DNA of 64,000 nucleotides from positions 20,984,811 to 21,048,810 of the forward strand of contig OX459095.1 in the NCBI GenBank assembly GCA_949775045.1. The letters are read 5' to 3'. This document shows, piece by piece, positions 1-64,000 of this stretch; within the stretch, counting starts at the first letter, position 1; the number at the start of each line of letters is the position of its first letter. The position numbers and the translations under genes were made by a program. The notes beneath the pieces were generated by a model that was not told the origin of the DNA, searched no databases, and saw only the letters and a list, made by a program, of their open reading frames with translations. The DNA is from Metridium senile (lineage: Eukaryota; Cnidaria; Anthozoa; Actiniaria; Metridiidae).

Positions 1-665
1 TGTTGAGGTTCAATTCATGGAGACTAGGACATCCTTGAGTACTTGTACGATTTCATCTGATGTTCTTCTCCCTACATCCCTATATTAAACGTCTTCGTGT
101 ATTATGAAATTATCGTCCTCCACCCAACACATACAACTACAAACTGTTTTCCCTGAAATATCCGCTCAGTTTCATCAGCAATTATGGTATAAAGCACAGT
201 ATTTTTGACGTTTTCTGGCTTTAGCTTTTGGAATGTTTTATCTAGTAAAATTTAGTAGGCAAAAATCTGGCCCCTCCCCCCGCTTTACGGGCCTGCTATT
301 TATGTGTGACTGAAGGTGCTTGCGTGGGGTGGTTGGGGGAGATTTTCTCTCAAAACATCGAGCAAGGTCTCGATCCTTATCAAAATATCATGCAACGTAA
401 AATACAGCAAAGCAATATCAAGCGAATCCTTGTTTGAATTGGAAAGACCAAATTTTTGTGACCTGGAGAACGAGGTCTACAATGAGTTAGTGGTGTAAAG
501 AAACAAGCAATTAACACTGTCCAATATCGCACAAAAAAAATAGATCGCCACGTGACTAAAGATATGATTAGAGGATTATTTGTGATGTATAATAATTGTA
601 TATATATACAGTCAATGAATAACGGTATAGATAAATGATTGAACGAATTACTTCAAGGATGAAAT
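1..665. other. gene-free AT-rich stretch
   Basis: No convincing exon, repeat or RNA was recognised. The only open frame of 60 codons (316-498, plus strand) has no domain-like pattern and no splice context that I can defend. Confidence 0.4.
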
Positions 666-694
666 AATAATAATATTAATAATAATAATAATAA

Positions 695-789
<95 letters not shown>

Positions 790-840
790 TAATACATTTC
801 TTATATAGCGCGCCCCATTAAATCTCGGTGCGCTTTACAA
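666..840. repeat. (AAT)n microsatellite with retroelement-like 3' end
   Basis: Positions 666-787 are almost pure AAT/ATA triplets. They run straight into a short unique piece (788-840) that reads as a 'TTATATAGCGC...GCGC...TTTACA' module. Similar GCGC modules next to ATT-rich runs occur at 6870-6935, 22235-22300 and 41360-41430, the last of which lies at the 3' end of a recognisable LINE remnant. I infer that this is the 3' tail of a non-LTR retroelement or SINE. Confidence 0.55.
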
Positions 841-888
841 AAATAACACGAAAAATGTAAATTGCTATGGGTCAAATGATTGCATGAA

Positions 889-1028
889 ATATTCATAAAT
901 GAATGAATAAATAAATGAATATATGCATGAGTATAAATAGATGGATGAATGAATAAATAAATGATTGAATGATGAATAAAAGAATGAACCGGAAAGAACA
1001 AATGAACGAATGAACAAACGAACAAACG
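889..1028. repeat. degenerate AATG/AATA tetranucleotide repeat
   Basis: Irregular runs of AATGAATAAATA-like tetramers with drifted units. The minus-strand open frames over this stretch (801-1134) are rich in Phe, Ile, His and Ser only because of the repeat. Confidence 0.6.
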
Positions 1029-1435
1029 TGTCAACTATGTAACCAAGCAACCAACAACCAACTTTATTGAATGCACGAAGCCGAGGCTTCCGAACAGAAA
1101 AGAACATGAAAAGCGAAATAAATTGCTCTTTCATGGGACGTCATCATAATCGAATCATAAACTCAAAGTCTAAACTATACATCGTTTAAAGACATTTCTA
1201 AAATATGGTTTAGAAATTACTGATCGACACAAGTTACTGGAAAAAGTCTCAAGCGTCATATTAAGCCTTTAAAGTCTGGACCGTCATGTTTGGGCGCCTT
1301 CACTTGGGCACAAATTAAAGATGGCCGCTCCATAATATCAGTTTTAGCCAAAAACGCGTCATGTTTGCTCGTCAATAACGTCGCAACGAACTTGAAATTT
1401 GACCATTATATGCTGTTCTGAACGCTTTATGCACC

Positions 1436-1683
1436 TATCAATGTCTTGCTCCAACGGGGGGAATGCGGGACTATTGACATTTTTCATATATTTTTCTCGA
1501 TAGTCCCTATCCTGCATGGGGACGTCAAATTCATATACTTACTCATATATTTACTGTTGTGGACGCAGAACTTTGTAATGAAATTGTCAAAAAACATCGA
1601 GCAGCCCCAGGTACGGGCAAAGTTTATGTTCAATAGCCCGACTTTGCCCGCACTCGATCCCCTGTTGGGGCAAGACATTGATA
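1436..1683. mobile_element. MITE-like inverted-repeat element
   Basis: The ends are inverted copies: TATCAATGTCTTGCTCCAAC on the left and, at 1660-1683, a matching stretch ending GGGGCAAGACATTGATA. The element is 248 bp with no coding capacity. The family is not recognised. The 400 bases before it (1029-1435) show nothing recognisable. Confidence 0.5.
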
Positions 1684-1807
1684 CACTACAAGATAAGGAA
1701 ACTTTAAATTGATCATAATGCGAAATTACGCTTTCTATTTTGAAGTTGACGTACACGTGATGTAGGTGAACGCCAGCAAATTGATATTGCTAAGTATTAA
1801 AGTGCAA

Positions 1808-4100
1808 CTAATGGATAACTCCAAACCCTTTTCAAACGAACCCTTATAGTCTTAAAAACATTATCCCCGAAAATTACTTATTTTTGTTGCAATCCTGATT
1901 TTTTACAGCGCTTTGAAGTTGCCCCATAAATTCACACGACCGCGCGAATGAGGAGACTGGTAGTGACGTCAACAGGGTGAGCGTCTTCGAAAATCCCCAA
2001 AGGTGGGAATGTATGGGAAATTTGTAAACATTAGAAGTTTTTCGAATATTTAAAGCTGTAAAATCGCCCTCTTGGTAATCTAAGTAATTTTTATCGAAAG
2101 CATATCATCTTGTGAATCAGATTCACTAATTTTAAAAGAAAGAAGCAACTATGAAAGCCACTATGATTTTTGTGAGAAAGTTGAATGCATTACAGCGGAA
2201 ATCGTTGCATCGCGACCAGCCATGTAAAGCTCGGTTAGGATTTTGGGTTTTTCTGAGCAGCCAATCACATCTCGGGGGCGGTACTGACATTGTCTGCAAA
2301 TTTTTTCTGGAACCTACTACTGATGTAAATATAAATATCGAAATTTCACGATTAGATGCGTGCGAATGTGTTTGGAAGCAGTACTTGATTATTGAGTACT
2401 GTAATTCCTTTAAAATGACTAGAGAATATGCTTTACACTACAATGGAAGGGTGATTTACATGTCTAGACAAAGATGGAGCACGAAAGAAACTTTGCACAT
2501 CGGTCAAACTTTCGTAAAAATATAAAAATATTGTTTCAAGAAAACAGATCAATTGAATATCGACAAAGACCAAAAAAACTCTGAAAACTAAGTGGTAAGT
2601 GTTTCAGTTGTTTTATCTAGTCGGTTCTTTCAAAAAAAATTTGATAATAATTACATAAGCGTTTGCTATTCATGTGCCGAATGTATTAAAAAAATCGTCA
2701 ATCTTCTGTTGTAGAGCCAATTACATTAGGTTCGAAGTTCGACGAACGTGTTTCATACTTCGATCAAAATAGAATCGAATAGAGCAGAATATAATCGTAT
2801 TTTGACTTAATTGCATAGTCAATTCACCTTATTGAATTTTAGGTTAAATTTCGCTTTATGTATTAGGTTCGACACAACGATAGCTAGCTCGACGTTTGAA
2901 ACGGTGTCGAGGTTTTGCCGTATTTTTTTTACAGTCGAGCTTGCATGTGCAGCGCCGAATCTAATCAAAATAGAAACGATTAGATTCGGTACATGAATGG
3001 TTCGATGTTTGAACCGAGCCTAAGCATACGCTTATGTAATTATTATCAAACTTTTCCAGTGAAAGAACCGACTAGGCAAAACAACTGAACCACTTACCAC
3101 TTATATTAGTTTTCAGAGTTTTTTTAGTCTTTGTCGATATTCAATTGATCTGTTTTCTTGGAACAATCTTTTTATCTTTTTTACGAAAGTTTGACCGACG
3201 TGCAAAGTTTCTTTCGTGCTCCGTCCTTGTCTAGACATGTAAATCACCCTTCTATTGTAGTGTAAAGCATATTCTCTAGTCATTACAGTACTCTGATAAC
3301 TTAATAAACAATCAAGTACTGCTTCCAAACACATTCGCACGCATCTAATCGTGAAATTTTGATATTTACATCAGTAGGTTCCAGAAAAAAATTTGCAGAC
3401 AATGTCAGTACCGCCCCCGAGATGTGATTGGCTGCTCAGAAAAACCCAAAATCCTAACCGAGCTTTACATGGCTTACCCTGGGTTCCAAAGGCTCTAGAG
3501 AGGAAAAATAAACGACTTAAAATCGTAGCAGGTCAGTCAATAAGTTGTTTTGTTGCCTTACTAACTTTGTTGATTTACTGGTTTACATCGTAATCGTAAT
3601 TTCCACGAAACGTTTTTTCTAAAGAATACTCTGCAATATATTACGAAATTCGCATTATAATCGGCACATAATTTGCGATTTTTGGCGCTTTGCTTGCCAA
3701 AAAATAGTGCATAATTTGCTGAAACAAATCGCATAATCCTGGGAGCCCTGATTCTATCATAAAATCAGAATTGTTTAGCCTCCTGTGTTGATTTTATGAC
3801 TAGCCCGACTTCACGCTCCATAGAGCGTCTAGTTTTGTAAAAAATAGGAGAATATTTTGCGTTAGATACATCAATCCTTTGGTGATTTAACCCGAGGGTC
3901 ACCCTAATGACGTATTTTATTGTTTCGCTCCAGGCTCCCCAAACGCGGTACTGAAACGATGAGGGTGATGGACACTAGGTTTTTGCTAACTTTAAAGCTC
4001 TGTAAAAAATCAGGATTACACCAAAAATAAGAAATTTTCGGGGATAATGTTTTTAAGACTATAAGGGTTTGTTTGAAAAGGGTTTGGAGTTATCCATTAG
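1808..4100. mobile_element. fold-back (long inverted repeat) element, 2.3 kb
   Basis: The outer ends, about 113 bp at 1808-1920 and 3988-4100, are inverted copies beginning CTAATGGATAACTCCAAACC. A second, longer inverted pair lies inside: about 2219-2665 against about 3022-3473, ending near CATGTAAAGCTCGGTTAGG. Between the two pairs the arms no longer match (1921-2218 and 3474-3987), as if one arm gained unrelated sequence. The 124-codon frame at 2151-2525 and its mirror at 3113-3340 come from the arms and look non-coding. I found no clear target duplication. Confidence 0.6.
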
Positions 4101-4103
4101 GAG

Positions 4104-4254
4104 ATCTTATTAACCGAGCGCGAGGGCCGTACGGGAAGTTCAGTATGGACCGAGTTTTTATGGCCAGAGCACCTAGCGCGAGGGCCATAAAAAGTGGAAA
4201 AAAACGAGGTTCCATAGCTTCCAGTACCGCCCGAGCAAGCGAGGTTAATAAGAT
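4104..4254. mobile_element. MITE with ATCTTATTAACC ends
   Basis: Ends ATCTTATTAACC and GGTTAATAAGAT are exact inverted copies. The interior carries two 'GCGCGAGGGCC' motifs. It directly abuts the right end of the fold-back element. No coding potential. Confidence 0.5.
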
Positions 4255-4636
4255 ATTTATTATATAGTAACTTTAGGGAAAAAATTTATAATAAATATAT
4301 AGCAGTTTTAGGGAAAAAATTTATAAGAAAAATAAATAGGAAACATAATATTACGACCTGTTCTTCTCCGTATTTTTTATGCGAACGTAGTTTTCTCATT
4401 GTCATCAAAAAATAATCCGCCAAATAAGAAAATAAAAAGGCAAAAATATTGCGAAAGAACTTGTAAAATAAAGCTGCTCTCGCTTTTCCGGTCCGTACAG
4501 AAAAAGGAAGGCCCGCGCTTATTGACCAATGAGATCGTGCGTTATATCTTTGCTATATAATAAAAAAGAATACCTCTAGGAACAGGGTGGCGTACGTTTG
4601 CAGAAGCCAGAAAAATCTGCCTTTGCTGAATTGCGA

Positions 4637-4935
4637 CCCCGGGGAGTACTCCCTTCATCGAAATTATAGGGGTGTTCGGCTGCGTACCTTTTAGGATTAA
4701 AAATATTTCCTGTGCGTACCTTTTAGGGTCCTTTAGGGTTCTGGCTTAAAAATCAGTTACGTAACATGATTCCGTACCTGTAAGGGTCATTTTTACTCTG
4801 CTTTGTTGCTAAAAGTAAGCTTGGCTGGCAATTAAAAACATCGCACAGCCGTACCTTTTATCTGTGCGTACCTTTTATAGGTCGTTTTCAAAACCCCTAC
4901 TGACTTGGACAAAGGAGCATCCCCCCTCCCCGGGT
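4637..4935. mobile_element. GC-capped MITE with repeated CGTACCTTTTAGG motif
   Basis: Begins and ends in C/G-rich caps (ACCCCGGGGAGTACTCCC ... CCCCTCCCCGGG) and contains several copies of a 'CGTACCTTTTAGG' motif. The same family, in the opposite motif orientation, is at 47366-47640. Non-coding. Confidence 0.5.
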
Positions 4936-5162
4936 TTGCGACATTTATAGTCCTACCCGCGGCCGCGGCACCTCTTGTGATCGAAGGAAAACACTGAATT
5001 TACTATCTCGCTGATAACTAATCTCTATATAACACTGTAAAAGGGGGATGTTTATCCAGAGATCTAGACGTATTTACTTTAATAACGTTTACTTTTCATT
5101 CGGTGGTTAATTGATAACCTTTACATCACATGGATTTTAAACTATATGCATACACCTAAGTC

Positions 5163-5462
5163 ACAAACGTTGTCTAAAAAGAAATAGAAAGTACAGCTGT
5201 TTTCACAAACGTTGTCTAAAAAGAAATAGAAAATACAGCTGTTTTCACAAACGTTGTCAAAAAAGAAATAGAAAATACAGCTGTTTTCACAAACGTTGTC
5301 TAAAAAGAAATAGAAAATACAGCTGTTTTCACAAAGCTGTCTAAAAAGAAATAGAAAATACAGCTGTTTTCTCAAAGCTGTCTAAAAAGAAATAGAAAAT
5401 ACAGCTGTTTTCACAAACGTTGTTAAAAAAGAAATAGAAAATACAGCTATTTTCATAAACGT
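5163..5462. repeat. 42-bp minisatellite, about 7 copies
   Basis: Tandem copies of a 42-bp unit containing ACAAACGTTGTCTAAAAAG and ATACAGCTGTTTTC, with a few 3- to 4-bp length variants. Because 42 is a multiple of three, the minus strand stays open as a 14-residue repeat (core CIFYFF). I read this as a by-product of the repeat, not as a gene. Confidence 0.8.
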
Positions 5463-6869
5463 TCAGTCTATTAAACGACATCAAAAAAGACTGAAGTACT
5501 GCATGCTGCAGGTAAACGGCACCGATCATGTATATTTAATACCCTTTTTCTCTATCACATAGGACAAAGTTTCGATAGCGTGTTCTTGTTTTCGATTCCT
5601 GCGTTTTATCTGCCTTTGTCTCCCATTTTAGTTCCATCCTATTTTATATCAATCAATCAATCAATTATTCGCCCGTCCCTCATTGAGAGACATTTAAGCT
5701 GTCATTCTACTTGAATGACGTTCAACCATTATTGGTTAAACTGTTTTCCTTTCGCTAGAAACAGGCTTTCAGTATTTGACTTGGGTCATGATCGTTCAAT
5801 CGTTTATATACATTTAATATATATAGCTCTTAAAAGAGTCTTCATAGGTTCATAGGTTGACCTCGTGTTTCTCTCCGCCTCCATGATCCTTCACTTTCCT
5901 TTGATCTAATTGAGTACATAAACAAGACACTATATAACTGATGCTTGTACATATTATAGGGCTATGAGTTAGCTGATTCAAGCTATGATCAATTCAACCA
6001 GGTTAAACAAGCAGGTAAAACATATTTTACTTTAGAGTCAATTCAATTCAACCCAAATGATCAATTTTATTACAAATATCAAATTTTATACATATAAAGG
6101 GAATTTAGTCGAGCTCCTTTCACTGATTGTCAGGCATCCAAAACTTGTCACAGCTGCATAGCTGGCATCACTTGCTCTTCTAGAAGAAACGAGAACTAAG
6201 GAAAAATATTTAGAATGGCTTCTCTTGAGCTATTTTGGACTTGAACGACGATTCAATAAACTTTTGAAGTCTTGAAGTTGACCGCCGTCCCTAATGGCTT
6301 TTAAACCTATGCAAAACCCGCACTGACCAATTATCATTTCGAGGGAGGGGAGCCTCGACGTATTAAAAAAAGTTTATTTGATGCTTTACATTTTCAAGAA
6401 TGATTTTATTTTATTGACAATAATTGTTATATCATGTTGTAAATATTGTTGTATATTGATATTTAAAAGTTTTTTGAGTTTTAGTTTCGATTTTTCTGAC
6501 CGAAAAAAAATCTTTCGTACCCTACTCTACTGAGGAGGGTTTTGGTGCGCAATTTTTTCCTGTCATGGGTTATGCTAACATCTTGAGCTTGTTAGCTTCG
6601 CGCTGATTGGCTAGTTACATTTTCTTGTATCATTTAGCTAACATACTAATAATATCTCATGATTGTAAGCTGCACGGCTGCCAATGGCGCCTTCAGTACT
6701 ATGCAGCCCGTAAAGTCCTCCACTGAATATACGTGTCTGTAAAGCGCACTGAGAGTCCTACGTATAGTCCGCTATATAAGCGCCTTCCATGTATGTCCAT
6801 TGGACCAACATTGTTGCGATACGGTTTGTTGAACAAGACTGAGAACAAAAGAAATGTTGAATTGGATGA
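5463..6869. other. gene-free stretch
   Basis: AT-rich sequence with short AATTC and ATCAATCA runs (for example 5648-5665, 6038-6055). I see no supportable exon, RNA or mobile-element boundary. Confidence 0.4.
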
Positions 6870-6935
6870 TGTTTCATAATAATAAAAATAATAATAACTT
6901 TATTTATTTAATTATATATAGCGCTATTTCCAATT
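6870..6935 (+). repeat. AAT-rich run with retroelement-type GCGC tail
   Basis: An ATAATAATAA run followed by TATATAGCGCTATTTCC, resembling the module at 788-840. Probably a retroelement 3' end; only the tail can be seen. Confidence 0.35.
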
Positions 6936-8914
6936 GATAATTGCTCAATAGCTCATGCCACATCACCCAACAATTATTTTCATATTTTCAACTTAATCTG
7001 ATTATTCATTTTCTTAGGTTTGTACCTAATTTGATTGGAAGCAAAACCAGAATCGAAAATTTATTAAATATGACAGCTACATTAATTATCGAAATACGTA
7101 AAACTGTTTCACTTGGAACAAGAAACATTAATTTACTTTATTCACCGAAAATAAAACAAAACGAATCCTTCAAACTAATTGATTTTTAAGAGCCCTTCTA
7201 ACTCTCCTTTTAAGAAAGCAAGCCATGTCAGGATGTATAGCTCTTAAGTAAACGTTGACATTGAAATACCATCAACTAAAGCCTGTGTTGCACTTTCTCA
7301 TTGTTGACAATTACGGGCAAATAAATCTTGTCACTTTGTCCCAAAAAACTTAGAAACCAAAACCCAACCGGCGTGAATGTTGGTCTAAACTGTCAAATGT
7401 GGGATAGATTTAATGAGAATTTTTTGCGCTATTAACCAACTAGGATTATTCAAAAGCGAGAAAGTCTACCATTAAAAGGTAGTTGAGATATGACGTCACA
7501 TCTCGTCGATGGTCAAGTGGCTATTCCAAGAATGTAAGTTTTAAATATCAAGTTTCAAGCAGTTTACTTTGCTTTTGGCAGCAGCACTGATTTAACTCTG
7601 TAAACTCGGATGACCTACATCACTCGTAAAGGCATATACAGAGTGTACGTCTAGTGCAAGAACCTGCATAACCGCTAATTGAGGTAAGTTTTAGTACACC
7701 GTACGGTTTTAATTTTGTATCATGACTTTCTGCGTTTCCATCTACGTTTCTAGTGGGATTAAACCCTTTATTGATAAAATAACACTTTGATTTGTCCTCA
7801 TTTGCCTTTCACTTCATATCACGAGAGATATGTTGTTTTTATTGGGCGAAAACTGAAAACGATATATCGCGACTTTGAACATGAACATGGACATATTTTT
7901 GGCACTGAAGTTTGCTCTCTACCTGGATTCCGTCCTTGGTCATTCGGCGCTTTTATTTTGTATTTTCTTTTAATTTAAAATCCTAAGGGCTCAGTTTTAC
8001 TTGATCAGATAATTGAATTGTATGTCAGATTTACATTGGGTGAAAAAAACAATCAAGTCCAGTTTTATGGGCATAAAGTTAGCTAAATTTCCCCAGATAT
8101 TTTGTGCCAGGTACAAATACTGTAGTTAATCTTTTAACACTTTGAGTCTGGACTATTTCACGGTTGAGCTCGAGATTTTCACATTTTGTATTCACCCTAT
8201 CAGTATTTTAATACAGGAAATCACTGTGAGGATTATTAAAGTGACCACTTAGATGTTGTTCGGCTGTTTGTCGACTGTTTGTTATATCGCAGTACTTAAC
8301 GAACCCGATTCAAAAGGGTAATTTCTCGAAAACATTACTCAAAATGTTTTTTAATTTAAATAAACGTCAATGCATTGATAATATCTTTATAATTTAGAGT
8401 GAAGCAACGAGCTACAGCAAAAACAACTTTTATTAGTATTTACTTTAGATTTTTTATCGTTTCTTATTATACTTATATAAGAATTTAGAATAAATAAGAG
8501 CAAATATAAAAATTTAAATTTTCTCTTTTTATTTCATTTTTATATTCCATTTGTGAAGCGTTGTTGAAAGCACAATTGACGCTATAGAAAATATTATATT
8601 ATTCAGTATGATCATTTAATACTTTTACAGGGATCTTCAATGTTGTATTAAAACGAAGTTACACTTTTTGGGTCTAAAACTCAATGGAAATAATAACGAT
8701 AAAATGCGTGCAAAAATATTTCCACATTTTCAAACCTTACACGTTTTTACGGTAATTATCCCCTAAAATAATTTCCAGTCAAATTGTTTGATTTTCTAAT
8801 AAAATGTCAAAATAATTTATCATTGTGCAATTAGTGCTAAAAGTACATGTCAGTTATATTTCAACACCAATTTGCTGGGAAATATAACAGTTTATCTTAA
8901 CAATACAGGCGTTT
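6936..8914. other. gene-free AT-rich stretch
   Basis: Two short open frames (6941-7189, 7787-7978) have neither recognisable domains nor splice-site support. No repeat boundary was recognised. Confidence 0.4.
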
Positions 8915-9177
8915 CTAGTTTAATTGAATTAGCACTTATTTAGCGTAAATCCTACGTAAAACATTTTTAATCAACTTCAAAACGTAAAAAGGATAAAACA
9001 AACATATGGTAAAACAAGCAATATTTGCTGTGACGAGAAAACATTTCTAGTCTCTAGTTTAATTAAATTAGCACTTATTTAGAGTAAATCCTACGAAAAA
9101 CATTTTTTTACAAACTTCAAAACGTAAATAGGATAAAACAAACATATGGTAAAACAAGCAATATTTGCTGTGACGAA
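8915..9177. repeat. local tandem duplication, about 130-138 bp unit
   Basis: Two adjacent near-identical copies, each running from TCTAGTTTAATT through AGCACTTATTTAG to CAATATTTGCTGTGACGA, with few substitutions and small indels. Non-coding; a fairly recent duplication judging by its similarity. Confidence 0.8.
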
Positions 9178-10651
9178 GATAAACTTTGTTAATGCATCTT
9201 CCATTTGTCCATCACATTTCACCTACGTTTGTGTGTACTTAAATAATCTCAATGTGACATAATCTTTTCCTTCCTGACCTTTAATATAAAGGTTTTGTTA
9301 TTGTTGTAGTTGTCGTAAGTGCATTTTTGTGGTTTTAAATGATGTTGTTGTTGTAAGGGTAGAAGTGGTTTACCGCACGCCTAGCTCTCTCAGCTATGCG
9401 AGTTTGTTATAGTCACTGCGTTTGTTATATGAATGTGTACCTCTCTCCAAGGCCAGTTGGTGGTCGCTGTTCAGTCTTTTTTTATTGTTAGAAATTACTG
9501 CTATCTGAAATGTGATGTTGTTGTTGCTGCAAAAATCCACTGTAACAGTTAGTTATTTTCTACTTGTTTTGGCGTTTGTAGATCTGACACAATTCACAAT
9601 TTGTGATGCAACGATAAATAGACGTACAAATGATAAATAACCCCCCCCCCCCCGGTATAAAAAGATTAGATCAAGAGACCCTTTGGTATCCAGAAAAACA
9701 AATTGCCTTTCGCTGTAAGTGGGTGTGACTGAGCACGGTGGGTCTGGTAGGATCGGGTTTCGGTCACAACTGCAAACCGGTTTTAACTTGTTGACAACTT
9801 GCTGTCAACTTTCATCCAATCAAAGGTCTTCATAGACTTTGACCAATCAGAAGGCCAGGGCCAGGCACTTACCTTCCGCTTCTGATTGGCTCGGTGAATT
9901 CAAAAGACTAGGCTCGTTTGGCCAGAGGGTTTCTTTTCATAGAGGATAACAAACACAGACGTACAAATGATAAATACTAGATCAAGACACTTCTAGTTTC
10001 CAAGGTAACTGATTATGCGGGAAATATTGCCAGGTTTTTTCCTGACAAAGTGATACTGTATGATAAATGATGCATAGTTATCATAAGGGGCTTTGATTTT
10101 TACACTGATATATTACATTGTCATTATTTATAAAGGACTTGTAAATGTACTGAAAACGAAAAAAAACGGAAGTTATTAAAGATTATACGGAGTAAATGAA
10201 ACGAAAAATATGTCGAAAATGGAAATTGTGCAGAGAAAAATAATCTGGTGATGAAGAATCTGGTCCAGGTTCTTTACAATTTAATTTTGATTAAAACAAG
10301 CGAACAAATAAGTGTTTTCTGTTATCTGTTAAAATTGCCATGGTCCCGGAAAAAAAAAATAAAGAATAAGACTGTGAAAAGTGGTCAAAAGTATCGAAAT
10401 ATATTAGATCGTGGTCGCCTAGCTATTGAATTACCTTATTTGGACAATTGAACCCTATTTCTGATGATGAGATTACTTTGCTATAGTGACTCATAATTCA
10501 AACAGTTCACGTAGGATACAGTTCATTATAGAAGTGTAAGTTGGGCTATTTTACACGTAAGAAAAATGATGAAACAAGTAGTTTAGTATTTTCAATGTTC
10601 TTACCGGCGGGAGAGAAATTTGACGGATTTTTAACAAATGTAAACGCGAAT
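9178..10651. other. gene-free stretch with a dispersed direct repeat
   Basis: The phrase GACGTACAAATGATAAATA occurs twice, near 9621 and 9959. In each case it is followed, at once or soon after, by TAGATCAAGA. A C14 run lies at about 9642-9655. CCAAT-type motifs occur at 9818-9892 with no gene next to them. A 67-codon frame at 10248-10451 is unconvincing. Confidence 0.4.
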
Positions 10652-11440
10652 CTGAAAAACAAACAAACAAACAACAAGCAATCAAACACACAAACAAACA
10701 AACAAACAAACAAACAAACAAACAAACAAACAAACAAACAAACAAACAAACAAACAAACACACAAACAAACAAACAAACAAACAAACAAACAAACAAACA
10801 AACAAACAAACAAACAAACAAACAAACAAACACACACAAAAAAATAAGCAAAACAAAAAACAAGCAATTCAAACAAACACACAGAATCGAAATAAAAAAA
10901 ACACACACACACACACAAACCGCGTACAAATACACAAACAAAAAAATGGTAAAAAACAAATGGACAAACAAACAAACAAACACAAACAAACAAACACAAA
11001 CAAACAAACAAACACAATAATTAAGCAAACGAACAAAAAAAGAAAGAAAGAAAGAAAGAAACAAACAAATGGACAAACAAACAAACACACATACGCCACA
11101 AATCAAACAAACAAACAAATACACAAACAAACAAATGGACAAACAAACAAACAAACAAACAAACAAACAAACAAACAAACAAACAAACAAACAAACAAAC
11201 AAACAAACAAACAAACAAACAAACAAACAAACAAACAAACAAACAAACAAACAAACAAACAAACAAACAAACAAACAAACAAACAAACAAACAAACAAAC
11301 AAATGGACAAACAAACAAACACAAACAGAGAAACAAACAAACAAACAAACACATAAACCAAAAAACAAACATATATAAAAAAGCAAATAAACACAAACAC
11401 ATAAACCGAAACAGACAAACAAACAAGCAGCAAAATAAAA
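10652..11440. repeat. (AAAC)n microsatellite, about 0.8 kb
   Basis: Nearly 800 bp of CAAA repeats. The purest block is 11140-11300; other parts are broken by CACA runs and a short AAAG run (11040-11062). The long open frames on both strands, up to 303 codons, are low-complexity Thr/Asn/Lys/Gln or Cys/Leu/Phe/Val strings dictated by the 4-bp unit and are not genes. Confidence 0.95.
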
Positions 11441-11690
11441 GAAAGCCATGTGATCAATAAAAAAGTGAGAGAGCTAGGACTTGATAAAGTGATGTTGTTA
11501 CTGAATGAGATGTAGTTACGGTATTATTTGTGGATATTCATTTATTATTGTGGATATTATTTGTGAATATTTTTGCAACAAATCATAGACAGCGAACAGT
11601 CCCTACTTTTCCCTTCGGATTCCGAATTTATTTAAAGGCTCATTTTTCTCTCGTTTTCCTCGGAATCCGGAGAGAGAAGTAGAGACAGTC

Positions 11691-13787
11691 TAAACAAATC
11701 AAGGCTTACCCTGTACAATTCAAATGCACCTTTTGTCAACTGAGTTGCACAATGGTAACATGCTGAAATAGATCTATTTACCCGTTTTAAACATAAGAGC
11801 CAGCACAAATGATCAGGTTCCACTGCACTTTACAATTGTTAAGGCAAAAAGTAGATGTGATGTGCTCTTCTTTTAATGACGTATTTAAAATGTATAACAA
11901 TAAATATTCGACGAAACACAGTAATGCTTACTATAGCACGAATCAGTTAGCGATTGTTTGTTGTTTTGAAATTATACGGTAATGCGTTTCGAAGTACCAC
12001 CCACATTATCATCACCTTTTTATGAGTCATACGGGTTTTGGGGGGTTTATCATTGAGCGCTCATTATACCACGGCATGAGACAAGGCATGAGCAATAACG
12101 TTTCTTAAACGTTGAGGAGGGGTGCAAAGAAGTACACGTATAAAAACATTAAAAGAGCCATTATACAAGCGGAAACACTTCATTACCGTCCTTTATATAT
12201 AGCATGTTTCTTTATTAAATACAAAAGCAAATAGCTAAACACTACGTCAATCAGATAAATTAGTAGTATATAAAACGATTGAAGCATGGTGAATGGTCAA
12301 CATTCAACTCAGAGTCAATTGTCAGAGTGAAAATGAATGCGATATTTCGTTGTCTAAGAATACGGTAACATTGTTCGATTCTACACAGCTGCACGTGAAG
12401 ATATTGTGATTCAAATTAACCGCTCAGGAGAAAAGGTAACATTGTTCGACATAAGGACTACTCTGGGCCCTAAAGGCCCGTTTACACTAGCAATTTTGTC
12501 GCGCGACAAGAGCTGCGATTTCACACTGAAACTCTATAATGCCTTCTGTTTTTTTGGGGGAGATATTCCCAGAGATGTTGTAATTTAAATTTATTTGACA
12601 TGAATTGCAATTTATTTGATTTGAATAACAGTAGCTACCTCCAAAAAAAAAAAGGCATTATGGTTATTGTGAAAATTAAAGTAGAGAATTCTGGATTCTG
12701 CAATTTATTGAATGTACTAGACCCTCCTGGATTCACTATCATTCACCTGACCCCTAAAACGTATTGATCTTGGATGTCTGTGGCATCCGCCGAATATACA
12801 CCTATGTCGGGTCCGCCGCACAGTCCTCGCGCCAAGACCGTGAAGGAAAACACAGTGAATATTTTGATGAGAGTGATAAAACAAGAAAATAAAAGTAGGC
12901 ACAACACTATTTCGTTGAAAAAAGTACCACACTAGAGTCGTGTTCAGCTGCGTACGTAGTTACGTACCGGCCCCCACATCCTCGGAAACTTAGGGGCTAC
13001 TGCCTGGGGGGTTGGGACTCCCTTACCGAAGACAGTGTACAAGTGGTAGATGTGATGGGCTCTTCTTTTATGGATGACATGTGCTTGTACGTGTACGGGT
13101 TATTTCTAATTGGCTTTGTTAATAAAAATAGGATTAGCTGCCAAGAACATCGCACAGTCGTTCTAGGGGTTGAAATCAACTACGCTTTGACTTCACGTTT
13201 AACAATGTTTTATACGTGTTTGTAGGTAGTTTTTTGAGTGGACCAGCACGTATGGTTATAATGTTCCTTTGTAGTCTCCACTGCATATTTTCTTGTCTTG
13301 TATATTTGTTGTATTATTCTTTATTAGTTTTCTTATAGTTTGTATATCTTTTTTTTTCTTTTATGTTTGTAATACAGTGAAAATGGATGAAATGAAATGA
13401 TATTTTTTAATTTTAAAGCGGAGAGAGAAAGAGAGAGAGGGGGAGATGCTACTGAGAAAAGTAAGGCCCTATCGCCCCCAAGCCCTCACGGCACCTCTAG
13501 ATCTGATTATTGCCCTCTGACGTGATCACTTAGCCAGGGATATCCTTTGTTTGTAGATGTCATCATCATTACAGACAAGACCATTAAAACATTGCAGTAA
13601 ACACAGCAAACATCCGACTGTATTGTAATTTCCATACTTTTTGGCTTAGCAATTGTAAAGTGCAGTGGAACCTGGCTGGCTCTTATGTTTAGAACGAGTA
13701 AATAGACCTATTTCAGCGGGATGTTACCACTGTGCAACTCAGTTGACAAAAGGCGCATTTGTACAGGGTAAGCCTTGATTTGTTTTT
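11691..13787. mobile_element. inverted pair of about 145-bp repeats, 1.9 kb apart
   Basis: Left copy 11691-11843 and right copy 13644-13787 are inverted relatives; both contain GTAAAGTGCAGTGGAACC and AAGCCTTGATTTGT in the right-copy orientation. A GCGAACAGTCCCTACTTTTCC motif near 11592 belongs to the MITE family at 16859-17006. The interior holds a separate MITE (12534-12700) and a run of short unrecognised sequence (12700-13640). It is unclear whether the whole span moved as one unit or is two independent insertions. Confidence 0.4.
12534..12700. mobile_element. MITE, TAATGCCTTCTG family copy 1
   Basis: Starts ATAATGCCTTCTGTTTTTTT and ends with the inverse (GGCATTATGGTTATTGTGAAA ending AAAGTAGAGAAT, about 12653-12690). 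A second copy lies in an intron of ornithine decarboxylase at 58413-58595. Non-coding. Confidence 0.55.
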
Positions 13788-14390
13788 ATTTATTTAGCTT
13801 TTTCCTTCATACGAAGGCAGGGACACCTCAACAGCTTACGCCAATTACTGTGCGCCCTGTAGTATGCTGAGAAGGCTGGTTTAGACTGCGAACAGTACAG
13901 CGGTGCTAGATAACATGAAACTGAAGTATTCCACTAGACTATGAAACATTCACTTGGAAACTCCGTCGAATCATTTTTTAGTTCGATCGATATCGAGTGT
14001 TTCTCGCCCGTCGCTGTTGAATATATACTGTTTTATTGCAGTTTCTAGATCTTATTTTCATTTTCCCCCACTTGATATAGTAATTTGTGTATGTCTAGCC
14101 TCCGTAATTACTGGCATCCTGTGTGGCTCGTTCCCCTCCCACAACAACGCCTGCGCACTCGAGGCTGATTTTGTGTTCTGTAATGTAATGTCATTGTACT
14201 GAACAAACCAATCAGAATGCTTGTTATATTTTGCAGATTTGAATATGTAATGTAATGTCATTGTACTGAACAAACCAATCAAAATGTTCGTTATATTTTT
14301 AAGATTTGATTTTCCATTGTCAAAAACAAAACGTAGCGGAAAAAAAAACTAAAAAGATAAGTGGATAATGACATTTGTTGCACATATCAA

Positions 14391-14760
14391 ATAGGCCCGT
14401 TTTGCAACAACAGGTCACGCGACCCTATATCCCTATATCGAGCAGCTGTGTGAAAATGAACATCAGAAATGAAAAGAGCACCTCCATATAAGTAAGAAGC
14501 CAAAGTTTTAGCTCATAATGTTGAGCATAGGAGAAATGGTATATATTAAATATAAAATTCAATATTTTATCAAATCCGATCCTTATAAAATATTGAATTT
14601 TAAATTGTATGCCACTTCCCTCCTGATACATTTTATGAGCTGAAATTTCGCCATCTTACTAATGCTGAAGTGCTCTCTTCATTTCTGATGTTCATTTTGA
14701 CACAACTGTTCGATTTAATAGGGAAGGGTCACGTGACGTGTTGTTGCAAAAGACCTATTG
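14391..14760. mobile_element. hairpin MITE, about 370 bp
   Basis: Left end ATAGGCCCGTTTTGCAACAA and right end TTGTTGCAAAAGACCTAT are inverted. The arms continue inward through AATGAACATCAGAAATG and its inverse near 14675, with a central AT-rich inverted pair around 14555-14600. No coding capacity. Confidence 0.65.
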
Positions 14761-14814
14761 CCTCAAAAGGTACTTGTGTACGTTGATGTTGGAGCTGTAG
14801 GGCAACGGATCACA

Positions 14815-14972
14815 ATAACACAGAGGCTATAGGTTGGCGTAGTTTTTACAAGTGTTGATATTGTGATGCTATTTTGCCAACCATTTTAACAATATACTTT
14901 TTCATTTTCTTTGTTCTAATAACAATGGTTGGCAAAACCATAACAAAATGTCACTGTACGTCCACCTATATA
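14815..14972. mobile_element. MITE with TTGCCAACCATT hairpin, copy 1
   Basis: Contains TTTTGCCAACCATTTT and, 45 bp on, AACAATGGTTGGCAAAACC, forming a hairpin. A second copy in the opposite orientation lies at 60382-60535 inside ornithine decarboxylase. It shares both flanks, including ATGTCACTGTACGTCCAC (first copy) and GTGGACATACAGTGACAT (second copy). Non-coding. Confidence 0.6.
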
Positions 14973-16858
14973 TGTATCAAGACGAGTAGTACTTTGACCG
15001 CTGCAACACTTGAACACTGTATTGAGAGCTTTTTGCAATTTGTATAGGAAATTACATCGTTCGAGAAGAATTAATGAAAAATACCCCGCGTATTTGATGA
15101 AAGTGAGTGTGTATCAAATACAAGCGGTATTTTTCGAGAACTAAGGTGGGATTTGCTATTAATAACACATCTACATAAGATGCGAGTCTCAGCGGATGCA
15201 AAAAGGGCAAAAAATAAACACAAACACACGCGAGCCGCAAAGCACGCCGGGAAGGACGCTTGCAATTAATTAATAGCATATGTGCAATTAATTAATTGCA
15301 CGGATTAAGAGAAAATTCACAGTTAATCAACCAATCAGAAACTAGCATTTCATGTAGATGTGGTATTATGATGAATATACGATCGTCTCATTAGCTAGAT
15401 AATACCGTGACGCTTCGACTCACTTGTAGCAAGTGCTGAGAACATTCCTGTTGCTTTATGTTGCTTTCTATGACGTCAGCTTCGTTAACATAATAATGTG
15501 TATATTTTCTTTGTATATTTCCAACTTGAGCTGTCTAACCATCTCAAAGTGTTCTTACTTTTGATTCAAGGTATTTGTATTGTACCACACATTAGCAATA
15601 TAGATATATAGTAAATGTTAATATCATACTAGATACAATATTTTAATTTAATGTATTAATAGTAAGATGGCAAAGACAATAGCCGTTGTATTCTTTGAAC
15701 TGCTTCATCGGTGTAGTTTTCGTACTGTATTTTTGATGACGTCTGGCAAAACTATGGTTAAACTCTTCATTTGATAACATCTCGTTTTCAGATAGTAATT
15801 TACAAAATACCATATGTTATGTGTTGATCATGATGACATGTCCGTATAATTTACGATCGGCACGGATTTGCTATTTATAGTCAGATAGCCTTGACGTACA
15901 TCCGTTTATTTTTTCCCTTTTTTTTTTGTCGATGTGGAACCATTTTCCTGTTTAAAACTATATTATTTCCTTTTTGAATATTTTTTAAAATCTTTATTCT
16001 TATCTTTTATCATTTACTTCCCCTGTTTTGAGTGCTGGGAATCTTCTATTTAGGATATGTTTGTATTTTTTCCTTTTTAATTTTTAATTTTATTCATTTT
16101 CGTGTTCTCATTCGATCAGTGTCTTTCAGTATCTCATGTGAATCTTTTTTATCTCACTCCGTGAAACAAACTACTGAATAATGAATTCTTGGCCAATTAC
16201 TAACGATTAAACTAACCATACTCTACTTCCAGAAGATAGATATAAGAAATAGGGTTTACCGTAACATTTTTTGAAATAGCTTTATACACTGAAGAGAGGT
16301 CTCTCGTGACTTAAAAGCACTTTCATGACTACTGGCACTACAAAGGTCTTACAAGAATGAATACTGAACACTTTGCATTCCGAATAGTGCATTCCAAGAC
16401 CGAAATGCATTCTGGGCCATGTAATATTGTCTAAAGTAAAATAAATAACACGTATTTATTCTATTTTTAGTACATTATATCCCAAACACAAATACTAGCT
16501 ACCTAAGGGGAAAAGATCGCTATTTAATCACTTATTTTGGGATTCAAATTGATGAGACCCAAAATGCCCTTCGGTCTTTATAGAATGCAACGTATTCAGT
16601 TTTCAGCATACAGTATTCAAGGTTTTTTTAAATATCTGTATTTGCTGTATTTATCCTTTTCTTGTTTAACTGTATCTATTGTTATTACGTACTTCCACTT
16701 ATTTTTCTATTTTTTTTATCTTATTTACTTCTACTGTTATAAGCGCCAGTTCCGGGAATTGTGTAAAATTTGTTAATTGGTATTTGTATTTTTCGCTCTT
16801 TTTTGATTCTTTTCAAATCCTTTATATTCGATGGCGATAAGTAAGAAAAACAACAATA
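14973..16858. other. gene-free AT-rich stretch
   Basis: No supportable gene. A short self-complementary AATTAATTA pair near 15266-15297 and T-rich runs (15910-16100, 16620-16740) are the only noticeable structure. Confidence 0.4.
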
Positions 16859-17006
16859 GACTGCGAACAGTCCCTTCTTTTCCCTCCAGATTCCGAGGAA
16901 AACGAGAGAAGAATGAGCATTTATCGCCCCTAATCCCCGCTCGCTCGTTTAATTAAAGTAAACATTTTCTGAATCACGCAGGGAAAAGTAGGGACTGCTC
17001 GCAGTC
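16859..17006. mobile_element. MITE with GACTGCGAACAGTCCCT ends
   Basis: 148 bp with inverted ends: GACTGCGAACAGTCCC and GGGACTGCTCGCAGTC. The next bases also pair (TTCTTTTCCC against GGGAAAAGTA). A partial relative lies near 11590. Non-coding, one unit of a dispersed family. Confidence 0.7.
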
Positions 17007-17348
17007 AAAACAGATTTGGGCTTCATGTGGTTCTTATTAGTTTGTGAGCACTGAAGAATCGAAAGTGACTCCCACTCTTTGCAAATGCATATGTGTTTTC
17101 CAATTTTGTGCGATTTTAATAATTATAAGGTATATATAAATAGCACTCAAACAGCCATTTTTTATCAGACTCACGACATATATGCGGCCTTTTTTTTTTT
17201 TTGGCGACCATTAAAGTCATCTCATATATTGATTCCATCATTGAAAATTAAACTGGAAAACTCGGCGTTTGTATAACTTTAATTTAATAGGTCTCATCAA
17301 CAACCTCGTTCCAAGGATCTTATATCTTCGCATAGGGGATAAGGTCCA

Positions 17349-17775
17349 GGGAATAGGGGATGACCAGTAAACACACATCTTGAATTGATCACTGAAAATT
17401 GAATTGACAATTTTTATCGGGTCTTGCCATATACGGCCACACCCTTTTCGGTGACCAGTAAATCCATCTCACATCTTGAATTGATCAATAAAAATTAAAT
17501 GGACAATTTTTATCTGGTCTTGCCGTTTGGCCACACCCTTTTCGGTGACCAGTAAATCCATCTCACATCTTGAATTGATCACAGAAAAATTAAATGGACG
17601 ATTTTTATCTGGTCTTGCCATATATGGCCACACCCTTTTCGGTGACCAGTAAATCCATCTCACATCTTGAATTGATCACAGAAAAATTAGCGGACAATTA
17701 ACTTTTATGGCTTTTTATCGGGTCTCATCATGTGGTCACACCCTTTTCGATGACCAGTAAATCAATCCCATATTA
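17349..17775. repeat. 96-bp tandem repeat, about 4.5 copies
   Basis: The phrase TTGAATTGATCA recurs at a spacing of 94-97 bp (near 17380, 17476, 17570, 17667). Each copy is accompanied by CACACCCTTTTCGGTGACCAG. Non-coding satellite-like block. Confidence 0.8.
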
Positions 17776-19487
17776 AACTTTTTTTTGATATGTTTATTGA
17801 TTTTTCTTGTAATTTGTATGTCCCCCATATTAAACTTGATATATTCGGTTACTGTAAACAGTGAAACTTCAAATCTTTTAGATCATTTTTAATCATCAGA
17901 TACAGCCAGTCGGCTTTCCTATTTCGCGTACGTATATATGGAAGCCGTATTATAGAGCCGACCATTTTATATTCAGCGCCACTTGAAATGCGCCGGCCAA
18001 TATACCTTTAATACTCGATCTTGGCTACTTCCTATTCCCCGAGGGTGTCCCGGGCTCCTTATCTGTAGGGGTCGGCATCTCTATTTGTCTTCATTGTTTG
18101 TATTTGTAGCAATCTGTGTACTTGACATATTATCATATATTATAGGAACACAGTAAGAGTCGAAACTCCTGCTAAGTTTATTAATATATAGCCATTGTCT
18201 AACCCAGGTCCTTTTGAATATAACAATTAGAATACCAAATAAATTTGATCGTTTTCAATCTGTTTATGTTTAGAAGTTCTACTACGGCTTATAGGCCTCC
18301 AAAAGTATCTTATTTGATTTGATATTTTCTTTTAGAAGTATACCATGAGATAGAATTGTAAGGTTTTAAACTTAAGACGCGATTGTTGGTCACAGGTTTT
18401 CCGATACCTTATAATGTTTATTAAACATCACCATAAGCCATAAGTTACTCATCACAGCCAAGCGCTCTTTATATCTCAAAAGCGCCTCTGTTACAGACTC
18501 AATAACTTTTTCCAGATGCTTCGACGGAGTTAAAATATTATTGTTCTTGTGCCTTTCAATAAATAACAGGAAAAAAAAAAACACAAATATATTTTTGTAA
18601 ATATGTTCTTTTGTACTGGGAAAGTATGAATAAATGACTGTGTAGGAATCAACATTCTCTTTAATGTGTGACCGCTTTTGCGCCGAGTTTGTTTTTATCA
18701 TGATCAGTCGGCGGAGGGCAGTTAGTTGTCGCCTCATTAACATGAACTCAGAGAGAGCCTAATCCCGATAAACCTCTAAATGTTTGCACATTAGTTTATT
18801 TTGGGATATACATTCATGTGGTAAAGAAATACTGGCAAGTCAAAGTGATCTGTCTTTCAAATGCAGTAAGTCGAACTGTTAAATTGACTGCTTTTTTCTG
18901 CTTTTGTGTCAATATTCAAGTGATTCACATCCTATATATTTTAAGATATAATGGGTAAAACACTAATAACTAAAAATGATGCATTTTAATCCATTGAGCC
19001 ATCATTATGAAATGAAAGCAAATGGCGCAGGCGTCCTATAAGGGTCGAAAGAGCTGAGCAGTAGTTTTTGTACAATTTGATTCATTATTTTAAGACGCGG
19101 CTAGAGAGGGTTAATCACTCTTGTAAGATCTTGTAAACCCTCCCTCTGTAGTACCAGTAGTCATGAAAGTGCTAAGTTGTTTCCGTAATTTTTTGTTATG
19201 AACTCATATGAGCGCGGTCTGCCGTAGGCTCAGCTCTTATGTCTACCAAGTAGTCCTTGTATCAAATGGATTTATTTTTACTTTTTTGAAAATTCTAGTT
19301 ATTGACAAAAGGTGGCTGTTTTCCGGCAGTAGCTACAATGTACTCTCGAGTCAAAATAAGAAATGAGTTCATGCATGTTAATGCAGGAAAAGCTCACAAC
19401 ATTCACCCTTTGCTCGGATATGGTATATGCAAACTAGAAGGTTAATTGAACGTTTAGGCAATTGTACAAACAAGAGAAGTAAAAGAA
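17776..19487. other. gene-free stretch
   Basis: The 117-codon minus-strand frame at 18390-18743 has no domain pattern and is not flanked by convincing splice signals. Otherwise nothing recognisable. Confidence 0.4.
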
Positions 19488-19576
19488 AATGTCGCCATAC
19501 ATTTTCTCTTATTTTAGCGCTGGATCGTACACGTGTACTTTCATGATCCATGTAGTGCAAAATGTATGGCGGTATA
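19488..19576. repeat. short hairpin
   Basis: GTCGCCATACATTTT and AAAATGTATGGCGGTA are inverted 60 bp apart, and an inner pair GGATCGTACA/TGATCC lies near the loop. Likely a small MITE remnant. Confidence 0.45.
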
Positions 19577-20790
19577 CAAATGGTATAGTTACATTCAAAA
19601 GCTCATATCTCAGCCGTTTTTCGCTCATTCTGTATGAAATTTACACCTTATTTCATATTTTCGCTAGCACTTTCTGAGAATGTTATTGAAATCCAAAAAC
19701 TCTAAAAAAAAAAAAAAAAATTTGTGACGTCACACTTCGGTACTCTATTTATTAATTTTTTAGTAGCCAGTGGCTTAAAGTTAATTTCCTAGGCTGTGCT
19801 CACTTCACTTGAGCATTTTTGTCAGTTATTGCGCAAACCGGATGAAAAATAGCAATACTAAACTATAAACGAACATTTTAAGAGCCCCCAATAAATGTCA
19901 CGTATGTTTGTAGTTAAAAATGTTATTTTGTTGCAAATTATACTATTAATATTTTTCACTTGTAAGTACCACTGAAAGATAAGTTAATAGGTTTTCATCT
20001 TATGTTCGTCAGTATAGCAGGAACAACGATAAATAAGGACAGAAACATAGATGTATATCACGTAGACCACGTATTTTTATACGAAAAACAGCAAAACTAA
20101 ATGTATTTTGGTCAGTAATCTATTCAATCATACGCAACTCTGCTTGACTCCGCTGTTTTATCTATTTTACACAAAAGGTAGTTTATTAAACACACCGAAA
20201 AACGAAAAATGAACAGTTTTGGGGATATTGAAAGCTTAAAAGGCTGGATTTTTTAAAGAAAGAAGGATGTTTATTAATCATAACATCAACTTAAAGAGAA
20301 AAAGGACTTTCAGTGCGACTGTTATTATAATGATAAACAATTAAATTTAAAGGATTAGTACATAATAATGAATTCTAAGAAATTCAAATTAAATTGTTAA
20401 CATCCCTCAAACGTACTGTTTCAACAAATATTGAGGAAAGCAATTATAAGCATGAAAGTTTCATTTATAATATTAAAATTATTGGTTTCGAAAAATTGCT
20501 TTGCTAAAATGTATTTGGGTAACAGTACGAAATCATATCCTGTCAGCGGTTTCCTAGCTGCGCGCGCGTGTTTTCCCGCCTTTTACTTTCCCGCCCAGAT
20601 TGCACACACGTAATACTTTTATATGAATCCATGTACTTGATTCATCTGAGAGTTCTTCCTACATCCAGTTCTCGTTACATAACTATAATAATCTCATTTT
20701 TTATTACGTAAAGGTGTAGTTGAGGATTTTCAAGTGGTTGGAAAGCAGCCTCATTGGACGATAACTCAATCGATTAACAACTGAGTAACT
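19577..20790. other. gene-free stretch upstream of GPCR
   Basis: AT-rich; contains an A-run at about 19706-19722. No exon could be defended. It may include distal regulatory DNA of the GPCR, but no specific site is recognised. Confidence 0.35.
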
Positions 20791-20819
20791 GCTATGTAAA
20801 TTATCGTCATTCTTCCAGC

Positions 20820-20949
20820 TGTTCTTGACGAATATATATACTTTGATAAGTACTGTATCGACTATAACAAGCTATTTGGTCTGGTGGCTGCTCTTTGGAA
20901 ACAGAAAAACAAAACTCAAACTTATATCAAGTCACTTGGAGTTGGAATA
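20820..20949 (+). promoter_or_regulatory. putative GPCR core promoter and 5' leader
   Basis: An AATATATATAC box at about 20830-20840 lies 110 bp before the ATG chosen for the GPCR. The sequence between it and the ATG has no other ATG except the start itself. This is positional inference only. Confidence 0.35.
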
Positions 20950-23900
20950 ATGAACCAAACTACAAGTAAGTACTGATTTTAAAAATATTCATTTAATATA
21001 CGCTTTTATTATAGGAAATTACATTTTAAATATGAAACAACTTATATTTGAAATAGCAACAGCGCAATGGTCTTTTGATATAGAGACTTCAAAAGAATCG
21101 ATTAGCCTTAGGTGTTATATATATTTTTATATATATGCTAGCAATAATTTGGACCAGATATTAATTAGCCCAGTTGCAATTTAGAGCGAAATCAATAAAT
21201 ATATCAGACTTTAAAAAGATTCAATGAATAAAAAAGAGAGAGAGAGAAAATTAAACGTAATAAAGTTTGATTGCAAAAAGCTGAAAATTCATTTGTATAA
21301 ATGTCATTTTTTCTGAGTATAAATACCAAGGGGAATTCCTATGTAATATTTAGTTTTTGGTCAGTAATAAGCGCTCCTCGCCGCACAGGAAAGGCTTCCG
21401 AGAACAACAAATCAATGTCGGTCGTAAAACCATTGCTAATCAGTGATAATTCCATGTAATATCCTTTTCCTTATCTTAAATGCAGCATACGTCAGATAAA
21501 GTTAAAGTTCTAGCAAACATACAAAGCAAGCGACAGGGCTGTTGATGTTTACGCGGTCAGAGTTAGTTGCCGCATTATAATGAAGACTTGAATTGTTCAT
21601 TCAATCATTGAGGTGGGAGGAATTCTTACATAAAGGAGTCATTCAAACGAGCAAAAATTACTTTCCCCCTCGAATAAAACAATTACTATTAAGTAGGACA
21701 AACGTAATCGGATGACAAAAAGTACTTCTCTATATTGTCGATTTGTATGGAACTCTATCTTTGCTATCTCCAGTTGTTTTTAACTGTCCCATTTCCTTTC
21801 TTTTGTGTTATTGATATATTCTTATTTTAAATTTGTTTCTTTTTTTTTATGTCATGTAAAATATATTAATCCTTGAGGTAGCACATTTTATTATGTCGTA
21901 AATTCAATTCAATTCAATTCATGCATTACCGAGCCAAACTGAGCAATTTTTTTACGTTTGATTTTGTTTTCTTCTCGTTTCCTTTCTTTCTTTCGGCTTT
22001 CTCTCTTTCTCTCTTTCTTAGTCTCTCTCTCTCCCTTTCTCCCTTTCTTTCTTTCTTTCTTTCTTACTTTCTTTCTTTCTTTCTTACTTTCTTTCTTTCT
22101 TACTTTCTTTCTTTCTTTCTTACTTTCTTTCTTTCTTTCTTTCTTAGTCTCTCTCTCTCCCTTTCTCCCTTTCTTTCCTTCTTTCTTTCTTTCTCATTTT
22201 ACCTCATTTTGTTTCTATGTGTGTGTTTTTTATTTTGTAAAGCGCCAAAAGCAGCTAGATTTGGATATTATATTGTTATTATTATTTTTACTTTCGAATA
22301 ACGCGTTTTATATTAATTTCGTGATTTCAGACGTCGTTTCTTCGTGTCAGCACGAAATTGATACAATTTGTTTTCGTTTCTTTCCTTTTCATTTCTTTCC
22401 TTTTCATTTCTTTCCGTATCATTTCTTTCCTTTTCATTTCTTTCCGTATCATTTCTTTCCTTTTCATTTCTTTCCGTATCATTTCTTTCCTTTTCACCAG
22501 TTTCTTTCCGTTTCATTGCTTTTCTCTTGACATTTGTTCATTTCATTTCATTGTTTTCCTTTTCTCTTCATTTCATTTATTTTCTCTTTTCATTTAATTT
22601 CTTTTCTCTTTTCATTTCTTTTCTCTTTTCATCTCTTTTCATCTTTTCTCTCCTTTTTTTTTTGTTCCTTTTCTTCTAATTGTTCTTCATTTTTTTTTTA
22701 AGATGTCAATATAATCTGACGCCTTTGACGGCATGTGGTCATAATTTACCCAGAGATTGCCTGATCAGACACCTTTCGGCATATGGTTATACAAACCTTT
22801 CTATTTGGATTCTGCCAAATTTTTATAGTGTACATATATATGTGACAATTTTAATATTTATTTAAATTTGTTTTTGAAATGATATCTTGATTCATTTAAA
22901 CGTTAAAGAGGAGTTCTTCAAAAGATCTCAGTTCCTTTTCTGTCACGATTGTTGCCGCTGTACATTTTAATATTAACAGGCTTGTTAAAATATGATTATG
23001 TTAGGCCCGAAAGCTAGGAAAATAAAAAAACATTTTGGTTGAAGAAACGTTATACTATGAATGAAAAACCAACCAACAAAGAAATTTTAAATGATAAGCT
23101 GTTCAGATTTCAGAGCTCTCCTCGATCAGAGACCGATTCGAAGAGACATCCGTGAAGTGGTCGATCGATTTCTGCTAGTTCACGAATTACAGACCTTTTT
23201 CAAAAACCGTTGTCGCAGGCGCAGTTAAATCAACTCTCCAAGACTGCAAAGGATGCTGGTATAGTGTTCTCGTATAATGTTGTTTTTTTACAAGTTATTT
23301 TTTAAATAAATATTCGATTCAATACCTACCACTGTTTCAGCTTGTTATTGAAGGAATAGAAAACGCGCGCGCGTGCTGTGTAAAGTTATAAAGCACGCGG
23401 GGTTGTCAGAACACGAGTGTTCTGACAATTCCCAAGTGCTTTATAACTTCATACAGCACAGAAAGCAAGTTTTTTATTTTTATTTTATAAAATACGTATA
23501 CAAATTGATCAACATGCAAACGCGCGTGCTGTGTGCTCTCATAAAGCACGCGCCTCAACCAATCAAAATACGTGATTTCAAATAGTTATTTTATAAGATC
23601 ATATCATATAACACAAACCGCCATACCATTAAAATATTGAATAACAAGCAAGAGAAAAGAAAGACATCAATTTCTTCAAGTTTTGGTGTTGATGGTTTTT
23701 TTTGGTGGACAATTTAATGACATTGACTGTATATTTTTTCCCACTTCCCTCGTGAATGCATTAGAGGTTTATATTTTTATTAATCAAGAGTCTGATTTAA
23801 TACCAATAGATAAAATCGAAATTGTGTCGTTTATCAAAAGAAATTATCTTTCCAATGCAAGTTAATTAAATACTTCAAATATTCAGTGCCGTGAATAAAT

Positions 23901-26900
23901 TTACAAATTTACCAGTGTTATGCGCTGCAATTATTATTTTCGAGGTATACCAGGCATTAACTCGTTAAGTTATGTTTAACAGTCTACTATGAACAAGCAC
24001 AATACATTCAAACTCACATGTTGATTTTTGCGTTCGGGTTTGTATCGGTTTGTATTTGTAAAGAGGTCTAGTACCCAAGCCTCCCCTTGCGATCTGCACC
24101 TGTGTCCCTTTGACGTTTGATGGAAAAACGGACCAATATTACAAATCACCCTTTCAATATCTTCCTAGCCTGCATTGTGGCTATGTAGGGGGAAAGGGGA
24201 GGGAGAGGGAAATGGCGGAAGAGGGGGGCTGGGGGCTTCTCTCTCCCCCAGGCCCCCTCTTCCTCCTTTTTCCTATCCCTCCCCCGTCCCCTTAGAGAGC
24301 CGCTATGAAGGCTAATATCTCCCATACCCCCAACGATTACAGCTCTTATTATTCATTCAAAATATTTCTTCGTTTCTGATTGGGCGAAATCAACTGGCGA
24401 AGTCTTGGTGCTCTTCCTTGAGCAGGCATTATTGAATCGATGACGTGAGAGCGTCCAACAATTGCAAAGTTATTGAGCGCGTGACGTCACTTAGAACGGC
24501 TTTGCTTTGGTTTTTGAGAGGCAAAATTCAATAACCACTCAACCAAGTACATTTTGCCACATTTGTTTCTTTAGTTATTTCTCATATATTCTGGAAATAT
24601 TCTGAATGAATAATTCGGCTTTTGTATATGATATGAAGAATTATGCAGATCTCGGAGAGTGTTATTCGGCTTTGGCCTTGACAGATAACATACTTATCGC
24701 TCTGAATATTAGTCCCCTTCGTCATCTTAAAAGGTAGCCGGGCCTTTGCATCGAATCTAGACCAACGTTGAGCTTGCAATGTAGACACGACTGAATAATT
24801 GTCCCGCGAGATCAGATGTTAAAAGGTCTCTATCATTGCATTCGATGCAAAGGCCCGGCTACCTTTCAAGATGACGAAGGGAACTGTGAAGGGGAATATT
24901 CTTCAGTCTCATCCCATAATTGCTAGGTGATTTTGCACACGCACTTCCGGCTAGTATAAGCCAATCAGATGCAGTTTAGTCACATTGCCAACAGTTCCAA
25001 AATGGCGTTGTTCGAGAGAGTCCAGAGAGTTGTTTTCCGTGTTGACCATCTATAAATACGTCCTTAACATAACTTTACATTAAAAAGTTATGTGTAGCTT
25101 GGACAACAGAAGCTCATTGCTGCTATGTCAACGATAAAAAATCATTAAAACAAAACGCAAATGCCTCAAAGTAACTGAAATAGTTTTTTGCCTAGATCTC
25201 GAGGCGCCATTTTGAAACTGTTCGTTTTGCCGACAATTAATATTAGTCCTATGCGCGCTTCGAAGCGAGATCACCTGGTTGTTATTGCTAACTTTCATGC
25301 ATCATCATCGTTATTACTTAATTCATTCCTAACCATCTTTTATACACGCTTTTCAGATGCAACTGCCCAATTGGTGCCACAACATCACTACCCTGTGGTT
25401 GCCATGACGACTGCATATTGCGTGATAATGTTTATTGCCTTTTTTGGCAATGTTCTGGTGATTCACGTGGTTGCTACTCGAACCCACATGAAATCCACTT
25501 TTAACTTCTTGATTGTGAACATGGCCATAGCCGATCTCCTTGTTAGCTTGTTTATTATGCCGATGCAGGTGAGTCATGTCTATCAGCTGGTAAATACCCT
25601 GATGGGAAACCCAGGTAGGAGAACCTGGTGGGGTAAAACTACCGGGTATGCTCGTCAGCAATATTCAAAACAACCCCTTAAGCGAGGAATGCGTGGATGT
25701 CAAAAAGTGAGTTTCAAAAACATTTTAGAGCCTGCTTTTATTTTGACTAGCATTTTTTGCTATTCTTTTTTCTTGTCTTTGCCACCAAGACATTCCTTCA
25801 CGCTGCTCGCGAATAAGGCCAAAATTGTTGACTTTAAATTAATGCCATTTTTGGTAATCCCCAATTGTTTTAGTATATTTGATGTTGTTTTATCCACTGG
25901 CAAAGTCCACAAACTTCCTTAAATCACCCTTTATATTGATACATGTTTAAATTACTGTACTAATAAAAGATACTGTAAATCCTTTTAAATGGGCGTGACA
26001 CGGTTTTTTACCCCTAGGAGATACCACACAAAAACACAAAACAAAAAAATTGATGGGATTTTCCTAAATATAACAAATCGCTGATCTTAACTTCTACAAC
26101 CAGTAAATTCGATATACTTTTGTCCCCGATTGCCCCCACCCCCTCCCCTTCCAAGAAGTTATAATCAAATCAGTTTTTCATTTTCTTCATTTGTCAGATA
26201 AAGTTTTTGTACTCTGGTCTACTCTGGATTCCTGGTGGGTTCGGTACCGTCACATGCAAGTGGGTGAACTTTTCAGGGTACCTTTCAATTGCTGCGTCAA
26301 TCATCGCATTAGTTGCCATCTCATTGGACAGATACTTCGCTATAATACATCCATTCAAACACCTACCGGTAGTACGGAACACCAAGATGATTACGTCACT
26401 CATTTGGATTATCTCAGCGTTGTACAGTGCGCCATATTTGGTATTGTTCGACGTTGATAGGTTGATTGGTAACCAATGGAAATGTCGTATGATTTGGACT
26501 ACCATTTCCACTTCATTTGAGAAGCAGTTTGAGTTTGCTCGCAGCTACTTTATGACCACGCTCATGACACTGTATGTATTTCCGCTGATCATTATTGTAG
26601 TTCTTTATATCAGGATTGGGCATAAACTTTCGTCACGCAAGATCCCTGGTCACTCTACTGCTCACACCATACGAAAAGCACAGACCTCCAAGCGGAAGGT
26701 ACTGCGCATGCTTAGTACAGTGGTTACAGTTTTTGCGTTGTGTTGGTTTCCACCTCATCTAATCCACGTTGCCAAGTTCTACGAGACACAGTGGTTCTCT
26801 GGGATATTACAAACAGCTCCTGTAATTGAAAACATTGCATTTTTTATTTGTCACGCAAACAGTGCCATTAACCCATGTCTTTATGTTATGCTGAATGAAA

Positions 26901-27004
26901 AGTTCAAACGCGAGTTCTTTAGAGTATTGAGGTACTGGTGTCCTTGGTTTAAACCGAAATCCGCTGAACATTTCCTTTTAACAACAATGGCTAGCGAGTC
27001 CTGA
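20950..27004 (+). CDS. class A (rhodopsin-like) peptide-type GPCR, 344 aa, 3 exons
   Basis: Exons 20950-20965, 25357-25568 and 26198-27004 join in frame with GT-AG introns of phase 1 and 0. The protein is a seven-helix plasma-membrane receptor. It has two N-glycosylation sites in the short N-tail (N2 and N6), the TM1 GN at 36-37, the TM2 NMAIAD with D65, a Cys pair likely to form the extracellular disulfide (C96, C172), DRY at 120-122, CWFP at 258-261 in TM6 and NPCLY at 301-305 in TM7. The overall pattern fits neuropeptide receptors of the NPY/tachykinin/RFamide type, but the ligand cannot be read from sequence. Exon 1 codes only five residues plus one base. I chose it because its phase matches exon 2 exactly and it completes a second glycosylation site (N6-A-T). 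A TTG-initiated frame at 25188 is not needed. Complete, no frameshift. Confidence 0.85.
21955..22680. repeat. 0.7-kb polypyrimidine tract with TTTC and 30-bp repeats
   Basis: Lies inside GPCR intron 1. 21980-22195 is CTTT/TTCT microsatellite with a duplicated TCTCTCTCTCCC block. 22370-22495 repeats a roughly 30-bp unit of CTTTCCTTTTCATTTCTTTC and CGTATCATTT. 22500-22680 is looser TTTTCATTTC repeat. Between them (22235-22300) is a GCGC-type retroelement tail. The open frames here are repeat artefacts. Confidence 0.85.
23361..23472. repeat. imperfect palindrome with GTGCTGTGTAAAG arms
   Basis: GTGCTGTGTAAAGTTATAAAG is mirrored by CTTTATAACTTCATACAGCAC. The centre is a second inverted pair (TTGTCAGAACAC / GTGTTCTGACAA). 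A related single arm, CGCGTGCTGTGTGCTCTCAT, recurs at about 23522. Non-coding, in GPCR intron 1. Confidence 0.65.
24712..24893. mobile_element. MITE with GGGCCTTTGCATCGA arms, copy 1
   Basis: Arms CATCTTAAAAGGTAGCCGGG and CCCGGCTACCTTTCAAGATG are inverted. Inner parts include ACGTTGAGCTTGCAATG. A TA precedes the left end. The left terminus looks shortened compared with copy 2 at 27122-27327. Lies in GPCR intron 1. Confidence 0.7.
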
Positions 27005-27121
27005 CAAGTTGGATACCATTATTGTTATGGATTCTATCAAGGACATAAAGAAACTATAGCTATGTTACTGGTAAAGTTGACCTGTGATTGATAAATACTA
27101 TATGATGATTATGGTAGAATA

Positions 27122-27327
27122 GTCACCTTCATGCACAGTTCCCTGCGCCATCTTGAAAGGAAACCGGGCCTTTACATTGAATCGAGACGAACGTTAAGCT
27201 TGCATTGATACAGACTAGTGAATAATTATCCGGCAAAGATGTCTCTATCATTGCAAGCTCAACGTTCATATCGCTTCGATGCAAGGCCCGGCTACCATTT
27301 AAGATGGCGCAGGGAACTGTGAAGGAC
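27122..27327. mobile_element. MITE with GGGCCTTTACATTGA arms, copy 2
   Basis: Inverted ends GTCACCTTCATGCACAGTTC and GAACTGTGAAGGAC, each bordered by TA, which fits a Tc1/mariner-type target. Inner arms hold CGCCATCTTGAAAGG and TTAAGATGGCGCAGGG. Lies 118 bp past the GPCR stop and is the same family as 24712-24893. Confidence 0.7.
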
Positions 27328-28697
27328 TATTGTGTCTACAAGTGACTAAGTTGGTATAGCGATAGTCCCATGACACCCCCTCAGCCATTACTATACTGAT
27401 TTTCGAAGCTCTTCCATCCACACTCACAGCTCGTAATGACTACGCTAGGACCCCTCTAGGATTATGACTTCATACAACATTAAACATAAATATGTTGACA
27501 GATTTGTATAGGACTGAATCATACGATCTTGAGTACAATTCGTAATCATTTTGTACGAATGATTTTGTGAAAGTCTTCAAAATTAGATGAGCCTTTAGCC
27601 TTTAGGCGAGTCCAATTTGAGAACTTTAAAAACATCACGAGTATCTATTAATGACAAATTGTACAAGAAGATTGTGCGATTTTCTATTTATAATATACCG
27701 TCATTGCCATAGCAACTTCATTGCAGAGTACAATTATCGTTTTAATTGTACTCCTCTCTTCCAAGCATAATCAAGTTATGTACATAGAGTATATTATAAT
27801 GAGTAAAACTGAAGCAAAACCCTATAGTTGCAAATAATAATATATCAAATCAAATAACTCAGATTATATAACTTCCCACGGGAGCGCATAGACGCTGGCA
27901 AACCACTGCATCACCAGGTGAAAAACAAGCAGTTAATCTGATAAATCACATAGACCAATGACGATATAACCGGAATGGACCCGTAGTAAAAAAAGACATA
28001 TTATTCTTTGGTAGTTTATCTAAGACTTATCAAGATACTATCATTTCGCAGTTAAATTGATACGGAGGAAGGGGTAATTGTTTTATACAGCTCTTTCAAA
28101 AAACCACGTGCATGGAATACTCATTAATTTGAAATCAAAAATAAGTATAAAGACGATATTTACTCCCCATAATTTGCTGGTGTATCGTTTTGAATGCATG
28201 GAATGCACTAAGAATAAATTAACTATTGTTATGTAGTTTACTATTATTATTTATATTACATGACCCAAAATGCATTTCGGTCTTGCAATGCACTATTCAG
28301 TATTCTACGCGTTTTGAAATAGCTGTATATATATAAGATGAAATAGAAAAAGTACTAACATGATAGTGACAACTAGTTTTGTCTAGGATTCCAGGAAGAG
28401 ATGTAATTGTCAAATATCAAATATCAAACGTACGTTAAACAATAAATACATTATAAATGTTCATAAATAACATGATTAAAATAACTATGGATTAGCAGTG
28501 AAGGCGCGGAAACTGAGGCAAATGATCATACATGTGAATCGTCTTAGGGACGGACCATTAGATATTTGATGGGGGAGGTAGGGTAATTTCTCGGTTCAGG
28601 ACTTTTCTTTTGCCCTCGAGGCTTATTTTTGTTGTACACGATATTTTTTTTTTTAAGTTAAAGCTGTGCTCGCTATTTTTTGGGGGGAATCTCGCAA
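27328..28697. other. gene-free stretch
   Basis: Sequence 3' of the GPCR. AATAATATATC-like and other AT-rich runs only; no exon, RNA or clear repeat boundary recognised. Confidence 0.4.
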
Positions 28698-28721
28698 CCC
28701 CCCCCCCCCCCCCCCCCCCCC
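28698..28721. repeat. C24 homopolymer
   Basis: Uninterrupted run of 24 C. The length may be affected by sequencing or assembly. The complementary strand could form a G-quadruplex. Confidence 0.8.
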
Positions 28722-28917
28722 TCATTCAATATTCTAATGGTCTGCACTTATATGCTCTAAAGCCATAATTAAAAGCTTTAACTTTTGCCTCTGTAGGGGT
28801 GGGGGCTGCGAAAAGGGTGGGGCTTCTCGCCGTATCGGCCTATCTGCTTTGGGTGTCAAACATCAATTTTTTCAGTTACTAGAGACAAATCTGTGAATGT
28901 AATAAATCGGTTAATAG

Positions 28918-29615
28918 TACGGTGGCCCATATACGCAATGCTTGAATATATATTTTTGGGCACAAGTATGTTATAAATAAATAAAATGTTACTTCTTAGT
29001 GCACAAATATATATATTTTAAATGAAATATATTTTTAAACGCATAAACATATTTTCTCAATACACAAAAGTTACTCACAGTACACGAATATATTTTCTCA
29101 ATACACAAAAGCTAAGACTCACAATACACGAATGTATTTTCTCAATACACAAAAGTTAAGACTCACAGTACAATGTATTTTCTCAATGCACAAAAGTTAA
29201 GATTCGCAGTCAACGAATATATTTTCGCAATGCACGAAAGTTTTAACGGAAACTGCACTAATAGAGGCCTGGTTTCGTTTGGGGGAAGCCATATTTTGTC
29301 TTCGCACACTAGCATGTTTTGTTAAATACAACATTCATTACTCAAATACTATTTCCAGAAGGGATTATCACAAAAGAAGATGTTGTTGTTGTTTTTGGCG
29401 AAATATCACGACACTGAAATGTCTCTGTGAAGTCTTCAAACACAATTGTATGACATGGGACTGAAAAGAAGGCATGTATCCTACAGCATTCAGGGAGTAC
29501 GCCAGGAAATATTTAATAATTTGAATGGCCCGGGGTGTTCGGGAGGATATCGTTCGCACTGGCATACCCTCAGATTGAAAGGCATTCAAGTATTTTGCGT
29601 ATGTGGGCCACCGTA
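28918..29615. mobile_element. TIR element, 0.7 kb, inserted into a minisatellite
   Basis: Ends TACGGTGGCCCATATACGCA and TGCGTATGTGGGCCACCGTA are inverted. On both sides the host sequence is the same AATCTGTGAATATAATA minisatellite (before 28911 and at 29616-29735), so the element split it. It contains about five copies of a 43-bp repeat with ATTTTCTCAATACACAAAAG (29034-29247). Short ORFs inside (29279-29679) look non-coding. Confidence 0.65.
29034..29247. repeat. about 43-bp tandem repeat, 5 copies
   Basis: Each copy holds TATTTTCTCAATACACAAAAG followed by TAAGACTCACAGTACACGAA, with one shortened copy. Lies inside the 28918-29615 TIR element. Confidence 0.75.
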
Positions 29616-29735
29616 TAATATAATAAATCTGTGAATATAATAAATCTGTGAATATATTTAATCTGTGAATATAATACATCCCGAATATAATAAATCTCTA
29701 AATATAATAAATCTGTACAATATAATAATACCCGT
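29616..29735. repeat. 17-bp tandem repeat (AATCTGTGAATATAATA)
   Basis: About six copies of the 17-bp unit with drift. The same unit is present left of the TIR element at about 28888-28910. Confidence 0.7.
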
Positions 29736-30099
29736 GAAGAGATTATGACAACCAGAATTACAAATAAACGATATACGTTGTATTCTAGGGGTAAATAAAT
29801 AATTGTTGAAAAACCTCATTTGGAAATGTCGCCGCCATTTTATATCTTTTCACAGTGGTAATAGTGGTTGAATTGTAATTGGGGCTTCTGTCCTGTATCC
29901 TCCTATTATCGTGTAACGTGGTTTCTGCCGACTTTATTTGGATATGTATCAGTAGGTTATTCAATTGTGTTGTATCGAATACTGGGCAATTAAGACAAAT
30001 AGATTTAACTTGCTTAAAAGTGCGATTACTACTTAGTAGTTTTGTACACTGCGAGCATGCAGAGCTGAGTCTCAGTAGGAGAGAGCGCGCGCTGAGAGA

Positions 30100-30121
30100 G
30101 GGGGGGGGGGGGGGGGGGGGG
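30100..30121. repeat. G22 homopolymer
   Basis: Run of 22 G preceded by GAGAGAG. Length uncertain for technical reasons; possible G-quadruplex. Confidence 0.75.
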
Positions 30122-30204
30122 TCGTGAGGATAAAAAAATGCTTAATTTGCGCGCAGTGCAGTACTTAGTCTTGACCCCCCCATTAGATAGAATAATATTA
30201 TCAC

Positions 30205-30590
30205 TTTACTTGTATCCACGTTGTTGATGGGTTTCCTGTGTGGTAGTTATATCCACGTCGATGATAAGTTCCCTATGTAGTGGTGGTATCCACGTCGTTG
30301 ATGGGTTTCCTGTGTAGTAGTTGTAACCACGCCGTTGATGGGTTTCCTGTGTAGTGGTGGTATCCATTTCGTTGATTGGTTTCTTGTGCCGCAGAAGTGG
30401 TATCCACGTCGTTGATGGGTTTCCTGTGTAGTAGTCGTATCCACGTCATTGATTGGTTTCTTGTGTAGTAGTCGTATTCACGTCATTGATTGGTTTCTTG
30501 TACTGTAGTGGTATCCACGTCATTGATGGGTTTCCTGTGTTGTAGTGGTATCCACGTCGTTGATGGGTTTCCTGTGTTGTAGTCTACACA
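30205..30590. repeat. 36-bp minisatellite, about 11 copies
   Basis: Tandem units of GTAGTGGTATCCACGTCGTTGATGGGTTTCCTGTGT and variants (here given as two overlapping halves: GTGGTATCCACGTCGTTG and GATGGGTTTCCTGTGTAG). No unique spacers, so not a CRISPR-type array. It is in frame on the minus strand only because 36 is divisible by three. Confidence 0.85.
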
Positions 30591-31565
30591 CGCTGTCCGT
30601 TGTTAGCAATTTCGATCCCGGTATCGTAATCGCTTACTACGCCTGCTCGACGTGATGACTTGCATGCTGGAGATATCCTTGTTATCGGGTTCCCTGTGGT
30701 ATAGCATCCACGAGTTGCAGAAGTGTTCAAAATGTCGAACAGAAAACCAGATCACAGCAATCAAATGTATGAAACATTTGACACCCGTGACCTAGATTTC
30801 TGGTCGCAATTATGTTGCCATAACAAACATTGTTAGAAAACCTAAAAACCTAAAAATTTTATTAGATTACTTTAGAAATGGGCAATCAAGTCATCGCTTG
30901 AACAGACGTCATAAAAGAATTTATGAGCGGGTTTTTCTGCAGCAAAAAAGAATCAAAACGTTCAAGATCGATCACAAAAAGCGGCGAATAAAGTATTTTC
31001 CCCTGGGTTTTCTACTGAGGGATGTAGTCAAAAGAGACGCTTTACTCTCTTTCGTGTGATAATGCAAACCGCAAATAAATATAGAAATAAATTGTGGTTG
31101 GGAATGTCACAATGCGAAATGATAATTTTTACTAAATTAAAGCTCGCTCGATTTGATTTCTTTTTTACCGTACTACGCGACGTTGCACAGCATTTGAGAC
31201 CATTTTTGTTATATTTTGGTGAATTTTTAAAACCACCCAACAGCCACCCTCCACCTCCCCATCAAATGTTAAATAATCTGTCCCTTACAACCATGCATTT
31301 TGTGGATCTCGTATCAAATGTTTCTGCAGTTCGTCATTACATTACGCAATGTTATGCAACTATAAAATTGATTTGACAAAAATTCGGTCATTTTTGGTTC
31401 GGCTGATAAATAATTTAAATTGAAACCGCTATTCATTATTTGATAAACGAATTCCACATAGGTTTGTAATAATGTATTCAACCACTGACCACTACAGTGT
31501 ACCGGCTCACGCGAGGATAATGGCTATCAATCATGGCTATGACCCCTATACGTCTCTTCTGTTCA
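30591..31565. other. gene-free stretch
   Basis: Open frames at 31028-31376 on both strands lack domain signatures or splice support. No repeat structure recognised. Confidence 0.4.
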
Positions 31566-31569
31566 AATA

Positions 31570-31757
31570 CTCCCGTTTCACGTTATCTAGTACCACTGTA
31601 CTATTTTACAAAAAATATATATTTTTTACAAAAGAAGCATTTGCACCGGCTAAGCGTCGATTTGCTGTTTAAATATTCCAAGCAAAATACGAAAACATGT
31701 TATCGCTTAACTGAAAAGAAACTGAGCACATTTGAATTTACTCTGAATTGAGGCTAC
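31570..31757. mobile_element. fragment of TIR family with TATCTAGTACCACTGTAC end
   Basis: Related to 63670-63803: both start TTTCACGTT(A/C)ATCTAGTACC. Both continue through GCATTTG(T/C)ACCGGCTAAGC and ATGCTATCGCTTAAC-like sequence to CACATTTGAATTT. Here only one end is seen. Non-coding. Confidence 0.5.
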
Positions 31758-31945
31758 CCTGCGTAATTGCGGCTTTTGTCAAATAGGACAAAAAATTCAG
31801 CGTTTCTAGATAAACTGCCAATTATCAATTTCTTTTTTCTTATGCGCGCAAAACCTGGTCGAGTATACAGATATGCTCACTCCAAACTAATCTCTCAGGT
31901 CACTCAGTCTTCATTAAACGTAAATATTTCTTGTTTTACTTATCT

Positions 31946-32660
31946 TAAGGACAGGGCCTACTATTGCCACTGCGCAGGCTACTGCGCATCTACATAGTTT
32001 CCATTTTAACGCGCTATCTTACCTCAAAAGATGACAAAATACAAATAAAAAACCATCTAACGATGGTAGACGCGACGGTAGCGGTTTTTATAAAAACAGT
32101 CCCACAATGCACTTATGATGACGAATTTCTTTACTTAGTAGGGAGGGGACCGGAAAGAAATTGTCTTATGATGATCTTCGGCGGCAAAGTTTACAACGCG
32201 ATAACTTTTTAAAACGCCCGGTAACCCCAATTTTTTTATATCTGCAATTATTAAGAACATGTTAAACAATGGTTTTGATGTAAAATTTCGAAAAAGCAAC
32301 TGATTTTTGAATGGAAAATAGACAAAAATTCGAATTTTCTGAACCTCGTAAAATACAAGTCGCGATGCTAAAAAAATCATATTTCACTACTAACTTTTGA
32401 AAATACGTTACAAAATATATATTCCTATTAGAAAATTACTTGTTAATTGTTTACCGCTATCAAAGAGATGTTTCAATGAAAATCCTTTGAAAAAAAAAAT
32501 TATTTTTCGCTGCCGGTAAAATCGTGACGTCAGCCATATTTAAGACTCATTATTTCTCTTAACTGCCCGGTGACCCCACCTTTTTTAGGGTTAAAACAAC
32601 TCACATAGTTATTTGAAGATTACATTACTTTTTAATTAGTAGGCCCCGTCCTTAAAGCAG
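31946..32660. mobile_element. TIR element, 0.7 kb, non-autonomous
   Basis: Left end CTTAAGGACAGGGCCTACTA and right end TAGTAGGCCCCGTCCTTAA are inverted. The interior has two short motifs 'CGCCCGGTAACCCCAATTTTTTTA' and 'TGCCCGGTGACCCCACCTTTTTTA' (near 32214 and 32563; quoted in pieces: GCCCGGTAACCCC, GCCCGGTGACCCC). No transposase domain seen in the short frames. Confidence 0.6.
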
Positions 32661-34447
32661 ATTCTTTTGCTGACCTTGTTGACCTTTGAATGGTGATTAT
32701 CTGGCTAAACTAGTTTGGAAATCTAAACCGCCTCCTCTTTTACAAGGGAGAGATATCCGGAATTGACATGCAGTGCTTCCCTAACGTAACTTCGCGTTTC
32801 CTGATCAATTCATGATCATGCAGACGTTTACAGTAACTTGTCTTTTTTTTCTTTTTGTACTTTCTTCACATCTTTTGTACAAATCCATTTGTACATATGA
32901 TTATTGATTATGTGGGCTATATATGGCTGTTTCAGTTTGTGAATTGAATGGTGCACAACTCAGTGAATTGTGCGGCATTGTATATATCTTTTGACATGCA
33001 CAAAAAATTGTAATTATTATAAAAGTGAACGATACTTCACAAGTTAATTAAACTGAGTAAAAATGATCAATATTCTGTCAAAACGGGGAAGAGTTCAATG
33101 CAATTGATAAGCTACAGTGACTAGATGTCAAGATGATCAGTTGTAGTAATAAGATTACACGACTTGACAATTTACCGTCAAAAGTCACTTGTTCATCTAG
33201 CAGCTGGTTCAAACTTGGTACAAGTACTAACGGCACCAGTTCCTAGTTTACAATCTCAGTGCCTTGGGAGACTCAGGAAATAAAGTATATTTGGTCTATT
33301 TGGTATATCGGCTCGTCGCGGAATTTTCAAAAACACCCCTAAAAGATACCGGAAGTCCTTTTAAAAGTGCACGACACGGACGATTCACAGAAACAGAACT
33401 GACGAAAAAAAGATGGGATTTCCCTTATGTTTTGATACCATATAATATGCAAAGAAATGTCGAAATGGCAATCACTTTTAATACCCTTACGTCCATGCAA
33501 ATCGCTGAGATACGACTAGCGAGATATGACTAGATATTCCTATAGCCCCCTCCTCTACCCCCCTCTAAAAGTTGTATTGCTGTATTGCTGTCTTTAATCA
33601 GAGATAATTATATTCAGAATTAAGACTATACCTTGTGTTTGTGTGTGTAGTTTTAATAGAAACAAAAGTGGCTAGAAAATCGTCGACTAGCTTTTGCCAT
33701 GTTTTGTTATTATGGTTACGCCAACAACGTACTTCGACGCTGTCAATTTTTGATCGAAGTTTACTTTAGTCTATTTACGTTTTTGTCTATGTTAATAAAC
33801 ATATTTTCGTCATACTAAATTAAAACAGCAACGTACTCTAACTGAGATGTCTGACACAAAATTAAAAAGTTCAAGCACCGTACCTGTTTATTGAATAAAC
33901 TCTGTGAAGAAAATGATATCAATATAATTCTTGTAACAATGGCGTCGGGGCTCATGCGGTTTTGTGTGATGGATATCTACCAATTTTAAATATATAGTTA
34001 CTGCTATCTGTTCCACTTCACTTGCTGTGAATTACGCAAAAAGGAAATGATATAGTTGTGTTGCTCTTCGGTTTTTTTTTTGGGAGTGAGTTTTGCTCTG
34101 TTATTTGATTTTTGTTTTATACTTTGTTTTATTTATTTTATTTTGATTATTTGGTTATCTTTTTATTTATTTTGTTTTGTTTTGGCATAGTTCTGTGCAT
34201 GTTTCATATTATCAATGCCGGATCACCAGATTACAAAATCGGCATTGCCACATGTATTCAGTAAATTCCACAATAGTACGGTGGTAACACTGACATAGAT
34301 ATTAAAAGGATTTCTCATTCGTTCGAATTCTTTCGTTCACCCTTGAGAGCTCATTTGTTTAATTTGCAACATCATTCTATTGTAAATATATCGTTTAATT
34401 ACTTTCTCATGGAAATGGGATAGTCCAGAACTGACCATATCCATATA
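32661..34447. other. gene-free stretch
   Basis: A piece at about 33290-33400 has CCCCTAAAAGATACC, resembling the CGTACCTTTTAGG MITE family. T-rich microsatellite at 34070-34190. No gene supported. Confidence 0.4.
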
Positions 34448-34692
34448 CCATGTACACCTACTTGCAATAAGGTTGTCATACAGAAATGGAACATTTCTCG
34501 TAAAGAAAATAGAACATTTGTGATTTAGTAGAATAGGACTGAATTAATTAAAAGACAAAAGAAGATCATTCAAGCTGAACTCTCTCTTTTGTCTTTTAAT
34601 TAATTCCTCTCACACTAAATCACAAATGTTCTATTTTCTTTATGACAAATGTTCTATTTTTGTATGACAGCCTTACTGCAAGTAGGTGTATA
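34448..34692. mobile_element. hairpin MITE, about 245 bp
   Basis: Left TACACCTACTTGCAATAAGG and right CCTTACTGCAAGTAGGTGTA are inverted. The arms continue through GAAAATAGAACATTTGTGAT and TTAATTAAAAGACAAAAGA, so most of the element is one stem with a small loop near 34565. Non-coding. Confidence 0.75.
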
Positions 34693-35111
34693 CACATGAT
34701 TTTTTGCTATTTTTCAGCAGTTGAAATTTCAATTTTTAACTGTATAATGAGTAACAGTGAACATGGAATAAGAATTATGAAATTTATGCTCACAGGCTAG
34801 GATTTAGAGCAAACTTCTGTGATGTCACGTGATATTTCTTTTAGTGTTATTTAAAAATGTTTGTTTCGGGACAATGCTAATGACATTGGCTGTATTATTA
34901 GTTCTATTTTTCAAAAGAGTGAAAACAATAATCCAACGGCGAAATAAGATCGAATACCACTTGCTCAGTAATCTAACTTGACCTTATAAATATTATTAAG
35001 GGGTGAATCAGTCTAAAAAAACAATACTCAGCAAATTTATAGCGTATAACTAAAATATTGTTTAAGGAAATAAAAACATCAGTATGTCAATGTTATTTTA
35101 TGCTTAGAAGA

Positions 35112-35184
35112 AAGGCGTTCTTTCGCTCTGATTCGCCCCTGTTCCCCACAGGGGACTAGAGGAACGAAAGAACGTCTGTTTTAT
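35112..35184. repeat. short hairpin
   Basis: GGCGTTCTTTCG and CGAAAGAACGTC are inverted, and the inner CCCCTGTTCCCCACAGGGG forms the loop end. Flanked by AT-rich sequence without genes (34693-36240). Confidence 0.6.
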
Positions 35185-36249
35185 CAGGCTAGCTAGCTTG
35201 TATTATTTATTTTACAAACGAAGCGGCAAATCTCAGATTCAACTTTTAGAGCGGAAGTACTAACCAAGTATATAGGTTTTATCGACGAAAATTTGCACAT
35301 GACTGATTTTCATGATCGATCATTTATCATATACATTATGCTAAGTCTGAGTAGCACTAGCTAGTGATCTAGTATTACAGGGCCAGCTATATCACGCAGG
35401 GTGCGTTGACTTTCTCCAAAGTATTTTGCCGCCGGCCACTGCTGGTGTCCGTTTTTTCTTTTGTTAGTATAATTTCTTTTCAAGTTTTTCTAAAATTGGC
35501 CCTAGCGTTAAAAGGTTTAATTGTTCATTTTTTCCCGCAGTATTTGCATATGTTTCTTCGGTTGAATATTGATCAACCCAGAATATGAACCTATTCGGAT
35601 TGTCATACCGTTTTGTTTTATCTGAAACTGTCGCCCTGGAGTTTGCCTGATATGGCATGTATGGGACGGCATGTTTTCTCGCTTTCTTTTTTGCGGGGAT
35701 CGGCTCATGCATCATTTGGCGGGTTTTCTAAATTTTCTTCTGCAGTTCATTATATATTATTATTATTATTATCATGATCGACGGGTGTGTCAGACTCTTT
35801 ATTTTTGTTTCACCCATTATATTCCCTCTTTTTCTTTCTTCAAGTTTTCTCAGTTACAAACGATCAGTTTTGAAATATTTTCTTTTAATTAAATTTTACA
35901 ACAGAAAAAAATATTTTGAAGTCTGTAAAATAACTTTTTTATTGATTTAATAATTCTTTCGTGTAATTGAAAGTTCTTGAAATGATCAAGCTTTAGCTAA
36001 GGTGGGGCTTTTGGCGAGTGGGTGACACCCAGTAAACACCTAAGTTTGATCACTGTCCCGTCATAGCCCAAGAAAGAAGCCACACAACAGGTTTTGAAAA
36101 CGCCTTTTCGAAACCTTTTTTATTAAAAATCATTCATTTTTATTTGAATTTATCGTTGAAAAAATAAAAACATTTTTGGGATTTTTTTCTGTTCTTTTTC
36201 CTAGGATTTAGTCTATCGAAACTAAGGAATCTCAAGCAGTCAAAGGGAA

Positions 36250-36569
36250 TAATAAAGTCACGGGCCCAGGTCTCCATTGAGCTATCACGTGCACGTGTTT
36301 TCTATTTCTGTATGTAAACATGATGTCGGTCCAAAGGTCATTTCTATTTTGCTTTTCCACATGGCTGAGGGTTTACACCATGAAGTGTTCACATGTAAGC
36401 TTTACGCTGATTGGCTGAGCTTATCTGTGGCTAGTTGTGATTGGTCCAGCCCACATATACGCCTCTTTCGTGCATGACCATGGTGGCTGATCTAAGTTCA
36501 ACTTTCAAAGCACGATCATAACAAAACGCTACTGTTCTCCTTGGTGTTCATCGAAATTCTACCAAGGTC
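36250..36569 (+). promoter_or_regulatory. putative KLF promoter and 5' leader with tandem E-boxes
   Basis: Two CACGTG palindromes sit back to back at 36286-36297. Two ATTGG (inverted CCAAT) boxes follow near 36410 and 36440 (GCTGATTGGCTGAGC, GTGATTGGTCC). The leader has upstream ATGs, including one at about 36479 opening a 13-codon uORF that ends before the main ATG. CACGTG is the classic bHLH (Myc/Max, CLOCK/BMAL) site; its use here is inference. Confidence 0.5.
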
Positions 36570-38841
36570 ATGGAAGTGCTGCCTCTCTCTCCACCTTCAA
36601 CGCCTTCTAGCGATTCGAAAGACATGGAAGTAAGAATATTTACAATCGTTCTTTGGCGTTTTTGTTAAAACAGCGATTTAAAAAATAGCAACTCAAGCAT
36701 GTTTCTTTGTTTACTTCGCAGGAAATTCAAAGCATTACCAGCAAAAACTGCGAACAGTCTGAAAACAACAGCAATGTCGATCTCGATGCCGTTCAATCTC
36801 TTCTTGCTATCAGTAGATGGTCTCCACCGACACCAGAACGAAGTACCGCTAGTCCTGATTCAGGAAACTCGTCAATAAGCCGAAATTCATCGAGTGCGTC
36901 CCTGAGTAGTACATGTACAAACAGCACGGACGCATCGTCAGGTTTTAGCGATTATAGCGACAAAGTAAGTAGTAGTTAGTTATATTTCCAACTCATTTAT
37001 ATCTCATAAGTTGTGTCTTTCGATAAGGCTTTGTAGTTCAAGGTTAACAAACTGTTTATTCTCTTTAATAGTGTCGTGATAATGAAGACGCCGCCGAAAT
37101 ACGATACTCGGCCGCTACAACTGCTCAGTCACAATCGCCAAATACTACGACTACATCGTCAATACCGACAGTGATGGGATTCAATCAAATACTACTACCT
37201 AACGGTGCTAACATTCCCGCTGGCGCTATCATGATTATGTATCCCGTAAATGGCACAGACCAGCGAGGTCTTGTCCCTCTACAACTCACACAAAATAACC
37301 TACTACAAGCCGTAGCAGGACAACAGAATGTACAAAATCTACAGGACGGTGGAAAGAATCAGGCTGGCAGACGAAGAAATCATATCTGTACTTACGAAAA
37401 CTGTGGAAAAACCTATTTTAAAAGCTCACATTTGAAAGCCCATCTTCGTACACACACAGGTAGGTGCTGTACTTTGAACCCTTCAAATGAAATACTTGAA
37501 AAACGCGGCAAAAAGCTATGTCATGCCAACAGATGTTCAAAATTTTACAATTAAATAAGGGATTTTCTTTATTACATCTTTCTATTTTTATTAAGAATAC
37601 AAGTTTTCCAGTTGTAAAATCCAAATGTTTCGGACTTCGTTCAAACCTTTTACACTCCCTCGACACACACCCCCAAAATAGTGTGACGTAACAGCAAAAC
37701 AGTTTACAAGTCACGGCAGAACAATGGGTGCACGTGAACAGTGAGTGTTCAAGGCTTGAAAGCGCGGGCTTTGTGTCATCCCGTGATCATGTTTACGGCA
37801 TGGACTTTGAGATCACGAAGATGTTCCAATGATTGAAGATTGAGAATTTTGACACTATTAAAACACACGCAAAGGTTTTTGATACTACGAATATTGTGAG
37901 AAATTAAAATAAAATTGAAAATTTAACTTTGGTGCGTGAACTTGACATTGGGAAGAATAATGCCTCTTGACATTGTGGCGGAGATACTAATTTTCAAATG
38001 TAAATTAAATTTTCTTTTTGAAGGGAAAAAACCCTTTTTCAGAAATATTAGAATTAAAAAATTAATTGTTTTAATTTTTTTATTTGATCATCATAGTTTT
38101 AATTTTGAAATAGTTTTATCTATTTTGTTATAATTTTAGAATTATTTTTAGTTGAAATGTTTATATTTGATTTTGAAATATTATTATATAAAAGTTTTTG
38201 ATTTTAATCTAAAAAATATTTTTTCTTATTTTTTTTTTAGGTGAAAAGCCTTTTCCTTGTATGTACAAAATATAGAAATATTAGAATTAAAAAATTAATT
38301 GTTTCAATTTTTTTATTTGATCATCATAGTTTTAATTTTGAAATAGTTTTATCTATTTTGTTATAATTTTAGAATTATTTTTAGTTGAAATGTTTATATT
38401 TGATTTTGTAATATTATTATATAAAAGTTTTTGATTTTAATCTAAAAAATATTTTTCTCTTTTTTTTTAGGTGAAAAGCCTTTTCCTTGTACATGGGAAG
38501 GATGTGATAGACGTTTTGCAAGATCAGATGAACTGGCACGTCACAAGAGAACACATACTGGAGAAAAACGATTCACATGTACCCTTTGTGGTCGCAAGTT
38601 TATGAGGTCAGACCACTTAACCAAGCATGCAAGGAGACACATGACAGCTAGAAAAGTTCCAGGTTGGCAACTTGAGATGAGTAAACTCAACCAGATTGCT
38701 GCTATGCAGTCATCAGGGTTAACTACTTTACCAGTAGTGGCATCTAGTGCAGCTCAACAAAACATTCAATCAATGGCTGTGTCTTTAAGCTCATTTGGCA
38801 GATTACCAAATATGGTGTCCACAACAAGCCCAGGCTCTTAG
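36570..38841 (+). CDS. KLF10/11: Kruppel-like factor, KLF10/KLF11 (TIEG) type, 353 aa, 4 exons
   Basis: Exons 36570-36629, 36722-36964, 37072-37459 and 38471-38841 join in frame with GT-AG introns. This is a nuclear DNA-binding transcription factor of the GC/CACCC-box class. Three C2H2 fingers: C207/C212/H225/H229, C237/C242/H255/H259 and C267/C270/H283/H287, with TGEK linkers. Finger 1 has [12 protein letters not shown] and the tail after finger 3 reads '[13 protein letters not shown]'; both are hallmarks of KLF10/11 rather than of other KLFs. Residues 40-54 ([13 protein letters not shown]) look like the amphipathic Sin3-interacting helix of this subfamily, so repression through Sin3 is likely. 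The N-terminus is Ser/Pro/Thr-rich. The first ATG is chosen because it opens the in-frame exon 1 with a good donor (GAA|GTAAG). Slightly shorter than the 480-510 aa vertebrate proteins. Confidence 0.92.
38041..38506 (+). repeat. 233-bp tandem duplication over KLF intron 3 / exon 4 border
   Basis: Copy 1 38041-38273, copy 2 38274-38506, nearly identical. Each contains AT-rich intron end, pyrimidine run, AG acceptor and the first bases of exon 4 (GTGAAAAGCCTTTTCCTTGT). In copy 1 the exon piece (38241-38260) runs into ATGTACAAAATATAG and hits a stop after a few codons. In copy 2 it continues into the real finger 2. Copy 1 is thus a decoy acceptor. Confidence 0.85.
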
Positions 38842-39430
38842 ACAGAAAAGGTGATAGTTGTGGAACACAACTGAACAATGTACTGCTCCACGGGTGTGCA
38901 AGTGGAGTCAACCAAGTCCCACTGACTTGTGGAAGACTCTAAAAGGCATCATGCCTATCAATCAGACTCTCCATACCAGCTACCACATGCACAAATGCTT
39001 GCCTTAACCAGTGAGACAAGAAATATGTGAATATTATATATCTTTATGGTTACTCTATATTGCTGAAAGTAATGACAGCTGATACGATCACAACAAATAT
39101 ATCAATAGCATGTGTATAGAAAAGTTGCGTAGAATTACTGAAGTAGAGGACAAAACAATGGTAATTATTCACATGATAATAAACATGCTTTTGTCCTCTG
39201 AGTAGCATTACATGAAACATGTATAATATACTTTGCAAAAATATTGCAAATTGGTGTGCCTAGAAGCTCAACTAGGCTATTATGCTGATGAATGTATTAG
39301 GATCCATGTCCTAAAGACTTATAAGAGCAATGTATTACATCAATGTGAATGCATGTGTACCATCATAGAGTGTAAAAAAATTGATTTGTTCTCAATTGTG
39401 ATTATGTAAATAACAAAATAAAAATTATAT
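38842..39430 (+). other. KLF 3' UTR and polyadenylation region
   Basis: Follows the KLF stop codon with no further frame. An AATAAA signal at about 39417-39422 is the most plausible end. The sequence from there to 39780 shows nothing recognisable. Confidence 0.5.
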
Positions 39431-39785
39431 AATAATATAGATAAAATTATAACTATGTATAAAAATCAGTTAATTAGCTGTGCTCAAATATTTATTTTTG
39501 CTTTTGTACAGCATAATACCCAATCATCAGTTTATAAATACATATATTACAAAATGAACTTGTGGTCTTTTTATTTTGTCTTGATATTTGCATGATAAGA
39601 ATGTGAGCAGAATTTTGATCATCTGATCTATTGTGTTGAAAACTGAGGTGATTATGACAAGCTACTACTCCAAAAGACATCAATCTTGTTCATACTTGCT
39701 GGACCTGTATGCTACCTGTAATAGTCCCATTCTAAAAGTACTTTTTAAAGAATATGTAACATGTTATCAAGGCTTAGGTTGATTG

Positions 39786-41886
39786 TAGAACCTTGACTGG
39801 ACTGGACTGAGAAAACCTGGACTGGACTGAGAAAACCTGGACTGTTGTAAAACCTGGACTGAGAAAACCTGGACTGAGAAAACCTGGACTATTGTAAAAC
39901 CTGGACTATTGTAAAACCTGGACTGAGAAAATAATAATAATAAACGATAATAATGATAATAACAATAATAAACATCGCAAAAAGCCTTTTATAAACTCAA
40001 AAATGTAACTTCCCGTCATTGAAGTAAATATTTCAATCAAATGCCAACTTCATCATGAAATATAGTAGCTAGAAGACGAAAGGACTACTTGCAGTCGTAC
40101 TTAGCTAGAATCAACTTACATTTTTTCGTTTTTGAGCGTCATATAAGAATTGCATCTTTGAGCCGATTTTTTCACAAATTTAGACCAGTCTAGTGATCTT
40201 ATTTGCGCTCTCCTAGTCTCAATTTAGTGCGTAAAATATGCCGATATTTGTATAAAACTCGTGGGATTTCAAAGTATTCTATAATCCCGGCCTTACATTT
40301 TCACGAGCTAACACAGAATGAGTGAATATACTAAGCGGTTTCGAGGCTAATACGGCATAAAAAGATCTCGAGTAATCCCTGCACCATTCAAGTATTTCGT
40401 AAGATAAACTTATTAAAGTGTTGAATAACAAAGCTTAAAAGGTTGATTTTACATGTAATTTCCCAGCCTTGATTCAAATATTTACTTCAATGAAGAGAAA
40501 GCATGTACTTGAATTGGCGTCTGGTTCGATAGTAACTTTCAATTTAAATACCAGATAAAAAATAAGACATGTCAGTCTGCTTTTTATTCAATATTTAATA
40601 TTAGACGCATACGTAAGTTCTTATCCGTTGATGCTGCTAAGACGCTATAGTACATGCTCTCGTAATTAGTCGATTAGACTATTGTAATTTGCTTTTGTAT
40701 GGTCTACCAGCAATTCACATAAACACACTTCAGCGCGCACAAAATGCAGCAGCAAGACTTATCACAAACACGCCACGCTTTTCTCACATTACTCCGGTAT
40801 TGAATGATATTATATTGAATGATAGAATTACATTGGCTTCCTGTTAAATTTAGAATTATTTATTAAGTTATTTTATTTATTTTTAAGGCTATGCATGGTA
40901 CCGCATACCGCACCTGCATATTTAAATAATCTGATATATTTTAAACATTCTCGGTATAACCTTAGATCCATAAGTAACAACCTTAGACCTCAAATCAAAT
41001 CAGGCAAGACAACGGGAGACCGGGCATTCAAGGTCGCAGCTCCAATATTATTGAATGAACTCCCTCTTAGTGTAAGGTCTGCAAACAGCATTACAACATT
41101 CAAGAAGCTTTTAAAGACCCATTTGTTTAAGAAAGCATATTTTTAAATAGTTTTATTATTTATTATTCTGCTCTTTCTGTTTTATTTAGGAACTTTTTGT
41201 TTTGTTTGACAAAAAATTATATTTTGTCCTATTATATATTTAAACTAATTTCTATTCAATAAATGTAAATATTTAAAATGTGAATAGTAGAGCTTGAATA
41301 TCGTATAAATATTGTAGTATAGTTTAGCTTAGTTAGGATTTTTCATGTTTTTAAATTGTAAATTTTATAAAGCGCATTAGATCATATACTTTATAATGAA
41401 TTTTTGCGCTATCAGAAACATTAAATTATTATTATATATTATTACTTTAATTTACTGCTAATCTTGAAAACGGATGGAAGAGTTGGCGTTTAAATTAGGC
41501 AGGATTCAATAATGAATAATTCAACACTTACTACACGAGAATCAGCAATCTTGAAGCCGCCTTCGATCAAGATAGATAGGGTAGATTCTTCATGTTTGAG
41601 TTTATAAAAGGCTTTTTGCGATGTTTATTATTGTTATTATTATTATTTATTATCGTTTATTATTATTATTTTCTCAGTCCAGGTTTTACAATAGTCCAGG
41701 TTTTACAATAGTCCAGGTTTTCTCAGTCCAGGTTTTCTCAGTCCAGGTTTTCTCAGTCCAGGTTTTACAACAGTCCAGGTTTTCTCAGTCCAGGTTTTCT
41801 CAGTCCAGGTTTTACAACAGTCCAGGTTTTCTCAGTCCAGTCCAGGTTTTCTCAGTCCAGTCCAGTCAAGGTTTTACAACATGCCG
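39786..41886. mobile_element. fold-back element with satellite-like ends and LINE cargo
   Basis: Both ends are built of the same short repeat in inverted orientation: on the left AACCTGGACTGAGAAAACCT units (39800-39928), on the right AGGTTTTCTCAGTCCAGGTT units (41678-41880). The arms continue inward as AATAATAATAAACGATAATA and ACATCGCAAAAAGCCTTTTA (to about 40010), mirrored at 41600-41660. The ends read ACCTTGACTGGACTGGACTG and CAGTCCAGTCCAGTCAAGGT. The loop holds a dead LINE 3' end (40571-41430). It directly abuts the next fold-back element. Confidence 0.7.
40571..41430 (+). pseudogene. non-LTR retrotransposon (CR1/L2-like) reverse transcriptase C-terminal remnant
   Basis: The translation in pieces shows a typical LINE tail: an 'RKFLSVDAAKTL' segment, then 'SRLDYCNLLLYGLP' and 'LQRAQNAAARLIT', then after a frameshift 'LHWLPV', then 40895-41146 with 'LRSISNNLRP', 'GDRAFKVAAPILLNELPLSV' and 'FKKLLKTHLFKKAYF'. 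An in-frame stop near 40646 and the frameshift near 40810 show it is dead. The 3' end has a GCGC module and ATT-rich tail (41360-41440). Only the last part of the enzyme remains; endonuclease and catalytic palm are missing. Confidence 0.8.
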
Positions 41887-42063
41887 TAATAACCGTCTGC
41901 GAAAGTTCGCCAGATATCGTGTTCTCTGTGACCCGATATAAGAAGCGATTTCTGATTGGCTCTCGCTTGGATCAATTCTTACGCGAACTCTGATTGGTCA
42001 ACGGCACGGCATAATCTCTTCCGGTTGCGATATTTCCGTTGCTACATGCACGTGAGTTTGACC

Positions 42064-42300
42064 ATGTTGACAGCTAGAGTAAAGACATGGTCTAAATATA
42101 TTACTATGAGTGTAGTGACCTGCGATTTGTGCCGCAGCACACAACTTAAACCAGAAGAGAGGTTCCTCATTGAAGGAAAGTGTGAAATTAAGATTCTTTC
42201 AGAGCTCCAAATTCTTTCTCGAACGCCGAATAATGACTATATTTGCCGTCGATGTTTCGTACTTTTGAAGAGACGAAGGCGTTCGCTTCAACTGATATAA
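42064..42300 (+). CDS. small Cys-rich protein of unknown function, about 78 codons (or 64 from the second Met)
   Basis: Open frame starting ATG at 42064, with an alternative ATG at 42106, ending TAA at 42298-42300. From the second Met it reads MSVVTCDLCRS..., with CDLC near the N-terminus and CRRC about 45 residues later, then a basic stretch (KRRRR). Two CxxC pairs suggest one zinc-binding module; the basic tail could bind nucleic acid. I do not recognise the family. It lies in the loop of a fold-back element, and part of its start lies within the inner arm. It may be an element-borne gene, a captured host fragment or chance. There is no splice evidence. Confidence 0.4.
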   Translation: MLTARVKTWSKYITMSVVTCDLCRSTQLKPEERFLIEGKCEIKILSELQILSRTPNNDYICRRCFVLLKRRRRSLQLI

Positions 42301-42438
42301 CCTCCATCGAGAGTGCTTTTAACATCACAGCGTCCGTTGAAGAACATTGTGAAAGTGCTGATTGTAATATATTTATACCATGTCTTTACTCTCGCTGTCA
42401 ACATGGTCAAACTCACGTGCATGTAGCAACGAAAACAT

Positions 42439-42526
42439 CAATCTCGAACCCAGAGCCTGCGTTACTCTTGGCCAGCAGTGCCGGCACTGCTGGCCAAGAG
42501 TAACGCAGGCTCTGGGTTCGAGATTG
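42439..42526. repeat. 88-bp perfect palindrome
   Basis: The two 44-bp arms (42439-42482 and 42483-42526) are exact reverse complements with no loop; the centre reads GCAGTGCCGGCACTGC. A degraded relative of the arm (AATCTCGAGCCCAGAG ... GGCTCGGGGTTCGAGATTG) surrounds 42541-42635. Confidence 0.9.
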
Positions 42527-44648
42527 CGAAAACATCGCAACCAATCTCGAGCCCAGAGTCACGTCTGGCTTTTTGTCAGCGGTCTTATGGCGGTTACTCG
42601 GCTGGCCAAGAGGAACGAAGGCTCGGGGTTCGAGATTGCATCGCAACTGGAAAAGATTATGCCGTGCCGTTGACCAATCAGAGTTCGCGTAAGAATTGAT
42701 CCAAGCGAGAGCCAATCAGAAATCGCTTCTTATATCGGGTCACAGAGAACACGATATCTGGCGAACTTTCGCAGACGGTTATTACGGGTAATTAAACCGG
42801 CTGTACGCAGGCTACCTATTTCATAGCTATGCTTTTTTCGGATTGTAGTATATCATATTAAGGGCTATAAAAAATAGTTCTTGGTAGCCTCCCCTGCAGG
42901 CAATCTTGCTGGGTTTCCTTTGTCCCCTGCTGGGTTTCTTTTATCATGCGAACCGGAGAAGAATGGGCCTGTACAGGACCCGAAGTGATCCCAGGACCCG
43001 AAGTGATCCCGGGACCCCAAGTGATCCTCAAAACTGTTGTTATTGTACCCGAAGTGATCCCAGGACCCGAAATGAACCCGAGATAGGACCCGAACTGATC
43101 CCCGTATATACTACGGAATGGAATAGAATACTTTTAATTATTTTTTAAAACAGTAACTGTTTTTATTATATGGCTTAGATATTTCTGGAATTCTGATTGG
43201 TTGACGCGCGGTCCATCAAAAGGCGTATTGGGCCGTTTCTATGACAACAGCCCATATTCGTATTTTTTCAGCCAAAAAAGCCATATAATAAACGATTTAT
43301 TAACCTTGCTTGTTCGGTCTGTACGGGAAAATATCAGACCTCGGTCTTTTACGATTTCTGGCGGGAAAATAATGTAATCAATTTTAGTGGGAAATTGAAA
43401 ACGAGGCCGGGTTTCAAAAAATTATACATTTAGATTAAATTTGACTTTGACTGTTATCTCTTCGGTTTTGAACGTTTCTCAATGAGTTCTTTCAAATGTG
43501 CAGTACAATTTTGCATAACCCTCGTCATTTCCCCGCCAAAACTCGTAACATTTGTAGAAGTTTCTTTGTGTGTGTTCTCTTCACATGTAAAATTTGAAGT
43601 TGATCGGACTTGACTATAAAATGTTATTCAAATTCACGGTTAAAAACGCCGATTTCACTGCCAGCCCAGCGTGTTTAAAAAAATAATAATTTGTGTTGAT
43701 ATGAATTTATGCATGTTATCATGTTGACATATAAGTTCAGTTTAAGAGTTTTATTATTGAAAATGAATCGCTTTTGTATATAATTATATGCCTTTGTTTA
43801 TTATTACTGTTACAAATGCAAAGGTTAAGGTGGATCACTATAGTTTTTGAAAAGCCACACCAGGCCGTTATAAACGTCGTTTTGACAAACTTCCCAATTT
43901 TCGATTGACCTGAAACTTTTACAGATTATCAGTCTTAGTCTGAAATTTAAAACAATATACTTTGTTTTTAGATTTGTATTTTAATAGCAGCGATATACAG
44001 GAAAAACGGAAATCAGTTGCGCTTAAATTGTAGACGAACGCGATGAGATCTCGAAAAGCGGCTACTACCACAGTAAACTACAACATTAGGCACTCAAAAT
44101 ATCAAAGAATTAAAGAAATCTGTATGTTTGATTTCGAGAAAATTACAGATATATTTTGTACTTTGTAGTTTTGAGTGTTAGAAGGAATCACTCAATTGTG
44201 TGGCAATGTGACTTACAATAACTGAACAAATAGCGCTCAAAAACCGTCAAAACCTTCCCTGTACATATATGTCTTTAGTTACTAAGTTTGGGACAATAAA
44301 TCGTTCACAGTATTGAGAAATTATTTTTTTTCTTAGAGATGTTAAGGCTTGACTTCAAGCGAAAACACATCACTGTTGCGCTTTTCTATAAATATTCAAA
44401 ACTGCCGTTTACATTTTTCTGTAAAACTCACAAACTCTTCTCCAAAGTACTAGAAATGCTATCCTGAAGCTTCATTTCAATTGAGGCATTTAAAGGTGGT
44501 AAAAAAAATTAAACTTGGATATCTTAACGAAGCCGACTCGTTCGGCTGTTCACGGCCACTAATGATGCAAATCTGCGTTACATTCTGGAGTCACGACGCA
44601 ATACACCGTGACGGTTTTGGATGAGTTATTACTTCCGGCGATAAAAGA

Positions 44649-45230
44649 AAGAGCCAGGGAAGGGAGGGGAGGGCTGGAGCTGAGTTAGTTTACCCTCATA
44701 GAAATAAATGGAAAAAAGCAACGACTTAAGATGATTAATTTTGTTTTTAATGCTTCTTTCTTCTTGAGATATTTGAATTACGTGGCAATCAAAAAAACTA
44801 ATCTTCAGTTAATTTGTACAATGCAAGAATCTGATCCGGCTGAACCGCATAGAAATATTTGCGTCCACACGAATCCGCGTATCCGGAGGATTCAAGTGAA
44901 AGTATGCGGTTTCGGCGACCGGATTCACTGGATTCGTGTGGACGATAGGCCGATTCGCATCAAAAAGTATGCGGTTTCAAAAGTATCCGGATCCGTGTAG
45001 ACGGGGTCTAAATCCACAAAACATATAGCACTTATGATAATAAATTTCGCTAATTTCTTCATTCCATTGTTCTTTTGTTAGTTGTGACTTTTTATTGGCA
45101 GGTATTTTGAGAGAAAAGGTAACTAATTTGCAATTCATTTCACAAATTCAACCGGCACAAAGGAATGTATCACTACATGCAGTCAGATGTAATCAAAAGA
45201 ACAATGGAATGAAGCAATTAGCGAAATTTA
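44649..45230. other. loop of the main fold-back, with two small inverted repeats
   Basis: Contains a MITE-like part (about 44855-45007) with GCGTCCACACGAATCCGCG and GGATCCGTGTAGACGG ends. It also contains a hairpin (45042-45231) whose arms ATTTCGCTAATTTCTTCATT and GAATGAAGCAATTAGCGAAA are inverted. The open frames here (44731-45000, 45095-45319) carry no domain. Confidence 0.55.
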
Positions 45231-45767
45231 TTTTTATCGCCGGAAGTAATAACTCAACCAAAACCGTCACGGTGTATTGCGTCGTGACTCCAGAATGTAA
45301 CGCAGATTTGCATCATTAGTGGCCGTGAACAGCCGAACGAGTCGGCTTCGTTAAGATATCCAAGTTTAATTTTTTTTACCACCTTTAAATGCCTCAATTG
45401 AAATGAAGCTTCAGGATAGCATTTCTAGTACTTTGGAGAAGAGTTTGTGAGTTTTACAGAAAAATGTAAACGGCAGTTTTGAATATTTATAGAAAAGCGC
45501 AACAGTGATGTGTTTTCGCTTGAAGTCAAGCCTTAACATCTCTAAGAAAAAAAATAATTTCTCAATACTGTGAACGATTTATTGTCCCAAACTTAGTAAC
45601 TAAAGACATATATGTACAGGGAAGGTTTTGACGGTTTTTGAGCGCTATTTGTTCAGTTATTGTAAGTCACATTGCCACACATTGAGTGATTCCTTCTAAC
45701 ACTCAAAACTACAAAGTACAAAATATATCTGTAATTTTCTCGAAATCAAACATACAGATTTCTTTAA

Positions 45768-48700
45768 GAGAGCATGTCCATTAAAATCGAACAAGTCGCG
45801 GCCATGGATAAAAAATGGATTTTGCTCAAATTTTGCCCAAATGTACTTCATTATATTACGAAATGAACTGCATTGTTTTTTAAGAAAAATAGATTTTTAT
45901 TTTTGAGAAAATGCGTTTTTAAAATGTCCTCCCGAATTCGCCATTTTAGCATCCAAATTTTGAGTTGAATTTAACGACCGAGTTCAGTACGAAAATCGAT
46001 TCTAGTGAACTTAAAACTGCTAAAACCCTGCTCCATGCTATCTAAACATCCGGTTACGTGACTTAGAAGAAATTTGAGTTACTTTTTGTGACAGAAATAA
46101 TCTTACTTTTAGGACACGTGATTCTACTTGATTGACGATATCCTCTAAACAAAATCGATTTTCACCATGCGATAAAGTTCCAAATCTAACAAGCTTCAGT
46201 TGGTTAGTTCTTTAAACAATAAGCTTTCATATGATGTAAAAATTTCGCTTGGCAAATAAATATGTGTTGCGCTACAGCTCATTGAAATCTTCAATTTTTG
46301 ACCTTTTGAGGCCATACGCGATAATTTCCCACACGTGCATAATCGAAGAATATTATCTCTTATTATTACTGATTTGCCTTCCAATTACAAGAAATACACT
46401 TAAATATCATTTCTTACCTTGTTAAAGCTGATATCTGCTGTAGTAATCTCGGTATTCGTTATAATGGTATCCGTAAGACTTCATAGTTAGTCATCAGTAA
46501 TAACGGCTATTTACACACTGATTATTATCAAATATGTCAATTGTCCAGCGCTTACTAAACGGAGTTCAAATCCCTTTCACATGCAGCCAAGCTATATTTT
46601 CTTTTTGAACTGAAGTCCTGCCACATTATTATATATCATTATGATTTCGAAGTGTGGTTTGTGGTACAGCTGAAATCGAATTGTGAGTACGTAAACAAAT
46701 GGCCTGGAATGATGCTAATTATAAACTACGACTTACTAGGGGAGGGACGGTACGTTTCAAATAATGGTTTTTCTCTGATATCCCAACAATTTGGTGTTTA
46801 AGACTTCTGATGAACTGTTAGATAAATCATCTCTAGTGATGTATGCCAATGATTAGTTGCTTTATGATCTTTGTCATAATCATGATCTGCAAAATAATGC
46901 CTAAGTTTCTAAAGTTACACAGGGAGCCCAATTTCCTGGGATTCGCGACTATGTAAAAGAACGCCGGAATTTGAATATGTATTTTTTCTCTCTGTGTTTT
47001 CTCTGCGCAGTCATAATAAAGTCCACTATTGGATTTTACTCTAGGAATAAGACCATAAGTATTCTATCGAGTTGGATATCTTAATTAATTAATCCCTTAT
47101 GCAGCAAGGAATTGTATTTTTGTATCGTCATTACGAAAGATAAACACAGCTGTTTAATCTATTAGCACTAGTTTAACGCAGTTGCTGTAAAGAAATGGAA
47201 GCGTGTTGTTCGTTTAAGTCTCTCGTTGGTATAGTAGTTCTTGTGGTGCTGATGCCAAAGATCGAAAGCGCCATACAACCTCTGTCTTACTGGCAGTCAA
47301 AATCAAATCAATAAACTCTGCATATAGTATATGACCAATAGTATATGCATTCCTACACAAATCTTGCCGCCCCCGGGGGGGGGGGGGGGGGGGGTACTCC
47401 CTTTGTCCAAGTGGTAGGGGTGATCGGCGGAGATTTTGAAAATGACCCCTAAAAGGTACGCTCAGATACACATAAAGCAGAGTAAAAACGACCCTTACAA
47501 CTGATTTTTGAGCCAAATCTCTAAATGGACCCTAAAAGGTACGCACTGGAAATATTTTAACCCTAAAAGGTACGTCGATCACCCCTACCACTTGGATTAA
47601 GGGAGAACCCCCCCCCCCCCCCCCCCCCCCCCGGGCTTGCCGCACTTGGATCGTCTCATATATGGTCTACAACACTGAAGTCAATGACTATACATTTAAG
47701 ATGTCCAATATATAAGTCGGATATTTGAATGAACTTGCCTTTATTTTCATAATGAGGCTGACATCTACCGAGTGTACGGAGCTATTGTTTCCCATATTGT
47801 GACAAACGTGGAAAAAATAATGCATTTTTTTAATTTGCAAAAAGTGTCTATGTCATACCTACATCATCTCAAGGTAAGTGATAGTCATTTTACAAACATG
47901 ACAACATGTTACTTGATTGGCTAGTTCAGTTTCTATTTTGCGCTGAATAACACTTTTGTTGCACTGGATAGCTTTTATTCCAGGCATATGCAACCAGATA
48001 TTTAATAAGTTTTGATTTATAAAGGATGTTTTCCATCTTTGTTTCCTATAGGGGAAACTTGTCAACACAGTCTCGTGGGTGGGGAAACAAATTATCGTAA
48101 ATGCTGGCTGGGAATTCAGATGTAAAATACATGACTGGATGTTGAGCAGCGGATACTTTTTTCCCAGGGGTGTTAATTATTAACTATAATTAACGTGGGA
48201 TCACTTGTTATGTGTTGTACACAACATTTATTTCATTTTGTTAAAAGTTGGTCCTTGGGTACTCCTAGTATTCCTGTTCAGATTAGCACGGCTAACATCC
48301 CCCGAGAATTGGGTTCCCTGTGTAATTTTAGAAACTTAGGCAAATCATATTATTTTGCAGATCATGATTATGACAAAGATCATAAAGCAACTAATCATTG
48401 GCATACATCACTAGAGATGATTTATCTAACAGTTCATCAGAAGTCTTAAACACCAAATTGTTGGGATGTCAGAGAAAAACCATTATTTGAAACGTACCGT
48501 CCCTCCCCTAGTAAGTCGTAGTTTATAATTAGCATCATTCCAGGCCATTTGTTTACGTACTCAGCTGTACCACAAACCACACTTCGAAATCATAATGATA
48601 TATAATAATGTGGCAGGACTTCAGTTCAAAAAGAAAATATAGCTTGGCTGCATGTGAAAGGGATTTGAACTCCGTTTAGTAAGCGCTGGACAATTGACAT

Positions 48701-49475
48701 ATTTGATAATAATCAGTGTGTAAATAGCCGTTATTACTGATGACTAACTATGAAGTCTTACGGATACCATTATAACGAATACCGAGATTACTACAGCAGA
48801 TATCAGCTTTAACAAGGTAAGAAATGATATTTAAGTGTATTTCTTGTAATTGGAAGGCAAATCAGTAATAATAAGAGATAATATTCTTCGATTATGCACG
48901 TGTGGGAAATTATCGCGTATGACCTCAAAAGGTCAAAAATTGAAGATTTCAATGAGCTGTAGCGCAACACATATTTATTTGCCAAGCGAAATTTTTACAT
49001 CATATGAAAGCTTATTGTTTAAAGAACTAACCAACTGAAGCTTGTTAGATTTGGAACTTTATCGCATGGTGAAAATCGATTTTGTTTAGAGGATATCGTC
49101 AATCAAGTAGAATCACGTGTCCTAAAAGTAAGATTATTTCTGTCACAAAAAGTAACTCAAATTTCTTCTAAGTCACGTAACCGGATGTTTAGATAGCATG
49201 GAGCAGGGTTTTAGCAGTTTTAAGTTCACTAGAATCGATTTTCGTACTGAACTCGGTCGTTAAATTCAACTCAAAATTTGGATGCTAAAATGGCGAATTC
49301 GGGAGGACATTTTAAAAACGCATTTTCTCAAAAATAAAAATCTATTTTTCTTAAAAAACAATGCAGTTCATTTCGTAATATAATGAAGTACATTTGGGCA
49401 AAATTTGAGCAAAATCCATTTTTTATCCATGGCCGCGAAAGATCGAATTTGTTCGATAATTACTGACATGCTCTC
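45768..49475. mobile_element. TTAA-flanked fold-back element, 3.7 kb
   Basis: Exact TTAA on both sides (45764-45767 and 49476-49479) and inverted ends GAGAGCATGTC / GACATGCTCTC. Arms 45768-46945 and 48298-49475 are each about 1178 bp and close to identical. The interrupted host arm is continuous when the element is removed, which confirms the borders. TTAA targets are known for piggyBac and Kolobok elements, but the terminal bases are not the usual piggyBac CCC(T/C) start, so the family is unassigned. The 62-codon frames at 46196-46384 and 48850-49038 are mirror images within the arms. The 1.35-kb loop carries no recognisable transposase. Confidence 0.85.
47366..47640. mobile_element. GC-capped MITE with CCTAAAAGGTACG motif, copy 2
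   Basis: G20 at 47375-47394 and C25 at 47608-47632 form near-perfect caps. Inside, GTACTCCCTTTGTCCAAGTG is mirrored by CACTTGGATTAAGGGAGAAC, and CCCCTAAAAGGTACG recurs about three times. Same family as 4637-4935. Located in the loop of the TTAA element. Confidence 0.7.
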
Positions 49476-49506
49476 TTAATTCTTTGATATTTTGAGTGCC
49501 TAATAT

Positions 49507-51922
49507 AGTCAGGGAGCAAGTGTCGTAAAATAAAGTCCCGTGGGAAGTTGGTGCTTAAAGCAAGCCACTGGTCTAGATATGTCGAGGGGACCTTAGTGAA
49601 CATAAAAAATGTTGTCGGCAACTTTGTGATCCGCACCGACACGAATTATGGGGGTTTAGATTACGTTATATCGAATATTAGCATGGAAACGAGGCTGCAT
49701 TTCAAATTGTCTTTATTCCTCACTTAATGTAAATATTTCACCACCAAATTGCATGAATAGATTCACTTTAGTATTACTGAGGATTTGACACACATTTAGT
49801 TGAAGATTTTTGATCACGTGACATACAACATGAAAATGAGGCTAAATCTAATATGTGCCCTTTTTCTAATCTTCTTTTTTAAATATCAATACAAAAGTAT
49901 GTTATATCGACAGAAAAACATTTTCTAGACTTTTCCACATCAGAAGCTGAAACTTAACATCATTTTATCACGTCATCGAAGACATGAAAAAAGTTTGTGC
50001 CAAGCTCATTGCTCGCTTGTGGATTTCGTTAGACTTGTGATTACCGTTGATATCAGTTTTGGGCCCATTTATCAGCCATCTACAAAATGAGTAAAGCTCC
50101 TGCGGTAGATGGTTGCTGTTTAAATCTTCAAACGATCCAGTGAAGACCCAGTTTTTGCACTTATTGATGGATCTTCTAAGGAATCTTGCAGCGTCAAATA
50201 GAATTCTCATTTCTTGGTCACTGTCATCAGCATTATCCTCTGTCTGCTGGATAGCAAAATCACGTGTACTCTTGATTGTGACTCTTTCGGATTCGTTGAC
50301 TCTTTTGGGTTTGTGGAACTCAACACCTTGTATTTCATCCTTGATGAGCTGCTTTATTATCTTTCTTGTGCATGTTGGGTTTTCAACATCGTTTGCCTCT
50401 AAAATGCTTTCATACGCTTCCTGAAGTTTTGACATTGTCAAAATTGTTCCATTTCTCAAAGTATTTTCAACCATGGCTAGAAATTCTATCTGAGCTGCGG
50501 CTTTACTTGCTCTTTGACTGACTGCTTGATCGGTAGATGCTGTAGGTGCTTGAGATTTTCCTCGACGAAGCACAGTTGTTACATAATTAGCCCAACACTT
50601 GCTATGATATTTAATATCAATTGCATGGGCATCACTGGGGTCGATTGCTGAGCTTAACTTTACTCGCAGCTTATCATTTGAAGACATGTCAATAGCAGCA
50701 CGTAGAGACTCACCAGCTGAAGATGTCAAAACACTGTGGAGGCTTTGTCTATACCCGGCATCACCTTCACAAAAAAAGCAAACTTCTTTATCATATGGAA
50801 TGGTTCTTGAGCGTGTAACTTGTTGACTCTCTTTTACTGTTACAGATTGTTTCCTTCTAATCACATTTGGGCCTTCTAAATGCCTTTCGTAACGCTCTTT
50901 CGCTCTTTTCAGCATAGCAGAATGCACTGCATTCTTGTAGCAACTTCTGTGCCATGATGACCTTTCCTTTAGATCCCTTAGAGAGTAGGTGGATAGCTTG
51001 TCACGACTTCTTATATACTTTAGCTCACCATACGTGGCCCACTCCTTTATCGACTCCAATGTTTTCTCATGTGAACTTGGCTTTTCCACTAGATTTTCAT
51101 CTTTTTTTTCCTGACATATGATACATAAACTTAGATCCGCTTTTTGTTCTTTGTCAGAGTCAAGATCAGGGTCGATATTCATCAGAAAACTTAAACTGAA
51201 AGACCATTAACCTTCTCTATTTCAACTGCAAGTTTAAATGGCGGACCTGTATTTTACTGCTAAAGACCGCTGACCAAGGGAGCCTCGCTTTCAAGCTTGT
51301 GTTTATTATTTCATCAAATTGTTAGTTTTAGACCCAATAAACTTAGAAAATAATTATTTTAAAGTGACTTCATTTCATTGTGTTGATTTACAACAAAATA
51401 CAAGAAAACCGAGTTAATATAAGTAATTTCTATAGATTATATAGCCTCGTTTTCATGTCTTCGATGACGTGATAAAATGATGTTAAGTTTCAGCTTCTGG
51501 TGTGGAAAAGTCTAGAAAATGTTTTTCTGTTGATATAACATACTTTTGTAGTGATATTTAAAAAAGAAGATTAGAAAAAGGGCACATATTAGATTTAGCC
51601 TCATTTTCATGTTGTATGTCACGTGATCAAAATCTTCAACTAAATGTGTGTCAAATCCTCAGTAATACTAAAGTGAATCTATTTATGCAATTTGGTGGTG
51701 AAATATTTACATTAAGCGAGGAATAAAGAGCATTTGAGAAGCAGCCTCGTTTCCATGCTAATATTCACTATAACGTAATCTAAACCCCCATAATTTGTGT
51801 CGGTGCGGATCACAAAGTTGCCGACAACATTTTTTATGTTCACTAAGGTCCCCTCGACATATCTAGACCAGTGGCTTGCTTTAAGCACCAACTTCCCACG
51901 GGAATACACTTGCTCCCTGACT
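49507..51922. mobile_element. fold-back element, 2.4 kb, carrying an intact 404-codon ORF
   Basis: Ends AGTCAGGGAGCAAGTGT and ACACTTGCTCCCTGACT are inverted. AATAT on both sides (49502-49506, 51923-51927) is the probable 5-bp target duplication; a 3-bp ATA duplication with one more base in the TIR is equally readable. Arms about 480 bp each (49507-49985 and 51444-51922). The host arm rejoins cleanly when it is removed. The loop (49986-51443) is almost entirely the minus-strand gene. Confidence 0.8.
49968..51182 (-). CDS. hypothetical zinc-binding-type protein, 404 aa, element-borne
   Basis: An uninterrupted frame from ATG at 51182 to a stop in the left arm of its fold-back element. Two similar modules are visible: CIICQE (about residues 20-25) with WHRSCY about 57 residues later, and CFFCEG (about 134-139) with YHSKCW about 60 residues later. 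Both have the form C-x2-C ... H-x2-C, so a duplicated zinc-binding unit is likely. A helical, charged region follows (about 210-400). I see no DDE or recombinase motif, and the C-terminus runs into arm sequence, so it may be the N-terminal half of a longer protein. I do not know the family; similar CxxC...WHxxCY starts occur in large uncharacterised cnidarian proteins (recollection, unverified). Coding use looks real because the frame is open and compositionally protein-like. Confidence 0.65.
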   Translation of the reverse strand: MNIDPDLDSDKEQKADLSLCIICQEKKDENLVEKPSSHEKTLESIKEWATYGELKYIRSRDKLSTYSLRDLKERSSWHRSCYKNAVHSAMLKRAKERYERHLEGPNVIRRKQSVTVKESQQVTRSRTIPYDKEVCFFCEGDAGYRQSLHSVLTSSAGESLRAAIDMSSNDKLRVKLSSAIDPSDAHAIDIKYHSKCWANYVTTVLRRGKSQAPTASTDQAVSQRASKAAAQIEFLAMVENTLRNGTILTMSKLQEAYESILEANDVENPTCTRKIIKQLIKDEIQGVEFHKPKRVNESERVTIKSTRDFAIQQTEDNADDSDQEMRILFDAARFLRRSINKCKNWVFTGSFEDLNSNHLPQELYSFCRWLINGPKTDINGNHKSNEIHKRAMSLAQTFFMSSMT

Positions 51923-52568
51923 AATATTGTAGTTTACTGTGGTGGTAGCCGCTTTTCGAGATCTCATCGCGTTCGTCTACAATTTAAGCGCAACTGATTT
52001 CCGTTTTTCCTGTATATCGCTGCTATTAAAATACAAATCTAAAAACAAAGTATATTGTTTTAAATTTCAGACTAAGACTGATAATCTGTAAAAGTTTCAG
52101 GTCAATCGAAAATTGGGAAGTTTGTCAAAACGACGTTTAAAACGGTCTTGTGTGGCTTTCCGAAAACTATAGTGATCCACCTTAAATTATACAGCGCGCC
52201 ACCTACACCAACGAATAGACGAACACTGGTAACCTGGCAAGCATCGCAAGGAAGAGCACGGACTAACGACAGTAGTCCATGAAAAATGCTTCATCTTAAA
52301 GAAATGTACAAGCAAACTTTAATATTTGAGATGCTTTATATTTTACGCTAAACGTTCAGACGGACTCTGTACAAATTCAACCTCCCTTGACAATAACCTC
52401 GGAGGATGTCCAATCGTTGTAATTTTTTGTGTTCGTTTTTTTAAAAACTTAACAATAAATAATTAAAGAAATGAATAAATAAAATAATTAAAAGTGGCAA
52501 TAAAATAAAATTCCTATTTCCATTCTAAGTCCATTCCGTAGAATATACGGGGATCAGTTCGGGTCCTA

Positions 52569-52677
52569 GGCTCAGATTTCAGCCGTTGGGGTTTCGTGCG
52601 CCCGCGATACTCTCCCCACTAAGTTAGTGGGGAGAGTATCGCGGGCGCACGAAACCCCAACGGCTGAAATCTGAGCC
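52569..52677. mobile_element. 109-bp perfect hairpin MITE with TA target
   Basis: Arms of 54 bp are exact reverse complements around a single central G (ends GGCTCAGATTTCAGCC / GGCTGAAATCTGAGCC). TA borders both sides (52567-52568, 52678-52679), which fits a Tc1/mariner-type target. It split a tandem pair of TTCGGGTCCTA in the outer right arm. Confidence 0.85.
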
Positions 52678-53005
52678 TATTCGGGTCCTATCTCGGGTTC
52701 ATTTCGGGTCCTGGGATCACTTCGGGTACAATAACAACTGTTTTGGGGATCACTTGAGGTCCCGGGATCACTTGGGGTCCTGGGATCACTTCGGGTCCTG
52801 TACAGGCCTCTTCTTTTCTCTCACCCCCACCCCCTCCCCCCACCTTTTGTTCCGCCACAGGAAGCCCAGAATCAAAGGAAGCCCAGAGTCAAGAGTTGCA
52901 TGCGGAGGAGGCTAAGTTTTCGGTTGACACTTACCCGTTGCTTTTGTCCCGGCATATTTGTCTTCAGACCCTTTGGGATCATTAGAAACTGAGTTGAATT
53001 CCAGG

Positions 53006-53110
53006 GGCCGGTTGTACGTAGCCTGAATAGCGCTATCCACCGGATAAATCCCTATCCAGCGGATAAAATCTATAAAAAACCTATGAAGTGGATAACTTTT
53101 ATCCGCTTTC
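53006..53110. mobile_element. MITE fragment (GGCCGGTTGTACG)
   Basis: Begins GGGGCCGGTTGTACGTAGCC and contains GGATAAATCCCTATCCAGCG and the inverse-like TGGATAACTTTTATCCGC. It looks like one end of a small dispersed element. Only weakly supported. No gene in 52915-53440. Confidence 0.35.
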
Positions 53111-53439
53111 ATCGGCCCTTCCTTCTGATGATTGCCAAAATTGTGATCCCTCCTTCAGTTGCCTAGGAAAATTAGTAACCCCTCCTTCACAAGCCTTGAA
53201 AATTCCATAACCCCTACTCAGTCACCCAACCCCTATCCCACCATAAATAATGTCTGCTCCCTAAATAGATAGTACAAAATCCGTAATTTTGTTTTAGTTT
53301 TTGAAAGATGTACAGGAATGTGCACTGGCAAAACAAGGGGATTACCAGAAGATAGAAATTGCCCAACATAGCAAAACAAGAGTAAAACAGGACACAACTG
53401 GAATTTTCAAAGTATTGATGGGTTTCCTGTGGTTTTATT

Positions 53440-53576
53440 TCGTCATAGACGTGTAATAATTTTTGTCACGTGATTTAATTAACCAATCAGTGGCCGGTAA
53501 AGTCCATACTCGTGGGCGCCTTGCATCCTTGCTTTCTTTAGTATCGAGGCGGACATCTTGGATCGTCTGTTGGGTT
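53440..53576 (+). promoter_or_regulatory. putative ornithine decarboxylase promoter
   Basis: Contains CACGTG at 53467-53472 (in GTCACGTGATT) and AACCAATCAG at about 53480. Both lie about 100 bp upstream of the presumed leader exon. In mammals ODC1 is a direct Myc target through CACGTG sites (established); the use of this one is inference. Confidence 0.4.
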
Positions 53577-55445
53577 ATGAAGGAGGCTAGAGTCTTCTTT
53601 TTTTAAGCCCTTTTTCAACTTATTTCGTCAACATTTCTCGTTCAAAGGTTATCGCGTGCTGCTTCTCTTCAAGGGTGGTTAAAGTAAGTGAAAATCAACT
53701 AGTTTTGAGGGATAATTTGTTAAGTAGAAGAATGACGAAGGGACCACGTTGTTGCCGTCGTCGTCCGCTTTTGGTCTCGTCGGCATGCCGTGGACAACTC
53801 GCTCTGCCTTTACTCTTTACAAAGGGAAGTCTTTTTGGTATTCTTAACTATAATGTGTTTTGTTTTACAGTCCCACACCTCACTAAGACTAAAATTCTCC
53901 AAGTATCCTGACGTAGATCAACTTACCAAAAAGAAGAAGTTCGAGTTTGACTTCAACATTGACAGTGAACCAAGCTGATATTTTGCTAAGCGAATATTAA
54001 ACAGGATTGATATTTAGTAAGTTGAATTTTAAAATCACTTAGCTAAACTATGAACATTCTGTACAATTTGTGAGTTACTTTGAGTCGAATATAAGCTTAT
54101 GTAATCAAGAAATGTGTTTAACAGCGTCAGTATAAATAAGACACGTTTGAAAGCTATATATATATATATTATGAATAAACTATTCATATACTTAAGATAA
54201 AAGGTAATTTGATGGTAAAATAACCAATAATTATTTCAAGTGGCTTCAACTGTTCGAGTTGTTGCCTAGTGTCTGATTTGCGCCAATTAATACTTACGTA
54301 ATCCGTTTTCATTTTTCTTCTTTTTGTACTTTATTGCAAATTTATTCATTTGGCTTTCAGGAATGTAGAACTTAAATCGTTCAATATCGATTCAATGCAT
54401 TTTTGTCTAAATTCATATACAATATCAAAGAAGTGTGATCTAAACTTTCGAATCTATAGAAGTTGGGTTGTTCCTTGACAGAGTCACATGGTCCTGCCAA
54501 ATGGAAGATATTATAATACCTATATCAGCTTTATGGAAGCTTTCTAAAGGAATGTTGGCATTTAGTACTCTATTAACACTAAATATTGTCAACCAGTGAT
54601 GAAATAGACTTTGATACAATATGTATCTTTCCCAAAAATACTGAAATATGCAACCTTTTGATTTATTATGCAATGCATATTATGCTACCTACATGTAGAC
54701 TGGTTTAGTGATGGAATTTGCAGTTACATAATCAACTGAAAAGCTTTTCCACAACTGTACACACAATTGAACAACATTTATATTTTTAATAATCATGTGT
54801 AATGTATTTAAAATTAGTGATATACAAAGTTTATTCATATTTTGAACAATTCATGTCCCATATTCATTTCAGGAATATGCTATGTCATAAAAACTGATTG
54901 CGTAATAATGTAAACGTTTTTTGTATATTTACTTACAAAAGTCTTACATAGCAAAGTGCAAAAGTAGGAATGTTTTCAGATGTTCTTTGCCCCTGATTTT
55001 GTATTTTATACTTATGTGATTTCAAGAGAAGCTATCTGGTTTTACAAAGCAATGCATTTGAAAGCTGGTTTAGCAACAAAAACGCCTGCATAATTTGTTC
55101 AAGCATACATTAAAAGTGATCATACTTTTGTGCTTTGCACTATATCATTATGAACTTATATTGATGTAAGTTGTAACATTTTATTTAGTAAGCTGTCAAA
55201 CTTTTTAGTACATTTCTTCATCAACATGTCGTCATTGCTCGGCCCCTTTTCACTCAGCATGGTGTAAAGTCATGAGCTTTTGGTGATTGTTTTACTATTC
55301 TGAAAAGTACTTAGAGATTTGTCTGCTTATTACATAATGTACACCAAGGAACTCAAACCCAATTAAGTTAGAATATTGTATTTTATTTAAGCTAAAAAGT
55401 AATGAGCATGTTTTATTTATCGTTTAGCCCTACTGACTTTTGAAG
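53577..55445 (+). other. putative ODC 5' leader exons and uORF
   Basis: A first leader exon may end at TTAAA|GTAAGTG (about 53674). A second may run 53871-54016 (acceptor TTGTTTTACAG, donor TTTA|GTAAGTTG). A third starts at 55428 (acceptor CGTTTAG), 18 bp before the ODC ATG. A 9-codon uORF lies at 53577-53606. The long T/A-rich introns (54017-55427) show no gene; minor hairpin-like text near 54440-54673 is unconvincing. No transcript data, so exon borders are guesses from splice consensus. Confidence 0.4.
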
Positions 55446-58400
55446 ATGAAGGAGAATATAACTGGAATGGATAGCTGTATTGAAGTTGTGAATGATGATA
55501 TTTCCTACAAGGAAATTATTACAGAGAAGATTAATTCTCTTGAACGCGAGGTGAGTGTATGTCTTGTGATGGTTATATGATTCTACTGTTGCATCATGAC
55601 TTAGTTGTCATCAAAGTAGATGTACATCCATTGACAAAAGTAGTTGGCACAATGCATCAATCTCAGCTCCTCCGTTGTGTGCTGAAAATTTATTGTATTC
55701 TTTGTAGCTTCGTTCTATTGTTTAACTTCCTAGTCTTTTGTGTTTCTATTGACTTGCATAGAATGTGTCAGGTACATGAACTAGAAAATTTCAAAACTAG
55801 CAATTATTATAATATTATTATAATTATAATAACAATTAATATATCAATCAAATATATCACAATATATCATTATATTCCTGTTTCATAATTATTTGACATC
55901 AACTAGGAGGGATAGGGGGATAGCAGAGCAAAAGAGATGTTGTCGTAACAATTTTGCTATACATACATATCAACAATTTTAACCCATTTTTTCTTTCCTT
56001 GAAAAAAAATCCAACATGAAAAGAGTGATGTGTGAATGCTTTTCAACATAGAAAAAGTGAGTGATTGCCAGCAGATGAAGAACCTCTGTCGATATACAGC
56101 TGTGAAATGATGATTAATTTAAAGATTTTTATTTCAATATGTATTGTGTAAATACCTCTTAATCACGTTCGGTTGCTATTGCGTTAATTTGTCATTAGCA
56201 CTTTAATAATAAGTAGCCTTCTGTTTTTTTTGAGACAGTCTCAAACTTTACAGTAGTTGATGTGGTAATTGTTTTGCATTTCAGGATTGTGATGATGCCT
56301 TCTACATTGTAGACATGGCAGATGTGATCCTCAAGCATAAGAAGGTATTCATCTTCAATTTTATCAAATAAAAAACTACAAGACTTAGAGAAATATTCCT
56401 ATGCATGACACAACACTTAAGTTCTTCTGGCTTAATTTTTATTCTAATATATGAATTATTTATTTAAAAACTAGTAAGTGGCTTAGTTGCCTAATTTATT
56501 AATATCAACTGGCTTTTAAGACTTGGCAACAACTATTAGTATCATGAATAAGAGAATGAGGTATTATCCTGCCTTTTCTGGAAGGTTATTATAAACATTC
56601 TAATGGTCGTTCTCTTTATTTTCTAGTGGGTTCAATTACTTCCAAGAGTTGAGCCTTTTTATGGTAAGAATATCTAAATAATAATTATATTATTTATCAA
56701 ATATTATTCTTTTAGCCAACTATACTTGATTTACTAATTGATTAATCTGGAGCTCTGATTTTTTTTGTTTCCATTGATGTCTGTGCCAAGTCTGTCTTTA
56801 TTTATTTAATGTTTATTTGTGTGTATCTCATTTTTATGTTGTAAACTGTTTTTATTTTTATTTTTCAGCAATGAAATGCAATGATGATCCTTTGATTCTC
56901 AAATTGCTAGCTGGTCTTGGCGTGGGATTTGATTGTGCAAGCAAGGTACATTTCTAGTATTGATGAATTAAAACAAAAATACTTGCAAATAATGTACCAT
57001 TGTGTGTTTAAAGTTTGAAATAGTGGAAACAGGTCAAGCTTCAAATCATCCAATGTTTATATTTCAATGCTGTAAATCTAATAAATGAATGTTATGATGA
57101 CATAAACAAAGTTTTGATTAGTTTGGAGTGGAAAGGAAATCGTTTTAGGCATTCAACGCGTAAACTGAATTGTCATTTTCTCAAAAACTAAGATTTTTGC
57201 CTTGTAAACTTGATAGAGCTTCTAGTGATATAATAGACTAAATCTGGACAAAATTTGAACTAAATCAAGTTTTCAAGGTTTGGCACAAAATTGAAATTTT
57301 GTTTGATATTTACAGACATCTGCTTTTCATTCATCTACTTATTTATCATTCACTCATTTATAAAATCACACTGTCAAAACCACCCCTATTTCCTACATTT
57401 ATTTGGAAGATTGGCAATGATGAATGGTAACTTGCCCTCTCTTAACATTGTTATGATTAGAGTTGTTTACCAATTTAACTGAGCCATCATTAAGTACATA
57501 TAAATAAAGCATTGTAAATCATTGTAACCTTTCATTCACATTCCACAAATGTATTCATCATTTCTGCAGAGTTACTGTGCTTCGTTAGGCTAAGTCTGTA
57601 ATAACAAAAGTAGGCTGTGCTTAAAATTAAATTTTTCACTGAAAAAAAATGTTATTTTACAATCAGACACACAATTACATCCATTTACAAATATGTTGGG
57701 TGAAAAATAGGAGCAATTAAGTATTTTGTGCTATTCTATTTTTACATTTTATGTTTTTATTTCAGAGTGAAATCCAGACTATTTTGGGCCTTGGAGTACA
57801 ACCAACCAAGATAGTGTATGCTAACCCTTGCAAGCAGGCATCACACTTCAGGTATGGAATAATGTATTGTAAACAGAGGTAACAATTGTTACATTGAGGT
57901 ATAAATGGACCAAATAGGCTCATACATTGCTATGTAAGTTTCCACCAAATTCAAATCTTGTATTAATAAGATTTGTTGTCTTATTATATTGATATCATGT
58001 GGAACATTTTTGGGACACAAGTTTTTATTCCCAATGGTTTTGAATTTGGTGGAAATGTAAGTAGCAATGTGTTAGCTGATTAGGTCTATTGTAAGATTGG
58101 CAGTGATGAAAGGTAACTTGCCCTCTATTAACATTGTTATGATTAGAGTTGTTTACCAATTAAACTGAGCCTTGAAGAATAGAAATCATCTGTATGGTAT
58201 TTAAAGTTATTGTTGTTTATTGAAGTCAATTTGATTGTGTGTCTTTAGGTTTGCTGCCCAGCACAATGTGTCTTTGACAACCTTTGACAATGAAATGGAA
58301 CTCCACAAGGCTAAGAAGCTGTACCCAACAGCTAGGTAGGTTACTGATACACACATTTTAAACCTATTAAATATAAGGGCGACCTCTTCCTATGTTATTG

Positions 58401-61400
58401 CCATAATACTTATATTTTCTACTTTCACATAACCATGATGCCTTCTGTTTGAGGGTAGATATTGTATAAATTTAAAATTGTTTGATTTGGATTACAATTT
58501 GTTTGATTTGAATTACAATAGCTACTCCCCCACCCCCCCCCCCCCCCCCAAAAAAAACCAGAAGGCATTATGGTTATTGTGAAAGTAGAGAATATCAAAA
58601 ATCAATTATTGATTAATTGATTGACAGGTTGATTGATTGATGTACAATAACACATATTTTAAGAATGAAGTGACTTAATTATCATTATTTTATTGATAAA
58701 ATCACAAAACTATCCTAGTGCAATGCACTTATTATTGTAAGATTGGCAGTGATGAATTGTAACTTGCCCTCTATTAACATTGTTATGATTAGAGTTGTTT
58801 ACCAATTAAACTGAGCCATCTTTCAATACATAGTAATAAAGCATTGTAAATCATTCTTCATTCATTCATCTTTTTATCTAATAATTTTGAAAACTATGTA
58901 CTACCTGTTGTCTACACCACTTGTGGTTTTTTAAATTCTCACATGATTTTGTGTGTTTACGGTTAGGTTGATCTTGCGCATTCGCACTGATGACTCCAAA
59001 TCCCTTTGCCAGGTAAGATAACTGTGCTACAATCATTGTAGAGGACAACTCCCGATATTTGATGTCCCATGATTGAGTGATCCAAAAATGGCACTCGATC
59101 AATCGCTGAATACTGCTTAAATCCAACAGTAAATGTCATTCTTTGCTATCACAGGTTACCTTTTCCACCAGGCCATGCTGTTGGTTTGGCACAAAATTAC
59201 AGTTTTGTTTGATATTTACAGACATCTGCTTTTAATTCATCCACTCATTTATCATTCACTCATTTATAAAATCACAAACCCATCCTTGTTTCTTACATGT
59301 AGTATTATAAGTTTGGCAGTGATGAATGGTAACTTGCCCTCTCTTAACATTGTTATGATTAGAGTTGTTTACCAATTAAACTGAGCCATCTTTTAGTCAG
59401 CACATGTCAAGAGAAAGAGCTAGCAGACCTTTTCCACAAGGCCATGCTGGTACAGTCCTGTACAGTGGAAAAAAAATATAGCCTATACTAGCATCAAATG
59501 AGATATACCATTCGATTTACCAGTATTCAGCGATCAGTTGATCAATCACTATTTTGGCTCATCCGGTCAAACTTGTTCCTAGTTTTTTTGATTGATGGCT
59601 GACAGAGTGCTACAGTTGCAAACAAGACCTTAAACTTTGGGGGTGGCACTTCAACTATAATGATAATGACACCATACATTTGTATGATGACATCATACAT
59701 GTGTTTTGTACAATTAGTTTGCCAATAATACACAGTTTCAATACACTGAAACTCCTTTATACTGGACAGTGCTGGTACCAAGAAAATGTCTGGTTTAGAA
59801 GGGTTATGTTTTATTTGAAAATCTCTGTTTCAAGAGATTCTGTTTAGAGGGGTTCTACTGTATGTAGTTATTGTAAAGTTTGTTTTGATTTGTGTTCAGC
59901 TTGGGATGAAGTATGGTGCACCTTTGAAACAATGCCGACACCTTCTGAAAGTTGCCCAAGATCTTGGACTGAATGTTGTTGGAGTGAGGTAATTATTGAA
60001 TGTTCAAAAACTTCATAATAACAACACAATAAACAACACTCTCTTGTGGTATTTGTATCACTTCAAATCATCAAACTCTTCTATTAGAATCCTTAGTATA
60101 ATTTAATTGCTATGGAGATCTCTAGAGGTTTAAAATGCCTGCTTGAAATAATGTCTTGTTTTTGTACCATGTGATTGCTTCTGGACAATTATTTTGCTCA
60201 AAAATAGTCATGTGGCACAAACAAAACATTCCTCCAAGGTAAACTGATAAAGTATGTTTTACCACTCTAGTGATTTCCATTGTATCATTTATTCAATATT
60301 CATTGCATGTAGATTGGAAAACTCCAAAACCAACTTGAAATTCACAAGTTGCTAGTGGAGATGCAACGATTTCTAGTCTAATAAGTGGACATACAGTGAC
60401 ATATTTTATGGTTTTGCCAACCAACCATTGTTATTACAACAAACAAAATTAAAACATCTGTTGGGGAAAATGGTTGGCAAATTAGCATCACAATACCAAC
60501 ACTTGTAAACACTATATGCTCACCTATTGTATTGTTTTTCTTTTAGCTTCCATGTTGGTAGTGGATGCTATGATGCAAGTGCCTTTGCTACTGCTGTACT
60601 TGCTGCTCGCAGTGTCTTTGATTTAGCTGTAAGTATATCTGACCTTCTCACTACTGTTTGTTATCCATTCAACAAAGATTTATTAACTGGATAACTTATT
60701 CTATCCACTCTGTACAAGAGGCTTTTATATGACAGTCATTTAAAGTAATACAATAGAGCAGAATAAATAATGATTTCGTATGACTTCGAAAAGTTCAGTG
60801 CCGTGTGCTTGCCTAGCTGCAAACGTGCTGTTTCTAAAAGTTTGCTGTGCCTTTCCGTGCCTTGACTGGGTTCATGCCATGTGCTTTCACCGCCATACGA
60901 AATCTGCTCTATACTGTAGTGTTGTGTTGTGTTGCGGGTAGCATAACCCAACATGCATCATATGAATACTAAACTATTGTGCATCAACAATACATTGATA
61001 TTGATTTGTTGTTTTATCCTGATAGGGTCAGTTTGGATTTGATTTCAAGTTGTTGGACATTGGAGGAGGATTTCCTGGTACCTCTGATGCTGCCATCTCT
61101 TTTGAAGATGTAAGTCTGCTTTAAAATTAATTATTCATTTATTCACTAATAGTAGTAGTAAACTCGCTCATCCTTCATTCTGTTATATTATCAACTTTGC
61201 CATTTATTCATCCACGTTTTTATCCTGCGTACTTATAATCAATGACAATCAAACATCAGAAATCAATCAGTCAATGAAAATCAGTTAATTGAATATCGAT
61301 AGGCATTCATGGGTATTGATTGGGTGTCACATTCACCAATCAGGTCACAACTATGTTGGCCATCTATTGATCATTGATTGCCAATATCAATCAATTGAAT

Positions 61401-63286
61401 TTTAAGGACTGGCATTGATTGATATTGGCATTGATTTAGCATGAGAAAATTAATTATCATTCTTTTATTTATAAAATCACACTTTGTCAAAACCATCCTT
61501 GTTTCATACATGTAGTATTACAAGATTGGCAATGATGAATTGTAACTTGCCCTCTATTAACATTGTTATGATTAGAGTTGTTTACCAATTAAACTGAGCC
61601 ATCTTTTAATACATATCAAAGCATTGTAAATCATTCTTCATTCATTCATCTTTTGTCAAGTAAGTGTCTGTTCTGTAGAGTTTCTGTGCAATGATTCTGT
61701 ATTTCATCAAGGCTGTGCACACTAGGCAAATGACAATTCCTTTTGTGTGACACATTGAATTCATGTGGTAATAGTTTACCCCAAGACATAATTTTTCCCA
61801 CAAATTCAATCTAGTTTGAGTTTGTCAGTACAGTCACAGTAACACAATACAAATGAATTGGCCTAATACACAGGGTTCGTGCTACTCCTTAAACTCCTTG
61901 AAAACTCCTTAGATTTGATTTACGTTTTTAAGGGCACTTGAAAAGCCCTTGAATTTTAGAAAATCAGCAAAAACTCCTTAAAAACTCCTTAATTCTAGCT
62001 AAAGTAGGGTAAAAATTCTAGTATTGCAAATTTAAGTTAAGTAAAAATTCTAGTATTGTACATCATTTTCGTAAATTCGTAAATTTTCGTATGTCAAATT
62101 TGTCGCAAAAAGTGCTTATAAATTTCTTTTTAGTCCTTGAAAACTCCTTGAAAACTCCTTAGATTTTGTTTACTGACATCAGCACGAACCCTGAATACAG
62201 TGACTGGTCACAACAACTTGTAACCTAGTGTGGCCTTTATAGAACATAATGTTTATTTTGTCGTGAAGTGACTTAATGATTTGTTGTCTCTAGGTGTGCA
62301 ACACTTTGAATCCACTGTTTGAGGAGCATTTCCCTGCCAGCTCTGGAGTACGCATTATAGGTGAACCTGGACGCTACTACAGTGCATCTGCCTTAACCCT
62401 TGCTGTCAATGTGTTTGCCAAGAGAGAGGTTCCATACGATCAACTGCAGGACAAAGACAAGAACAAACTTGCTTCCCTTTGTTGCCCTAAAGAAGATCAA
62501 AAGGTAAGGAAAATATACCATGAAAACCCTGATTATCTAGTATGTTGGGTTACGAATGTATCCGACTGCTACAACAATTGCACAACATAAACCAAACCTT
62601 GACCCTCCAACAAATTTAAAATTCAAAGTTCTTAGAGCCATATGTGATGATTGTTTTCAGGGTTACATGTACTATGTCAACGATGGTGTGTATGGTTCAT
62701 TCAACTGTTTGGTATTTGACCATGCTACTGTTGTACCTGAGACTGTCAAGGAATCCAGTAATGATGCTCTCTACCCATCCAGCCTCTGGGGGCCTACATG
62801 TGACTCCTTGGATTGTATTAGCAAGACTGCTGCTTTGCCAAAGGTAATGCCATTGTACAGCTGGCTAACATGTCATCCAAGGGGGCTTTCATTTATAAGT
62901 ATATGGGGGGGTCGGCAATATTGAGGGGGTCACATTATTTTCGGAAACTATATAGAGGGGGTAGCAGCTTTGCACTGTAACTATGATTGATATTAAGTGC
63001 AACTCTCGTTGCTATTGAAATAGTCGTTCATCTCAACTGTATTTTTTAGGTCCACTTGGGCAACAACAACTTTCATCAAAATGGGACACAATTCATTTTG
63101 TTGCACCTATTGTGTTCATAGTTTACTGCTATTATAAGCTTCATTCTTTTTTATTCCCTTTCTGCAGGTTGAGGTTGGCGATTGGTTGTTCTTCAAGAAC
63201 ATGGGAGCTTACACTGGTTCTGCTGCCTCGACCTTCAATGGTTTTAAGAAGCCCTACAAGTACTATGTCATCAACCATCAGTTCAG
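55446..63286 (+). CDS. ODC1: ornithine decarboxylase, 13 exons seen, C-terminus missing
   Basis: A cytosolic PLP enzyme that turns ornithine into putrescine, the first and rate-limiting step of polyamine synthesis; active as a dimer. Exons: 55446-55550, 56285-56344, 56627-56663, 56869-56945, 57766-57851, 58249-58335, 58967-59012, 59900-59988, 60547-60628, 61026-61109, 62294-62503, 62661-62843, 63168-63286; all GT-AG and in frame. Key residues are present: PLP lysine K70 in AMKCND, H198 in SFHVGSG, GGGFPG at 236-241, EPGRYY with E275 and R278, active-site C368 and D369 in WGPTCD, Y397 in MGAYT. It is therefore catalytic, not an antizyme-inhibitor-like paralogue. 421 residues are seen of about 460 usual; the last exon(s) lie beyond the window or were not recognised. 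ATG chosen by frame and family length. Five introns or intron parts host a snoRNA. Confidence 0.95.
57408..57490 (+). ncRNA. C/D-box snoRNA, ODC intron copy 1
   Basis: C box ATGATGA at 57417-57423, D box CTGA at 57479-57482, closed by TTGGC / GCCA pairing. Internal C'-like TTATGATTA and D'-like CTTA are present. Guide ACTTGCCCTCT precedes the D' site. Located 283 nt before the next exon. Confidence 0.8.
58095..58175 (+). ncRNA. C/D-box snoRNA, ODC intron copy 2
   Basis: C box GTGATGA at 58103-58109, D box CTGA at 58165-58168, closing GGC/GCC. Same guide ACTTGCCCTCT, here followed by ATTA instead of CTTA. The D box ends 80 nt before the next exon, near the spacing favoured for intronic C/D snoRNAs in vertebrates. 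Confidence 0.8.
58413..58595. mobile_element. MITE, TGATGCCTTCTG family copy 2, in ODC intron
   Basis: Ends TTTTCTACTTTCACATAACC and TTATTGTGAAAGTAGAGAA are inverted and bordered by TA. The middle has a C17 run. Copy 1 is at 12534-12700. Confidence 0.7.
58739..58822 (+). ncRNA. C/D-box snoRNA, ODC intron copy 3
   Basis: C box GTGATGA at 58749-58755, D box CTGA at 58811-58814. The terminal stem AAGATTGGC / GCCATCTT pairs over 8 bp with one bulge. Guide identical to the other copies. Confidence 0.82.
59312..59391 (+). ncRNA. C/D-box snoRNA, ODC intron copy 4
   Basis: C box GTGATGA at 59319-59325, D box CTGA at 59381-59384, closing TTGGC/GCCA. Same guide, followed by CTTA as in copy 1. About 100-200 bp upstream it shares extra homology with copy 1 (TTTGGCACAAAATT ... 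TTTGATATTTACAGACATC). Confidence 0.8.
60382..60535. mobile_element. MITE with TTGCCAACCATT hairpin, copy 2, in ODC intron
   Basis: Opposite orientation to 14815-14972; shares TGGTTTTGCCAACCAACCA, AAAATGGTTGGCAAATTAGC and the outer flanks. Non-coding. Confidence 0.65.
60756..60909. mobile_element. MITE with GAGCAG ends, in ODC intron
   Basis: GAGCAGA plus ATTTCGTATG on the left and CATACGAAATCTGCTC on the right are inverted and bordered by TA on both sides. 154 bp, non-coding. Confidence 0.6.
61522..61606 (+). ncRNA. C/D-box snoRNA, ODC intron copy 5
   Basis: C box ATGATGA at 61532-61538, D box CTGA at 61594-61597. Terminal stem AAGATTGGC / GCCATCTT. Same guide and ATTA variant. It shares upstream (TACATGTAGTATTA) and downstream (AAAGCATTGTAAATCATTC) flanks with other copies. 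Far (about 700 nt) from the next exon. Confidence 0.82.
61871..62193. mobile_element. TIR element with CAGGGTTCGTGCT ends, 323 bp, in ODC intron
   Basis: Ends CAGGGTTCGTGCT and AGCACGAACCCTG are exact inverted copies and are bordered by AATACA on both sides (61865-61870, 62194-62199), a 6-bp target duplication. Inside, CCTTGAAAACTCCTTAGATTT occurs near both ends (given in part: GAAAACTCCTTAGATTT). Family unassigned; hAT-like first bases, but hAT makes 8-bp duplications. Confidence 0.7.
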
Positions 63287-63469
63287 GTAAGAAATGATAC
63301 AAGATGATTTCATTGCAGGTTTACACGTCTACATTGTTTATTACTTGGTTTTTACTTGGGAAAAAAAAAACAAGTTTAATTTCGATTGAGTAAAGTGCAG
63401 CCGTCTTTAGTCTTGTTCCACTCCCCTACGGTCCACTTCGAACGAGACTTAAAACGGCTGCGGGGGATA

Positions 63470-63690
63470 CTACTGGGCAAACTGTTTCAACATTTGCTTC
63501 AACTAGATGAACATCTCTTCGATTTTGTTGAATGGCAATTTTTAAACGCTTTAAACTCTTTCAACATTGTTAAAATGTGTCTAATCGATTTTGAATTGAT
63601 GTTGAAATAGTTTAAAAGCGTTTAAACATTGCCATTCAATAAAATCAAACGGATGTTTAAGCAAGTTTCACGTTCATCTAGTACCGCTGT
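63470..63690. repeat. hairpin of about 220 bp
   Basis: ATTTTGTTGAATGGCAATTT and AACATTGCCATTCAATAAAA are inverted, with further pairing through CTAGATGAAC / GTTCATCTAG. It overlaps the start of the next TIR element. Confidence 0.6.
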
Positions 63691-64000
63691 ACTTTTTGCG
63701 CATTTGTACCGGCTAAGCCTCAATTCCAAGCAAAGCACGGAAAAATGCTATCGCTTAACAATAAAAGTCACATTTGAATTTTCGTTGAATCGAGGTTATC
63801 CCTTAGCCTCCTCCGCATGCAACCCTGCTGGGTTTCCTTTGTCACCTACTGGGTTCCCTTTACTCCCCCCACCATTTGTTCCGCCACAGGAAGCCCAGAG
63901 TCAACAAAGGAGGCCCAGAGTCAAGAGTTGCATGCGGAGGAGGCTAGTTATCCCTGTATAAATGCTCCTTTTGTACAAACAGTACAGTGGTGCTAGATAA
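63670..64000. mobile_element. TIR element with ATCTAGTACC ends (runs to window edge)
   Basis: Starts TTCATCTAGTACCGCTGTAC and, after a nested MITE, ends GTACAGTGGTGCTAGATAA at the window edge. Related single ends are at 13888-13915 and 31570-31757. The interior (63700-63803) has no gene. Confidence 0.6.
63804..63946. mobile_element. 143-bp MITE with TAGCCTCCTCCGCATGCAAC ends and 9-bp duplication
   Basis: Ends TAGCCTCCTCCGCATGCAAC and the exact inverse. GTTATCCCT on both sides (63795-63803, 63947-63955) is a perfect 9-bp target duplication. Nested inside the 63670-64000 element. Both halves match the ends of the 10-kb structure at 42885-52914. Nine-base duplications are typical of Mutator-like elements, but the family is not proven. 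Confidence 0.85.

Follow-up and report, generated by a model that had tools for sequence, protein, structure and literature searches.

Five SNORD103-like box C/D snoRNA modules in introns of the ornithine decarboxylase gene of the sea anemone Metridium senile

The introns of the ornithine decarboxylase (ODC) gene of Metridium senile most probably harbor five paralogous genes that all encode the same box C/D snoRNA, a relative of SNORD103 (U103). This reading is built on features observed directly in a 64,000-nt stretch of DNA (hereafter the window): the sequence of the modules, their intron positions, their boxes, their best-matching family, the complementarity of their guide and the contrast between module and flank. 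In the mechanism proposed here, five snoRNAs would come out of the ODC introns after splicing and be trimmed to a length of about 75–80 nt. The D' guide ACUUGCCCUC would then pair with 18S rRNA, and the snoRNP would methylate the ribose at yeast-numbered G552 (human G601). The copies would have spread as duplicates from intron to intron within the gene, with selection on the RNA preserving the module while the flanks diverged. Expression, processing, methylation and the within-gene route of duplication are steps that we infer from the sequence.

Table 1. Features of the ODC locus (window coordinates; introns counted from the ATG exon; distances from module to 3' splice site)
Feature	Position	Strand	ODC intron (length)	Distance to 3' splice site	D' box	RF00188 score	Remarks
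Host gene ornithine decarboxylase (ODC)	55446..63286	+					13 coding exons, 421 codons, 3' end beyond reading
snoRNA copy 1	57410..57488	+	4 (820 nt)	277 nt	CUUA	34.3 bits	
snoRNA copy 2	58096..58174	+	5 (397 nt)	74 nt	AUUA	24.2 bits	
snoRNA copy 3	58742..58820	+	6 (631 nt)	146 nt	AUUA	29.9 bits	
snoRNA copy 4	59312..59390	+	7 (887 nt)	509 nt	CUUA	33.2 bits	
snoRNA copy 5	61525..61603	+	10 (1184 nt)	690 nt	AUUA	31.0 bits	
Longer unit, largest extent, around copy 1	57277..57580	+					window self-comparison
Parts of longer unit around copies 3, 4, 5	58673-58874, 59183-59397, 61450-61689	+					window self-comparison

As the original prediction had claimed, five modules of 79 nt each lie in ODC introns 4, 5, 6, 7 and 10, one per intron and all (5/5) in the sense direction, for which the chance is 1 in 32. 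When up to 3 mismatches are allowed, a 49-nt core pattern hits these five sites and no others in the window (mean in shuffled sequence 0.00, n = 100). The module profile recovers them at E ≤ 3.8e-27, the next match having only E 0.65, and when the ODC region is compared with the window by BLAST, the modules match only one another; no convincing sixth module is found in the window by core pattern, BLAST or module profile. A de novo scan of both strands for a C box, a D box and a closing stem of at least 4 bp returns 4 sites, identical with copies 1, 3, 4 and 5, where 20 block-shuffled windows give a mean of 0.25 sites and a maximum of 1; copy 2 is missed because its closing stem is GGC/GCC. Five sites placed at random would each land in a separate intron with probability 0.29, so the one-per-intron spread says little by itself. 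The observation of five modules is borne out and exceeds chance by far. A chance repeat as the source of the modules is ruled out by the shuffle controls of the core pattern and the box scan, and exon duplication is ruled out because the modules sit within introns. The exact core pattern occurs 0 times in viral contigs and 0 times in prokaryotic genome contigs. A loose pattern of C box plus guide gives at least 120 stretches in viral contigs, which were treated as chance.

The host gene is identified as ODC, and not as antizyme inhibitor, by similarity along the predicted protein: among solved structures the product scores 484.6 bits to human ODC and 361.9 bits to antizyme inhibitor 1. What we take to be the PLP-lysine motif and the active-site cysteine motif were recognised by eye in the product. 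Its top protein match is an unnamed protein (89%), followed by the top named relative, an Actinostola (sea anemone) protein with 87% over its full length, and by the next named ones, from Nematostella (73%) and Oculina (73%). In the exon reading of the window, GT follows every listed exon and AG precedes exons 2–13.

Several other repeats are present in the window. Upstream of ODC, a stretch of 113 nt (52567-52679) matches its own reverse complement at 99% identity and is thus a nearly perfect inverted repeat. Two repeat copies with 93% identity (52834-52914 and 63863-63946) flank most of the ODC gene, and part of this repeat recurs inverted near 63802-63841. ODC intron 8 carries a 134-nt repeat (60381-60514), of which an inverted copy at 84% lies 45 kb off (14840-14969). 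Imperfect palindromes are found at 24164-24315 (76.5% self-complementary over 149 nt) and at 63510-63657 (79% self-complementary); the former has weak below-cut-off matches to microRNA families on both strands and the latter one such match. Matches in the ODC introns to MIR8675 (28.0 bits, gathering score 90.8) and mir-2513 (23.7 bits, gathering score 89) are far under threshold and were rejected.

The five modules are 92–99% identical in pairwise comparison, and 71 of their 79 columns are invariant. The predicted intact C and D boxes are indeed there, RUGAUGA and CUGA being present in 5/5 modules. The closing stem that was claimed for every module has 4 bp (UGGC/GCCA) in copies 1, 3, 4 and 5, but merely 3 bp (GGC/GCC) in copy 2. 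It had also been stated that boxes and guide are kept while other bases drift. The 11-nt D' guide (columns 21–31) is constant, but the drift was overstated, since the variable columns number 8 (1, 8, 16, 17, 32, 67, 77 and 79). UGAUGA, the D box and the D' guide contain no variable column; the R of the C box (column 8) and the opening base of D' (column 32) do vary, as does one position of the D-box guide (column 67). The D' box takes one of two forms (Table 1) and is CUGA in none of the copies; degenerate D' boxes are common. C' reads AUGAUUA and agrees with RUGAUGA at 6/7 positions. Folding of single strands of 95 nt gives z values against shuffles of -0.43, 0.29, -1.49, -1.27 and -1.23 for copies 1–5, and stability above shuffles is found in these pieces for none of the five. 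An outer stem of greater length, taken from copy 3, is only suggestive: 81.7% of its cells pair, against 31.7–56.0% when it is slid, and covariation beyond shuffles was not found in it, the one compensatory change being reached by 302/500 shuffles.

A search with Rfam models covered the interval 56500-62800 at a relaxed threshold. SNORD103/SNORD85 (RF00188) is the best family for 5/5 modules (24.2–34.3 bits, E 0.00026 to 0.15), but all five stay below its gathering score of 45 bits. At gathering scores the whole window gives 0 Rfam matches; at E ≤ 1 the whole-window scan keeps RF00188 for 4/5 modules, copy 2 being absent. The families snoZ221_snoR21b, SNORD29, SNORD34 and sR1 also match the same modules, each with a score under that of RF00188, and were set aside. 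The module guide ACUUGCCCUC, located after the C box and ahead of D', is aligned with identical letters of the SNORD103 consensus in 5/5 cases. We class the module RNA as a SNORD103 relative on account of its guide, its placement and its best family, with a subthreshold score and a degenerate D'. We use the names "SNORD103-like" and "SNORD103 relative" because the score is below the gathering value.

The invariant D' guide ACUUGCCCUC (5/5 modules) is antisense to a conserved region of 18S rRNA. This region, TGGAGGGCAAGTCTGG..., begins at yeast position 547 and has 93.3% average primer coverage (PMC3940700, excerpt). Within this published region, copies 1 and 4 pair with GGAGGGCAAGU (11 bp including one G-U) and copies 2, 3 and 5 with UGGAGGGCAAGU (12 bp including one G-U). 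Column 27, the fifth nucleotide before D' (columns 32–35), faces yeast-numbered G552. The chicken-listed A551 is presumably yeast A541 and human A590, and the yeast, human and chicken 18S numberings agree on that basis. The predicted methylation site, yeast-numbered G552, would by numbering correspond to G601 in human 18S, the position given for SNORD103 in an excerpt of PMC8881200. The chicken U103 relative is given with 18S G562 and an 11-nt 5' guide, beside a snR41/U62 relative at A551, in an excerpt of PMC2653536. A control on one of the five copies, copy 3, gave 10 contiguous Watson-Crick pairs to the 18S region in 0/2000 shuffles and 0/1874 window pieces, while 12 pairs with G-U allowed occurred in 18/2000 shuffles and 13/1874 window pieces; therefore the Watson-Crick match is unusual and the G-U-tolerant match less so. 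Decisive for the predicted target is that the match sits at the family's own guide position. For the D-box guide no target was found in the 43-nt 18S region scanned.

Another reading gives the modules a role in cis, in the splicing of ODC itself. Such cis action is described for SNORD2 and its host EIF4A2 (PMC10324135, excerpt), but a guide RNA accounts fully for the conservation of the modules, and we consider cis action highly improbable here.

Self-comparison of the window shows that copies 1, 3, 4 and 5 share a unit extending beyond the snoRNA (Table 1). Such a unit would be expected if the copies were genomic repeats, brought in by several insertions of a dispersed, snoRNA-bearing mobile repeat, rather than ODC-specific genes. 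Against this, the rest of the window holds 0 more copies by pattern, BLAST or profile, the sense orientation is uniform, and the module is better kept than the shared unit around it. In copies 1, 3, 4 and 5 the module has 74 columns identical and 5 variable against 43 and 25 (18 gapped) in the flank (Fisher p 7e-6). The same contrast is seen in copies 1, 3 and 5 (75/4 against 79/31, 28 gapped; p 4e-5) and in copies 3 and 5 (78/1 against 84/28, 6 gapped; p 2e-6), and is weak in copies 1 and 4 (76/3 against 114/18, 12 gapped; p 0.03). Judged from this window, an origin as mobile repeats appears unlikely, and the Fisher tests agree with the original prediction of selection at the RNA level, the module being constrained relative to its flanks.

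Within the preferred reading of paralogous snoRNA genes, the copies may differ in activity. It is possible, though rather doubtful, that RNA is made by some copies alone (e.g. copy 2, or the ones whose stems are good), the others being young or decaying duplicates; this would be compatible with our explanation. Copy 2 has the shortest stem yet lies 74 nt from the 3' splice site, copies 4 and 5 are 509 and 690 nt away, and the low divergence of copies 1 and 4 gives little power. Against partial activity, none of the copies has lost the C box, the D box or the 11-nt guide (5/5 intact).

Copy 2 has the module and about 9 nt upstream in common with the other copies. Its flanks are barely alignable: 6/8 comparisons are within 0.06 of the shuffled level, the exceptions being copy 5 upstream (0.71, shuffled 0.57, 24 gaps) and copy 3 downstream (0.69, shuffled 0.60, 18 gaps). 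Vertebrate C/D snoRNAs typically lie about 70–80 nt from the 3' splice site, and copy 2 is at 74 nt (others 146–690 nt); therefore copy 2 may be the oldest one. Different pairs of copies have different flank stretches in common, which suggests patchy duplication or gene conversion among them. An inverted repeat at 57904-58090 (77-nt arms, 71% complementary) stops a few bases before copy 2 and is possibly an insertion that replaced its flank.

The arrangement resembles known systems. In humans SNORD103A, SNORD103B and SNORD85 are listed together with PUM1 at a single locus (PMC9152224, excerpt), and in chicken three U103 copies occupy PUM1 introns 9, 12 and 21 (PMC2653536, excerpt). With the SNORD103/U103/SNORD85 family (RF00188) the ODC modules share the box layout, the guide in the same place and the predicted 18S nucleotide, and with chicken U103, as far as the excerpt describes it, the presence of several copies in introns of one gene. 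Unlike SNORD103 in PUM1, they have another host, five copies, a weaker D', a subthreshold score and a longer spacer from the C box to the guide. U14 (SNORD14), with three copies in hsc70 introns (PMC7277114, excerpt), likewise is a single C/D snoRNA that recurs in the introns of a protein-coding gene, but the RNA and the host are others. Work on chicken (PMC2653536) and sponges (PMC3412847) describes snoRNAs that duplicated in cis from one intron of a gene to others, and the ODC modules would share this route of multiplication as the excerpts present it. In the available text of these papers "odc" occurs 0 times (PMC2653536) and "ornithine" 0 times (PMC3412847).

SNORA80B belongs to the H/ACA class; it shares the host gene family with the modules and differs from them as a single RNA of that class. 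The Rfam search of 56500-62800 gave no SNORA80-like match at E ≤ 10. Human ODC1 is named as the SNORA80B host gene (PMC12884767, excerpt), so ODC is not without precedent as a snoRNA host, though for a single RNA. In the same excerpt, the levels of SNORA80B and ODC1 show no correlation (R square 0.0148, 10 cell lines), and SNORA80B is argued to be regulated separately from its host. No report of a C/D snoRNA in ODC was noticed in the literature searched (titles and starts of abstracts, few subscription journals), a scope in which absence is unproven. ODC therefore seems to be a new host gene for a SNORD103-type RNA. Given multi-copy U103 in PUM1 and SNORA80B in ODC1, the snoRNA family and its way of multiplying are known already; what the modules add is an apparently new host gene and a high copy number.

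Through the modules, a cnidarian joins the vertebrates in which SNORD103 is described, its predicted 18S target included. This suggests a guide of great age in animals whose host gene is not fixed. They also offer a clean example of a single snoRNA multiplying within its host gene. That transcription of a polyamine gene is tied to ribosome production, as originally proposed, is a hypothesis, and in the human case of SNORA80B and ODC1 no such coupling of levels is seen; if the modules are expressed, the link between ODC transcription and a single ribosomal methylation becomes directly testable. In its strongest form, which we regard as quite improbable, the sea anemone guide for the G601 equivalent would be made mainly from the five ODC introns, and its dose, and thereby one 18S methylation, would track growth-controlled ODC transcription. 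Were this true, polyamine state would be a direct input to ribosome modification.
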